The position numbers and the translations under genes were made by a program. This document shows positions 1 to 30,612 of a stretch of DNA of 30,612 nt, in pieces (position 1 is the stretch's first letter; each line of letters opens with the position of its first letter). The notes under the pieces were generated by a model. It was not told where the DNA came from, did no database searches, and was given only the letters and a program-made list of their open reading frames with translations. Origin of the DNA: a virus; the IMG/VR virus record IMGVR_UViG_3300023192_001317, positions 1-30,612 of that record, one strand, 5' to 3'.

Positions 1-258
1 ATCCAACACCTGAACGCCGAAACTAATTTGTGGTTTATGCGCAGCGGCAAAATCTGCGGATGCAGTTGTCTCCCGCGTTTCTTCCATCTTGTATCCGGCT
101 TCTTCTTTCGCTGTTTCTCTCATTGATTGCATCATAGCAAGTTCATGAGAATTTTCTTGTTTCTTTTTGAAGATGCCTACAATATCTCCAATGAAAGGCA
201 TAACAAATCCGCCGAAGCCACTTAATGCCTGAACGGCTAATCCTAATATACTGAACAT
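1..258 (-). CDS. Partial small membrane-associated phage protein, possibly holin-like
   Basis: The gene begins with ATG at 258 behind AGGAG and runs off the low end of the window, so only 86 codons are visible. The first 29 residues are a Gly- and Phe-rich hydrophobic stretch that could span or line a membrane. Next comes a basic KKK turn and then a charged helical region rich in Glu, Met and Ala. A short hydrophobic N-terminus followed by a charged helix resembles some phage holin or tail-associated membrane proteins, but the informative C-terminus lies outside the window. Function is not assigned. It is the last gene seen in the direction of transcription. Confidence 0.7.
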   Translation of the reverse strand, partial: MFSILGLAVQALSGFGGFVMPFIGDIVGIFKKKQENSHELAMMQSMRETAKEEAGYKMEETRETTASADFAAAHKPQISFGVQVLD

Positions 259-275
259 ATATTTCTCCTAATCAA

Positions 276-416
276 TTATGGTAAAAATTTGTGAACTACT
301 GCAAACAGTCGCTTGCATACTCGACAATAAAATGTCGAGTTCTCTTTGTGTTCGATTTTCTCTCCCCCGCAAAGCGGACAAAATTTCACTTGTGATTTTC
401 GATATGGTGCGCTCAT
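276..416 (-). CDS. Small zinc-ribbon protein, 46 aa
   Basis: The 46-residue product has two CxxC knuckles (C13/C16 and C31/C34) 15 residues apart, the pattern of a minimal zinc ribbon. Basic residues surround the knuckles and the C-terminus is hydrophobic and basic, which would suit nucleic-acid or protein contact. It starts with ATG at 416; the upstream sequence is A-rich with only a weak ribosome site. A longer open frame on the opposite strand across this interval is its shadow, because this one carries an intact four-cysteine motif and matches the direction of its neighbours. Several other small zinc ribbons occur in this window. Target unknown. Confidence 0.72.
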   Translation of the reverse strand: MSAPYRKSQVKFCPLCGGEKIEHKENSTFYCRVCKRLFAVVHKFLP

Positions 417-432
417 TATATTTGTTTTCTTT

Positions 433-579
433 TCATTCGCACTTTAATTTTAAAGAATCTATTTCCATTTTCATATTTAAAATTATTCCGGTCATTTTCA
501 CAACCATATCTTCCAATTCTATGATTTCTTTTTTCCTACTCTTTGCGAGGTTCATGTGATAATCATTTAGGTGAATCAT
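433..579 (-). CDS. Small helical protein, 48 aa
   Basis: ATG at 579 is preceded by GAGGGAG about 12 bases upstream, a good if slightly distant ribosome site. The product is mostly charged with regularly spaced Ile, Leu and Met, and would form one long amphipathic helix or short coiled coil. It is the first gene after the tmRNA. No family is recognised. Existence is supported by the ribosome site, direction and neat fit between the tmRNA and the zinc-ribbon gene. Confidence 0.6.
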   Translation of the reverse strand: MIHLNDYHMNLAKSRKKEIIELEDMVVKMTGIILNMKMEIDSLKLKCE

Positions 580-609
580 TGTTAATTCATCTCCCTCATT
601 GTAAAGTAA

Positions 610-880
610 ATAGTGGCCCCTTTCTGTTCCCAGGCGGGGCCAAACCCGGCTACCGCTTACGCAGCGATAGCGAAACCTTCAACAAAGTTGTCGGTTAGTG
701 TTTTGAGAATTTTAACGCGCCTTCTCATCGCGAGCAGCCTCATCTTCGTGTCCGCGGCACCAGTCGAATCCATTTCATCCCCGTAATATAATTACAGTAT
801 AATTGCTGGTGGAGATGCGGGGTATCGAACCCCGGTCCTAGTCGCCCTTCTTCAAAAATTCAAACGGTTGCTAGTTCGTG
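610..880 (-). ncRNA. ssrA: Permuted (two-piece) tmRNA
   Basis: Reading the minus strand, the acceptor piece comes first. It holds a T-arm (stem CGGGG, loop TTCGATA, stem CCCCG) followed directly by CATCTCC and an encoded ACCA ending at 807. A 24-base spacer (783-806) holding a GTAAT/ATTAC hairpin follows. The coding piece then starts at 782 with GGGGATG, which pairs with CATCTCC over seven base pairs (one G-U), and continues into the tmRNA hallmark GGATTCGAC. CTGGTGCC after it can pair with GGC(g)ACTAG in the acceptor piece to form helix P2. The tag frame ends at 657, and a strong hairpin (GGCCCC at 636-641 with GGGGCC at 614-619) closes the coding piece. This order, acceptor then spacer then coding piece, is that of alphaproteobacterial two-piece tmRNAs, which are cut from one precursor. 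The RNA rescues stalled ribosomes with SmpB. The outer ends are approximate. Confidence 0.93.
657..701 (-). other. tmRNA proteolysis-tag reading frame
   Basis: In the coding piece this frame reads TLTDNFVEGFAIAA then TAA. It aligns without gaps to the 14-residue Caulobacter tag AANDNFAEEFAVAA (recalled from the literature), sharing the DNF core and the AxAA end recognised by ClpXP-type proteases. The resume codon is inferred from that alignment to be ACA; the AAA just before it is also possible and would add a Lys. The first residues differ from the usual Ala start. Confidence 0.85.
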
Positions 881-887
881 TTTTCCT

Positions 888-1385
888 TTAATATACGATC
901 TTCAAAGTTCCTCCATCGCCTGACGGCAATAATACATTGAAGTCGAATGTGGGAGCAATACCTTTACTCAAAATACAAATGTACCCATTGTTCCCACGTT
1001 GATTTGTTAATGATGCGATTACATAATGCTTTCTGTTTTTATCTATCCAAACTTGTGCCCATCCTGTATGCACCATACCAGCTTCTGTCGGCGATTGTTC
1101 AACCCCCGCCATGGCTAATCTCATTTCAATCTTCATCATCATGGCAAAAAATGTATCGGTAGGATAGCAGTTATGTGCTTTCACAACCCTCCGCCTTGAT
1201 CTTGATTTTGGAATTACCAATGGTGTAGCTTTCAACTTTGGTTTCTTTTTCGGATTAATTTTGTTCTTCGCCTCTGGACTGGCTGGAGGCGGGACCACCA
1301 TCGGCGGTTTAGAAGCTTCTGGATGATCTGCAAAAGCCATAGTTGTTAAAAACCCGAGCATAATTAGCGCAGCTAGAATTCTCAT
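888..1385 (-). CDS. Secreted or periplasmic protein, unknown
   Basis: The 165-residue product opens with a signal peptide: basic MR, a hydrophobic core of about 15 residues, and an AFA-D cleavage site near residue 19/20. A Pro/Lys/Ala-rich linker (about 20-60) and a cluster of basic residues (about 60-70) lead to a C-terminal domain of roughly 95 residues. This has two Cys, a WAQVWID segment and beta-strand-like alternation. ATG at 1385 directly follows the stop of the FmdB-like gene, whose last codons hold the CGGAG ribosome site. The tmRNA lies just downstream, so both may share a transcript. No known family is recognised; an envelope role is inferred only from the signal peptide. Confidence 0.75.
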   Translation of the reverse strand: MRILAALIMLGFLTTMAFADHPEASKPPMVVPPPASPEAKNKINPKKKPKLKATPLVIPKSRSRRRVVKAHNCYPTDTFFAMMMKIEMRLAMAGVEQSPTEAGMVHTGWAQVWIDKNRKHYVIASLTNQRGNNGYICILSKGIAPTFDFNVLLPSGDGGTLKIVY

Positions 1386-1649
1386 TTAGAACTCCGTTGC
1401 ATTTGTATTGATCTGCGATCCCGGTGTTCTTTGATGAATCTTTTGCAGTACGTCCCTAAATCCAGAATCTTTCCTTCTCACATCTAAGCGAATAATATCT
1501 GCGATTAGTGGCGAACCGATCAATTTGTGTACTTTCTTTTTACCACACTCCGGGCATTTTGTTTTTGTAGGTTTATCTTTATCAGTTATAGATAAAACCT
1601 TTTCAAAAGTATGTTCGCAAGACGAACATTCGTAATCATATGTTGGCAT
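1386..1649 (-). CDS. FmdB-family zinc-ribbon protein
   Basis: The 87-residue product starts [11 protein letters not shown], the signature start of the FmdB/CxxC_CxxC_SSSS family, with a second knuckle CPEC. The four ligands are C8, C11, C32 and C35. Cellular members are short putative regulatory proteins, and phage copies are common but uncharacterised. The ATG at 1649 is chosen because it gives the family start and lies four bases after AGGAGG; an adjacent ATG is one codon earlier. The C-terminal half is basic with a possible amphipathic helix, longer than the minimal ribbon. It is the last codon-coupled partner before the secreted protein gene. Confidence 0.85.
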
Positions 1650-1660
1650 CATTCCTCCTA

Positions 1661-2251
1661 TCAAGCAAATAAGGTGAAATTAGAAATCTCATTTTTCTTA
1701 TCTGCGGCGGAATCGTATCTAGTAATTCTTTCGTAAAAGTATCTTTTATATCCTTTGAATTCTTTCACATCAGGCAGAGATGTATCAAACATAAACCGGC
1801 ATAATACTTCTGACATTTCCAAATCGTCAATCATTATTTCGTCAGGCCAATACGCCATGATATATTTAACATCATCAGGATTCTTTTCGGGAATACAATA
1901 TCCGCCATCAAAAGGGCCTCCCAATAAACGAAAACATCCAGTGCGGGCGTGTGGCTCTTTTTCCTTTTCTTCTACTTCTTTCAATCGAGCCTCTTCTTTC
2001 TCCTTTTTTTCTTTTTCATCAGCATCTAACAATCCTAATTCTTTGGCTGTTTCGATGAGTTTCTTTGCGCTAGATTTAGCATGAGTTTCCATCTCGGCAA
2101 GGCCTTGAGCTTGTTTGATGATCGATTCGACCATCTTGTCGCCGAATTCAGCACGGATGGAATCTTGAAAATCCTTATCTTTGAGAAATTCCTCATAAGA
2201 CATTCCTTCATTTTCTCCTTCTCCCTTGTCGAATCTAAAAGAATTATTCAT
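1661..2251 (-). CDS. Unknown acidic coiled-coil protein
   Basis: The product is about 196 residues. The N-terminal half is strongly charged, with a Glu/Lys-rich run near residues 80-100 that should form a coiled coil. The C-terminal 90 residues look globular, with GGPFDGGY, several Tyr and Trp, and a [13 protein letters not shown] stretch. ATG at 2251 is preferred to an upstream in-frame codon because GGGACGGAG sits just before it, and ATGAATAA overlaps the stop of the upstream gene. The GGPFDGG motif with following beta-like sequence is frequent in small phage proteins of unknown role. No function assigned. Confidence 0.78.
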
Positions 2252-2498
2252 ACTCCGTCCCTTCGTCCATGTGTTCAAAAAGTGCTAGACCTTCCTCGTC
2301 TACTGGATCATCGTCAGGATTTTCTTCAACCCATTCGCCGAATGACCGGATACGAGAAACCCGGCGATCTTCCGAGCGTCGCAATCCTCGTTCAGTATCC
2401 TTGTTAAAAGATTTTCCTTCGTGCTGATTCCTATCCTGATGATCTTTTTTACTCTTTTTCAACCTACGATTGAAACGAGTTAATTTATCGCTACCCAT
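2244..2498 (-). CDS. Basic/acidic small protein, 84 aa
   Basis: The first half is rich in Arg and Lys, and the second is strongly acidic with repeated Asp and Glu. ATG at 2498 overlaps the stop of the upstream zinc-ribbon gene by eight bases and is chosen over a longer reading that would run deep through that gene in another frame. The charge asymmetry could suit RNA or protein binding, but no family is recognised. Confidence 0.68.
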   Translation of the reverse strand: MGSDKLTRFNRRLKKSKKDHQDRNQHEGKSFNKDTERGLRRSEDRRVSRIRSFGEWVEENPDDDPVDEEGLALFEHMDEGTEYE

Positions 2499-2724
2499 TA
2501 TCATTATCCTCAATTGAATTGAAAAAATCATTTTGACAAACTTGACACATACCGGAAATTGAAAATTCCTTGGCACTAATTGCATCATCAAACTCTGAAG
2601 CTTCACCACCACAATTAACGCAAATGTCTTGCCTGATGGCTTCGGAACGAGATTTACCAAACATCTTTAAAGATATTTGATCCAAAGCCTTTTCAATTTC
2701 AGAATTCTTCACAGAAGATTTCAT
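2491..2724 (-). CDS. Small protein with a CxxC pair motif, 77 aa
   Basis: A helical N-terminus (residues 1-30) is followed by CVNC (C35/C38) and CQVC (C60/C63), a zinc-ribbon spacing of 21 residues between knuckles. The C-terminus is acidic. It starts at 2724 after a weak GGTAAG-like site, two bases after the phosphoesterase stop. The intact four-cysteine motif is the main evidence that this frame, not the one overlapping it, is coding. Confidence 0.75.
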   Translation of the reverse strand: MKSSVKNSEIEKALDQISLKMFGKSRSEAIRQDICVNCGGEASEFDDAISAKEFSISGMCQVCQNDFFNSIEDNDNG

Positions 2725-2725
2725 T

Positions 2726-3577
2726 TTAATTTCTTACCTCAAATTGCATTGGGGAATAATTTCCCATTGTCTTTCTTTCAAACGGATAACCACATGGATT
2801 ACAAAAAAACATCGTTGTGTGACCTTTGGTTTCTAGCCTCCGCACATATTCCTCATGCGTATGGCCAAAACACCAAACTTTAATCCACATATGATATTTC
2901 TCATATACAGCTTCCATATAGGTGTTTATAAAAGAACCGGACAGTGTATCCCATTCAATTTCACCTTTAATGCGATGAACATCTCTATGCGGAACGGTGT
3001 GAGTAACTACAACGATATTGGTTGCATTTCTCTTGAGACAATACTCAATATCTGTCTCCAGTTTAATTGCATCCATCTTCGCAAGGTGGGATGGGCCGAG
3101 GCCATCGTAAGGACTATAACGATTGTAAGGATAAAAATCAATCAGTCTGTAATCAGAATGAAATCTTTTCCACGTTTCAATCTGAGCGTCCTGCGAGAAC
3201 CCTTTAACGTCCCAATTATACCACCCATTGACACCAACAATCCCCACGCCATTTTCAACATGAGGCTTGTAAGGAAGGAAATGAATTTTAGAATGTGTCC
3301 CAAAATCTTTACATTCCACTTCTATTTTCACTTCCATATCTTTATGGCTGTTCGGGCCATAATAATGGTGGTTTCCATCAACATGAAAAACCCCTTTATA
3401 ATGCGTTGCAAGTTGTTCAAGTAAAAACTTGATTCGCTTGTGATTATCATCCATATCCCCAGCAAAGATCGCATAGTCATTGAGGTCGGTATCAAAGGTC
3501 ATGTTTCCGATAACAGTACCCGCATCTCCACGCACCCAATGATTATTATGAATATCACTGTATAGATCAAACTTCAT
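2726..3577 (-). CDS. Calcineurin-like metallophosphoesterase
   Basis: The 283-residue product has the five metallophosphoesterase motifs in order. These are DIH (D8/H10), GDMDDNH (D41), GNHH (N69/H70), a THTVPH motif near 195, and GHTH near 240. They bind two metal ions and hydrolyse phosphomono- or diesters. The substrate cannot be told from sequence; phage members are proposed to act on nucleotides, RNA 2',3'-cyclic ends or DNA. It starts at 3577 with AGGAG nine bases upstream. A TATAAATA element lies 87 bases upstream inside the preceding gene. The length suits a single-domain enzyme. Confidence 0.88.
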   Translation of the reverse strand: MKFDLYSDIHNNHWVRGDAGTVIGNMTFDTDLNDYAIFAGDMDDNHKRIKFLLEQLATHYKGVFHVDGNHHYYGPNSHKDMEVKIEVECKDFGTHSKIHFLPYKPHVENGVGIVGVNGWYNWDVKGFSQDAQIETWKRFHSDYRLIDFYPYNRYSPYDGLGPSHLAKMDAIKLETDIEYCLKRNATNIVVVTHTVPHRDVHRIKGEIEWDTLSGSFINTYMEAVYEKYHMWIKVWCFGHTHEEYVRRLETKGHTTMFFCNPCGYPFERKTMGNYSPMQFEVRN

Positions 3578-3589
3578 TTCATATTTCTC

Positions 3590-4054
3590 CTAGTTTTTCT
3601 CAGGGAGCTCAAAAACCGCCACCCTCACCCTATTCAATCGGGTTTCTTTGATCCCATCAAAGGTATTTATATCGTGTTTCTTTGGGGTGGCTTTAACAGT
3701 GAAACAATCTCCAATCTGTTTATCAGCACCATCAACACCATGCATGGGGTTTCCGAAAAATGTCGCACGGCATCCAGCGCGAGTAGACACAATATAAATA
3801 TTTCCATATTGGGTTTCCCGAATTTCCTTTATTTTGATAAAAAAGGTATCACGTTTGCCGATGGTTCCGATGTATTCAGAATTTGGCCATTCTTTTAAAG
3901 CTTCTTTCTTCCCAAGCGGCGACAGCGAAGCTTCATAGGTATCGAACATCTTCTTTTTCTGTATTTCGCGGGCGATCATGGGAAGAAATTCTTTTATCCA
4001 TTCCTTCTCCCGTGCCCCGTGCCCGTGGGGGAATTTGAGCAATTTAATCTTCAT
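3590..4054 (-). CDS. Unknown protein, 154 aa
   Basis: A mixed alpha/beta product with a basic N-terminus and a C-terminal half rich in Val, Thr and Arg that looks like a small beta barrel (IGTIGKRDTFFIKIKEI, then strand-like repeats). No recognised motif. The start at 4054 has almost no ribosome site and overlaps the end of a tiny membrane-protein gene, so it is probably read by translational coupling. It may bind nucleic acid, but that is only a guess from the barrel-like pattern. Confidence 0.72.
   Translation of the reverse strand: MKIKLLKFPHGHGAREKEWIKEFLPMIAREIQKKKMFDTYEASLSPLGKKEALKEWPNSEYIGTIGKRDTFFIKIKEIRETQYGNIYIVSTRAGCRATFFGNPMHGVDGADKQIGDCFTVKATPKKHDINTFDGIKETRLNRVRVAVFELPEKN
3664..3671 (-). 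promoter_or_regulatory. TATAAATA, possible T4-type late promoter
   Basis: The minus strand reads TATAAATA, the T4 late-promoter core, 87 bases before the phosphoesterase start. It lies inside the upstream coding sequence, so it could be chance. Confidence 0.3.
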
Positions 4055-4124
4055 AATGATTCGAAATTTTCGCGAGCATATATCCGATAAACATTACCGC
4101 ACCAATAAGTAAAAAAACTTTCAT
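4044..4124 (-). CDS. Tiny single-span membrane protein, 26 aa
   Basis: ATG at 4124 overlaps the upstream stop as TAATG, and the product is a hydrophobic helix of about 18 residues followed by a short polar tail with His, Glu and Asp. Coupled overlaps at both ends (the stop overlaps the next ATG) favour a real gene. It resembles the small membrane peptides common in phage accessory regions; its role is unknown. Confidence 0.55.
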   Translation of the reverse strand: MKVFLLIGAVMFIGYMLAKISNHYED

Positions 4125-4381
4125 TACACATCCTTCCTTTCAGTCATGTAATCATAATTGACGGTGATATTATTCAGTCCAAGCATTTTATTGATACAAA
4201 CACTTGCACTTAATCCGGTGAACATTTTAGAACTATCATATCCTCTTGAGGTTCTCTCATGGAGGACAAAATGATTTTCATCATCGATCCTCAACATACC
4301 AATTTCAATTTCAATTTTATACTTCTGTTCATACACCCGAAACAAATCCGGTGCAACTTGCCGTACCATAAAATACTTCAT
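4124..4381 (-). CDS. Unknown protein, 85 aa
   Basis: A compact alpha/beta product with alternating hydrophobic strands in the first 45 residues and no recognised motif. It begins at 4381 with a GGAGAAG-type site and ends in a TAATG overlap with the tiny membrane-protein gene. Function unknown. Confidence 0.72.
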   Translation of the reverse strand: MKYFMVRQVAPDLFRVYEQKYKIEIEIGMLRIDDENHFVLHERTSRGYDSSKMFTGLSASVCINKMLGLNNITVNYDYMTERKDV

Positions 4382-4399
4382 TTTACTTCTCCATTTTCC

Positions 4400-4603
4400 T
4401 CAAACCATTTTTCTCAAATCTGGCCCGGTCGGAACAGGCTGTTCTAGAATATCATTGAAAACAACTTCCCATAACTGTTCAACCCCAATCGCGCAAGGTT
4501 TTGCAAACGCTTCAAATCTACCTTCTAACTCTGCTATGAGATTTTGTAATTCTTCATTTTCTCGTTCAAGTTCATCAACTCGTTTTTCAATATCGTTCGT
4601 CAT
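4400..4603 (-). CDS. Coiled-coil protein, 67 aa
   Basis: Residues 1-34 have a clear heptad pattern (VDELERENEELQNLIAELEG), a leucine-zipper-like coiled coil that would dimerise. The C-terminal half contains a Trp-Glu segment and a short basic end. It starts at 4603 behind AAGGAAA. No family recognised; an assembly or adaptor role is possible. Confidence 0.72.
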   Translation of the reverse strand: MTNDIEKRVDELERENEELQNLIAELEGRFEAFAKPCAIGVEQLWEVVFNDILEQPVPTGPDLRKMV

Positions 4604-4604
4604 T

Positions 4605-4841
4605 TTATTTCCTTTTCAGTTTTTTGTAAGAATCCCACTGCTTCCGATTTTTGGTATTTGTTTTCCACGAATTGTCAATATGGACAGGAATATCATCCCA
4701 GGCATTCGGAAGATTTTTGATGTTCCGCTTCGGCCGAACCTTTATGCCAGACATTTCAGCAAACTCTACTGCCATCAATTCATTTTTACTTTTAGGAAGC
4801 TTCAACCAATGCCTGTAAACGGAACGCTTGAACATGATCAT
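4605..4841 (-). CDS. Basic small protein, 78 aa
   Basis: Lys/Arg-rich with five Trp and a PNAWDDIP segment; the last 20 residues are very basic. The ATG at 4841 follows AAGGG at suitable spacing, whereas the ATG two codons later is too far from it. It overlaps the upstream gene by four bases (ATGA-type coupling). It looks like a nucleic-acid-binding protein by composition only. Confidence 0.7.
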   Translation of the reverse strand: MIMFKRSVYRHWLKLPKSKNELMAVEFAEMSGIKVRPKRNIKNLPNAWDDIPVHIDNSWKTNTKNRKQWDSYKKLKRK

Positions 4842-5245
4842 AATCTAATTTCCCTTGTCATTAAAGAACCGGCCGGGCGGCCGTCATACATCGGTGCGTG
4901 ACCGTGGCCACGGGTGCCCGTGGTATCACCGAAAAGGAATTTCTTTTTTCGGTCCTCTTCTAAAATTTTGCGATCTAAATCATGGTCCGGTGAAAATTCA
5001 ATGTTATCTCTAACACCATTTTTCATCATGACCTTGACACCCGAATGAACTAAAACATCGTGGCAAGCCTGCATCATAGCTTTCGCATTATGAATTGCAA
5101 TCTTGTCATTATATTTTAGATATAAATAACCACGGCTCTCGCAGCCGTGATTATAATCTGCATCTCCCGGCGTTAGGAATGCAACTCCATTTCCATCACC
5201 AAAAATATACATACAATTTAATTTTCCACTTCTAGAATACGACAT
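4838..5245 (-). CDS. Unknown protein, 135 aa
   Basis: The N-terminal 75 residues look like a small alpha/beta domain, with a YIFGDGNGVAFLTPGD start. The C-terminal 40 residues are a flexible tail rich in Gly, Arg and His. The tail is encoded by locally GC-richer DNA (about 4865-4925) with short palindromes. It starts at 5245 with a strong AAAGGAAA site. No known family. Confidence 0.72.
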   Translation of the reverse strand: MSYSRSGKLNCMYIFGDGNGVAFLTPGDADYNHGCESRGYLYLKYNDKIAIHNAKAMMQACHDVLVHSGVKVMMKNGVRDNIEFSPDHDLDRKILEEDRKKKFLFGDTTGTRGHGHAPMYDGRPAGSLMTREIRL

Positions 5246-5345
5246 TTAGTTTCCTTTTCTTTTTAGGCCAAACTTTTTTCCAGAATGCCTTTTCTTTTTT
5301 CAGATACTTCAAATACGAGGCCGAATCATTTGTATCGGTCACCAT
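5232..5345 (-). CDS. Lys-rich micro-protein, 37 aa
   Basis: ATG at 5345 directly follows the TAA of the upstream zinc-ribbon gene, whose end supplies GGAGAAGG. The product is strongly basic with two Trp and ends 14 bases inside the next gene. Short, but the ribosome site and perfect placement support it. Function unknown. Confidence 0.55.
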   Translation of the reverse strand: MVTDTNDSASYLKYLKKEKAFWKKVWPKKKRKLNVVF

Positions 5346-5552
5346 TTAACCTTCTCCACCGATGTCGAGGCCGATGTCCATAGCATTCGCACAAGAATTA
5401 CAGTAACCATATTGGGGACGGAGTTTCACTGTACGTCCACAACCATCACAGGTTTTTAAAACACTTTCAGTTTGCATCTGATGATAAAAACTAACATCGT
5501 CTTCATCTTCAATATTATACCAACCGAAATTATCATCGTAGTAACTAGACAT
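5346..5552 (-). CDS. Acidic protein with zinc-ribbon end, 68 aa
   Basis: An acidic, Tyr-rich N-terminus (1-30) is followed by CDGC (C35/C38) and CNSC (C51/C54), a compact zinc ribbon with 12 residues between knuckles, then a Gly-rich acidic tail. It overlaps the upstream gene by eight bases. It could be a small regulator or RNA-polymerase-associated factor, but nothing specific is recognised. Confidence 0.75.
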   Translation of the reverse strand: MSSYYDDNFGWYNIEDEDDVSFYHQMQTESVLKTCDGCGRTVKLRPQYGYCNSCANAMDIGLDIGGEG

Positions 5553-5799
5553 TAACTTTTGCCTTCCTATCCATGAAGCGCTCGCCTTGCGTTTTCGTTA
5601 CGGCTTCCCTGATATCTTCGATGCAATAAAACCACTCCTTTCCATCATCAAAAATGTCAAGCTCATCACTCTTAGCGAAGAATTGATCCACATAATACGG
5701 ACGGCCAAAATCGTCAGCATCAGTTTGAGTCTTACAAGTAAAGATATTGAATCCCTTGTAATTTTCTACAAATTTTGACAACTCTTCGATACTCGCCAT
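5545..5799 (-). CDS. Unknown protein, 84 aa, with FNIF strand
   Basis: A small acidic alpha/beta product with the order helix, FNIF strand, strand pair, then IEDIREAV helix. GAGGAG lies ahead of the ATG at 5799. Its pattern (Y-x2-FNIF near residue 18, aspartate-rich turn, C-terminal helix starting ED/EA) recurs in the next gene at 5822-6019, so the two are probably paralogs. The layout resembles small phage modules that place a short beta sheet before an ID-type helix; function unknown. Confidence 0.75.
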   Translation of the reverse strand: MASIEELSKFVENYKGFNIFTCKTQTDADDFGRPYYVDQFFAKSDELDIFDDGKEWFYCIEDIREAVTKTQGERFMDRKAKVNV

Positions 5800-5821
5800 G
5801 CTTGTTCTCCTCTACAATTTT

Positions 5822-6019
5822 TCATTTTATTTTAGAATAAGCCCAGTACTCATCTATGGCAATCTTTGCTTCTTCCACAAAACCCATTTCTTTTCCATTG
5901 AGATCGTTCAGGATAGTTCCATCACCCCAAGCTTCAAGCCAATATTCGATTGGATTTCTATTCTTGAAAATATTGAAATCACGATACGCTTCAAGAAATT
6001 CTCCACTAGATTCTTTCAT
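5822..6019 (-). CDS. Unknown protein, 65 aa, paralog of 5545-5799
   Basis: AAGGAG lies before the ATG at 6019. The product has the same Y-x2-FNIF motif and a closing helix (VEEAKIAIDEY) as its downstream neighbour, with a middle segment YWLEAWGDGTILNDLNGKEM. Tandem duplication followed by divergence is the simplest account. No function known. Confidence 0.72.
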   Translation of the reverse strand: MKESSGEFLEAYRDFNIFKNRNPIEYWLEAWGDGTILNDLNGKEMGFVEEAKIAIDEYWAYSKIK

Positions 6020-6058
6020 GTTTTCTCCTTCATCCCTCGGTTTCCGTAAGATGTAATT

Positions 6059-6628
6059 TTACTTCTCCATTTTCAAAAGTTTTGAAACAATCGAATGCTT
6101 AACGGCTTCGTGACGCGAAGAATATCTTATTGACTTGGGGAAGTTCTTCTGCAACCTCCAAGAACAATCACCCTTCACCGATTTATTTTTCATAACGAAC
6201 CCACGATGATTCAATCCGGGAATATAAAAATTGTATTCTGAGGAACCAAAGGAACCAATTTGTATATATTCCACTCCATTGACAAAAGTATTTGCTTTGG
6301 AGCGCCTTGCAAATGCATCGAATGCTTTTTCCGGCAACCGCTTCCCATCACCATCAACTACAAATTTTACTTTGGTCAATTTCGGAATTTCTTTACAGAG
6401 CATCCAATCTTCAATAGAATTGATTCCAATCAATTTCAATTGATTGAGAATTTTGCGAAGGGCCTTGCCCATGATTTGGCGAATTCTCTCACGCGAAACA
6501 CCGAAAACCTTTCCTACTTGATCAAGAGTCATTTCTTCAAAAACTCTCAAATTGATAACCTGAACCTCGCGGTAAGTCAAAGTTGAACAAATTGTTTCTA
6601 TTCTTAGTTTGTCAATAACATCGTTCAT
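6059..6628 (-). CDS. Sigma region 4-like transcription factor
   Basis: Residues 16-60 match sigma70 region 4: LTYREVQVINLR, the turn, then a helix-turn-helix (TLDQVGKVFGVSRERIRQI) with the SRERIRQ recognition helix that contacts the -35 element. No region 2 is present, so this is not a complete sigma factor. The remaining 120 residues are a separate domain without recognised motifs. It may bind RNA polymerase like a phage-modified sigma or co-activator. Its start at 6628 follows AAAGG. It lies second in the operon driven by the 7449-7477 promoter, which is a sensible place for an early or middle regulator. Confidence 0.8.
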   Translation of the reverse strand: MNDVIDKLRIETICSTLTYREVQVINLRVFEEMTLDQVGKVFGVSRERIRQIMGKALRKILNQLKLIGINSIEDWMLCKEIPKLTKVKFVVDGDGKRLPEKAFDAFARRSKANTFVNGVEYIQIGSFGSSEYNFYIPGLNHRGFVMKNKSVKGDCSWRLQKNFPKSIRYSSRHEAVKHSIVSKLLKMEK

Positions 6629-6640
6629 TTTAAAACCTTT

Positions 6641-7372
6641 CTAGTTTGCAACACGAAGCGACACGGACTTTTTCTTAACTCCGTGAGCAGGGAAAGCAAC
6701 GATGCACTTGCGCGTGGGAATCTGGCACAAGGCACAATCTTTACAAGTGACGCCCTTAGTTACGTTAGGGCAGATAACAACCTTGTTACCATCAGGCGTA
6801 ACAAAGTTTTCAACAACGTCAATCGGAACGACAACCGTTACAGGACCAGCATTCTTTTTGACCAACATATCCGCATGAGCGATATTGTTGCCAGAAAGGT
6901 TGATCGTGAAACCATTATCATTAGACCATTTGATCAGTTTGAAATTGGATTCGACTTCCGTTTTATGCGTGTAAGTGAAACCGCGTTTTCCATCATTCGC
7001 GGAAACCAATTCCTTCAAAAGTTTCTTGTTGATATGTTCGCAAGATTTCCCAGAAGGCAAATCACCAACTTCATTGTGCCTCCAAAGCGAATTTTTCGGA
7101 AGAGCGGAAATCTTTGAAAGGGCGATATCCCAATCGGTTTCAACCGGCGAACCGGTTGCGGTAGTTCCAACCTCCATTTTTTTCCAATGCCAAGAAATCG
7201 GACCAGTTTCACCATAACAACCAGCACCATAAAACGGGCACGAATTCGGGCACGTATTATGTTCCGATTTGGTAACAAGAATTTTACCAGTTTTTTTGTT
7301 TGAAGATTTCTCCGTGACCGCAATCAACGGCTTCGGAGCGTTTCCAATTTTCAACCATTTCAGAATGTTCAT
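6641..7372 (-). CDS. Cys-rich Gp88-like phage protein
   Basis: The 243-residue product has CPNSCPFYGAGCYG near residue 40 and CKDCALC near 212, with an N-terminal strand LIAVTEKSSNKKTG. This arrangement matches phage proteins annotated as gene product 88-like (DUF7227 is another name I recall). The cysteine groups could bind zinc or an iron-sulfur cluster. Central Trp, His and Asn-rich motifs (WRHNEVGDLPSG, FTYTHKTE) suggest an enzyme-like fold, but no reaction is known. It is the first gene after the cassette promoter, 76 bases downstream of its -10 element, so it is probably expressed early and strongly. Confidence 0.8.
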   Translation of the reverse strand: MNILKWLKIGNAPKPLIAVTEKSSNKKTGKILVTKSEHNTCPNSCPFYGAGCYGETGPISWHWKKMEVGTTATGSPVETDWDIALSKISALPKNSLWRHNEVGDLPSGKSCEHINKKLLKELVSANDGKRGFTYTHKTEVESNFKLIKWSNDNGFTINLSGNNIAHADMLVKKNAGPVTVVVPIDVVENFVTPDGNKVVICPNVTKGVTCKDCALCQIPTRKCIVAFPAHGVKKKSVSLRVAN

Positions 7373-7394
7373 TTAAAACCTTTCACTATATTAT

Positions 7395-7439
7395 GGGATT
7401 GTCTACCGAATCAGACAACCCCATCGTGGAAAATTCCAC
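7395..7439 (-). promoter_or_regulatory. Leader RNA hairpins before the Gp88-like gene
   Basis: Just downstream of the predicted start of transcription, the minus strand can fold GTGGAA-TT-TTCCAC (7426-7439) and then GGGGTTGTCT/AGACAATCCC (7395-7422, one G-U, eight-base loop). Neither has a U-run after it, so they are more likely 5' stabilising or regulatory hairpins than terminators. Confidence 0.5.
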
Positions 7440-7448
7440 TCTATATAT

Positions 7449-7477
7449 AATATACGTCCTAAAGCCCGATAGCGCAA
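7449..7477 (-). promoter_or_regulatory. sigma70-type promoter for the 7372-downward operon
   Basis: TTGCGC (7472-7477) and TATATT (7449-7454) are separated by exactly 17 bases. The same elements with the same spacing occur in cassette copy 2, and each lies about 55-75 bases before the first gene of a run. This looks like an early promoter read by host RNA polymerase. Confidence 0.75.
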
Positions 7478-7493
7478 GCGAATAGAACCAACA

Positions 7494-7523
7494 AAATCAA
7501 CCACTTACATAAGTGATTGATTT
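7494..7523 (-). repeat. Palindrome upstream of the cassette promoter
   Basis: A 14-base inverted repeat with a two-base centre (CACTTA/TAAGTG core). The second cassette has GACTTA/TAAGTC at the same place, so both arms changed together. It sits about 17 bases upstream of the -35 element, where an operator or activator site could lie; an RNA hairpin ending the upstream transcript is the alternative. Confidence 0.6.
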
Positions 7524-7567
7524 CGTGTGCGTTACAACGCAAGTTTATCTTGTTGTTCTATAAGGGG

Positions 7568-7810
7568 TTACAATGTTTTTTCACTTTTCCCCGTTTTCAA
7601 AGGATTTCTGACTGATTTTAACTCCTTTACTTTCAAGGGGTTAGACCCCTATTCCAAATGAGTATATAAATCAATGACTTACAAGGTTCCAAACCTCTCA
7701 TATAAGTCGTTCAATTTCAATGGGTTACACTCCCTCCCATATGGGTATATAAATCAATGACTTACAGGGGTCCAAACCGATCCCGGAACTCGTTTAATTT
7801 CAATAGGTTG
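7568..7810 (-). repeat. Degenerate tandem copies of a gene's 3' end
   Basis: The last 48 coding bases and downstream flank of the 7762-8583 gene recur twice more. 7658-7727 matches 7741-7810 closely, 83 bases apart, and would encode NPLKLNDLYERFGTL-stop against the gene's own NLLKLNEFRDRFGPL-stop. A more decayed third copy at 7568-7642 begins NPLKVKELK and ends TL-stop. They are untranslated remnants in the intergenic region. Confidence 0.7.
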
Positions 7811-8583
7811 ACGTTACCCGTATCCCTATAGGCCATAGGGAGCGCAGGGTTGTCCGATACTATGTGAAAATTTACTTTGGGGAAGGCCAGAAAATTGGTT
7901 TGATGTTCCTGAAACCATATCTCATTCCTATGGGCCCGATCATCTATGGCCGTCTTGCGATAGTTCGCCGTGCCCTTATAGATGTTATTCATCACCTTAT
8001 TGTAATATCCGAACCCAAATCCCAAGAGATAAAGATCGTCAGGGGATTCTTCCTGACACGCAATATAAATCGCCTGCGTTCCACTAGACCACGGCTCAAG
8101 ATGTTCGTAATCTACTTCCATATTGATTACACAATCCTTTTCATCTAGCCAGAAAATCCATATGCCTGAGATACCGGACACATCATCTATTTCAACTTGA
8201 GAAATGCCTGGATACTTCTCTCTCAAGGATAAGTCCCTTGCACGGATAGCCTCATTCATTACACCTTGGATTGCAAATTCTTTCTTCTCTCCCCGTTCAT
8301 TCTGTGCCTCTATTTTCTCACCATCCATTTGCATGGTTGAAAGAATCATATCAAAATGTTCAGCGGGCAGTCTTGCAAACGCCGGGAAGTAACAAGTGTG
8401 TTTGGATGCATATCCCGATGCATAGATTTCATGTTGCATATTCAAATCACTTGCAACCAATATATCCATTGTGTAGTCACGATAGATTGCATTACAACCA
8501 TATAGTTTGCCATGAGGCTTCAAAAGGTTTACATCCATCCCTTTCCGCTCCTCACTGTTACCCAATACAAAAACTTTGCTCAT
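7762..8583 (-). CDS. DUF115/MptE-like Rossmann protein
   Basis: The N-terminus (VFVLGNSEERKGMDVNLLKP, then GKLYGCNAIYRDY and DILVASDLNM) follows the pattern of DUF115/MptE-like proteins: a strand, GN-S loop, 'cNaiyrd', then 'lvasD'. A later SSGTQAIYIACQE followed by DLYLLGFGFGYYN fits the same fold. These families relate to glycosyl- or pyrophosphotransfer and glycan building, but the phage member's substrate is unknown. The product is 273 residues, starting at 8583 after GTGAGAAA. Its 3' end is duplicated downstream. Confidence 0.7.
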   Translation of the reverse strand: MSKVFVLGNSEERKGMDVNLLKPHGKLYGCNAIYRDYTMDILVASDLNMQHEIYASGYASKHTCYFPAFARLPAEHFDMILSTMQMDGEKIEAQNERGEKKEFAIQGVMNEAIRARDLSLREKYPGISQVEIDDVSGISGIWIFWLDEKDCVINMEVDYEHLEPWSSGTQAIYIACQEESPDDLYLLGFGFGYYNKVMNNIYKGTANYRKTAIDDRAHRNEIWFQEHQTNFLAFPKVNFHIVSDNPALPMAYRDTGNVNLLKLNEFRDRFGPL

Positions 8584-8588
8584 ATGAT

Positions 8589-9041
8589 TTAGTTTCTCAC
8601 TTTTGGAAAATATTTCATGTGGTCAAATTCGTAGAATCTGAATTGATCTTTTCGGATATTCTGGCCGGAGCGAAGGCGTTCGCCAATAATTCGAACACGG
8701 CCCTTGGCCAATGCTTTTCTTGCTTTCTCCAATTGTCTATGCACGTTTTTTGTATATGGAATTATATGAGCTCGAGGCTTTCTTGAATTTAATTTCGATG
8801 CCCAAATATAGATTTCTTTGTTTCCACTAACAACGTAAGAATGTAATACGAATTTCTTAGGTAATTCCTGTATGGTTGGCCATCCAACAATAGAATCTGT
8901 GGTATTAACTGCGAAAGTTGTTAGTATAAATATCAATGGTATGAAAAATAAACTGAATGGCTTATTTTTATCATAGTTCACCATCATCCACAAGGCGAGA
9001 GAGATATGTAACAATAATGTTAGTACAAATAAATATATCAT
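8589..9041 (-). CDS. Two-span membrane protein
   Basis: Two hydrophobic helices (about 1-20 and 28-46) are followed by a 100-residue soluble domain with a basic region (residues 85-125: RAHIIPYTKNVHRQLEKARKA). It overlaps the ExbD-like gene by TAATG with GGGAGG just before it. Together with the two preceding genes it probably forms a membrane-complex operon. No known function. Confidence 0.75.
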   Translation of the reverse strand: MIYLFVLTLLLHISLALWMMVNYDKNKPFSLFFIPLIFILTTFAVNTTDSIVGWPTIQELPKKFVLHSYVVSGNKEIYIWASKLNSRKPRAHIIPYTKNVHRQLEKARKALAKGRVRIIGERLRSGQNIRKDQFRFYEFDHMKYFPKVRN

Positions 9042-9673
9042 TATGAGCCTCCCGCTCCGCCGCCGTATGGAAACGGTATTGCAAATAAGAAAGGCAAAGT
9101 ATTCGTTCCTGTAACATTACCTTCTTTATCTAAAGTGAATCTAATTAAAGTAACTTCCTCACCATGTCGCAATATTTCTACAGTACGTTTGGAAAAGATT
9201 TTATATGGATTCAGTCCGATTACTTCTACATCAATTTCATTAATTCCCAAATCTAATTTTTTATAGGCATGAACATTGACAGTATATTCGCCGGGGATGA
9301 TTCCTCTAAGAGTAATTACTTCCCGATTCAAATGAATGGTAATAAGTTTTCCATCTATGAGTTGTGTGTCATTTGATGTACCTAGATCATCCTTTTCGAG
9401 ATTCATCAATCCTGCTGCATGGTTGTGAAATGAAACAACATTTCCGTTGGGATCACGAACCCACAAATCCATATCATTATCAGAATTTCTATCCCATTCC
9501 ATTATGATAATTACTTCCGCCTTTTTGATTATAGGGCTTTGTTTTTTCGTAATAGGATTCGCCATAAAAATTGATATAGCAAACAACACTGCAAAGCCCA
9601 ACGACAAACAAAAAAGCAGATCGGTGAAGCCTATTGCTGATTTAAATTTTTCTCTGTTTGCGATCTTTGACAT
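9041..9673 (-). CDS. ExbD/TolR-like protein with extracytoplasmic beta domain
   Basis: A basic cytoplasmic N-terminus is followed by one membrane span (about 16-38) beginning FTDLLFCLSLGF, with an Asp at residue 18 at the start of the span, where ExbD, TolR and MotB carry their proton-binding aspartate. After the span comes a WDRNSDNDMDLWVRDPNG segment, a pattern seen in YfaP/DUF2135-type beta-sandwich domains, and a strand-rich remainder ending in a Gly-rich tail. The ExbB-like gene lies immediately upstream. The pair would couple ion flow to movement of the external domain (inference); the usual ExbD periplasmic domain is replaced by the beta-sandwich. Confidence 0.7.
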   Translation of the reverse strand: MSKIANREKFKSAIGFTDLLFCLSLGFAVLFAISIFMANPITKKQSPIIKKAEVIIIMEWDRNSDNDMDLWVRDPNGNVVSFHNHAAGLMNLEKDDLGTSNDTQLIDGKLITIHLNREVITLRGIIPGEYTVNVHAYKKLDLGINEIDVEVIGLNPYKIFSKRTVEILRHGEEVTLIRFTLDKEGNVTGTNTLPFLFAIPFPYGGGAGGS

Positions 9674-9685
9674 TTTTATATTCTC

Positions 9686-10150
9686 TTATGTTACCCAACC
9701 ACCATCAGTCGGATCGTTTTCATAATTGATTAGTTGTAATTTCAAAATAGTGTTGCAGACTAATCCCACCAGTGTTGTCCACAATGCGGTTCCAATGCCC
9801 GTGGCCATCGTCGTGAGTACCACTCGCATGGATTCTATATTGGAAACATCTAAACTTGAGAAGTTAGAAAATGCAATAATGAATCCTATTACAGTTCCGA
9901 TCATTCCTAATTTCAAAAATGTTTCGCAAATGAAATATCCTTGCGATGTATCAAAAGGGGCCTCATGAATATTTCTACTCTTATTTCCTATCCAAATAGT
10001 TGCAATAAAATGGATGAGCAAAATTGCAAAGCTGATAAAACTTTTGTCTACTTCGTAAATGATGTTCAATACTCCGAAGTCCCATGCTGCCCATAAACAA
10101 CATAATTGCGCGGTGAATAAAATCCACCATTTTAAAAAGGTTGTATTCAT
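9686..10150 (-). CDS. ExbB/TolQ/MotA-like proton-channel subunit
   Basis: The product is 154 residues with about four hydrophobic spans. The C-terminal half holds the family core: LKLGMIGTVIGFIIAF, then a polar loop and VLTTMATGIGTALWTTLVGLV, matching the GLLGTVxG and 'gia.AL.tTa.GL' motifs that line the ion path in ExbB, TolQ and MotA. It is shorter than the cellular proteins and lacks their large cytoplasmic loop. The gene overlaps the upstream stop (ATGA) and precedes the ExbD-like gene by 12 bases. Confidence 0.8.
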   Translation of the reverse strand: MNTTFLKWWILFTAQLCCLWAAWDFGVLNIIYEVDKSFISFAILLIHFIATIWIGNKSRNIHEAPFDTSQGYFICETFLKLGMIGTVIGFIIAFSNFSSLDVSNIESMRVVLTTMATGIGTALWTTLVGLVCNTILKLQLINYENDPTDGGWVT

Positions 10151-10419
10151 TTATCCCACCCCTCTACCAAATCGCTCATAAAATATGTCACCCTTTCCGT
10201 ACCATCTTCGCCTATAGGTTCGTATAATGTTTTGTATGTTTTAAAGCAGCCGTTTACATCAGGATCATCAAAATGAATTGTTTGTCCTGTAGATAATATC
10301 CTGACAATTCTTTCGCCTAACAATTCCGCTCGGAGTATCTGCATTTCCCGCGACGGACCACGAGCGCCCTCTGGGAGGCCAGCCTCTCTAACAACATTTA
10401 TAAAACTATTCTTTTTCAT
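10147..10419 (-). CDS. Unknown protein, 90 aa
   Basis: A basic N-terminus and central helix (EMQILRAELLGERIVRIL) are followed by an acidic strand-rich end. It overlaps the upstream DUF6433-like gene by 14 bases with GGCGGAAG before the start. The stretch encoding residues 13-25 (about 10345-10385) is locally GC-rich. No family recognised. Confidence 0.7.
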   Translation of the reverse strand: MKKNSFINVVREAGLPEGARGPSREMQILRAELLGERIVRILSTGQTIHFDDPDVNGCFKTYKTLYEPIGEDGTERVTYFMSDLVEGWDK

Positions 10420-10897
10420 CTTCCGCCCCCGGTGTGGTCTTAGAAGTTTTTTTACTTTCGATAAATAACCCCGGATAAGCTTTCAATATTAATCCCGAAG
10501 TCAATCCATCAATGTTCAATTCTTTATTTAACATTCCTATCAGAAGGGATGCTTCAGAAGGATGAACACTTTCTAGCATTTGAATGAACAATTGCTCACG
10601 ACGAGTTTTACTCAGACCCTCGCCGGTTCCTCCAATACAAAACAAAGGGATTTTTCTATACTCTAGATATAAAGTAGAGAATGAATGCCCCTCAGGCGCC
10701 TCGTCAACGGCAAAGGGAATCGTTTCAGTGACGGGAACATTGAATTGAATCTTCTCATCAAATGCAGCCTTTAAAATATACTTCAAAGGTTTGGATTCAT
10801 ATTTTTTCAACAGCTCGATTCTTTCTTTTCTGCTTTTTGCTGTGTGAATCTTGTTCAATATTTCTGGAAGTAACGGTGTATAAGTTTCTACTGGCAT
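10406..10897 (-). CDS. DUF6433-like T4-superfamily protein
   Basis: The pattern LLPEILNKIHTAKSRKERIE, then KYESKPLKYILKAAFD, then RREQLFIQMLESVHPSEA and GLT near the end follows a family conserved in marine T4-like phages and annotated DUF6433 (name from memory). Function is unknown, though the gene often sits near replication genes, as here, immediately downstream of RNase H. Start at 10897 after AAGGAAA. Length 163 is typical. Confidence 0.78.
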   Translation of the reverse strand: MPVETYTPLLPEILNKIHTAKSRKERIELLKKYESKPLKYILKAAFDEKIQFNVPVTETIPFAVDEAPEGHSFSTLYLEYRKIPLFCIGGTGEGLSKTRREQLFIQMLESVHPSEASLLIGMLNKELNIDGLTSGLILKAYPGLFIESKKTSKTTPGAEDEKE

Positions 10898-10910
10898 ATA
10901 TTATTTCCTT

Positions 10911-11852
10911 CTAAAAGTCGCCGATAGAATCGGTCAAATCTTTTAATTTTTTCTCAATAAAGTAATCGAGAATTTTAGAACGATTGCCTGGAATAGGTTT
11001 TTCATATTCTTCTATGATTTTACTAACCAAGTTTTCAGGAATGAAATCAAAATCAATCAACATTTGATTTCGTTTATAATTTCTAAGAAGGGTTTCATTA
11101 ACTAACCCCGAGTCACAAAATGCTTTGGAACTATAGTCTCCCCATGTTTTTAATTTCTTTTTAGAAAGAGCCGTCTGCCGTTTCCCTGTAGTAAAACTAT
11201 CATCCTCTGAAAGAAAGTTTGGAATTCCGTCACTACGATCTCCTTTCATTATCAATTGATGGAGAAACTTTTGGGGCAAGATTTTATCAGGAGGGCCAAT
11301 AAACTTTTTCGCAATAGGATTGTATTGGTCAACTGAACTAAATTTTTGCAATTGAATGAAATCTTTATCGGCCGAAACAATCAATACTTTCTCAAAATTT
11401 CCAAACGAATCTTCTACAATATCTTTGACGATTATTGCGATTACATCATCCGCCTCGGCCGTGTCAACTTCAATTAATTTGTAGGGGAATATTTCCCTCA
11501 ATTCTTCCTTGATTTGATTGATGACAAGAAACACCACAGTCCAATCAACATTAGAAGCCTGGCGTGTGGTTTTTCTACTTGCCTTATATTGAGTGAATTT
11601 TTTCTGCCTCCAATATTTCCTACCGTCTGAGCATAGAACTATTTCGCCATACTTCTCGCCGAATTTTTTTCTATACATCCTAATACTATTTAGAACCATG
11701 TGACGGACCAGGCCGAAAGAAGCCTCTATGTTCGCATCTTCCCCAGCATCCACCATGAAACATTCTTTTTCTTCCGGTGTTCCAATGTTGTTACTATGTA
11801 AATACATCATCAAATTAGAAATCATAATCTGATTTAGATCAAGTAAAATCAT
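10911..11852 (-). CDS. rnh: T4-type RNase H, 5'-3' exonuclease
   Basis: The 313-residue product fits the FEN-1/RAD2-like family of T4 RNase H (305 residues). It opens ILLDLNQ with a metal-binding Asp at residue 4. A conserved FTQYKASRK motif near 105, EVDTAEADDVIAI near 140 and VSADKDFIQLQ near 170 hold the acidic metal cluster, and KGDRSDGIPNF near 225 matches the helix-hairpin-helix approach. It removes RNA primers and flap ends on the lagging strand. GGAG precedes the ATG, and the gene overlaps the one upstream by 14 bases. It complements the primase at 26454-27461. Confidence 0.9.
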   Translation of the reverse strand: MILLDLNQIMISNLMMYLHSNNIGTPEEKECFMVDAGEDANIEASFGLVRHMVLNSIRMYRKKFGEKYGEIVLCSDGRKYWRQKKFTQYKASRKTTRQASNVDWTVVFLVINQIKEELREIFPYKLIEVDTAEADDVIAIIVKDIVEDSFGNFEKVLIVSADKDFIQLQKFSSVDQYNPIAKKFIGPPDKILPQKFLHQLIMKGDRSDGIPNFLSEDDSFTTGKRQTALSKKKLKTWGDYSSKAFCDSGLVNETLLRNYKRNQMLIDFDFIPENLVSKIIEEYEKPIPGNRSKILDYFIEKKLKDLTDSIGDF

Positions 11853-12177
11853 GTTTTAGTTCTCCATTTTTAGTAATCAATTTTAAAAAAGTGCATTCCC
11901 ACAACTGGACAAATTGCAAATCAGTATCAGTTATATCCAAAGGGTTGTCATAATTAGCACTAAATCTTTCCTGGCGCAATTTTAAATAATCACCAGAAAT
12001 GATTATATCGCCCTCCCCGGAAAAATCCTTTCTATAGTCCATCCATGCCATACTCGAGTTAAATTCGGATGAAGAAATTCTAAATTGACAATCGAGTCGA
12101 TCAATGAACCGTAAAAAATCTTTTTCGGGGTCTTTGTCGTGCTCCTCGATTTCAATAAATTTCAACAAGTATAGCAT
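11839..12177 (-). CDS. Unknown protein, 112 aa
   Basis: An acidic alpha/beta product beginning with a hydrophobic LYLLKFIEIEE strand and containing WMDYRKDFSGEGDIIISGDYLKL. The ATG at 12177 is preferred to an upstream TTG because GAGG lies seven to ten bases before it. It ends inside the RNase H gene, to which it is coupled. No family recognised. Confidence 0.7.
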   Translation of the reverse strand: MLYLLKFIEIEEHDKDPEKDFLRFIDRLDCQFRISSSEFNSSMAWMDYRKDFSGEGDIIISGDYLKLRQERFSANYDNPLDITDTDLQFVQLWECTFLKLITKNGELKHDFT

Positions 12178-12188
12178 AATTACATTCC

Positions 12189-12602
12189 TCAATCAACTGT
12201 GAAATCATGTTTCTGGGCGAGGGACATTTTTCTTTTAGTGTCTTCACTATGAGTCTTACCTATCTGTGACAGTCTCATCTTCATTTTGGTTTTCTTTGAA
12301 GCCTTTTTCCCAAGAGCATATCGGCGACATTTTTCTTTAGTTTCTTCTGACATAGACTTGCCTTTATTCCAAGGGATTCTTCCCTTGTTCACCCGGCGCA
12401 GTTTCATTGTAATTATTTCTTCCTTCCCAATCTGTCCAGACATAGCCAGATATGCAATCCTATCCCACTCATTATGGAAGACCATATAGAGAAGTTTGTG
12501 AGTCTCTATGTGGTCTTCCAGCGAAAGTCGGATCATATTATCGGGCGGGTTTGTTTCGTCCATGTATTTTGGAATGATATGGTGGTTATGATAAATAGGC
12601 AT
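12189..12602 (-). CDS. HNH homing endonuclease with NUMOD3 motifs
   Basis: Residues 4-55 hold the HNH core: NHHIIPKY, then NMIRLSLEDHIETHKLLY. A WDRIAYLAMSGQIGKEEII linker leads to WNKGKSMSEETKEK and two further KxT/SEDTKRKMS repeats, which are NUMOD3 DNA-binding motifs. Such enzymes cut DNA at a specific site and spread their own gene. Residues 30-70 closely match the HNH gene at 29512-30012. It stands free between an unknown gene and the next operon, with its own leader: a TATAAATA element, a hairpin and GGGGAG before the ATG. Confidence 0.9.
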   Translation of the reverse strand: MPIYHNHHIIPKYMDETNPPDNMIRLSLEDHIETHKLLYMVFHNEWDRIAYLAMSGQIGKEEIITMKLRRVNKGRIPWNKGKSMSEETKEKCRRYALGKKASKKTKMKMRLSQIGKTHSEDTKRKMSLAQKHDFTVD

Positions 12603-12629
12603 AGTGCTGTTCTCCCCATTGAGGATAGG

Positions 12630-12659
12630 GTCTGTGGTAGCGTCAACTACGCGACAGAC
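12630..12659 (-). other. Hairpin in HNH leader
   Basis: GTCTGT and ACAGAC form the outer arms and GTAG/CTAC an inner pair, between the TATAAATA element and the HNH start. It could modulate translation or end upstream transcription; there is no U-run. Confidence 0.45.
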
Positions 12660-12674
12660 AAATGAACTTACGCC

Positions 12675-12682
12675 TATTTATA
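12675..12682 (-). promoter_or_regulatory. TATAAATA, possible late promoter for HNH gene
   Basis: An exact T4 late-promoter core lies in a noncoding gap 73 bases before the HNH start, with an AT-rich flank. A matching element precedes the HNH gene at 22526-23188. T4 intron endonucleases use late promoters, which fits. Confidence 0.5.
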
Positions 12683-12693
12683 ATAATTTACTC

Positions 12694-13329
12694 TTACAGG
12701 TCTTCTAAATATTCGTCTATAACAGTTACCATATCATCATCCAAGGTGGCGAAGTGTTCACGAATTTTGTTCATAGGACGTTTCTTGATTTTCAAATCAT
12801 TGAACATCTTCTTAAACACTTTGGGCTTCCATTCGTCTTTATCAACCTGCCTGTAAAGTTCATCTTCAAATACTTTAATATATTTCTCGATCATAGTCTT
12901 TGTTGCGGCCTGAACGTCCACCCTTTTCTTAGGCTTCTTCTCAGCCGGTGCAGGAGCATTCTCCTTTTCCGTGAGGGCCATGTTCGTCAATTCATCGATC
13001 TTATCATCGCGCCAAGACTCGTACCCAATCTTTGCGCCGAGATGGTGCAAACGACAAAGTGACCCCAAAGGAGAGAACCAATAATCAGGCAAAGATTTGA
13101 GAACCTTCACCCCAGACTTTTGGCCATTATCTTTCATAAAATCTAATACATATTTTTTTTGAGTTTTTGAATTAGTATTTTGATTGAACCAATTCAAACA
13201 TGATCCAAATGCTCTGCTTGTAATTGTAGACAACTGCTCGGCCGGTGACAAATCCTTATCGTGATCGTTGCACAAGAAATTCTGATAGTTTTCCAAATCC
13301 TTTTTCTTGAGTTTGCTGATAATGACCAT
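12694..13329 (-). CDS. Unknown protein, about 211 aa
   Basis: The dependable part starts at ATG 13329 and includes AEQLSTITSRAFGSCLNWFNQ, a WFSPLG-x-LCRLHHLGAKIGY segment, a Lys/Pro hinge (KKPKKRVDVQ), and a helical C-terminus rich in Lys and Asp. The frame stays open upstream to 13542, but those 71 codons are a Lys/Arg/Ser-rich run opposite the acidic gene at 13346-13609 in another frame. Their heavy use of AAG looks like a shift of that gene's GAA codons. A GGAG site before an ATG cluster at 13524-13530 keeps the longer form possible. No family recognised. Confidence 0.65.
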   Translation of the reverse strand: MVIISKLKKKDLENYQNFLCNDHDKDLSPAEQLSTITSRAFGSCLNWFNQNTNSKTQKKYVLDFMKDNGQKSGVKVLKSLPDYWFSPLGSLCRLHHLGAKIGYESWRDDKIDELTNMALTEKENAPAPAEKKPKKRVDVQAATKTMIEKYIKVFEDELYRQVDKDEWKPKVFKKMFNDLKIKKRPMNKIREHFATLDDDMVTVIDEYLEDL

Positions 13330-13345
13330 TTCTGTTTCACTTATC

Positions 13346-13609
13346 TCATTCAGAAACTTTATCAATTCCGTATTCTTCGAAGCTATGTTCTTTCTTTTTA
13401 TAGTTCGGGAGGTTCGCTTCGAAGAAGGCTTCTTTGATTTCTTTTTCTTCAACTTCCGTGAGTTCGCTCGTTTCATAGGCGCGGCCGATGAGCTCTTCTT
13501 CGTTTTCTTTTTCTTCGCCTTCATCATCATTTGTTTCTCCATTGTTTACAAGATTGTAAGCGTGACTGAAATTGTGAATCCAAAAAAGTTTTTCCCTGGT
13601 ATGTTTCAT
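13346..13609 (-). CDS. Acidic small protein, 87 aa
   Basis: A normal N-terminus (KLFWIHNFSHAYNL) is followed by a strongly acidic middle with long Glu runs and a Tyr/Lys-containing end. GAGGG sits five bases before ATG 13609. GAA is its usual Glu codon, as in neighbouring genes, which favours this frame over the basic one overlapping it. No function recognised; acidic phage proteins of this size often bind basic partners. Confidence 0.68.
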   Translation of the reverse strand: MKHTREKLFWIHNFSHAYNLVNNGETNDDEGEEKENEEELIGRAYETSELTEVEEKEIKEAFFEANLPNYKKKEHSFEEYGIDKVSE

Positions 13610-13640
13610 TATCCCTCGTTGATCGACTGATATACCTATT

Positions 13641-13760
13641 GTCAGATAATCCCCGGATAGGGCCCGGCGGCCGCCGGAGCTCTCCCGGTCCCGAGGGGAC
13701 TACTCGACGGGCCGGTGCCAATGACGGTGGCGTACGCCCGGAAGATTTCGGCCGGGCACA
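13641..13760 (-). repeat. GC-rich palindromic block
   Basis: This 120-base block is far richer in G and C than its surroundings. It contains a perfect 14-base palindrome (13664-13677), GGGCCC, GAGCTC, and a GTCCC/GGGAC hairpin (13688-13700). It covers the last 20 codons of the 13700-14101 gene and the gap after it, altering that protein's end. It may be an inserted element or a strong transcript-end structure. Confidence 0.6.
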
Positions 13761-14101
13761 ATATTATGAACACTACCGAAGCCTGATATCCAAAAAAGAT
13801 CAATTTCGGGGTAGTCCATACTTCCTCGTTTTTCGGGGTCTATATCCATAGACAAATAATCATCTAAAAATAAAGAATCCCCATCAACCGATGATTTGGA
13901 AACTGTTTCATTGAAATAGTTTAGCCATCCACAATAATAATTTTTTTCTCTGTCCATGAAAACGACTACATATCCAAATTCACTATTTCTATCCGTTAAA
14001 TTGGAGATAGTTGGAACGGAAAATTTATTGGTCATTGTGAATTTACTAATTTTATCTTTGTGTTCTTCTGTTGACACAAATTTTAAAAATTTCTTGATCA
14101 T
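13700..14101 (-). CDS. Unknown protein, 133 aa, with GC-rich tail
   Basis: The body (residues 1-112) is ordinary for this genome: SVPTISNLTDRNSEFGYVVVF, then DREKNYYCGWLNYF and an acidic SLFLDDYLSMDID. Roughly the last 20 residues (after VHNI) are Arg/His/Pro-rich and come from the GC-rich block at 13641-13760, so the original end was probably replaced. AAGGAATAATA precedes the ATG, two bases after the DHH gene. Function unknown. Confidence 0.72.
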   Translation of the reverse strand: MIKKFLKFVSTEEHKDKISKFTMTNKFSVPTISNLTDRNSEFGYVVVFMDREKNYYCGWLNYFNETVSKSSVDGDSLFLDDYLSMDIDPEKRGSMDYPEIDLFWISGFGSVHNIVPGRNLPGVRHRHWHRPVE

Positions 14102-14103
14102 TA

Positions 14104-14958
14104 TTATTCCTTCGTGAAGGTCAGGATAGGCCCATCATCTTCATAACTGACGAATCCAGCTGCATGAAAATGTCCTCCCCCACCCTTCATCTTCGCAATC
14201 TCAGAAACGTCCCATCCATTTTCATCCGAGCGCAACGACCAGTGCCGGTCTCCATGAACATCGTAATAAGTCGCAGAGAAAGGCTTGCCTTGCGCCAGGA
14301 CGTTCCCTGTGCGTGATATGACCTGTCTAGTGTTGACTATGGGGATATCAACTACCTCCCCGTTGACCACCCATGTTTGAAGATAGGAGTCTCGCTTCAG
14401 GGATTCCACAATGTAATCCTGATAACGGATAACAGTGTCGCCCTCGGCCATTAATTTATATTCCCACAATGTCCACTCGTTGATCCAGTTATCCCACATT
14501 TCAAATGTTTGAATGTGTTGATAACTTTCTAGGACGGCCGCGATACGTTTAGTATTTTCACCCTTTTGAAATTTCCACAAATCAAAATCTTCTACATATT
14601 CCAAAAGTTCTGGAACCTTGATGTGAGGATTGTGATTGTTGAAATGAGCCCAGGCCAATGTCGCACCACTTTTACTGCCGTCGAAGATGCAATAATCCAA
14701 CCCCTTCAAATCTTCCTCGGCCGATTTGTGATGATCCAACACTAGAAGTTTCCCTTCTAGCAATTTATGCATTTCTTCTAGTCTGCTGCGGGGGTATGAA
14801 AAATCAAGAAAGATCAATTCATCATATTTTGAAAATTCTACGAATGGCATTCCGTAGTCGGTGGGCATATAATCTGTTTCATTATGCCCGAAGGTTTTCC
14901 ATGCACAATAGGCAGATGCGAAACCATCTGCATCATTATGATATATAATTAGTCTCAT
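14104..14958 (-). CDS. DHH-family phosphoesterase
   Basis: Motif I is YHNDADGFASA (D9/D11), motif II LDFSYPR (D52), motif III DHHKSAEEDL (D75-H76-H77). The C-terminal DHHA1 part carries a Gly-rich GGGGHFHAAGF near residue 260. Together these are the hallmarks of a two-metal DHH/DHHA1 enzyme, a group that includes RecJ, NrnA/NrnB nanoRNases and cyclic-dinucleotide phosphodiesterases. At 284 residues it lies in the NrnA/NrnB size range, so degradation of short RNA or cyclic dinucleotides is the most likely class of activity (inference). AAAGGG precedes the ATG. Confidence 0.88.
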   Translation of the reverse strand: MRLIIYHNDADGFASAYCAWKTFGHNETDYMPTDYGMPFVEFSKYDELIFLDFSYPRSRLEEMHKLLEGKLLVLDHHKSAEEDLKGLDYCIFDGSKSGATLAWAHFNNHNPHIKVPELLEYVEDFDLWKFQKGENTKRIAAVLESYQHIQTFEMWDNWINEWTLWEYKLMAEGDTVIRYQDYIVESLKRDSYLQTWVVNGEVVDIPIVNTRQVISRTGNVLAQGKPFSATYYDVHGDRHWSLRSDENGWDVSEIAKMKGGGGHFHAAGFVSYEDDGPILTFTKE

Positions 14959-14968
14959 ATTTTTCCCT

Positions 14969-15310
14969 TTAATTTAATTCTTCTGGATACATTTTAGAAT
15001 ACGCCGGGCGCTTACTAGGAACCACAGTCCTATTCATAGTAAGAAAAAGTTTGGACACACTGATTAAAGTTTCTGGAATTTGAACTTCTTCTTCCTCCGC
15101 AGCATCTTGTAAGATATCGTATCGCTCCTCCGTGATAAAGAGTTCGATTGACCCATCACCTTTAAATAGAACGCAAGTATCTTGCTCGTCTAACTCGACA
15201 GTATCTCGGCCGGCCAAATTAAATTTTTCCCCATCACCATCATCTTCAAGCTCTTTCTCTTTTTCAGCATTTTCTTTTACCCATTTATCAAACTTTTCGT
15301 CATCTCTCAT
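14969..15310 (-). CDS. Acidic protein, 113 aa
   Basis: The first 45 residues are strongly acidic and helical. The rest looks like a small alpha/beta domain (CVLFKGDGSIELFITEERYDILQDAAEEEEV). The ATG overlaps the upstream stop by four bases (ATGA), with GAAAGGG upstream. No known family; the acidic arm suggests binding to a basic partner. Confidence 0.7.
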   Translation of the reverse strand: MRDDEKFDKWVKENAEKEKELEDDGDGEKFNLAGRDTVELDEQDTCVLFKGDGSIELFITEERYDILQDAAEEEEVQIPETLISVSKLFLTMNRTVVPSKRPAYSKMYPEELN

Positions 15311-15498
15311 TTTGTTATTTCCCTTTCGAATGTTGAAGTGATAAGTGTGTGCCTCACATCTTCATCTTCAAATCCACCATTCCAATATTTGTCAGAATCT
15401 TCTACGATTCCTTCTGCTTCGGTTATCGAATTTGCTTCTACTGTAACTACTTTTGACTGACAGACATTTTTATACAATTCAACTTCAAATGTTTTCAT
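15307..15498 (-). CDS. Small alpha/beta protein, 63 aa
   Basis: It follows a strand, helix, strand plan: FEVELYKNV, then a VTVEANSITEAEGIVEDS strand-helix, then a Trp/Asp-rich turn and closing strand. Similar small beta-alpha-beta proteins are common in T4-like phages, with unknown roles. Coupled by ATGA overlaps to both neighbours. Confidence 0.72.
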   Translation of the reverse strand: MKTFEVELYKNVCQSKVVTVEANSITEAEGIVEDSDKYWNGGFEDEDVRHTLITSTFEREITK

Positions 15499-15686
15499 GC
15501 AACCGCAACCTTTCTAGCCTTTGATTTCCATCCAGAACATTCAGGACAATCAAAATCTAATACAACATCATCGTGATTTATATCTGAAAAGAAAAAGAAC
15601 CCCGCTCCAGATTTCAATTCCACAGTGTTTCCACAGCCGCTACATTTGACCATTACACCAACAAGAGTTCCGCCATCATTCGCCAC
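15495..15686 (-). CDS. Zinc-ribbon protein, 63 aa, GTG start
   Basis: CSGC (C15/C18) and CPEC (C47/C50) frame a Phe-rich beta stretch, a classic zinc ribbon. The start is GTG at 15686, set by a strong AGGAG seven bases upstream; no ATG is better placed. It lies 22 bases after the tRNA and so is probably on the same transcript. The basic C-terminus may contact nucleic acid. Confidence 0.75.
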   Translation of the reverse strand: MANDGGTLVGVMVKCSGCGNTVELKSGAGFFFFSDINHDDVVLDFDCPECSGWKSKARKVAVA

Positions 15687-15708
15687 GATGATTCTCCTAA
15701 AGTGAAAT

Positions 15709-15800
15709 TGGTAGTCCGAGCAGGATTCGAACCTGCATCTCGCGCCAATCTAGCACTTACGGCTTATAAGACCGCTGTTCTACCGTTGAACTATCGGACC
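15709..15800 (-). tRNA. tRNA, anticodon UAU, long variable arm
   Basis: Acceptor GGTCCGA pairs with TCGGACT (one G-U), followed by A73 and an encoded CCA. The D-arm is GTTC-AACGGTA-GAAC, the anticodon arm GCGGT-CTTATAA-GCCGT and the T-arm GCAGG-TTCGAAT-CCTGC. The loop CTTATAA puts U33 before anticodon UAU (codon AUA, Ile). However, 22 bases lie between anticodon stem and T-stem, with a possible GTGC/GCGC stem, giving a class II long variable arm as in Leu, Ser or Tyr tRNAs. A73 would suit Leu or Tyr. The amino acid is therefore uncertain. Total length 92 with CCA. Confidence 0.88.
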
Positions 15801-15861
15801 GGACTATGATTTTATTTTTAATAACAGAAACGAAAGTTTCCATATCCATGACAAATTCTTT

Positions 15862-15978
15862 TTAGTAGCTGAACCAAAAATACATAAACACCAATCCCAT
15901 GAAGACAATCGGTGACATACGAATTATCAGGCATCGTTGTTTTAATTTTTTCTCTACCTTAGCAAGATCATTGAACAT
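15862..15978 (-). CDS. Small membrane protein, 38 aa
   Basis: GGGAGG lies six bases before ATG 15978. A charged, basic N-terminus (1-20) leads to a hydrophobic, aromatic C-terminal helix (about 22-38). It would sit in the membrane with the N-terminus in the cytoplasm. Unknown role; the ribosome site is the main support. Confidence 0.6.
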   Translation of the reverse strand: MFNDLAKVEKKLKQRCLIIRMSPIVFMGLVFMYFWFSY

Positions 15979-15990
15979 ATGATCCTCCCA

Positions 15991-16161
15991 TTAATGTTTC
16001 GTTCCCTTGAGAACAGTTCCATCATCAAACTCAATGGTGAGTTTTGATGGATCGATATACCAATCTGGAGGAGGACCGTGTTTCTTCTCATGTTCCTCGG
16101 CCATTTCTTTCATCCATTTCTTAAATTCATCGAAATTCAAATCTGCATCCATAATGGGCAT
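15991..16161 (-). CDS. Small helical protein, about 56 aa
   Basis: The product has a FDEFKKWMKEMAEEHEKKHG helix and a strand-like end (LTIEFDDGTVLKG). The start is uncertain: ATG 16161 is used here, but a GTG at 16176 and an ATG at 16152 are also open, and the AGGAG before them is either very close or rather far. No family recognised. Confidence 0.62.
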   Translation of the reverse strand: MPIMDADLNFDEFKKWMKEMAEEHEKKHGPPPDWYIDPSKLTIEFDDGTVLKGTKH

Positions 16162-16198
16162 AATGGGATGGGACACTCCTATTTATCTATCGAAGATA

Positions 16199-16291
16199 TT
16201 AATAATCACCATCGCAAGAACGACCCCCCACTGACCATCCACTAATACCCAAAATTACTGCGACAATAATCGCAATTCCTAACCAACTCAT
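16199..16291 (-). CDS. Tiny membrane protein, 30 aa
   Basis: AGGAG, formed at the upstream gene's stop codon, precedes ATG 16291. A single hydrophobic helix of about 17 residues is followed by a short Gly/Ser/Asp tail. It belongs to a set of four very small membrane proteins here (15862, 16199, 16301, 4044). Confidence 0.55.
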   Translation of the reverse strand: MSWLGIAIIVAVILGISGWSVGGRSCDGDY

Positions 16292-16300
16292 ATTGTTCTC

Positions 16301-16486
16301 CTAGAAGATCATCTTCCATAGATCGATGAGCATGACAAATCCAACTAACCATGCAATTTTGAAATCTTCAATATTGGTATGATGAATCACCAATTTCTCA
16401 AATTCAACAATACTGGTAGTAACTTTGTCACCACCGAAAATCACAACCAACAAGATAAACACAACTGCTAACAGAATGGTTCTCAT
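16301..16486 (-). CDS. Two-span membrane protein, 61 aa
   Basis: Two hydrophobic helices (about 3-18 and 43-60) flank a polar loop with FEKLVIHHTNIEDF. It begins directly after the stop of the next gene upstream. The size and layout recall phage holins or small membrane regulators, but no family is recognised. Confidence 0.65.
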   Translation of the reverse strand: MRTILLAVVFILLVVIFGGDKVTTSIVEFEKLVIHHTNIEDFKIAWLVGFVMLIDLWKMIF

Positions 16487-16678
16487 TTATTTATCCTCTT
16501 TCTTCCGAAGGTTTTTGTAAGACGTAATCTTACTCACAGGGCCAAACATACCGGCATCAAAACTAATTCTTGCGCCAGGTCCGTATTTCATTTTCAGTTC
16601 ATCCAGAACTTTTTGAACTTCATTCAGAGTTCGACCGTCAATTCTACCTAAGAATTTAATGTCTTTCTTGGTTTTCAT
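16487..16678 (-). CDS. Small basic alpha/beta protein, 63 aa
   Basis: LNEVQKVLDELKMKYGPGARISFD gives a helix, Gly-rich turn and strand, and the C-terminus is Lys-rich. The stop abuts the next gene's ATG. Unknown function. Confidence 0.68.
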   Translation of the reverse strand: MKTKKDIKFLGRIDGRTLNEVQKVLDELKMKYGPGARISFDAGMFGPVSKITSYKNLRKKEDK

Positions 16679-16688
16679 TTTGTTTATC

Positions 16689-16943
16689 CTATTTTAATGT
16701 GTGATTGAAAAGATAGATCGCAGTTCCGACAATGGTATCCAAACCATAATATTCGGTTGCAGTTTTGTTGATAGGCATGGTCAACATTCGACCATCTTCA
16801 TTCACGATCAATTTTCCACCATCTAACAATGAAACATATCCACCAACGATCCTTTGAATTTCTTTAAAATCTATATCATTGATATCACCCGAAACATTAA
16901 GCTTTGTCCCGTCTGTATAAAGAATTTCATAATAAGGTTTCAT
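16689..16943 (-). CDS. DUF3846-like small protein, 84 aa
   Basis: Residues 30-80 (IVGGYVSLLDGGKLIVNEDG, then MPINKTAT and IVGTAIYLF) follow the pattern of phage and plasmid DUF3846 proteins, whose hallmark is a strand pair followed by NEdG, PxN and a final IvG. Function of that family is unknown. The product starts with a small strand pair of its own. Start at 16943, three bases after the previous gene. Confidence 0.7.
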   Translation of the reverse strand: MKPYYEILYTDGTKLNVSGDINDIDFKEIQRIVGGYVSLLDGGKLIVNEDGRMLTMPINKTATEYYGLDTIVGTAIYLFNHTLK

Positions 16944-16945
16944 TT

Positions 16946-17365
16946 TTATCCTCTCACAACATCATCGCAAGTGTAAACACCGGCGGACAAAGTTTTGAAA
17001 ATCTGCTTCAGGAGTTTGTCCATCATGCGCGGTCCATATACTCCGATTGGATTCTCACGCAGCCGAGCGGGGCCGCCTCGCTGGAGAGGCCCTCTCCAGC
17101 GACGCAGACGCAAATTCTCACGCAGACGCAGACCATTAGTGTTCATAATTAAGTGCCATTCCGTCAATTCAAGTTTTTTGGTTTTACCTTGAACACGAAG
17201 AAACAAATTGAGACATTGTGAATCTTCATAAAAAGAAATACCAGGCGGCCATGAACCAGCACGATTTTTTATCCAATCCCCATTTCCCTCATTGACAGTC
17301 GTAATGATATCAAACTTCTGTTTCAGTTTCTTGTCAATCTGTTCTTTAATTTTTTCCAAATCCAT
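16946..17365 (-). CDS. Unknown protein carrying an in-frame palindromic insert
   Basis: The N-terminal 85 residues are Lys-rich and alpha/beta (basic helix, then DIITTVNEGNGDWIKNRAG and an LFLRVQGKTKKLELTEWHLI stretch). They are followed by an Arg/Leu/Gly-rich segment (residues about 81-107) and a normal C-terminus (MMDKLLKQIFKTL). The Arg-rich segment comes from the GC-rich element at 17051-17125. Removing 63 bases (one repeat plus core) restores an uninterrupted reading with NGLRLRENPIG, so the frame survived the insertion. AGGAGAAGGAAA precedes the ATG. Function unknown. Confidence 0.72.
   Translation of the reverse strand: MDLEKIKEQIDKKLKQKFDIITTVNEGNGDWIKNRAGSWPPGISFYEDSQCLNLFLRVQGKTKKLELTEWHLIMNTNGLRLRENLRLRRWRGPLQRGGPARLRENPIGVYGPRMMDKLLKQIFKTLSAGVYTCDDVVRG
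17051..17125 (-). mobile_element. GC-rich palindromic insertion with 12-base direct repeats
   Basis: ATTCTCACGCAG occurs at 17051-17062 and 17114-17125, flanking a core with a perfect 23-base palindrome (11-base arms, one central base) at 17079-17101. One repeat plus core is 63 bases, a multiple of three, so the host gene is not broken. The layout resembles small palindromic elements that insert in coding sequence; TGCGTCTGCGT repeats on one side would also allow replication slippage. Confidence 0.55.
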
Positions 17366-17388
17366 TTTGTTTCCTTCTCCTAATGATG

Positions 17389-17601
17389 TTAGGTCAGAAC
17401 CATATCACTTTCAAATACTAAAAATGTATATTTTTCCGGGCCTTCATCCAGTTTAACCGAATACAAATTTTCATCCATGCAACGGCCATTACGTCTACGG
17501 CCATGGCGATAAGGGAAGGCATACATTATCGTACCCGTTTTCCCGGCTTTGTGGTGTGATTCTACAAGAGTTACTTTTGCGCCAACGGATAATGTCAACA
17601 T
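17389..17601 (-). CDS. KOW/SH3-like small protein, 70 aa
   Basis: The start MLTLSVGAKVTLVESHHKAGKTG and YSVKLDEGPEKYTF-strand end fit a small KOW/SH3-type barrel, a fold that often binds RNA or protein. ATG 17601 is chosen because AGGAG lies just before it and it follows the upstream stop; an upstream in-frame start would overlap that gene. Function inferred only at fold level. Confidence 0.68.
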   Translation of the reverse strand: MLTLSVGAKVTLVESHHKAGKTGTIMYAFPYRHGRRRNGRCMDENLYSVKLDEGPEKYTFLVFESDMVLT

Positions 17602-17611
17602 TTTGTTTCTC

Positions 17612-17830
17612 CTATTTGATGTTAATCGTGTAACCATTTTCAATTAAATCACGAACGTCTTTGACAGAAATCTCCTGCTCGGGAATATAATCTGTAACAT
17701 TTTGCAATCCCACAATTACATAACCAGGCAACCAGCTTTTTTCGATAGCCAATTCAACAGCATGACTATTTAGATTCCTAATCAATTCAGGAACATATCT
17801 CAAACTCAGCGTGCGTTTAATTTTTGACAT
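17612..17830 (-). CDS. Unknown protein, 72 aa
   Basis: An alpha/beta product with a basic N-terminus (KIKRTLSLRYV) and a closing IENGYTINIK strand. Its ATG overlaps the upstream stop as TAATG, with AGGAG just before it. No family recognised. Confidence 0.7.
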   Translation of the reverse strand: MSKIKRTLSLRYVPELIRNLNSHAVELAIEKSWLPGYVIVGLQNVTDYIPEQEISVKDVRDLIENGYTINIK

Positions 17831-17997
17831 TATAAAATTACTCCTAACACTTCACAAGCCAAAACGGTCTTATGAACAACAACATCAAAAAGAGAAATCA
17901 CTTCGTATTTACAAAGTGAATTCCAACCCAAAGTAGAAATCGTTTCCCACATATAGGAAACGACTAACATAGAACCGTCTAACAACCGAATGTTCAT
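17830..17997 (-). CDS. Unknown small protein, 55 aa
   Basis: Predominantly hydrophobic strands (LLDGSMLVVSYMW, CKYEVISLFDVVVHK) with two Cys. ATG 17997 overlaps the upstream TGA and its stop overlaps the next ATG as TAATG. These tight overlaps at both ends support a real gene despite its size. Unknown role. Confidence 0.62.
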   Translation of the reverse strand: MNIRLLDGSMLVVSYMWETISTLGWNSLCKYEVISLFDVVVHKTVLACEVLGVIL

Positions 17998-18167
17998 GTG
18001 TTTTTATTTTCCTCGATCAAGAGTTCTAGTTCCAATGCAAAGAGCATTGAACGATGAACATCTTCCATGAAATCTGCGGGAGAATATCCCTTTAAAGAGC
18101 CGGTAAATAGTTCATACCGTTCCTTTGCAATTGTAATTTCCTTACCAAGTTTTTCTGACATTTCCAT
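17994..18167 (-). CDS. Small helical protein, 57 aa
   Basis: Mainly helical and acidic, with YSPADFMEDVHRSMLFALEL in the middle. AAGGG lies before ATG 18167, and the stop overlaps the next start by four bases. An antisense open frame here is rejected. No known family. Confidence 0.64.
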   Translation of the reverse strand: MEMSEKLGKEITIAKERYELFTGSLKGYSPADFMEDVHRSMLFALELELLIEENKNT

Positions 18168-18168
18168 G

Positions 18169-18831
18169 TTAAATCCCTTTTGCGAAATCGGCAGAGGCCT
18201 TGACCTTACCGGACTTCAATCCTGCAACGAAGTTTGCGAAGCTTCCACGCTTCGCAAAAGACTTTTTCTTCTTCACATCCTCGCGGGTCTTTTCATCCCG
18301 CGTCATCTTCTCCTTCATGCGCTCAGGACGCTTGAAACTAACGCGCATCTCACAAGCACCAGTGGAAGAATCAAGATAGGCAAACTCGAAACGAACGTGC
18401 GTAGCCCTCTTGGTTTCCATCAATTCAGTTTCGCATTCCTTCAACATCTTTGCGAACGCATCAGCAGTCAACTTCGAAGTTTCATACTCAAACGAATAAA
18501 CATCATCAACCAAAACTTTAGGCATTACTGCCTCCTTTTCTTTATAGACCCATACACCATTTTTATTGTTTGCATTCAACAAACCAGCACTATCTCTGTC
18601 ATAGTGTGCTTCACTAGAAGAATTAAAACCATATCCTTCTTTACCCAAATCGTTGAGAGTGTGCCCTACCGTGGTCAACTTCTCTAGAAGAATAGTTTTT
18701 TCTTCCTCAGAGTAATTTGACTTCATAATTTTTAGAGCAACCCTTCGTGCAATTAACCCGCGGCGAACTGTACCAAGTTCTTTCCAACTCTCTAAAGTTA
18801 ATTTTTTGATAATTTTTGATTTGACAAACAT
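18169..18831 (-). CDS. Unknown protein, 220 aa, with internal start site
   Basis: ATG 18831 forms a TAATG overlap with the upstream gene and follows AAAGGAAG. The N-terminal half (to residue about 100) is basic and helical. The C-terminal half starts at an internal ATG at 18525 that has a perfect AAGGAGG six bases upstream. It ends in a Lys/Arg-rich tail (KTREDVKKKKSFAKRGSF) typical of nucleic-acid binding. Two overlapping products, or a fusion of two genes, are possible: 220 residues and 118 residues. No family recognised. Confidence 0.72.
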   Translation of the reverse strand: MFVKSKIIKKLTLESWKELGTVRRGLIARRVALKIMKSNYSEEEKTILLEKLTTVGHTLNDLGKEGYGFNSSSEAHYDRDSAGLLNANNKNGVWVYKEKEAVMPKVLVDDVYSFEYETSKLTADAFAKMLKECETELMETKRATHVRFEFAYLDSSTGACEMRVSFKRPERMKEKMTRDEKTREDVKKKKSFAKRGSFANFVAGLKSGKVKASADFAKGI

Positions 18832-19040
18832 TACATATCTTCCTTTACGCAAGAACTACAAATTGCGGTATCAAGATAATTCTGATACTCGCTGTCATTT
18901 ACAAAACCCGGATCAACTACACCACAAGTTAAACAAAAGTTTTCCTTGATGGCATACAGAATAGTTGACCAATGAAAATCTCCTGAAAGAATTTCATGGT
19001 TGACATACTGACGAATTTTCTTTATCGCAAGACTATTCAT
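18831..19040 (-). CDS. Zinc-binding small protein, 69 aa
   Basis: CLTC (C36/C39) and CSSC (C61/C64) lie 21 residues apart after a helical N-terminus, a zinc-finger-like arrangement. It overlaps the preceding gene by eight bases and is coupled to the next by TAATG. Unknown role. Confidence 0.72.
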   Translation of the reverse strand: MNSLAIKKIRQYVNHEILSGDFHWSTILYAIKENFCLTCGVVDPGFVNDSEYQNYLDTAICSSCVKEDM

Positions 19041-19206
19041 TTGTTACACTCCATTCTATAACATCCAAATCACCCATAACGCCATAGGTTCCCATATAAT
19101 TGACATACTCCCATGCAGCAACTTCTGTAGAATAAACTTTAACTACGTTCTCGCTGGTATCACCACCGAACGTAGTTGTCTCCATTACGAGAAAAACTTT
19201 TTTCAT
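19033..19206 (-). CDS. Small protein, 57 aa
   Basis: The start MKKVFLVMETTTFGGDTSEN, then VVKVYSTEVAAWEYVNYMG helix and a closing IEWSV strand, is the beta-alpha-beta plan of a large group of small T4-like phage proteins without known function. Start 19206; the stop overlaps the next ATG. Confidence 0.66.
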   Translation of the reverse strand: MKKVFLVMETTTFGGDTSENVVKVYSTEVAAWEYVNYMGTYGVMGDLDVIEWSVTNE

Positions 19207-19208
19207 TT

Positions 19209-19385
19209 TTAAAACCTAACTTCCTTTGCAACATGATCGAAAATTCTGAAAGTAAAATCTATACCATTATCTCCAATGGTTTTCAGAATATCATCCAATG
19301 CTTTAATCGCCTTGCGGTAAGTTTGTTTACTATTTAAAACCACCCACTCACCGCATTGAATCTGTTCGATTGTAAACCTTTTCAT
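19209..19385 (-). CDS. Small protein, 58 aa
   Basis: ATG 19385 is preferred over an upstream TTG because AAAGGAAA lies in front of it. The product begins FTIEQIQCGEWVVL, has a KAIKALDDILKTIG helix and closes FTFRIFD, an alpha/beta plan with no known match. It is two bases from the next gene. Confidence 0.66.
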   Translation of the reverse strand: MKRFTIEQIQCGEWVVLNSKQTYRKAIKALDDILKTIGDNGIDFTFRIFDHVAKEVRF

Positions 19386-19406
19386 TTTGTTTCCTTTCAA
19401 GAAACT

Positions 19407-19451
19407 TTTTAGAATCCAACGGGCCCCGGATAGGAATCCTATCCGAAGGAT
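19407..19451 (-). other. Long hairpin after the 19453-19743 gene
   Basis: AGAATCC pairs with GGATTCT (outer arms), and GGATAGGA pairs with TCCTATCC (inner arms). It begins right after the stop codon at 19453 and has no U-run, so it is more likely an RNA stability or processing element than a terminator. Confidence 0.5.
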
Positions 19452-19452
19452 T

Positions 19453-19743
19453 CTACTGACCGGATTTCAACCCACGAAATTTGAGATACCTTTTTGTGCG
19501 AAGTTCAAGAGACTTAGACTGTTTACCGAAAACGTCCTGCTTGGGTTTAATTCCCATTCCCAAAACTCGATTCGATTTTTTGATTTTCTTCTTATATTTT
19601 TTGAACCGTTTGATAGCATTCTCAAAATACCAAAGGTTCATAGATTCGATATGCGAAATTTCCCGATCCTTCTGGAAATCCGAAACGGTAGAAAGCATTT
19701 TCATCATTTTCTTAGTTTTCTGTTTTTCAGTCATTTTTTTCAT
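19453..19743 (-). CDS. Basic small protein, 96 aa
   Basis: Very Lys/Arg-rich (KKMTEKQKTKKMMKM start, FKKYKKKIKKS middle, GKQSKSLELRTKRYL end), suggesting RNA or DNA binding by charge. It is the first gene downstream of cassette copy 2, about 55 bases from its -10. AAGGAATTG precedes the ATG. No family recognised. Confidence 0.72.
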   Translation of the reverse strand: MKKMTEKQKTKKMMKMLSTVSDFQKDREISHIESMNLWYFENAIKRFKKYKKKIKKSNRVLGMGIKPKQDVFGKQSKSLELRTKRYLKFRGLKSGQ

Positions 19744-19759
19744 TTTTCAATTCCTTATA

Positions 19760-19784
19760 GGATACGGGGGCATTCCCGTAATCC
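19760..19784 (-). promoter_or_regulatory. Leader hairpin before the 19743 gene
   Basis: GGAT(T)ACGGG pairs with CCCGTATCC over nine base pairs with one bulge, close to the predicted transcript start. The other cassette also has leader hairpins at the same relative place, but with unrelated sequence. Confidence 0.5.
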
Positions 19785-19789
19785 AACCT

Positions 19790-19917
19790 TATATATAATA
19801 TACGTCCTAAAGCCCGATCCCGCAAGCGAATAGACGCAACGATTTCAATGACTTACATAAGTCATTGATTTTGCAGGCGTTAGAGGTCAAGTTTATATTG
19901 TTGATTTATAAGGGGTT
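19790..19917 (-). repeat. Promoter cassette copy 2 (128 bases)
   Basis: Second copy of the 7442-7569 cassette, same length and element order. Its palindrome is at 19845-19868 (CAATGACTTA/TAAGTCATTG). It occupies a third of the 392-base gene-free interval 19744-20135. The remainder holds AT-rich sequence with further AACCCCTTTA-like remnants and the inverted repeat at 20057-20102. Confidence 0.85.
19797..19825 (-). promoter_or_regulatory. sigma70-type promoter for the 19743-downward operon
   Basis: TTGCGG (19820-19825), 17 bases, TATATT (19797-19802), identical spacing to copy 1. It should drive the long run of small genes beginning at 19743. Confidence 0.75.
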
Positions 19918-20056
19918 GCGGTCTAAATGGAAATAAATGGATTTTCCGTGTAGATAAAGGGGTTGAAACCGCACCCATAACATATTGATTTTATTATGGT
20001 TACGGGTACGGTTCCTTGTGTCCCTGTAAGTAATTGTTATTGAATGAATTAGGGAC

Positions 20057-20102
20057 ACTAAGTTATCCCTTTATTTTCCGGAATGCCCGGAGATAACTTA
20101 GT
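20057..20102 (-). other. Nested inverted repeat after the ATP-grasp-like gene
   Basis: ACTAAGTTATC (20057-20067) is the exact inverse of GATAACTTAGT (20092-20102), with TCCGG/CCGGA (20077-20081, 20087-20091) inside. It lies 34 bases past the stop of the upstream gene. No U-run follows; it may end or protect that transcript, or bind a protein. Confidence 0.5.
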
Positions 20103-20135
20103 ATTATACTTTATTATTTTTTCGTTTACTATAAT

Positions 20136-21077
20136 CTAAGATAGACTGTCTCGTATCAATTTGGGGATGCCGGGTTTGCATTTCTTTATAATCCAATTCC
20201 TAGTGTCCCGGCCCGTGTTTTCATTGAAACTTGAGACCCATCCTATTCTCTTTATCAAAGGCGGAGTCCTACCACTCCCCGCGAGGCCGATCTTCCAATC
20301 GAATATATTGAACCCGTCCATTTTAGATTCTATCGATCCTTCCGTTGGAGCAACATACCTTGTTTCCTTATCTCCAAAAATTGAGAAGATATAGAATTCT
20401 TTAAAAAGGTTACTAGGCGGAATTGCAAAGCTTTTCCCTGTATATAATTTTATGAACGCATCCATGATATTCACATCTTGCAAATCTAATACATTTCCGA
20501 ATCTCAAATGCACTTCAATAATCTTGTGCCCTATTGTCTCGCAATTTATAACACCCGTGTAATCGGGCATATGTTTTGTTACCCAATTTGCTAGAGTACA
20601 ATGCATTTCTTCTGTCATCATTTGACGTTCCCAATAGTCAAATGCGCCGGTGTACTTCTCACCAAGGAAAAACTTGTGTCCTAAGAATGAATTACTCCAC
20701 ACAATTTTACCATTGTGAATTGCAAGGTCGTGTTGTATATGATCCCCATCAAGGAACTCCATCCAGAATCTGCCGGGGTGGAAGTTTTGATGTTTGTCAT
20801 ACATCTTCATATCGTCAATCTTATAGGCAGATATAGAACCACCAAACAAATTGTAAATAGGTTTTAGGAATATGGGGAACTTCTCTGGAATGATTCCTAG
20901 AGGCCCGCATTCTATATATTGTGATTCTGCAAGACGCATCTTATCGTAAACCCATCTGTAGTTTTTAAAATGGGCCCATGCTGATATATCCGTTGTTGGT
21001 ATTTTTACAAATGACGGCACATGAAGTTTCTCATAGGCCGGGAAACTTTTCGCTAAATTATTTCCAATCCAAGGCAT
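20136..21077 (-). CDS. ATP-grasp-like phage protein
   Basis: The 313-residue product has FPIFLKPIYNLFGGS near residue 70, like the ATP-grasp lysine strand and glycine loop. It also has MEFLDGDHIQHD near 108, and GVINCETIGHKIIEVHLRFG near 175-195, like the acidic metal-binding strand. This order suggests an ATP-grasp ligase fold, but the assignment is by pattern only. Its role in the phage is unknown. ATG 21077 overlaps, as TAATG, the end of the disrupted NUMOD3 frame, so it was probably once coupled to the RuvC-like gene. Confidence 0.7.
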   Translation of the reverse strand: MPWIGNNLAKSFPAYEKLHVPSFVKIPTTDISAWAHFKNYRWVYDKMRLAESQYIECGPLGIIPEKFPIFLKPIYNLFGGSISAYKIDDMKMYDKHQNFHPGRFWMEFLDGDHIQHDLAIHNGKIVWSNSFLGHKFFLGEKYTGAFDYWERQMMTEEMHCTLANWVTKHMPDYTGVINCETIGHKIIEVHLRFGNVLDLQDVNIMDAFIKLYTGKSFAIPPSNLFKEFYIFSIFGDKETRYVAPTEGSIESKMDGFNIFDWKIGLAGSGRTPPLIKRIGWVSSFNENTGRDTRNWIIKKCKPGIPKLIRDSLS

Positions 21078-21203
21078 TATAAAATCTTTCCAGACCGTCT
21101 TAAACCGGCCTCACTTAATTTCTTCTTGTGTTCTTTTGATAAAGTTTTCCCTTTATGGGCCTCACTTAATTTCTTCTTATGTTCTTTTGATAAAGTTTTC
21201 CCT
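21077..21203 (-). pseudogene. Frameshifted NUMOD3 repeat tail of the RuvC-like gene
   Basis: Two 17-residue NUMOD3-type repeats (HKGKTLSKEHKKKLSEA) are encoded in the frame that the RuvC-like gene would enter if a 10-base tandem duplication at about 21201-21220 were removed. That frame then ends KIL-stop, with the stop overlapping the next gene's ATG as TAATG. The DNA repeats are 51 bases each and nearly identical. NUMOD3 units are DNA-binding modules of homing endonucleases. Confidence 0.75.
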
Positions 21204-21839
21204 TTATGTCCCTTTATGTGCTTCACTCCGATTTTGAATATCATTCTCGCCAAATTTCATTAAAAAATAAGAATCTATGAAATCATTCACAGGGCTCGAG
21301 GCCGCCGCTTTGTCAGGAGTCATTTCTTTACTTAAATCGATCCCTGTGTCTTTGATAAACTGATTGTGCATATCCCACTTAGTTGAGTTGCCATGTCCTG
21401 TTGCAAATTTCTTCACGGTAGTTGGCGCGACCAAATGAACTTTCAATCCTGATAAAACATTTCTATTACCATTGTCATCATGTTCTGGAGCGGTGGAATC
21501 TAACCATAAAAAATGTTTCAGGAGGCCTGTATTTTCGGCCATGTGAAATACCTTGCCGGTCGATGCATAGGAATAATCTTCTAGATATACATCAGACACC
21601 TTATGAACCGCTAATACTTCGGTTGCCCATTCGCCGAGATGGTCGTATCGTTCCTGCTCACAATCATACTCTCTCAATGTACTACCGACAATAAGAAACT
21701 TGCCATACTTATGAGCCTTCCTGTATTTTTTAATAGAAACAAAGTACCCATAATAATCTACAAACAAATCATCTTCATCGCCCTGAATGCAAATTGCAGG
21801 ACAGCCTAAAGAATAATCAATCCCTGCTATTCTACTCAT
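21204..21839 (-). CDS. RuvC-like Holliday-junction resolvase, tail truncated
   Basis: The RNase H-fold nuclease core is visible: IAGIDYSLGCPAI (D8), VYLEDYSYAS (E87), and a final acidic VNDFIDSYF (D186/D189). Between them, HMAENTGLLKHFL and VAPTTVKKFATGHGNSTK match RuvC 'G.lk' and 'PttvKk..tG.G.a.K' segments. It should cut branched DNA during replication or packaging. It overlaps the upstream reductase half by eight bases. It ends SEAHKGT, the first residues of a NUMOD3 repeat cut short by a 10-base duplication. Confidence 0.82.
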   Translation of the reverse strand: MSRIAGIDYSLGCPAICIQGDEDDLFVDYYGYFVSIKKYRKAHKYGKFLIVGSTLREYDCEQERYDHLGEWATEVLAVHKVSDVYLEDYSYASTGKVFHMAENTGLLKHFLWLDSTAPEHDDNGNRNVLSGLKVHLVAPTTVKKFATGHGNSTKWDMHNQFIKDTGIDLSKEMTPDKAAASSPVNDFIDSYFLMKFGENDIQNRSEAHKGT

Positions 21840-22536
21840 CTTTAATCTCCTTGAAATCTACAGGACACGCACCATTATCACAATTAACATGAATGAGGTC
21901 TATATCTTCTGCAATTTCTGTAGTCAAGGCCCTAGAGATTTCTTCATATTCAACCTTAGTCAATGCTTCTTCTGGCTGATACTCATATGCATTTTCGTCC
22001 ATCATAGGCATCACCGCACAACACTTGATGAGGCTTTGATATTTGAGTATCATTTCTTTGAAGTGTTTGAAATCTACTATTTCAGGATTATACTTCAATG
22101 TATAAGAAATTTGGTTTCCATATTGGTCTTGATCTGATTCGCCATTGATCCAATACTTCTCGCCTAGCTGCAACCATTTATATTGCTCTTCGGGTGTCGC
22201 TTCAGAAGCAGTTACCAATTTATCTCCCAGGCCTAAATTTGTAATAACCGGGGCGGTGGGGAATCCGATAATAGTTGTTCCTTCATATTGTTTCAATTCT
22301 TTGGATGGATACCCATGAGATTTATATTCTTCAATCAATGGATCATCGCTACGAAATTGAACCCATCTCATATACCACGCCTTCGCTGGGAGATGCCACC
22401 CCTCTGTAAGCCCGAATAATTTTGATGTGGTATTATGAACAACAGCTCCATTTGATAATTGATATGAATGGGTATCTTCTACTTCAATATCAACCGTCAT
22501 TTCGGATTTACATTTTTTTATATTTTTAATTTTCAT
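21832..22536 (-). CDS. Class II ribonucleotide reductase, C-half with C-intein
   Basis: Residues 1-35 are the C-terminal half of a split intein: a VDIEVEDTHSYQLSNG block F and VVHN at the end, with Thr36 as the +1 extein residue. Residues 36-234 resume the reductase at TTSKLFGLTEGWHLPA, exactly where the N-half stops at TIKPAG. They end with CDNGAC (C219/C224), the CX4C redox pair of monomeric class II enzymes. The gene starts at 22536, behind AAAAGG, and overlaps the HNH gene by 11 bases. After splicing in trans the reductase would be about 754 residues, close to the Lactobacillus leichmannii enzyme (739). Confidence 0.92.
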   Translation of the reverse strand: MKIKNIKKCKSEMTVDIEVEDTHSYQLSNGAVVHNTTSKLFGLTEGWHLPAKAWYMRWVQFRSDDPLIEEYKSHGYPSKELKQYEGTTIIGFPTAPVITNLGLGDKLVTASEATPEEQYKWLQLGEKYWINGESDQDQYGNQISYTLKYNPEIVDFKHFKEMILKYQSLIKCCAVMPMMDENAYEYQPEEALTKVEYEEISRALTTEIAEDIDLIHVNCDNGACPVDFKEIKDE

Positions 22537-23188
22537 TTATTTTCCTTTTATATGTTCGCCCGCGGCGGAAAGCTTTATTTTCTTTTAAATATTTTTCAAT
22601 CGAACATTTCAATTGCATAGATTTGGTATATTTTTTTGTCACTGTTCCATCCGTAATCCAAAAAAAGCCTTTATTTTTTGCTCCGCCACGTTTTCCCATA
22701 CTAGATTGAAATGAGGAATCTCTGAATTGTGGAGCAGCATGGCCGCCAAGTGAAGCATATTTTTTTTGGTTTTTTGGATCATATATACCATTTTTATTTT
22801 TTTGTTGTATTTTCCAGCCACCAGATAAACCGCCCATTTTCCCCCATTTACTTCTCTCATTATTACTACCACCATGAATTCCCAAACCCTCTTTTGCGGT
22901 TTTCGCGCCTCCAATTTTTCCGGCAATTGATGAAATTTTTCTTCTGACTGTTGGTGGATATTCTCCCGACAACATATAGTGAGCAGTCAAATCTTTTATA
23001 TCACCATGTTTCTCATATAATCTTAGGTGCCGGATTGAATGGGTCTTTCTATCAAGAGATTCTAAATTATATACATCATCCGTCCCGCCTAGCCTGCGCG
23101 GCAATTTATGGTGTACATCATGGCCCTCTGTAATTGGGCCATGATGTAAAATATATAATTTCCTATAGTTATAATTTCTGTTTTTCAT
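22526..23188 (-). CDS. Free-standing HNH endonuclease in split-intein gap
   Basis: The product (220 residues) contains an HNH core (EGHDVHHKLPRRLGGTDD, then YNLESLDRKTHSIRHLRLY) followed by a Gly/Lys-rich repetitive region ending GGAKNKGFFWITDGTVTKKY, a pattern of DNA-binding endonuclease tails. ATG 23188 is chosen over an upstream GTG because AAAGGGGG lies before it. It sits exactly between the intein halves, the arrangement of fractured genes described by Dassa and colleagues (2009). It would cut intein-free reductase alleles and spread the whole unit. A TATAAATA element lies 43 bases upstream. Confidence 0.9.
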   Translation of the reverse strand: MKNRNYNYRKLYILHHGPITEGHDVHHKLPRRLGGTDDVYNLESLDRKTHSIRHLRLYEKHGDIKDLTAHYMLSGEYPPTVRRKISSIAGKIGGAKTAKEGLGIHGGSNNERSKWGKMGGLSGGWKIQQKNKNGIYDPKNQKKYASLGGHAAPQFRDSSFQSSMGKRGGAKNKGFFWITDGTVTKKYTKSMQLKCSIEKYLKENKAFRRGRTYKRKINEN

Positions 23189-23229
23189 AATAGTATGCCC
23201 CCTTTGTTCTAGTAGGTTTAATAACACTA

Positions 23230-25224
23230 TTATTTATAAGAAATGACATTTTCGCCGCCGTCCAATTTATCGACCCGAACCCAGCCGCGATCAGTAAGAA
23301 ATTTATGATTCCCAGTAAATTTATAAGTTTTTCCATCTTCAAATTCTATTTCATATACTTCATTTTCTCCATTCACATAAAGACTTGTCACCTTTTTTTC
23401 ATTATTATTTTCATCATACACAATTATATCTTCTTTTGGATCATGCCAATATTTATTATCCTTCATACTATTTTCTATATTGATATCATGTTTTTTAAAT
23501 AAATCACCTAAAGATATTACACCATCTTTAGTTTTTATTTTAACATCTAGAGTTCCACATCCTGCAGGCTTGATTGTTGTCATTGTATGCGGAACAGGAA
23601 GTTTCAATTTCTTAGAATATTTTATTGCTTCATCGTGGACCGCTCGATTAAATCTTGCTAATGTTTCCCAAAATTCTTTGCTCTTTTCTTCATCAATTAA
23701 ATCACGAAATCCAAACCCAAAGAACTTCCATGCAAATTCATGTACTCCTGTCATACCAACACCGATTCTATTTGTTCTCTTTACTTCCTTATTGTAAATT
23801 GAATCCATCAGATTCACTCTAATCAACGCTCGAGTAGAGACACGGAATGCTTCCTCTGCTTCGTCTAGTGTGTCTGCATGAAACGGAACCACATCTGCAA
23901 TCACACAAAACCCACCTAAAACATTCAATGCAATTTCACCACACGGATTTGTAATTGTATGGAATTTTTTCTTCTTGGCCTTCTTCGCAAGTTTAGAAAG
24001 ATAGATTTGAGTATCTTCATTCAATTGATACTTTTTACTTCCAACATAATCACCACGATTAAGATCATCCCAATCGGTGTCATTCTGAACTAACATATCG
24101 GCATTTATAATTCCCGGTTCGCCGGTCCCATCAGCATAAGAAGCTTCTGCAATCAGATTGAAAACCTTTCTCGCATGAGTTGGAAGATATGCTGTATACC
24201 CTTCATGCCCTCGCTTGATGGCAAGGCACCCCCAAAATTCTTGATCAACCATAACTGAATTATTAGACGACCAAAGAAATCCTTGTGGAGTAGATGACAC
24301 ACCTTTCCGATATTCAATAATTTCTTCACCACTCAATCCATTATATTCAATTGGACGTTTAATGGTTATAAAATCCAAGATGGTTTTATCTTTCCAATGT
24401 TTCGTGCTCATCCTCGCGGAGCGTCTTGCTCCTCCAACTAGGACACACTCTGCGAACATATGGTCAATATACATCGCCTGCTTCCATGGTGCAAGCCCGG
24501 CGCCCTTCAAGGTAGAAGCTTTATAAAATGCATTCATTAAAGGAACGGGTCCACTGGCGGGTCTGTTTTGCATTCCACCAATAGGTGCATTCTTTGGCCG
24601 CACATCGGAAAAATCAATGATCAACATCTTATCCTTATGAATTTTTTCGAAAGCTGCGTTCTCCCACAATTCTACTGCTTTGGCCCAGCCTTCTCTCGTA
24701 TCAGGAACTTGATACCACAATGTATCTCTCCCGGTTCCATACTTATGTTTTGCGTCCCTTACACTTTCATGGGCAGACATATCATAATCAGGATGGGTAT
24801 CTTCTAGAACGCACCTAACAGCTGGAGCATTATCCCAATCAATAATAACCATATCATCATCATAACAACGGCCAACACCGCTCCCATTAAGTAACAAATA
24901 GAACATAATGAAACTCGCACTAGCTGTAGCACAATTTGTAAACACTTCCATATTACGTTTTTCTTGATTTGTGTCACCATGTTGTAAATGTCTTCCGCTT
25001 AATAGGGTGGTTGCTTTAGCGAGATGTTTTCTAAGATACCGATATTCTTCCTCTCGTTCTTCTGTTGTTTTACAAAGTAGGGAATTACCATGAGCAACTC
25101 TTGTCGCAACATCTCCCCATTTTTCAAAATTACCATTATGTAGCCTTCGGAGAATAGTTCTTTCTGCAACCGCCTGGCCCATGCCAGGATGAAAGTCCCT
25201 TGTGGACCCGTTGTATATTGACAT
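23230..25224 (-). CDS. Class II ribonucleotide reductase, N-half with N-intein
   Basis: Residues 1-555 are an adenosylcobalamin-dependent reductase: FTNCATAS (C98), GSGVGR, and NPCGEIAL with the radical Cys428 and Glu430, then C440. TIKPAG ends the N-extein at 555. From Cys556 the remaining 109 residues are an N-terminal intein: CGTLDVKIKT block A and FTGNHKFLT block B (TxxH). The ATG at 25224 forms a TAATG overlap with thyX, with AAGGA before it; an upstream in-frame start is not used. Class II needs no oxygen or second subunit, and makes dNTPs for phage replication. Confidence 0.93.
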   Translation of the reverse strand: MSIYNGSTRDFHPGMGQAVAERTILRRLHNGNFEKWGDVATRVAHGNSLLCKTTEEREEEYRYLRKHLAKATTLLSGRHLQHGDTNQEKRNMEVFTNCATASASFIMFYLLLNGSGVGRCYDDDMVIIDWDNAPAVRCVLEDTHPDYDMSAHESVRDAKHKYGTGRDTLWYQVPDTREGWAKAVELWENAAFEKIHKDKMLIIDFSDVRPKNAPIGGMQNRPASGPVPLMNAFYKASTLKGAGLAPWKQAMYIDHMFAECVLVGGARRSARMSTKHWKDKTILDFITIKRPIEYNGLSGEEIIEYRKGVSSTPQGFLWSSNNSVMVDQEFWGCLAIKRGHEGYTAYLPTHARKVFNLIAEASYADGTGEPGIINADMLVQNDTDWDDLNRGDYVGSKKYQLNEDTQIYLSKLAKKAKKKKFHTITNPCGEIALNVLGGFCVIADVVPFHADTLDEAEEAFRVSTRALIRVNLMDSIYNKEVKRTNRIGVGMTGVHEFAWKFFGFGFRDLIDEEKSKEFWETLARFNRAVHDEAIKYSKKLKLPVPHTMTTIKPAGCGTLDVKIKTKDGVISLGDLFKKHDINIENSMKDNKYWHDPKEDIIVYDENNNEKKVTSLYVNGENEVYEIEFEDGKTYKFTGNHKFLTDRGWVRVDKLDGGENVISYK
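23231..23238 (-). promoter_or_regulatory. TATAAATA, possible late promoter for intein-gap HNH
   Basis: An exact T4 late core overlaps the last codons of the N-intein, 43 bases before the HNH start. It would let the endonuclease be made separately from, and later than, the reductase. Confidence 0.45.
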
Positions 25225-26147
25225 TAGTTTTCCTTTTCGGTTTTTAATAATTCTTCTTTCATGGCTGTATGAATCTTCATCCACGATTCTACATCAGGCC
25301 ACATTTCATTTAGTCTTATTCTGAATTCTGCCAATTCTCTTTTACCCATCTTCAATCTAGGTGGAGTATCTGCAACTGCCTTGTCCCAAGGTATTCCATT
25401 GAGAATCTGCCACATCAAAGTTTGTTCCATCATGGAAAATGTTTGTGCTTCCCAAATGTAATCATTCCACGCTTCAAACAAAATTGGAAACTTGGGCGCA
25501 GCAAGTTTACGCATCGCCCAGGCAAAATCTTGTATTTCCTGTTGCGCATGGCTATCACAACGAAGTTTCAAAAATCCAAAGAAATTCTTTAGGTCTATTT
25601 TCCAATAACATTCTGTGTAGACTGAAACAGGGAGAACCATTCTTGCAGTTTCTCTGGTGATACCCTGATCTATCATAGCTTGATATCTAAAATATGCATC
25701 ATCTGCTAGACCCTTCATTTCACTTTGCGATTCCATTCGTACAAGGCCAGGAATTGCGTTTCCCCTTCCCTGCTTATTTGTTTTACTTTGAGAGCAAATA
25801 TAATCATCTTGCGGGATATAAAATTCATCAGGCATTTCAGAATACCTTGCAGAGTATTCATTCAAATTTGCTGTACGATGCCTTACTAATTGACGCATGA
25901 CAAATATAGGGAGTTTAATATGAAACTTTACTTCACACATTTCCAATGGACTTGTATGATGATGACTCACTAGATATCTAATAAGGTTTCTAGTGTCACT
26001 AATTTTCCTTGTTCCGCCGCCATATGAAACCCTTGCAGCTTCCTCTACAGCTTCATCTGAACCCATCGTGTCTACCAGACCTACAAATCCGTGGTTGTGA
26101 ATACAAATATATCTCAAATCATGTTTTACATCATCTTGTGTTGGCAT
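25224..26147 (-). CDS. thyX: Flavin-dependent thymidylate synthase
   Basis: RHRTANLNEYSARYS (residues 89-103) is the ThyX signature, RHRxxSxNExSxRYS in form with Ala where many have Ser. A C-terminal TARMVLP-like segment (ETARMVLPVSVYTECYWKID) also fits. The enzyme uses FAD and methylene-tetrahydrofolate to make dTMP. The 307-residue length is longer than some cellular copies because of the C-terminal helix region. ATG 26147 with AAGGA upstream is chosen over a GTG nine codons earlier. It is coupled to the reductase, which it complements in dNTP supply. Confidence 0.93.
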   Translation of the reverse strand: MPTQDDVKHDLRYICIHNHGFVGLVDTMGSDEAVEEAARVSYGGGTRKISDTRNLIRYLVSHHHTSPLEMCEVKFHIKLPIFVMRQLVRHRTANLNEYSARYSEMPDEFYIPQDDYICSQSKTNKQGRGNAIPGLVRMESQSEMKGLADDAYFRYQAMIDQGITRETARMVLPVSVYTECYWKIDLKNFFGFLKLRCDSHAQQEIQDFAWAMRKLAAPKFPILFEAWNDYIWEAQTFSMMEQTLMWQILNGIPWDKAVADTPPRLKMGKRELAEFRIRLNEMWPDVESWMKIHTAMKEELLKTEKEN

Positions 26148-26160
26148 TATATACTTTTCC

Positions 26161-26451
26161 TTATGTAGATTCACCTGTCAGTTCAATTATTTGTTTGATT
26201 TTATCGTGAAGAATTTCTTTTCTTTGTTCAGAGGGCCAATGAATATAATCTTCATTCGATTTATACAATCTAACTAAAAATGGTAAAATCATCTCTTTCA
26301 ATAATGTCAATTTAGTTTTAATTTTCATTGCAGTTTGTTCAATTTCTTTTTCAAGTTCAATTGTTGGTTTATTAACGAAAGTTAAATTTGATTCTTCAAA
26401 TCCAAAACCAGTATCAAACTCTTTCATAAAATCTGGAATTTCATCTCTCAT
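26161..26451 (-). CDS. Small acidic protein, 96 aa
   Basis: A disordered acidic start (DEIPDFMKEFDTGFGFEE) precedes a helical region rich in Lys and Ile. ATG 26451 follows AAAAGG inside the end of the primase gene and is preferred to an upstream ATG. A short FDxGFGF motif near the start is seen in small proteins of marine T4-like phages; no function known. Confidence 0.72.
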   Translation of the reverse strand: MRDEIPDFMKEFDTGFGFEESNLTFVNKPTIELEKEIEQTAMKIKTKLTLLKEMILPFLVRLYKSNEDYIHWPSEQRKEILHDKIKQIIELTGEST

Positions 26452-26453
26452 AG

Positions 26454-27461
26454 TTATATCCTTTTCCATAAGTTAATGTGTAGTTCACCACTCATGCCTC
26501 GGTAAGTATTATTATTTATCATATCCATAATATCTTTGTTTCTCCATCCGCCCATCGCTAGCAAATTTATATCTTTATAAAAAGATGCTGAAGGCCAAAT
26601 GAAAATACCATACCCATCATGTAATCGTGCCTGCATGAGAGAAACAATTTCTTTACTTCTACATTCATTGTCAAAAATGAGCACAGAGTTCTTTGGATCG
26701 AAATCTATATGTTTTGTGCTTCCTGCCAGCGCAATAGAATTTTCTACAAACATGGAATCTATTGGGCCTTCCAGAATGTAAATAGTTTTTTCAGAATTTA
26801 ATTTATCCATACCAAAAATGAATGGGTCGTTTTCAGACTCATCGAACGTGATAGTAATATATCTCATTCCTCCGCTGAGGCCTCTGCCCTGATAACCAAT
26901 AAATTTTCCCTTCTTGGAGAAAAAAGGAATGACTAATCTATTTTGTCCGTCCATTACTTTGTGGTGTTTATCCGGTCTAGTTTCTTTAACGAACTTTCCG
27001 AAATCTGCTGCATAATATAATTCACAATGATACTCTACTGGAATAACTCTACTATTTACATATTCTTTACAATGATGATCGTTTGAAAGCCCGGCGATGC
27101 ATTCTAAACTATCTAGAGAATTATCCACTATAGATTTTTTTTGTTTTTCTTTTTTGATGATCTGTTTTCGGACAGTAGGTGTATGTTTGTCCTTAAACTT
27201 CGCAAAAGAATATTCATCGTATAAAGTGGGGTCCAATCTTTTAATGAAGTTTGATAGTCCCATTCCTACACCACAATTATGGCATTTGTAAAATATGTTT
27301 TGCTTTTTTCTATAAAGGTATCCGCGTTTCTTTGCTTTGTTAGTGGATGAATCGCCGCAGAACGGACAACGAAAGTTATATAAATCATTTCCTTTGTTTG
27401 TGAAGTTGTCTAATCTGAGAGATATGAGTCCTATGAATTGTCTATCAATATATATTCCCAT
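26454..27461 (-). CDS. T4 gp61-like DNA primase
   Basis: The 335-residue product has an N-terminal zinc finger (CPFC at 32/35, CHNC at 60/63) and a TOPRIM core with TIYILEGPIDSMF near 230, followed by SVLIFDNECRSKEI, where the acidic residues bind metal. Length matches T4 gp61 (342). It makes RNA primers for the lagging strand, with a gp41-type helicase expected nearby but outside this window. ATG 27461 with GGAGGAA upstream is chosen over an in-frame start 18 codons earlier. First gene of the replication block. Confidence 0.9.
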   Translation of the reverse strand: MGIYIDRQFIGLISLRLDNFTNKGNDLYNFRCPFCGDSSTNKAKKRGYLYRKKQNIFYKCHNCGVGMGLSNFIKRLDPTLYDEYSFAKFKDKHTPTVRKQIIKKEKQKKSIVDNSLDSLECIAGLSNDHHCKEYVNSRVIPVEYHCELYYAADFGKFVKETRPDKHHKVMDGQNRLVIPFFSKKGKFIGYQGRGLSGGMRYITITFDESENDPFIFGMDKLNSEKTIYILEGPIDSMFVENSIALAGSTKHIDFDPKNSVLIFDNECRSKEIVSLMQARLHDGYGIFIWPSASFYKDINLLAMGGWRNKDIMDMINNNTYRGMSGELHINLWKRI

Positions 27462-27486
27462 ATTATTGTTCCTCCAATTACGAATA

Positions 27487-27515
27487 AGCATATCACATCT
27501 GAATAGGTATGTCAA
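27487..27515 (-). promoter_or_regulatory. sigma70-type promoter for the replication operon
   Basis: TTGACA (27510-27515), 17 bases, then TATGCT (27487-27492) with an upstream TGA-type extended -10. It lies 26 bases before the primase start and after a terminator, exactly where an operon start is expected. Confidence 0.75.
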
Positions 27516-27535
27516 GTAAAAACCGGGCCGAAATG

Positions 27536-27573
27536 AAAAAACGGCAGCGCCTATGCATTATTTGGCGTTGCCG
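27536..27573 (-). terminator. Rho-independent terminator
   Basis: On the minus strand CGGCAACGCC and GGCGCTGCCG pair over ten positions (one mismatch) around a 12-base loop, followed by TTTTTT. It ends the transcript of the 27592-28656 gene and insulates the primase promoter. Confidence 0.85.
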
Positions 27574-27591
27574 TTGATGTTGTTCTGCCCT

Positions 27592-28656
27592 TTAATTACT
27601 TTCCGGTGAATCGCCGATACGGCGAAGATACATCATCGCTCCTGTTTGATCGCGGAGGATAACTCCAGCGGTTGGATTCTTTTGAGCGAACTCTTTAATT
27701 TGCTTTCCGATATCAGTGTCCGAATCTACAAATCTATTCCATCTCTCATATTTGTTTCTACCATTCTTGCATTGAATCAAAGTCGCTGTGTCAACATCGA
27801 ATATGGTTGAACCGGCGAAAGTATTTGATTTCAATCTTTCAAAAATTTCCAGTGGTTTTTCATTAGGGGCCTTTCCATCTATTTTGGCTTCATCTATTTT
27901 TTCTGTCCCAACTAAACGCCTGATGTTTTTATCTTTTGGAAAAACTTTCTTTTTTTTCTTCTTTTTAACACCCGGTTCGCCATAGGGCCCAACCCCAATA
28001 CCAGCAATATTACCAGACCCCGCACTACTAATTGGGGCATCTTCTTTTAAAGATTCTTTCCATTCTGAATCAGTTAAGAAATCAAATACTTTTCTCATTT
28101 TTAATCCCAATTCTTTTATGTCTACTTTATTTTTCTTTGCAGATTGTTTTATAGATGACCCCAATCCTTTACCTTTACGCATTACATTAGTAGTAACAAG
28201 GGCGACAGCTTTATCCATATCTTCTACTATAAAAGATTCTTTAAAATCTTGTTCCTTTTTATTTACTACACTGAGATAGTCTTTAATTTTACCGGCAGAT
28301 TTTTTAGTTATAAATGAAACAATTATTTCATTTCCGCGAGCTCCAGAAGGTAGAATATATTTACCTTTCTTTGGTTTGAATCCACCTTTTTCAATTTCTT
28401 TCCAAAATTCGGCTTTGTGTTTATTTAAAATACGGCCAGGGAAAGTCCATAACATTTCATTTCTTGCTCCGCCAACAGTCCAAGAAAATTCAAATTTCTT
28501 AATTGCTTTTTTTAATGATTCAGGTAGTTTTTTACCACCAGTAACTTTTTCAAGGCTGCCGCCGAGAACTCCTTCATTCACAGATTCATCATTACCAGCG
28601 TCAGGTAAATTAGAAACATCTCGTATTTCTTTTATATATTCTTTATAGGTTTTCAT
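27592..28656 (-). CDS. Unknown T4-superfamily protein, 354 aa
   Basis: The product starts MKTYKEYIKEI, a start common in marine T4-like phage proteins of unknown role. A middle region with WTVGGARNEMLWTFPG is followed by helical segments, then a Gly-rich AGSGNIAGIGVGPYGEPG loop, a run of eight Lys, and a C-terminal domain with KYERWNRFVDSDTDIGKQI. ATG 28656 is preferred over upstream in-frame starts because AAGAGAAAA lies in front of it. A structural or virion role is possible. A terminator follows immediately. Confidence 0.7.
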   Translation of the reverse strand: MKTYKEYIKEIRDVSNLPDAGNDESVNEGVLGGSLEKVTGGKKLPESLKKAIKKFEFSWTVGGARNEMLWTFPGRILNKHKAEFWKEIEKGGFKPKKGKYILPSGARGNEIIVSFITKKSAGKIKDYLSVVNKKEQDFKESFIVEDMDKAVALVTTNVMRKGKGLGSSIKQSAKKNKVDIKELGLKMRKVFDFLTDSEWKESLKEDAPISSAGSGNIAGIGVGPYGEPGVKKKKKKKVFPKDKNIRRLVGTEKIDEAKIDGKAPNEKPLEIFERLKSNTFAGSTIFDVDTATLIQCKNGRNKYERWNRFVDSDTDIGKQIKEFAQKNPTAGVILRDQTGAMMYLRRIGDSPESN

Positions 28657-28681
28657 TTTTCTCTTTTTTATTATATTTATT

Positions 28682-28864
28682 TTAAAAAAATTTTGAGAGG
28701 CTTTTGAAAAATTCATACAAATCTTTTCGCATAGAAAGTTCAAAAAGAAAATTCCCTGCGCCCCAAGTAATTAGCATCAATCCAATAAATTTATCTCTGT
28801 TAAATAATTCCCAAATACCAGCGACCACATAAAGCGGGATTGTAGAAAGTAAAATCCAATTCAT
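28682..28864 (-). CDS. Small two-span membrane protein, 60 aa
   Basis: Two hydrophobic helices (about 3-18 and 26-42) and a basic, aromatic C-terminus. GGGAGAA precedes ATG 28864. Possibly holin-like, but unassigned. Confidence 0.66.
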   Translation of the reverse strand: MNWILLSTIPLYVVAGIWELFNRDKFIGLMLITWGAGNFLFELSMRKDLYEFFKSLSKFF

Positions 28865-28882
28865 AATATAATTCTCCCAATG

Positions 28883-29512
28883 TTATTCCATTTTAAACAA
28901 TTCTTCCTGTCCTAGAATAACTTCTTTGCCCGATTCTCTATGTGTCACTTTATAAATTTCGATTCCCAAAACTGTGTCTATTGGTTCTGTATCTTTTTTC
29001 ACATCAATGAAATCACCAACCAGCATATCAGGGCCTTTATCAGTATCAACTACACCAGCATCTGGTTGGGAAACTTTTAATTTGTAAACACCTTTCTTTA
29101 AGGTTTCTTCTTTCATGTATGTTTCAAATTGTACGTCTAATCCAATCACTGGCATAATATTAGTTTCCTTCAAATGTTCAATCAAAAGTCGTTCAAGATT
29201 TTCTGGATATTCCATCCCTTCGGCAGATGCGTGTTCTTTTACAAACCATAGCGCAGCTGCGTATGATGCAAGTTTGGTTTTACCAAAGGGTAGTTTCCCC
29301 ATCAATCTTTTAATCATCCAAATTAATCTGTGGAAGATTGTGTACGCATTTCTTTCTTCTGGTGATTTTAATGTATTTCTTTTACGAAGTATTTTACAAT
29401 TCTCATCTATAATACCTAATTTGAACGCATTTGTATCAACAAAATTTTGCGTAAGTATACGCAGGAAGCGATAAGTCATGTAGAGATCAATCGCGCCAGC
29501 CACGACACCCAT
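28883..29512 (-). CDS. Conserved T4-superfamily protein, 209 aa
   Basis: IDLYMTYRFLRILTQNFVDT, then AFKLGIIDENCKILRKRNTL, then FHRLIWMIKRLMGKLPFGKT and KLASYAAALWFVKEH, follow a pattern I recognise from a conserved protein of marine T4-like phages, where it is annotated as hypothetical. The C-terminal half has a strand-rich segment (VDTVLGIEIYKVTHRESGK type). The role is unknown. GGAGAAAA precedes the ATG, which overlaps the HNH stop as TAATG. Confidence 0.75.
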   Translation of the reverse strand: MGVVAGAIDLYMTYRFLRILTQNFVDTNAFKLGIIDENCKILRKRNTLKSPEERNAYTIFHRLIWMIKRLMGKLPFGKTKLASYAAALWFVKEHASAEGMEYPENLERLLIEHLKETNIMPVIGLDVQFETYMKEETLKKGVYKLKVSQPDAGVVDTDKGPDMLVGDFIDVKKDTEPIDTVLGIEIYKVTHRESGKEVILGQEELFKME

Positions 29513-30012
29513 TATATTTTCTCCAATAAATTAAGTTTAAATCCTTTATGGTGGTTTCTTTTTCCTGAAGTAACCTTGGATAGAGCTCCTTGATCTAAAT
29601 TATATTTTTTACAAAACGGAATTAAGTTATATATTTTTTCAATAGTTCCATTTGGAAATTCTACCAACCAAGTCTTAGTTCTATTATTATTTCCTTTCTG
29701 TGCATTACTAATAGCTTTTAATGCCTTTTCTGAATAATAATTTTTTTTACCTTTATTCCATGCAGGCGCGCTTCTTTTTTCTCCTCTGCGAGCTCGGCCT
29801 GTTAAGATATATATATATTTTATAATTTCTTCTTTGCCAATTTGTCTCGATAAGCCTTCCCAAGCAATTTTATCTTGCCATCTTCCATGTGTTTCAAAGA
29901 GCACACGATGAGCTTCAGCGTGTTGCTCAACAGTCAGTTCTATTAAATTTGAGGAATCGTCTGTTCCCCCAACATGGCGCGGAATTATGTGATGCTTGTG
30001 CATTAGGCTCAT
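29512..30012 (-). CDS. HNH homing endonuclease with NUMOD-type tail
   Basis: HKHHIIPRHVGGTDDSSNLI and EQHAEAHRVLFETHGRWQDK give the HNH core. SRQIGKEEII, then WNKGKKNYYSEKALKAISNA (NUMOD3-like), and a C-terminal WLVEFPNGTIEKIYNLIPFC helix-turn-helix stretch (NUMOD1-like) follow. The core aligns well with the 12189-12602 gene, so both derive from one family. It stands free between two conserved phage genes: AAGGAAG before its ATG, TAATG coupling at its end. Confidence 0.9.
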   Translation of the reverse strand: MSLMHKHHIIPRHVGGTDDSSNLIELTVEQHAEAHRVLFETHGRWQDKIAWEGLSRQIGKEEIIKYIYILTGRARRGEKRSAPAWNKGKKNYYSEKALKAISNAQKGNNNRTKTWLVEFPNGTIEKIYNLIPFCKKYNLDQGALSKVTSGKRNHHKGFKLNLLEKI

Positions 30013-30393
30013 TTATATCTTCCTTAGTGTGTCAATTATGTTTTGATCTAATGATATTTCTGAGGAAATGATTTCCGGGTTATGCAAATCGTTTTGCATA
30101 TAATTCAAGAAAACCAGAAAGGTTTTCAATGCGGGCCACAACTGTTGTTCCAATTTGAAGAATAAAATTCTTGTTGTCACGGCGACGCCGAATACATTTC
30201 CCAATAATACCAAATGATTGATAATCAATCGTTCTTTAAGTTCGCCACTATTGACGTACTTTCTCAAAAGCCGTTTTACATATTTTAGTCTATTAATATC
30301 TTCATTAAAATCCTCTATGCTATTACACTCATAATTATTATAATTGTGCATAGCATAGAGGATAAAATTTTCAGCTGTAATTCTAGCGAACAT
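30013..30393 (-). CDS. Conserved T4-superfamily protein, 126 aa
   Basis: FARITAENFILYAMHNYNN, then KYVKRLLRKYVNSGELKERL and IINHLVLLGNVFGVAVTTRI, match a family known from cyanophages and other marine T4-like phages, where I recall the name DUF7207. Function unknown. ATG 30393 is preferred to an in-frame GTG two codons upstream. Confidence 0.78.
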   Translation of the reverse strand: MFARITAENFILYAMHNYNNYECNSIEDFNEDINRLKYVKRLLRKYVNSGELKERLIINHLVLLGNVFGVAVTTRILFFKLEQQLWPALKTFLVFLNYMQNDLHNPEIISSEISLDQNIIDTLRKI

Positions 30394-30420
30394 ATTCACT
30401 CACTTCTAATAATGAAAAAT

Positions 30421-30612
30421 TTAGATAATTTTTGCTGTTACCATATATTTATTATTTTCCATTTCAAAGAATTCAAACTTGATGGATAAAGATTTACCTT
30501 CATGTGTAATACCATCATCGTTTGTTATTTCAGCTGACTCGTCAGACAATCTACCATATCTTCCGCCCCAGCGATAGAGAGGCACTTCTATGACTGTACC
30601 ATCTTCTATGGG
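30421..30612 (-). CDS. Partial protein, C-terminal 63 residues
   Basis: The frame enters from beyond the window and ends with TAA at 30421. The visible part is strand-rich (VIEVPLYRWGGRYGRL, SIKFEFFEMENNKYMV), suggesting a beta domain. No family can be assigned from this piece. Confidence 0.65.
   Translation of the reverse strand, partial: PIEDGTVIEVPLYRWGGRYGRLSDESAEITNDDGITHEGKSLSIKFEFFEMENNKYMVTAKII

What the first reader, a model, noticed from the sequence alone, without database searches (positions are those of the whole stretch)
21832..25224. Ribonucleotide reductase broken by a split intein with an HNH gene in the gap
The N-half ends TIKPAG then a 109-residue N-intein, and the C-half has a 35-residue C-intein ending HN before TTSKLFGLTEG. 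Joining the exteins gives a seamless class II reductase. A separate HNH gene sits exactly in between. This is the fractured-gene arrangement known from metagenomes; a trans-splicing pair in a B12-dependent reductase, with a short C-intein and Thr at +1, is a useful new example. It lies at the conserved KPAGT active-site loop.
Basis: partly seen in the sequence, partly recalled or inferred. Interest (0 to 1): 0.75.

Follow-up and report, generated by a model that had tools for sequence, protein, structure and literature searches.

The report
Phage reductase gene split by intein
An uncultured phage makes its B12-dependent DNA-building enzyme as two proteins that should splice themselves together, with a probable DNA-cutting homing gene in the gap; the arrangement is a known kind, but it belongs to a wider virus family at this exact site that shows several stages of how such broken genes arise.

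Summary
Confirmed. The class II (RTPR-type) reductase gene is in two pieces: N-extein 555 aa + 109-aa N-intein, then a 220-aa HNH gene, then 35-aa C-intein + 199-aa C-extein. The halves meet at one RTPR profile position, and a phage 85% identical over the N-extein, with the same gene order, has the gene whole. The arrangement is not new: fractured genes, the NrdJ-1 split intein (at another site, NPC|SEI) and a split phage polB with an HNH gene are published. Database searches put the locus in a family of inteins at the same reductase loop. I compiled 26: 2 contiguous, 6 split without nuclease, 11 split with HNH, 6 split with GIY-YIG, and a cultured Klebsiella phage NrdA. HNH and GIY-YIG nucleases there share a C-terminal ~135-aa tail, so catalytic heads were exchanged at least once. 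Three more phages carry the same HNH gene directly behind an intact, intein-free nrdJ. The window's reductase is nested among intein-free ones, so the element is mobile. A new member of a known kind, in a family I did not find described; the founding paper could not be read.

The parts
23560..25224 (-). N-extein of class II ribonucleotide reductase (555 aa, ends TTIKPAG)
   Evidence: TIGR02505 to model position 518 and phrog_367; 85% aa identity to intact NrdJ in L003
23230..23559 (-). N-intein, 109 codons plus stop; C1 nucleophile, block B TGNH
   Evidence: TIGR01445 above cut-off; orthologues 33-46% identical at the same or matching site; GC 0.28 against 0.40 in exteins
22526..23188 (-). free-standing HNH endonuclease gene, 220 aa, own start and Shine-Dalgarno-like site
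   Evidence: Pfam HNH E=0.0044 on itself, homologues above cut-off; homologous HNH in the same gap of L062, L063, L070, L092, L095, L116
22547..22951 (-). C-terminal tail of the HNH protein (residues 80-214), probable DNA-binding part, shared with GIY-YIG nucleases at the same site
   Evidence: 44.9% identity to the tail of the L100 GIY-YIG protein, E about 1e-30; tail profile match 190.8 bits (this sequence is one of the five in the profile)
22432..22536 (-). C-intein, 35 aa, ends VVHN
   Evidence: TIGR01443 above cut-off; aligned C-inteins of relatives
21832..22431 (-). C-extein of the reductase, 199 aa plus stop, +1 Thr (TTSKLFGLTEG)
   Evidence: TIGR02505 from model position 518; aligns with L. 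leichmannii RTPR 1l1l from residue 551
23198..23205 (-). AAAGGGGG, Shine-Dalgarno-like, before the HNH ATG
   Evidence: sequence
22543..22549 (-). AAAAGGA, Shine-Dalgarno-like, before the C-half ATG
   Evidence: sequence

Best explanation
[quoted passage not shown] Three proteins are translated. The two halves associate through the intein fragments; Cys1 and the +1 Thr carry out standard splicing with final Asn cyclisation, leaving an uninterrupted 754-aa B12-dependent reductase. The HNH protein probably cuts intein-free nrdJ alleles at or near the TIKPAG|TTSKLFG codons during co-infection, so that repair copies the whole roughly 1.13-kb block. Shown here: the anatomy, family membership of all parts, the matching empty site, patchy distribution, and constraint on related inteins and nucleases. 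Inferred: splicing in trans, and cleavage and homing by this HNH protein.
For: Intein and RTPR profiles with a seamless junction. L003, 85% identical over the N-extein, has the same order primase-thyX-nrdJ-RuvC-like with nrdJ as one ORF. Nearly all the 59 relatives found with the N-extein show an uninterrupted KP[AS]GT motif. Same-site homologues: L062, L063, L070, L092, L095, L116 split with a homologous HNH gene; L064 and L089 contiguous mini-inteins that join the N- and C-intein sequences by a short linker. C1 and HN in 26 of 26, +1 T/S in 26 of 26, block B T/SxxH in 26 of 26. AlphaFold model of the L064 intein: pLDDT 94.1, nearest folds are inteins (Npu DnaE 1.5e-8, also NrdJ-1). dN/dS about 0.06-0.11 for N-inteins and 0.13-0.23 for nucleases between related loci (from the dN and dS). 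The window reductase pairs with intein-free L003 (SH-aLRT 98) inside a group otherwise intein-free; starred branches force at least 3 changes for the split+HNH state. Intein GC 0.26-0.28 against 0.39-0.41 in exteins.
Against: No splicing or cleavage data. The window HNH is below the Pfam cut-off on its own, and its AlphaFold tail is of low confidence with no PDB match at E below 0.4. No sign of a co-conversion tract against L003, although no donor-recipient pair was available. Distribution alone cannot separate gains from repeated losses.
Confidence: 0.85

Rival explanations
1. Genes-in-pieces without splicing: the halves assemble non-covalently into an active reductase, as reported for Aeromonas phage Aeh1 NrdA split by a homing endonuclease gene, and the intein remnants are inert tails.
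For: The Aeh1 precedent is described in PMC3653736 and PMC10448857.
Against: [quoted passage not shown] Here the intein blocks score above cut-off, catalytic residues are invariant in 26 homologues and related N-inteins are under purifying selection.
Confidence: 0.06
2. The splicing part works but the HNH gene is no longer active, or its target lies elsewhere; the intein persists by inheritance.
For: Six same-site inteins are split without any nuclease (L088, L093, L096, L101, L102, L104), and L076 keeps a shortened HNH that has lost the first His of the HH pair. L096 (no nuclease) and L100 (GIY-YIG) have N-inteins 92.5% identical, so nuclease genes come and go.
Against: The window HNH keeps H26 H27, N41 and H50 and is full length; related HNH genes are constrained; 3 same-family HNH genes sit directly behind an intact nrdJ, which suggests nrdJ as the target.
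Confidence: 0.25
3. Assembly or sequencing frameshifts in a contiguous intein that contains an HNH domain.
For: Metagenome contig; contiguous inteins exist at this site (L064, L089).
Against: The same three-ORF order recurs in independent contigs; in the window each ORF has its own Shine-Dalgarno-like site and start; contiguous members hold no nuclease.
Confidence: 0.01
4. A self-splicing RNA intron interrupts the gene.
For: Group I introns are common in phage reductase genes (PMC3653736).
Against: No Rfam match up to E=1 in 21700-25400; the flanks are intein-coding to the codon.
Confidence: 0.01

Closest known systems
Fractured genes with split inteins (Dassa et al. 2009; paper not held, known through citing papers)
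   Same: Conserved enzyme gene interrupted by a split intein with a separate endonuclease gene between the halves; 7 nrdA and 2 nrdJ loci were reported there according to PMC3653736.
   Different: I could not check whether either reported nrdJ locus is at this site or has this nuclease. The title of that paper announces a new endonuclease family; here it is HNH, with GIY-YIG in relatives.
NrdJ-1 split intein
   Same: Split intein in a class II reductase; Hint fold (8ubs matched).
   Different: Native junction NPC|SEI with obligate Ser +1 (PMC13123727); the window is at KPAG|TTS with Thr +1.
Pseudomonas phage MIJ3 DNA polymerase B split intein with HNH ORF (PMC6892783)
   Different: Another host gene and another intein.
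Klebsiella phage KP13-7 / phiKp_21 NrdA split intein (L068, L067)
   Same: Cultured phages; 33% identical N-intein, split, Thr +1 at the matching class I loop (MPGE|TSSQ); a separate ORF in the gap.
   Different: Class Ia NrdA; the ORF in the gap is HNH-like by eye only, with no Pfam hit; the gene also carries a C-intein and an N-intein on one middle piece.
Collaborative homing by F-CphI beside psbA in cyanophage S-PM2 (PMC6083498)
   Same: A free-standing endonuclease gene next to its target gene, as in L119, L120 and L122.
   Different: There an intron in the neighbouring gene protects it; in L119, L120 and L122 nrdJ is intact and intein-free.

Membership tests
[quoted passage not shown]
Split intein | Hint fold | tested here: met
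   Tested on the contiguous orthologue L064 (39% identical N-part): pLDDT 94.1, best PDB hits are inteins; the window halves themselves were not modelled together
Split intein | Splicing in trans | not testable with these tools
   needs protein expression
Fractured gene (Dassa 2009) | Conserved enzyme gene interrupted by a split intein | tested here: met
Fractured gene (Dassa 2009) | Separate endonuclease gene between the intein halves | tested here: met
HNH homing endonuclease | HNH catalytic motif | tested here: met
   HH..N..H present; homologues pass the Pfam HNH cut-off, the window protein alone does not
HNH homing endonuclease | Cuts the intein-free allele and causes homing | not testable with these tools
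   only patchy distribution and position support it
NrdJ-1 type (same insertion site) | Insertion at NPC|SEI with Ser +1 | tested here: not met
   window site is KPAG|TTS against NPC/SEI
Class II RTPR-type reductase | RTPR equivalog model above cut-off as one protein | tested here: inconclusive
   168.6 and 51.6 bits on the two halves against a cut-off of 340; best PDB match for both halves is L. leichmannii RTPR

The most novel reading that the evidence does not exclude
Phage reductase genes share one intein site, the KP[AS]G|T loop, that is used over and over by one intein family in contiguous, split, split+HNH and split+GIY-YIG forms, in which different catalytic heads ride on one conserved DNA-binding tail. 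The same HNH gene also sits behind intact nrdJ genes. This would be a natural series for how a split intein and a homing endonuclease gene come together, and the tail would be a targeting module for the reductase loop.
Probability: 0.5. Interest if true: 0.7.

Novelty: new member of a known kind. Interest (0 to 1): 0.5.

Why it matters
How fractured genes arise (does a nuclease gene invade an intein, or does the intein split first?) can be addressed only if intermediate states exist at one site. This site shows intact genes, an intact gene with the nuclease gene next door, contiguous mini-inteins, split inteins without nuclease, and split inteins with either of two nuclease types. It also supplies a set of natural Thr+1 split inteins for protein engineering and a testable claim that one DNA-binding tail serves both HNH and GIY-YIG heads.

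Tried and rejected
A viral scan with the single HNH protein found no relatives; an alignment of three did. Intron: no Rfam match. Co-conversion against L003: none visible. Resistance of the target site in L119, L120 and L122: all read TVSAL where most relatives read TVSQL, but 13 of 72 nuclease-free relatives also read TVSAL and local mismatches do not cluster at the site, so not supported. Monophyly of GIY-YIG tails: not rejected for all GIY-YIG (p-AU 0.146), rejected for the intein-resident ones alone (p-AU 0.009); more than one head exchange is therefore not shown. Two of the tails counted as intein-resident, L137 and L146, had no C-intein match. Mixed alignment of N and C fragments misaligned, probably because of the internal symmetry of the Hint fold, so A8 was used. 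Cultured phages: the class II family's N-intein (L087, E up to 1e-6) and the shared tail (L100, E up to 1e-5) have no tblastn match in 50,697 records.

Full report
WHAT IS THERE. On the minus strand of this 30,612-base IMG/VR phage fragment, the reductase gene lies in two ORFs with a third between them. The N-half (25224-23230) has 555 extein residues ending TTIKPAG and a 109-residue N-intein. The HNH ORF (23188-22526, 220 aa) starts 41 nt later. The C-half (22536-21832) overlaps its end by 11 nt and carries a 35-residue C-intein and 199 extein residues starting TTSKLFGLTEG. Each ORF has a Shine-Dalgarno-like purine run before its ATG. Both curated intein-end models pass their cut-offs, and the RTPR model breaks off and resumes at the same position, 518. 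Best PDB match for both exteins is Lactobacillus leichmannii RTPR, in which the junction falls at about residue 551. That this is the substrate-phosphate loop of the enzyme is established knowledge of the family, not tested here.

THE EMPTY SITE. A scan with the N-extein found 59 related viral loci; nearly all read through the site without interruption. The nearest, L003 (85% over the N-extein), has the same order primase, thyX, nrdJ, RuvC-like protein and a conserved 313-aa protein, with nrdJ as one ORF. In the extein tree the window groups with L003 (SH-aLRT 98), nested in an otherwise intein-free group; starred branches force at least three changes for the split+HNH state. The intein parts are AT-rich (GC 0.28 and 0.26) against 0.40 and 0.39 in the exteins. 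The element has therefore been gained or lost repeatedly; with L003 as the closest relative, gain is the simpler reading.

THE FAMILY. Patterns for the two junctions found L062 (split, HNH), L063 (split, HNH) and L064 (contiguous, no nuclease) at the same residue. Scans with the nuclease and with the N-intein widened this. Twenty-six inteins were compiled: 2 contiguous, 6 split with 21-128 nt between the parts and no nuclease, 11 split with HNH, 6 split with GIY-YIG, and the Klebsiella phage KP13-7 NrdA. Most class II ones sit at KP[ASE]G|T; L078 and L098 are at KPSGNA|S. All 26 keep C1 and HN; +1 is Thr in 24 and Ser in 2; block B is TxxH in 24 and SxxH in 2. Contiguous L089 reads DEIVSF-YKEKD-MRIKRI, that is, the end of the split N-intein and the start of the split C-intein with a short linker, so the break lies at the usual place for a nuclease insert. 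The L064 model is a confident Hint fold. dN/dS between related N-inteins is about 0.06-0.11.

THE NUCLEASE. The window HNH is 34-45% identical (BLAST) to HNH proteins in the same gap. The GIY-YIG proteins in the same gap in other phages share its C-terminal part: window residues 80-211 are 44.9% identical to L100, E about 1e-30. Pfam places the heads as HNH (L070, L122) and SegE-type GIY-YIG (L100, L078), all above cut-off. Since the tails are homologous and the heads are not, at least one head exchange has happened. A tree of tails mixes them, but short tails resolve it poorly: one clade of all GIY-YIG is not rejected (p-AU 0.146), one of the intein-resident GIY-YIG is (0.009). Two tails counted as intein-resident (L137, L146) had no C-intein match. 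More distant tails occur in GIY-YIG proteins beside genes that read to me as tail sheath genes. The window tail was modelled with low confidence and has no PDB match.

A NUCLEASE BESIDE AN INTACT GENE. In L119, L120/L121 and L122 a full-length HNH gene of this family begins at or a few bases from the stop of an nrdJ that is intact at the site. Of the other relatives of L122 that were fetched, none showed it within the DNA held (some are cut short by contig ends). This resembles published cases of free-standing endonuclease genes next to their target (intronless and collaborative homing, PMC6083498). It suggests, without proving, that nrdJ is the target.

HOW IT MOST LIKELY WORKS. Trans-splicing rebuilds the reductase; the HNH protein spreads the block into intein-free relatives. 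The splicing step rests on conserved anatomy; homing on position, distribution and homology. L096 (no nuclease) and L100 (GIY-YIG) have N-inteins 92.5% identical, so nuclease genes enter or leave without disturbing the intein.

COMPARISON. Fractured genes with split inteins have been known since 2009, with 7 nrdA and 2 nrdJ loci (PMC3653736); the primary paper is not held. NrdJ-1 is at NPC|SEI with Ser +1 (PMC13123727). A split intein with an HNH gene in the gap is published for phage MIJ3 polB (PMC6892783). So the window is a new member of a known kind. I found no description of this family in the papers searched, nor its N-intein (L087) or tail (L100) in cultured phage records; absence from these is not proof. 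The nearest cultured relatives of the window N-intein are the Klebsiella phage NrdA inteins.

Noticed in passing
window 29512-30012 (-): A second HNH ORF (166 aa, phrog_655 homing endonuclease); its head is about 43-45% identical to that of the intein HNH over roughly 50 residues, with a different tail.
   Followed up: partly
L119:2749-3387, L120:2755-3411, L122:2761-3390: HNH genes of the same family directly behind intact, intein-free nrdJ genes; all three read TVSAL instead of the commoner TVSQL just after the site.
   Followed up: partly
L068:2335-3360; L076:1497-5010; L078:1-4014: Reductases in three pieces with two split inteins: the middle piece starts with a C-intein and ends with an N-intein.
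   Followed up: partly
L065:2251-4977; L069:2314-5046: Cultured Salmonella STP4-a and Proteus PM2 phages have UvsW helicase split by an intein with a nuclease-like ORF (TnsA-like and NUMOD3 hits in L065) in the gap, annotated as hypothetical protein.
   Followed up: partly
L062, L063, L064: These reductases carry a further intein at another site (upstream of NC|STAAA in L062, NPC|GEI in L063 and L064).
   Followed up: no
L116: A contig binned as a Flavobacteriales bacterium holds the same split intein and HNH next to thyX; it may be a phage contig.
   Followed up: no
L131, L136, L138, L139: GIY-YIG proteins with a related tail lie beside genes that read as phage tail sheath genes, so the tail is not confined to reductase inteins.
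   Followed up: partly
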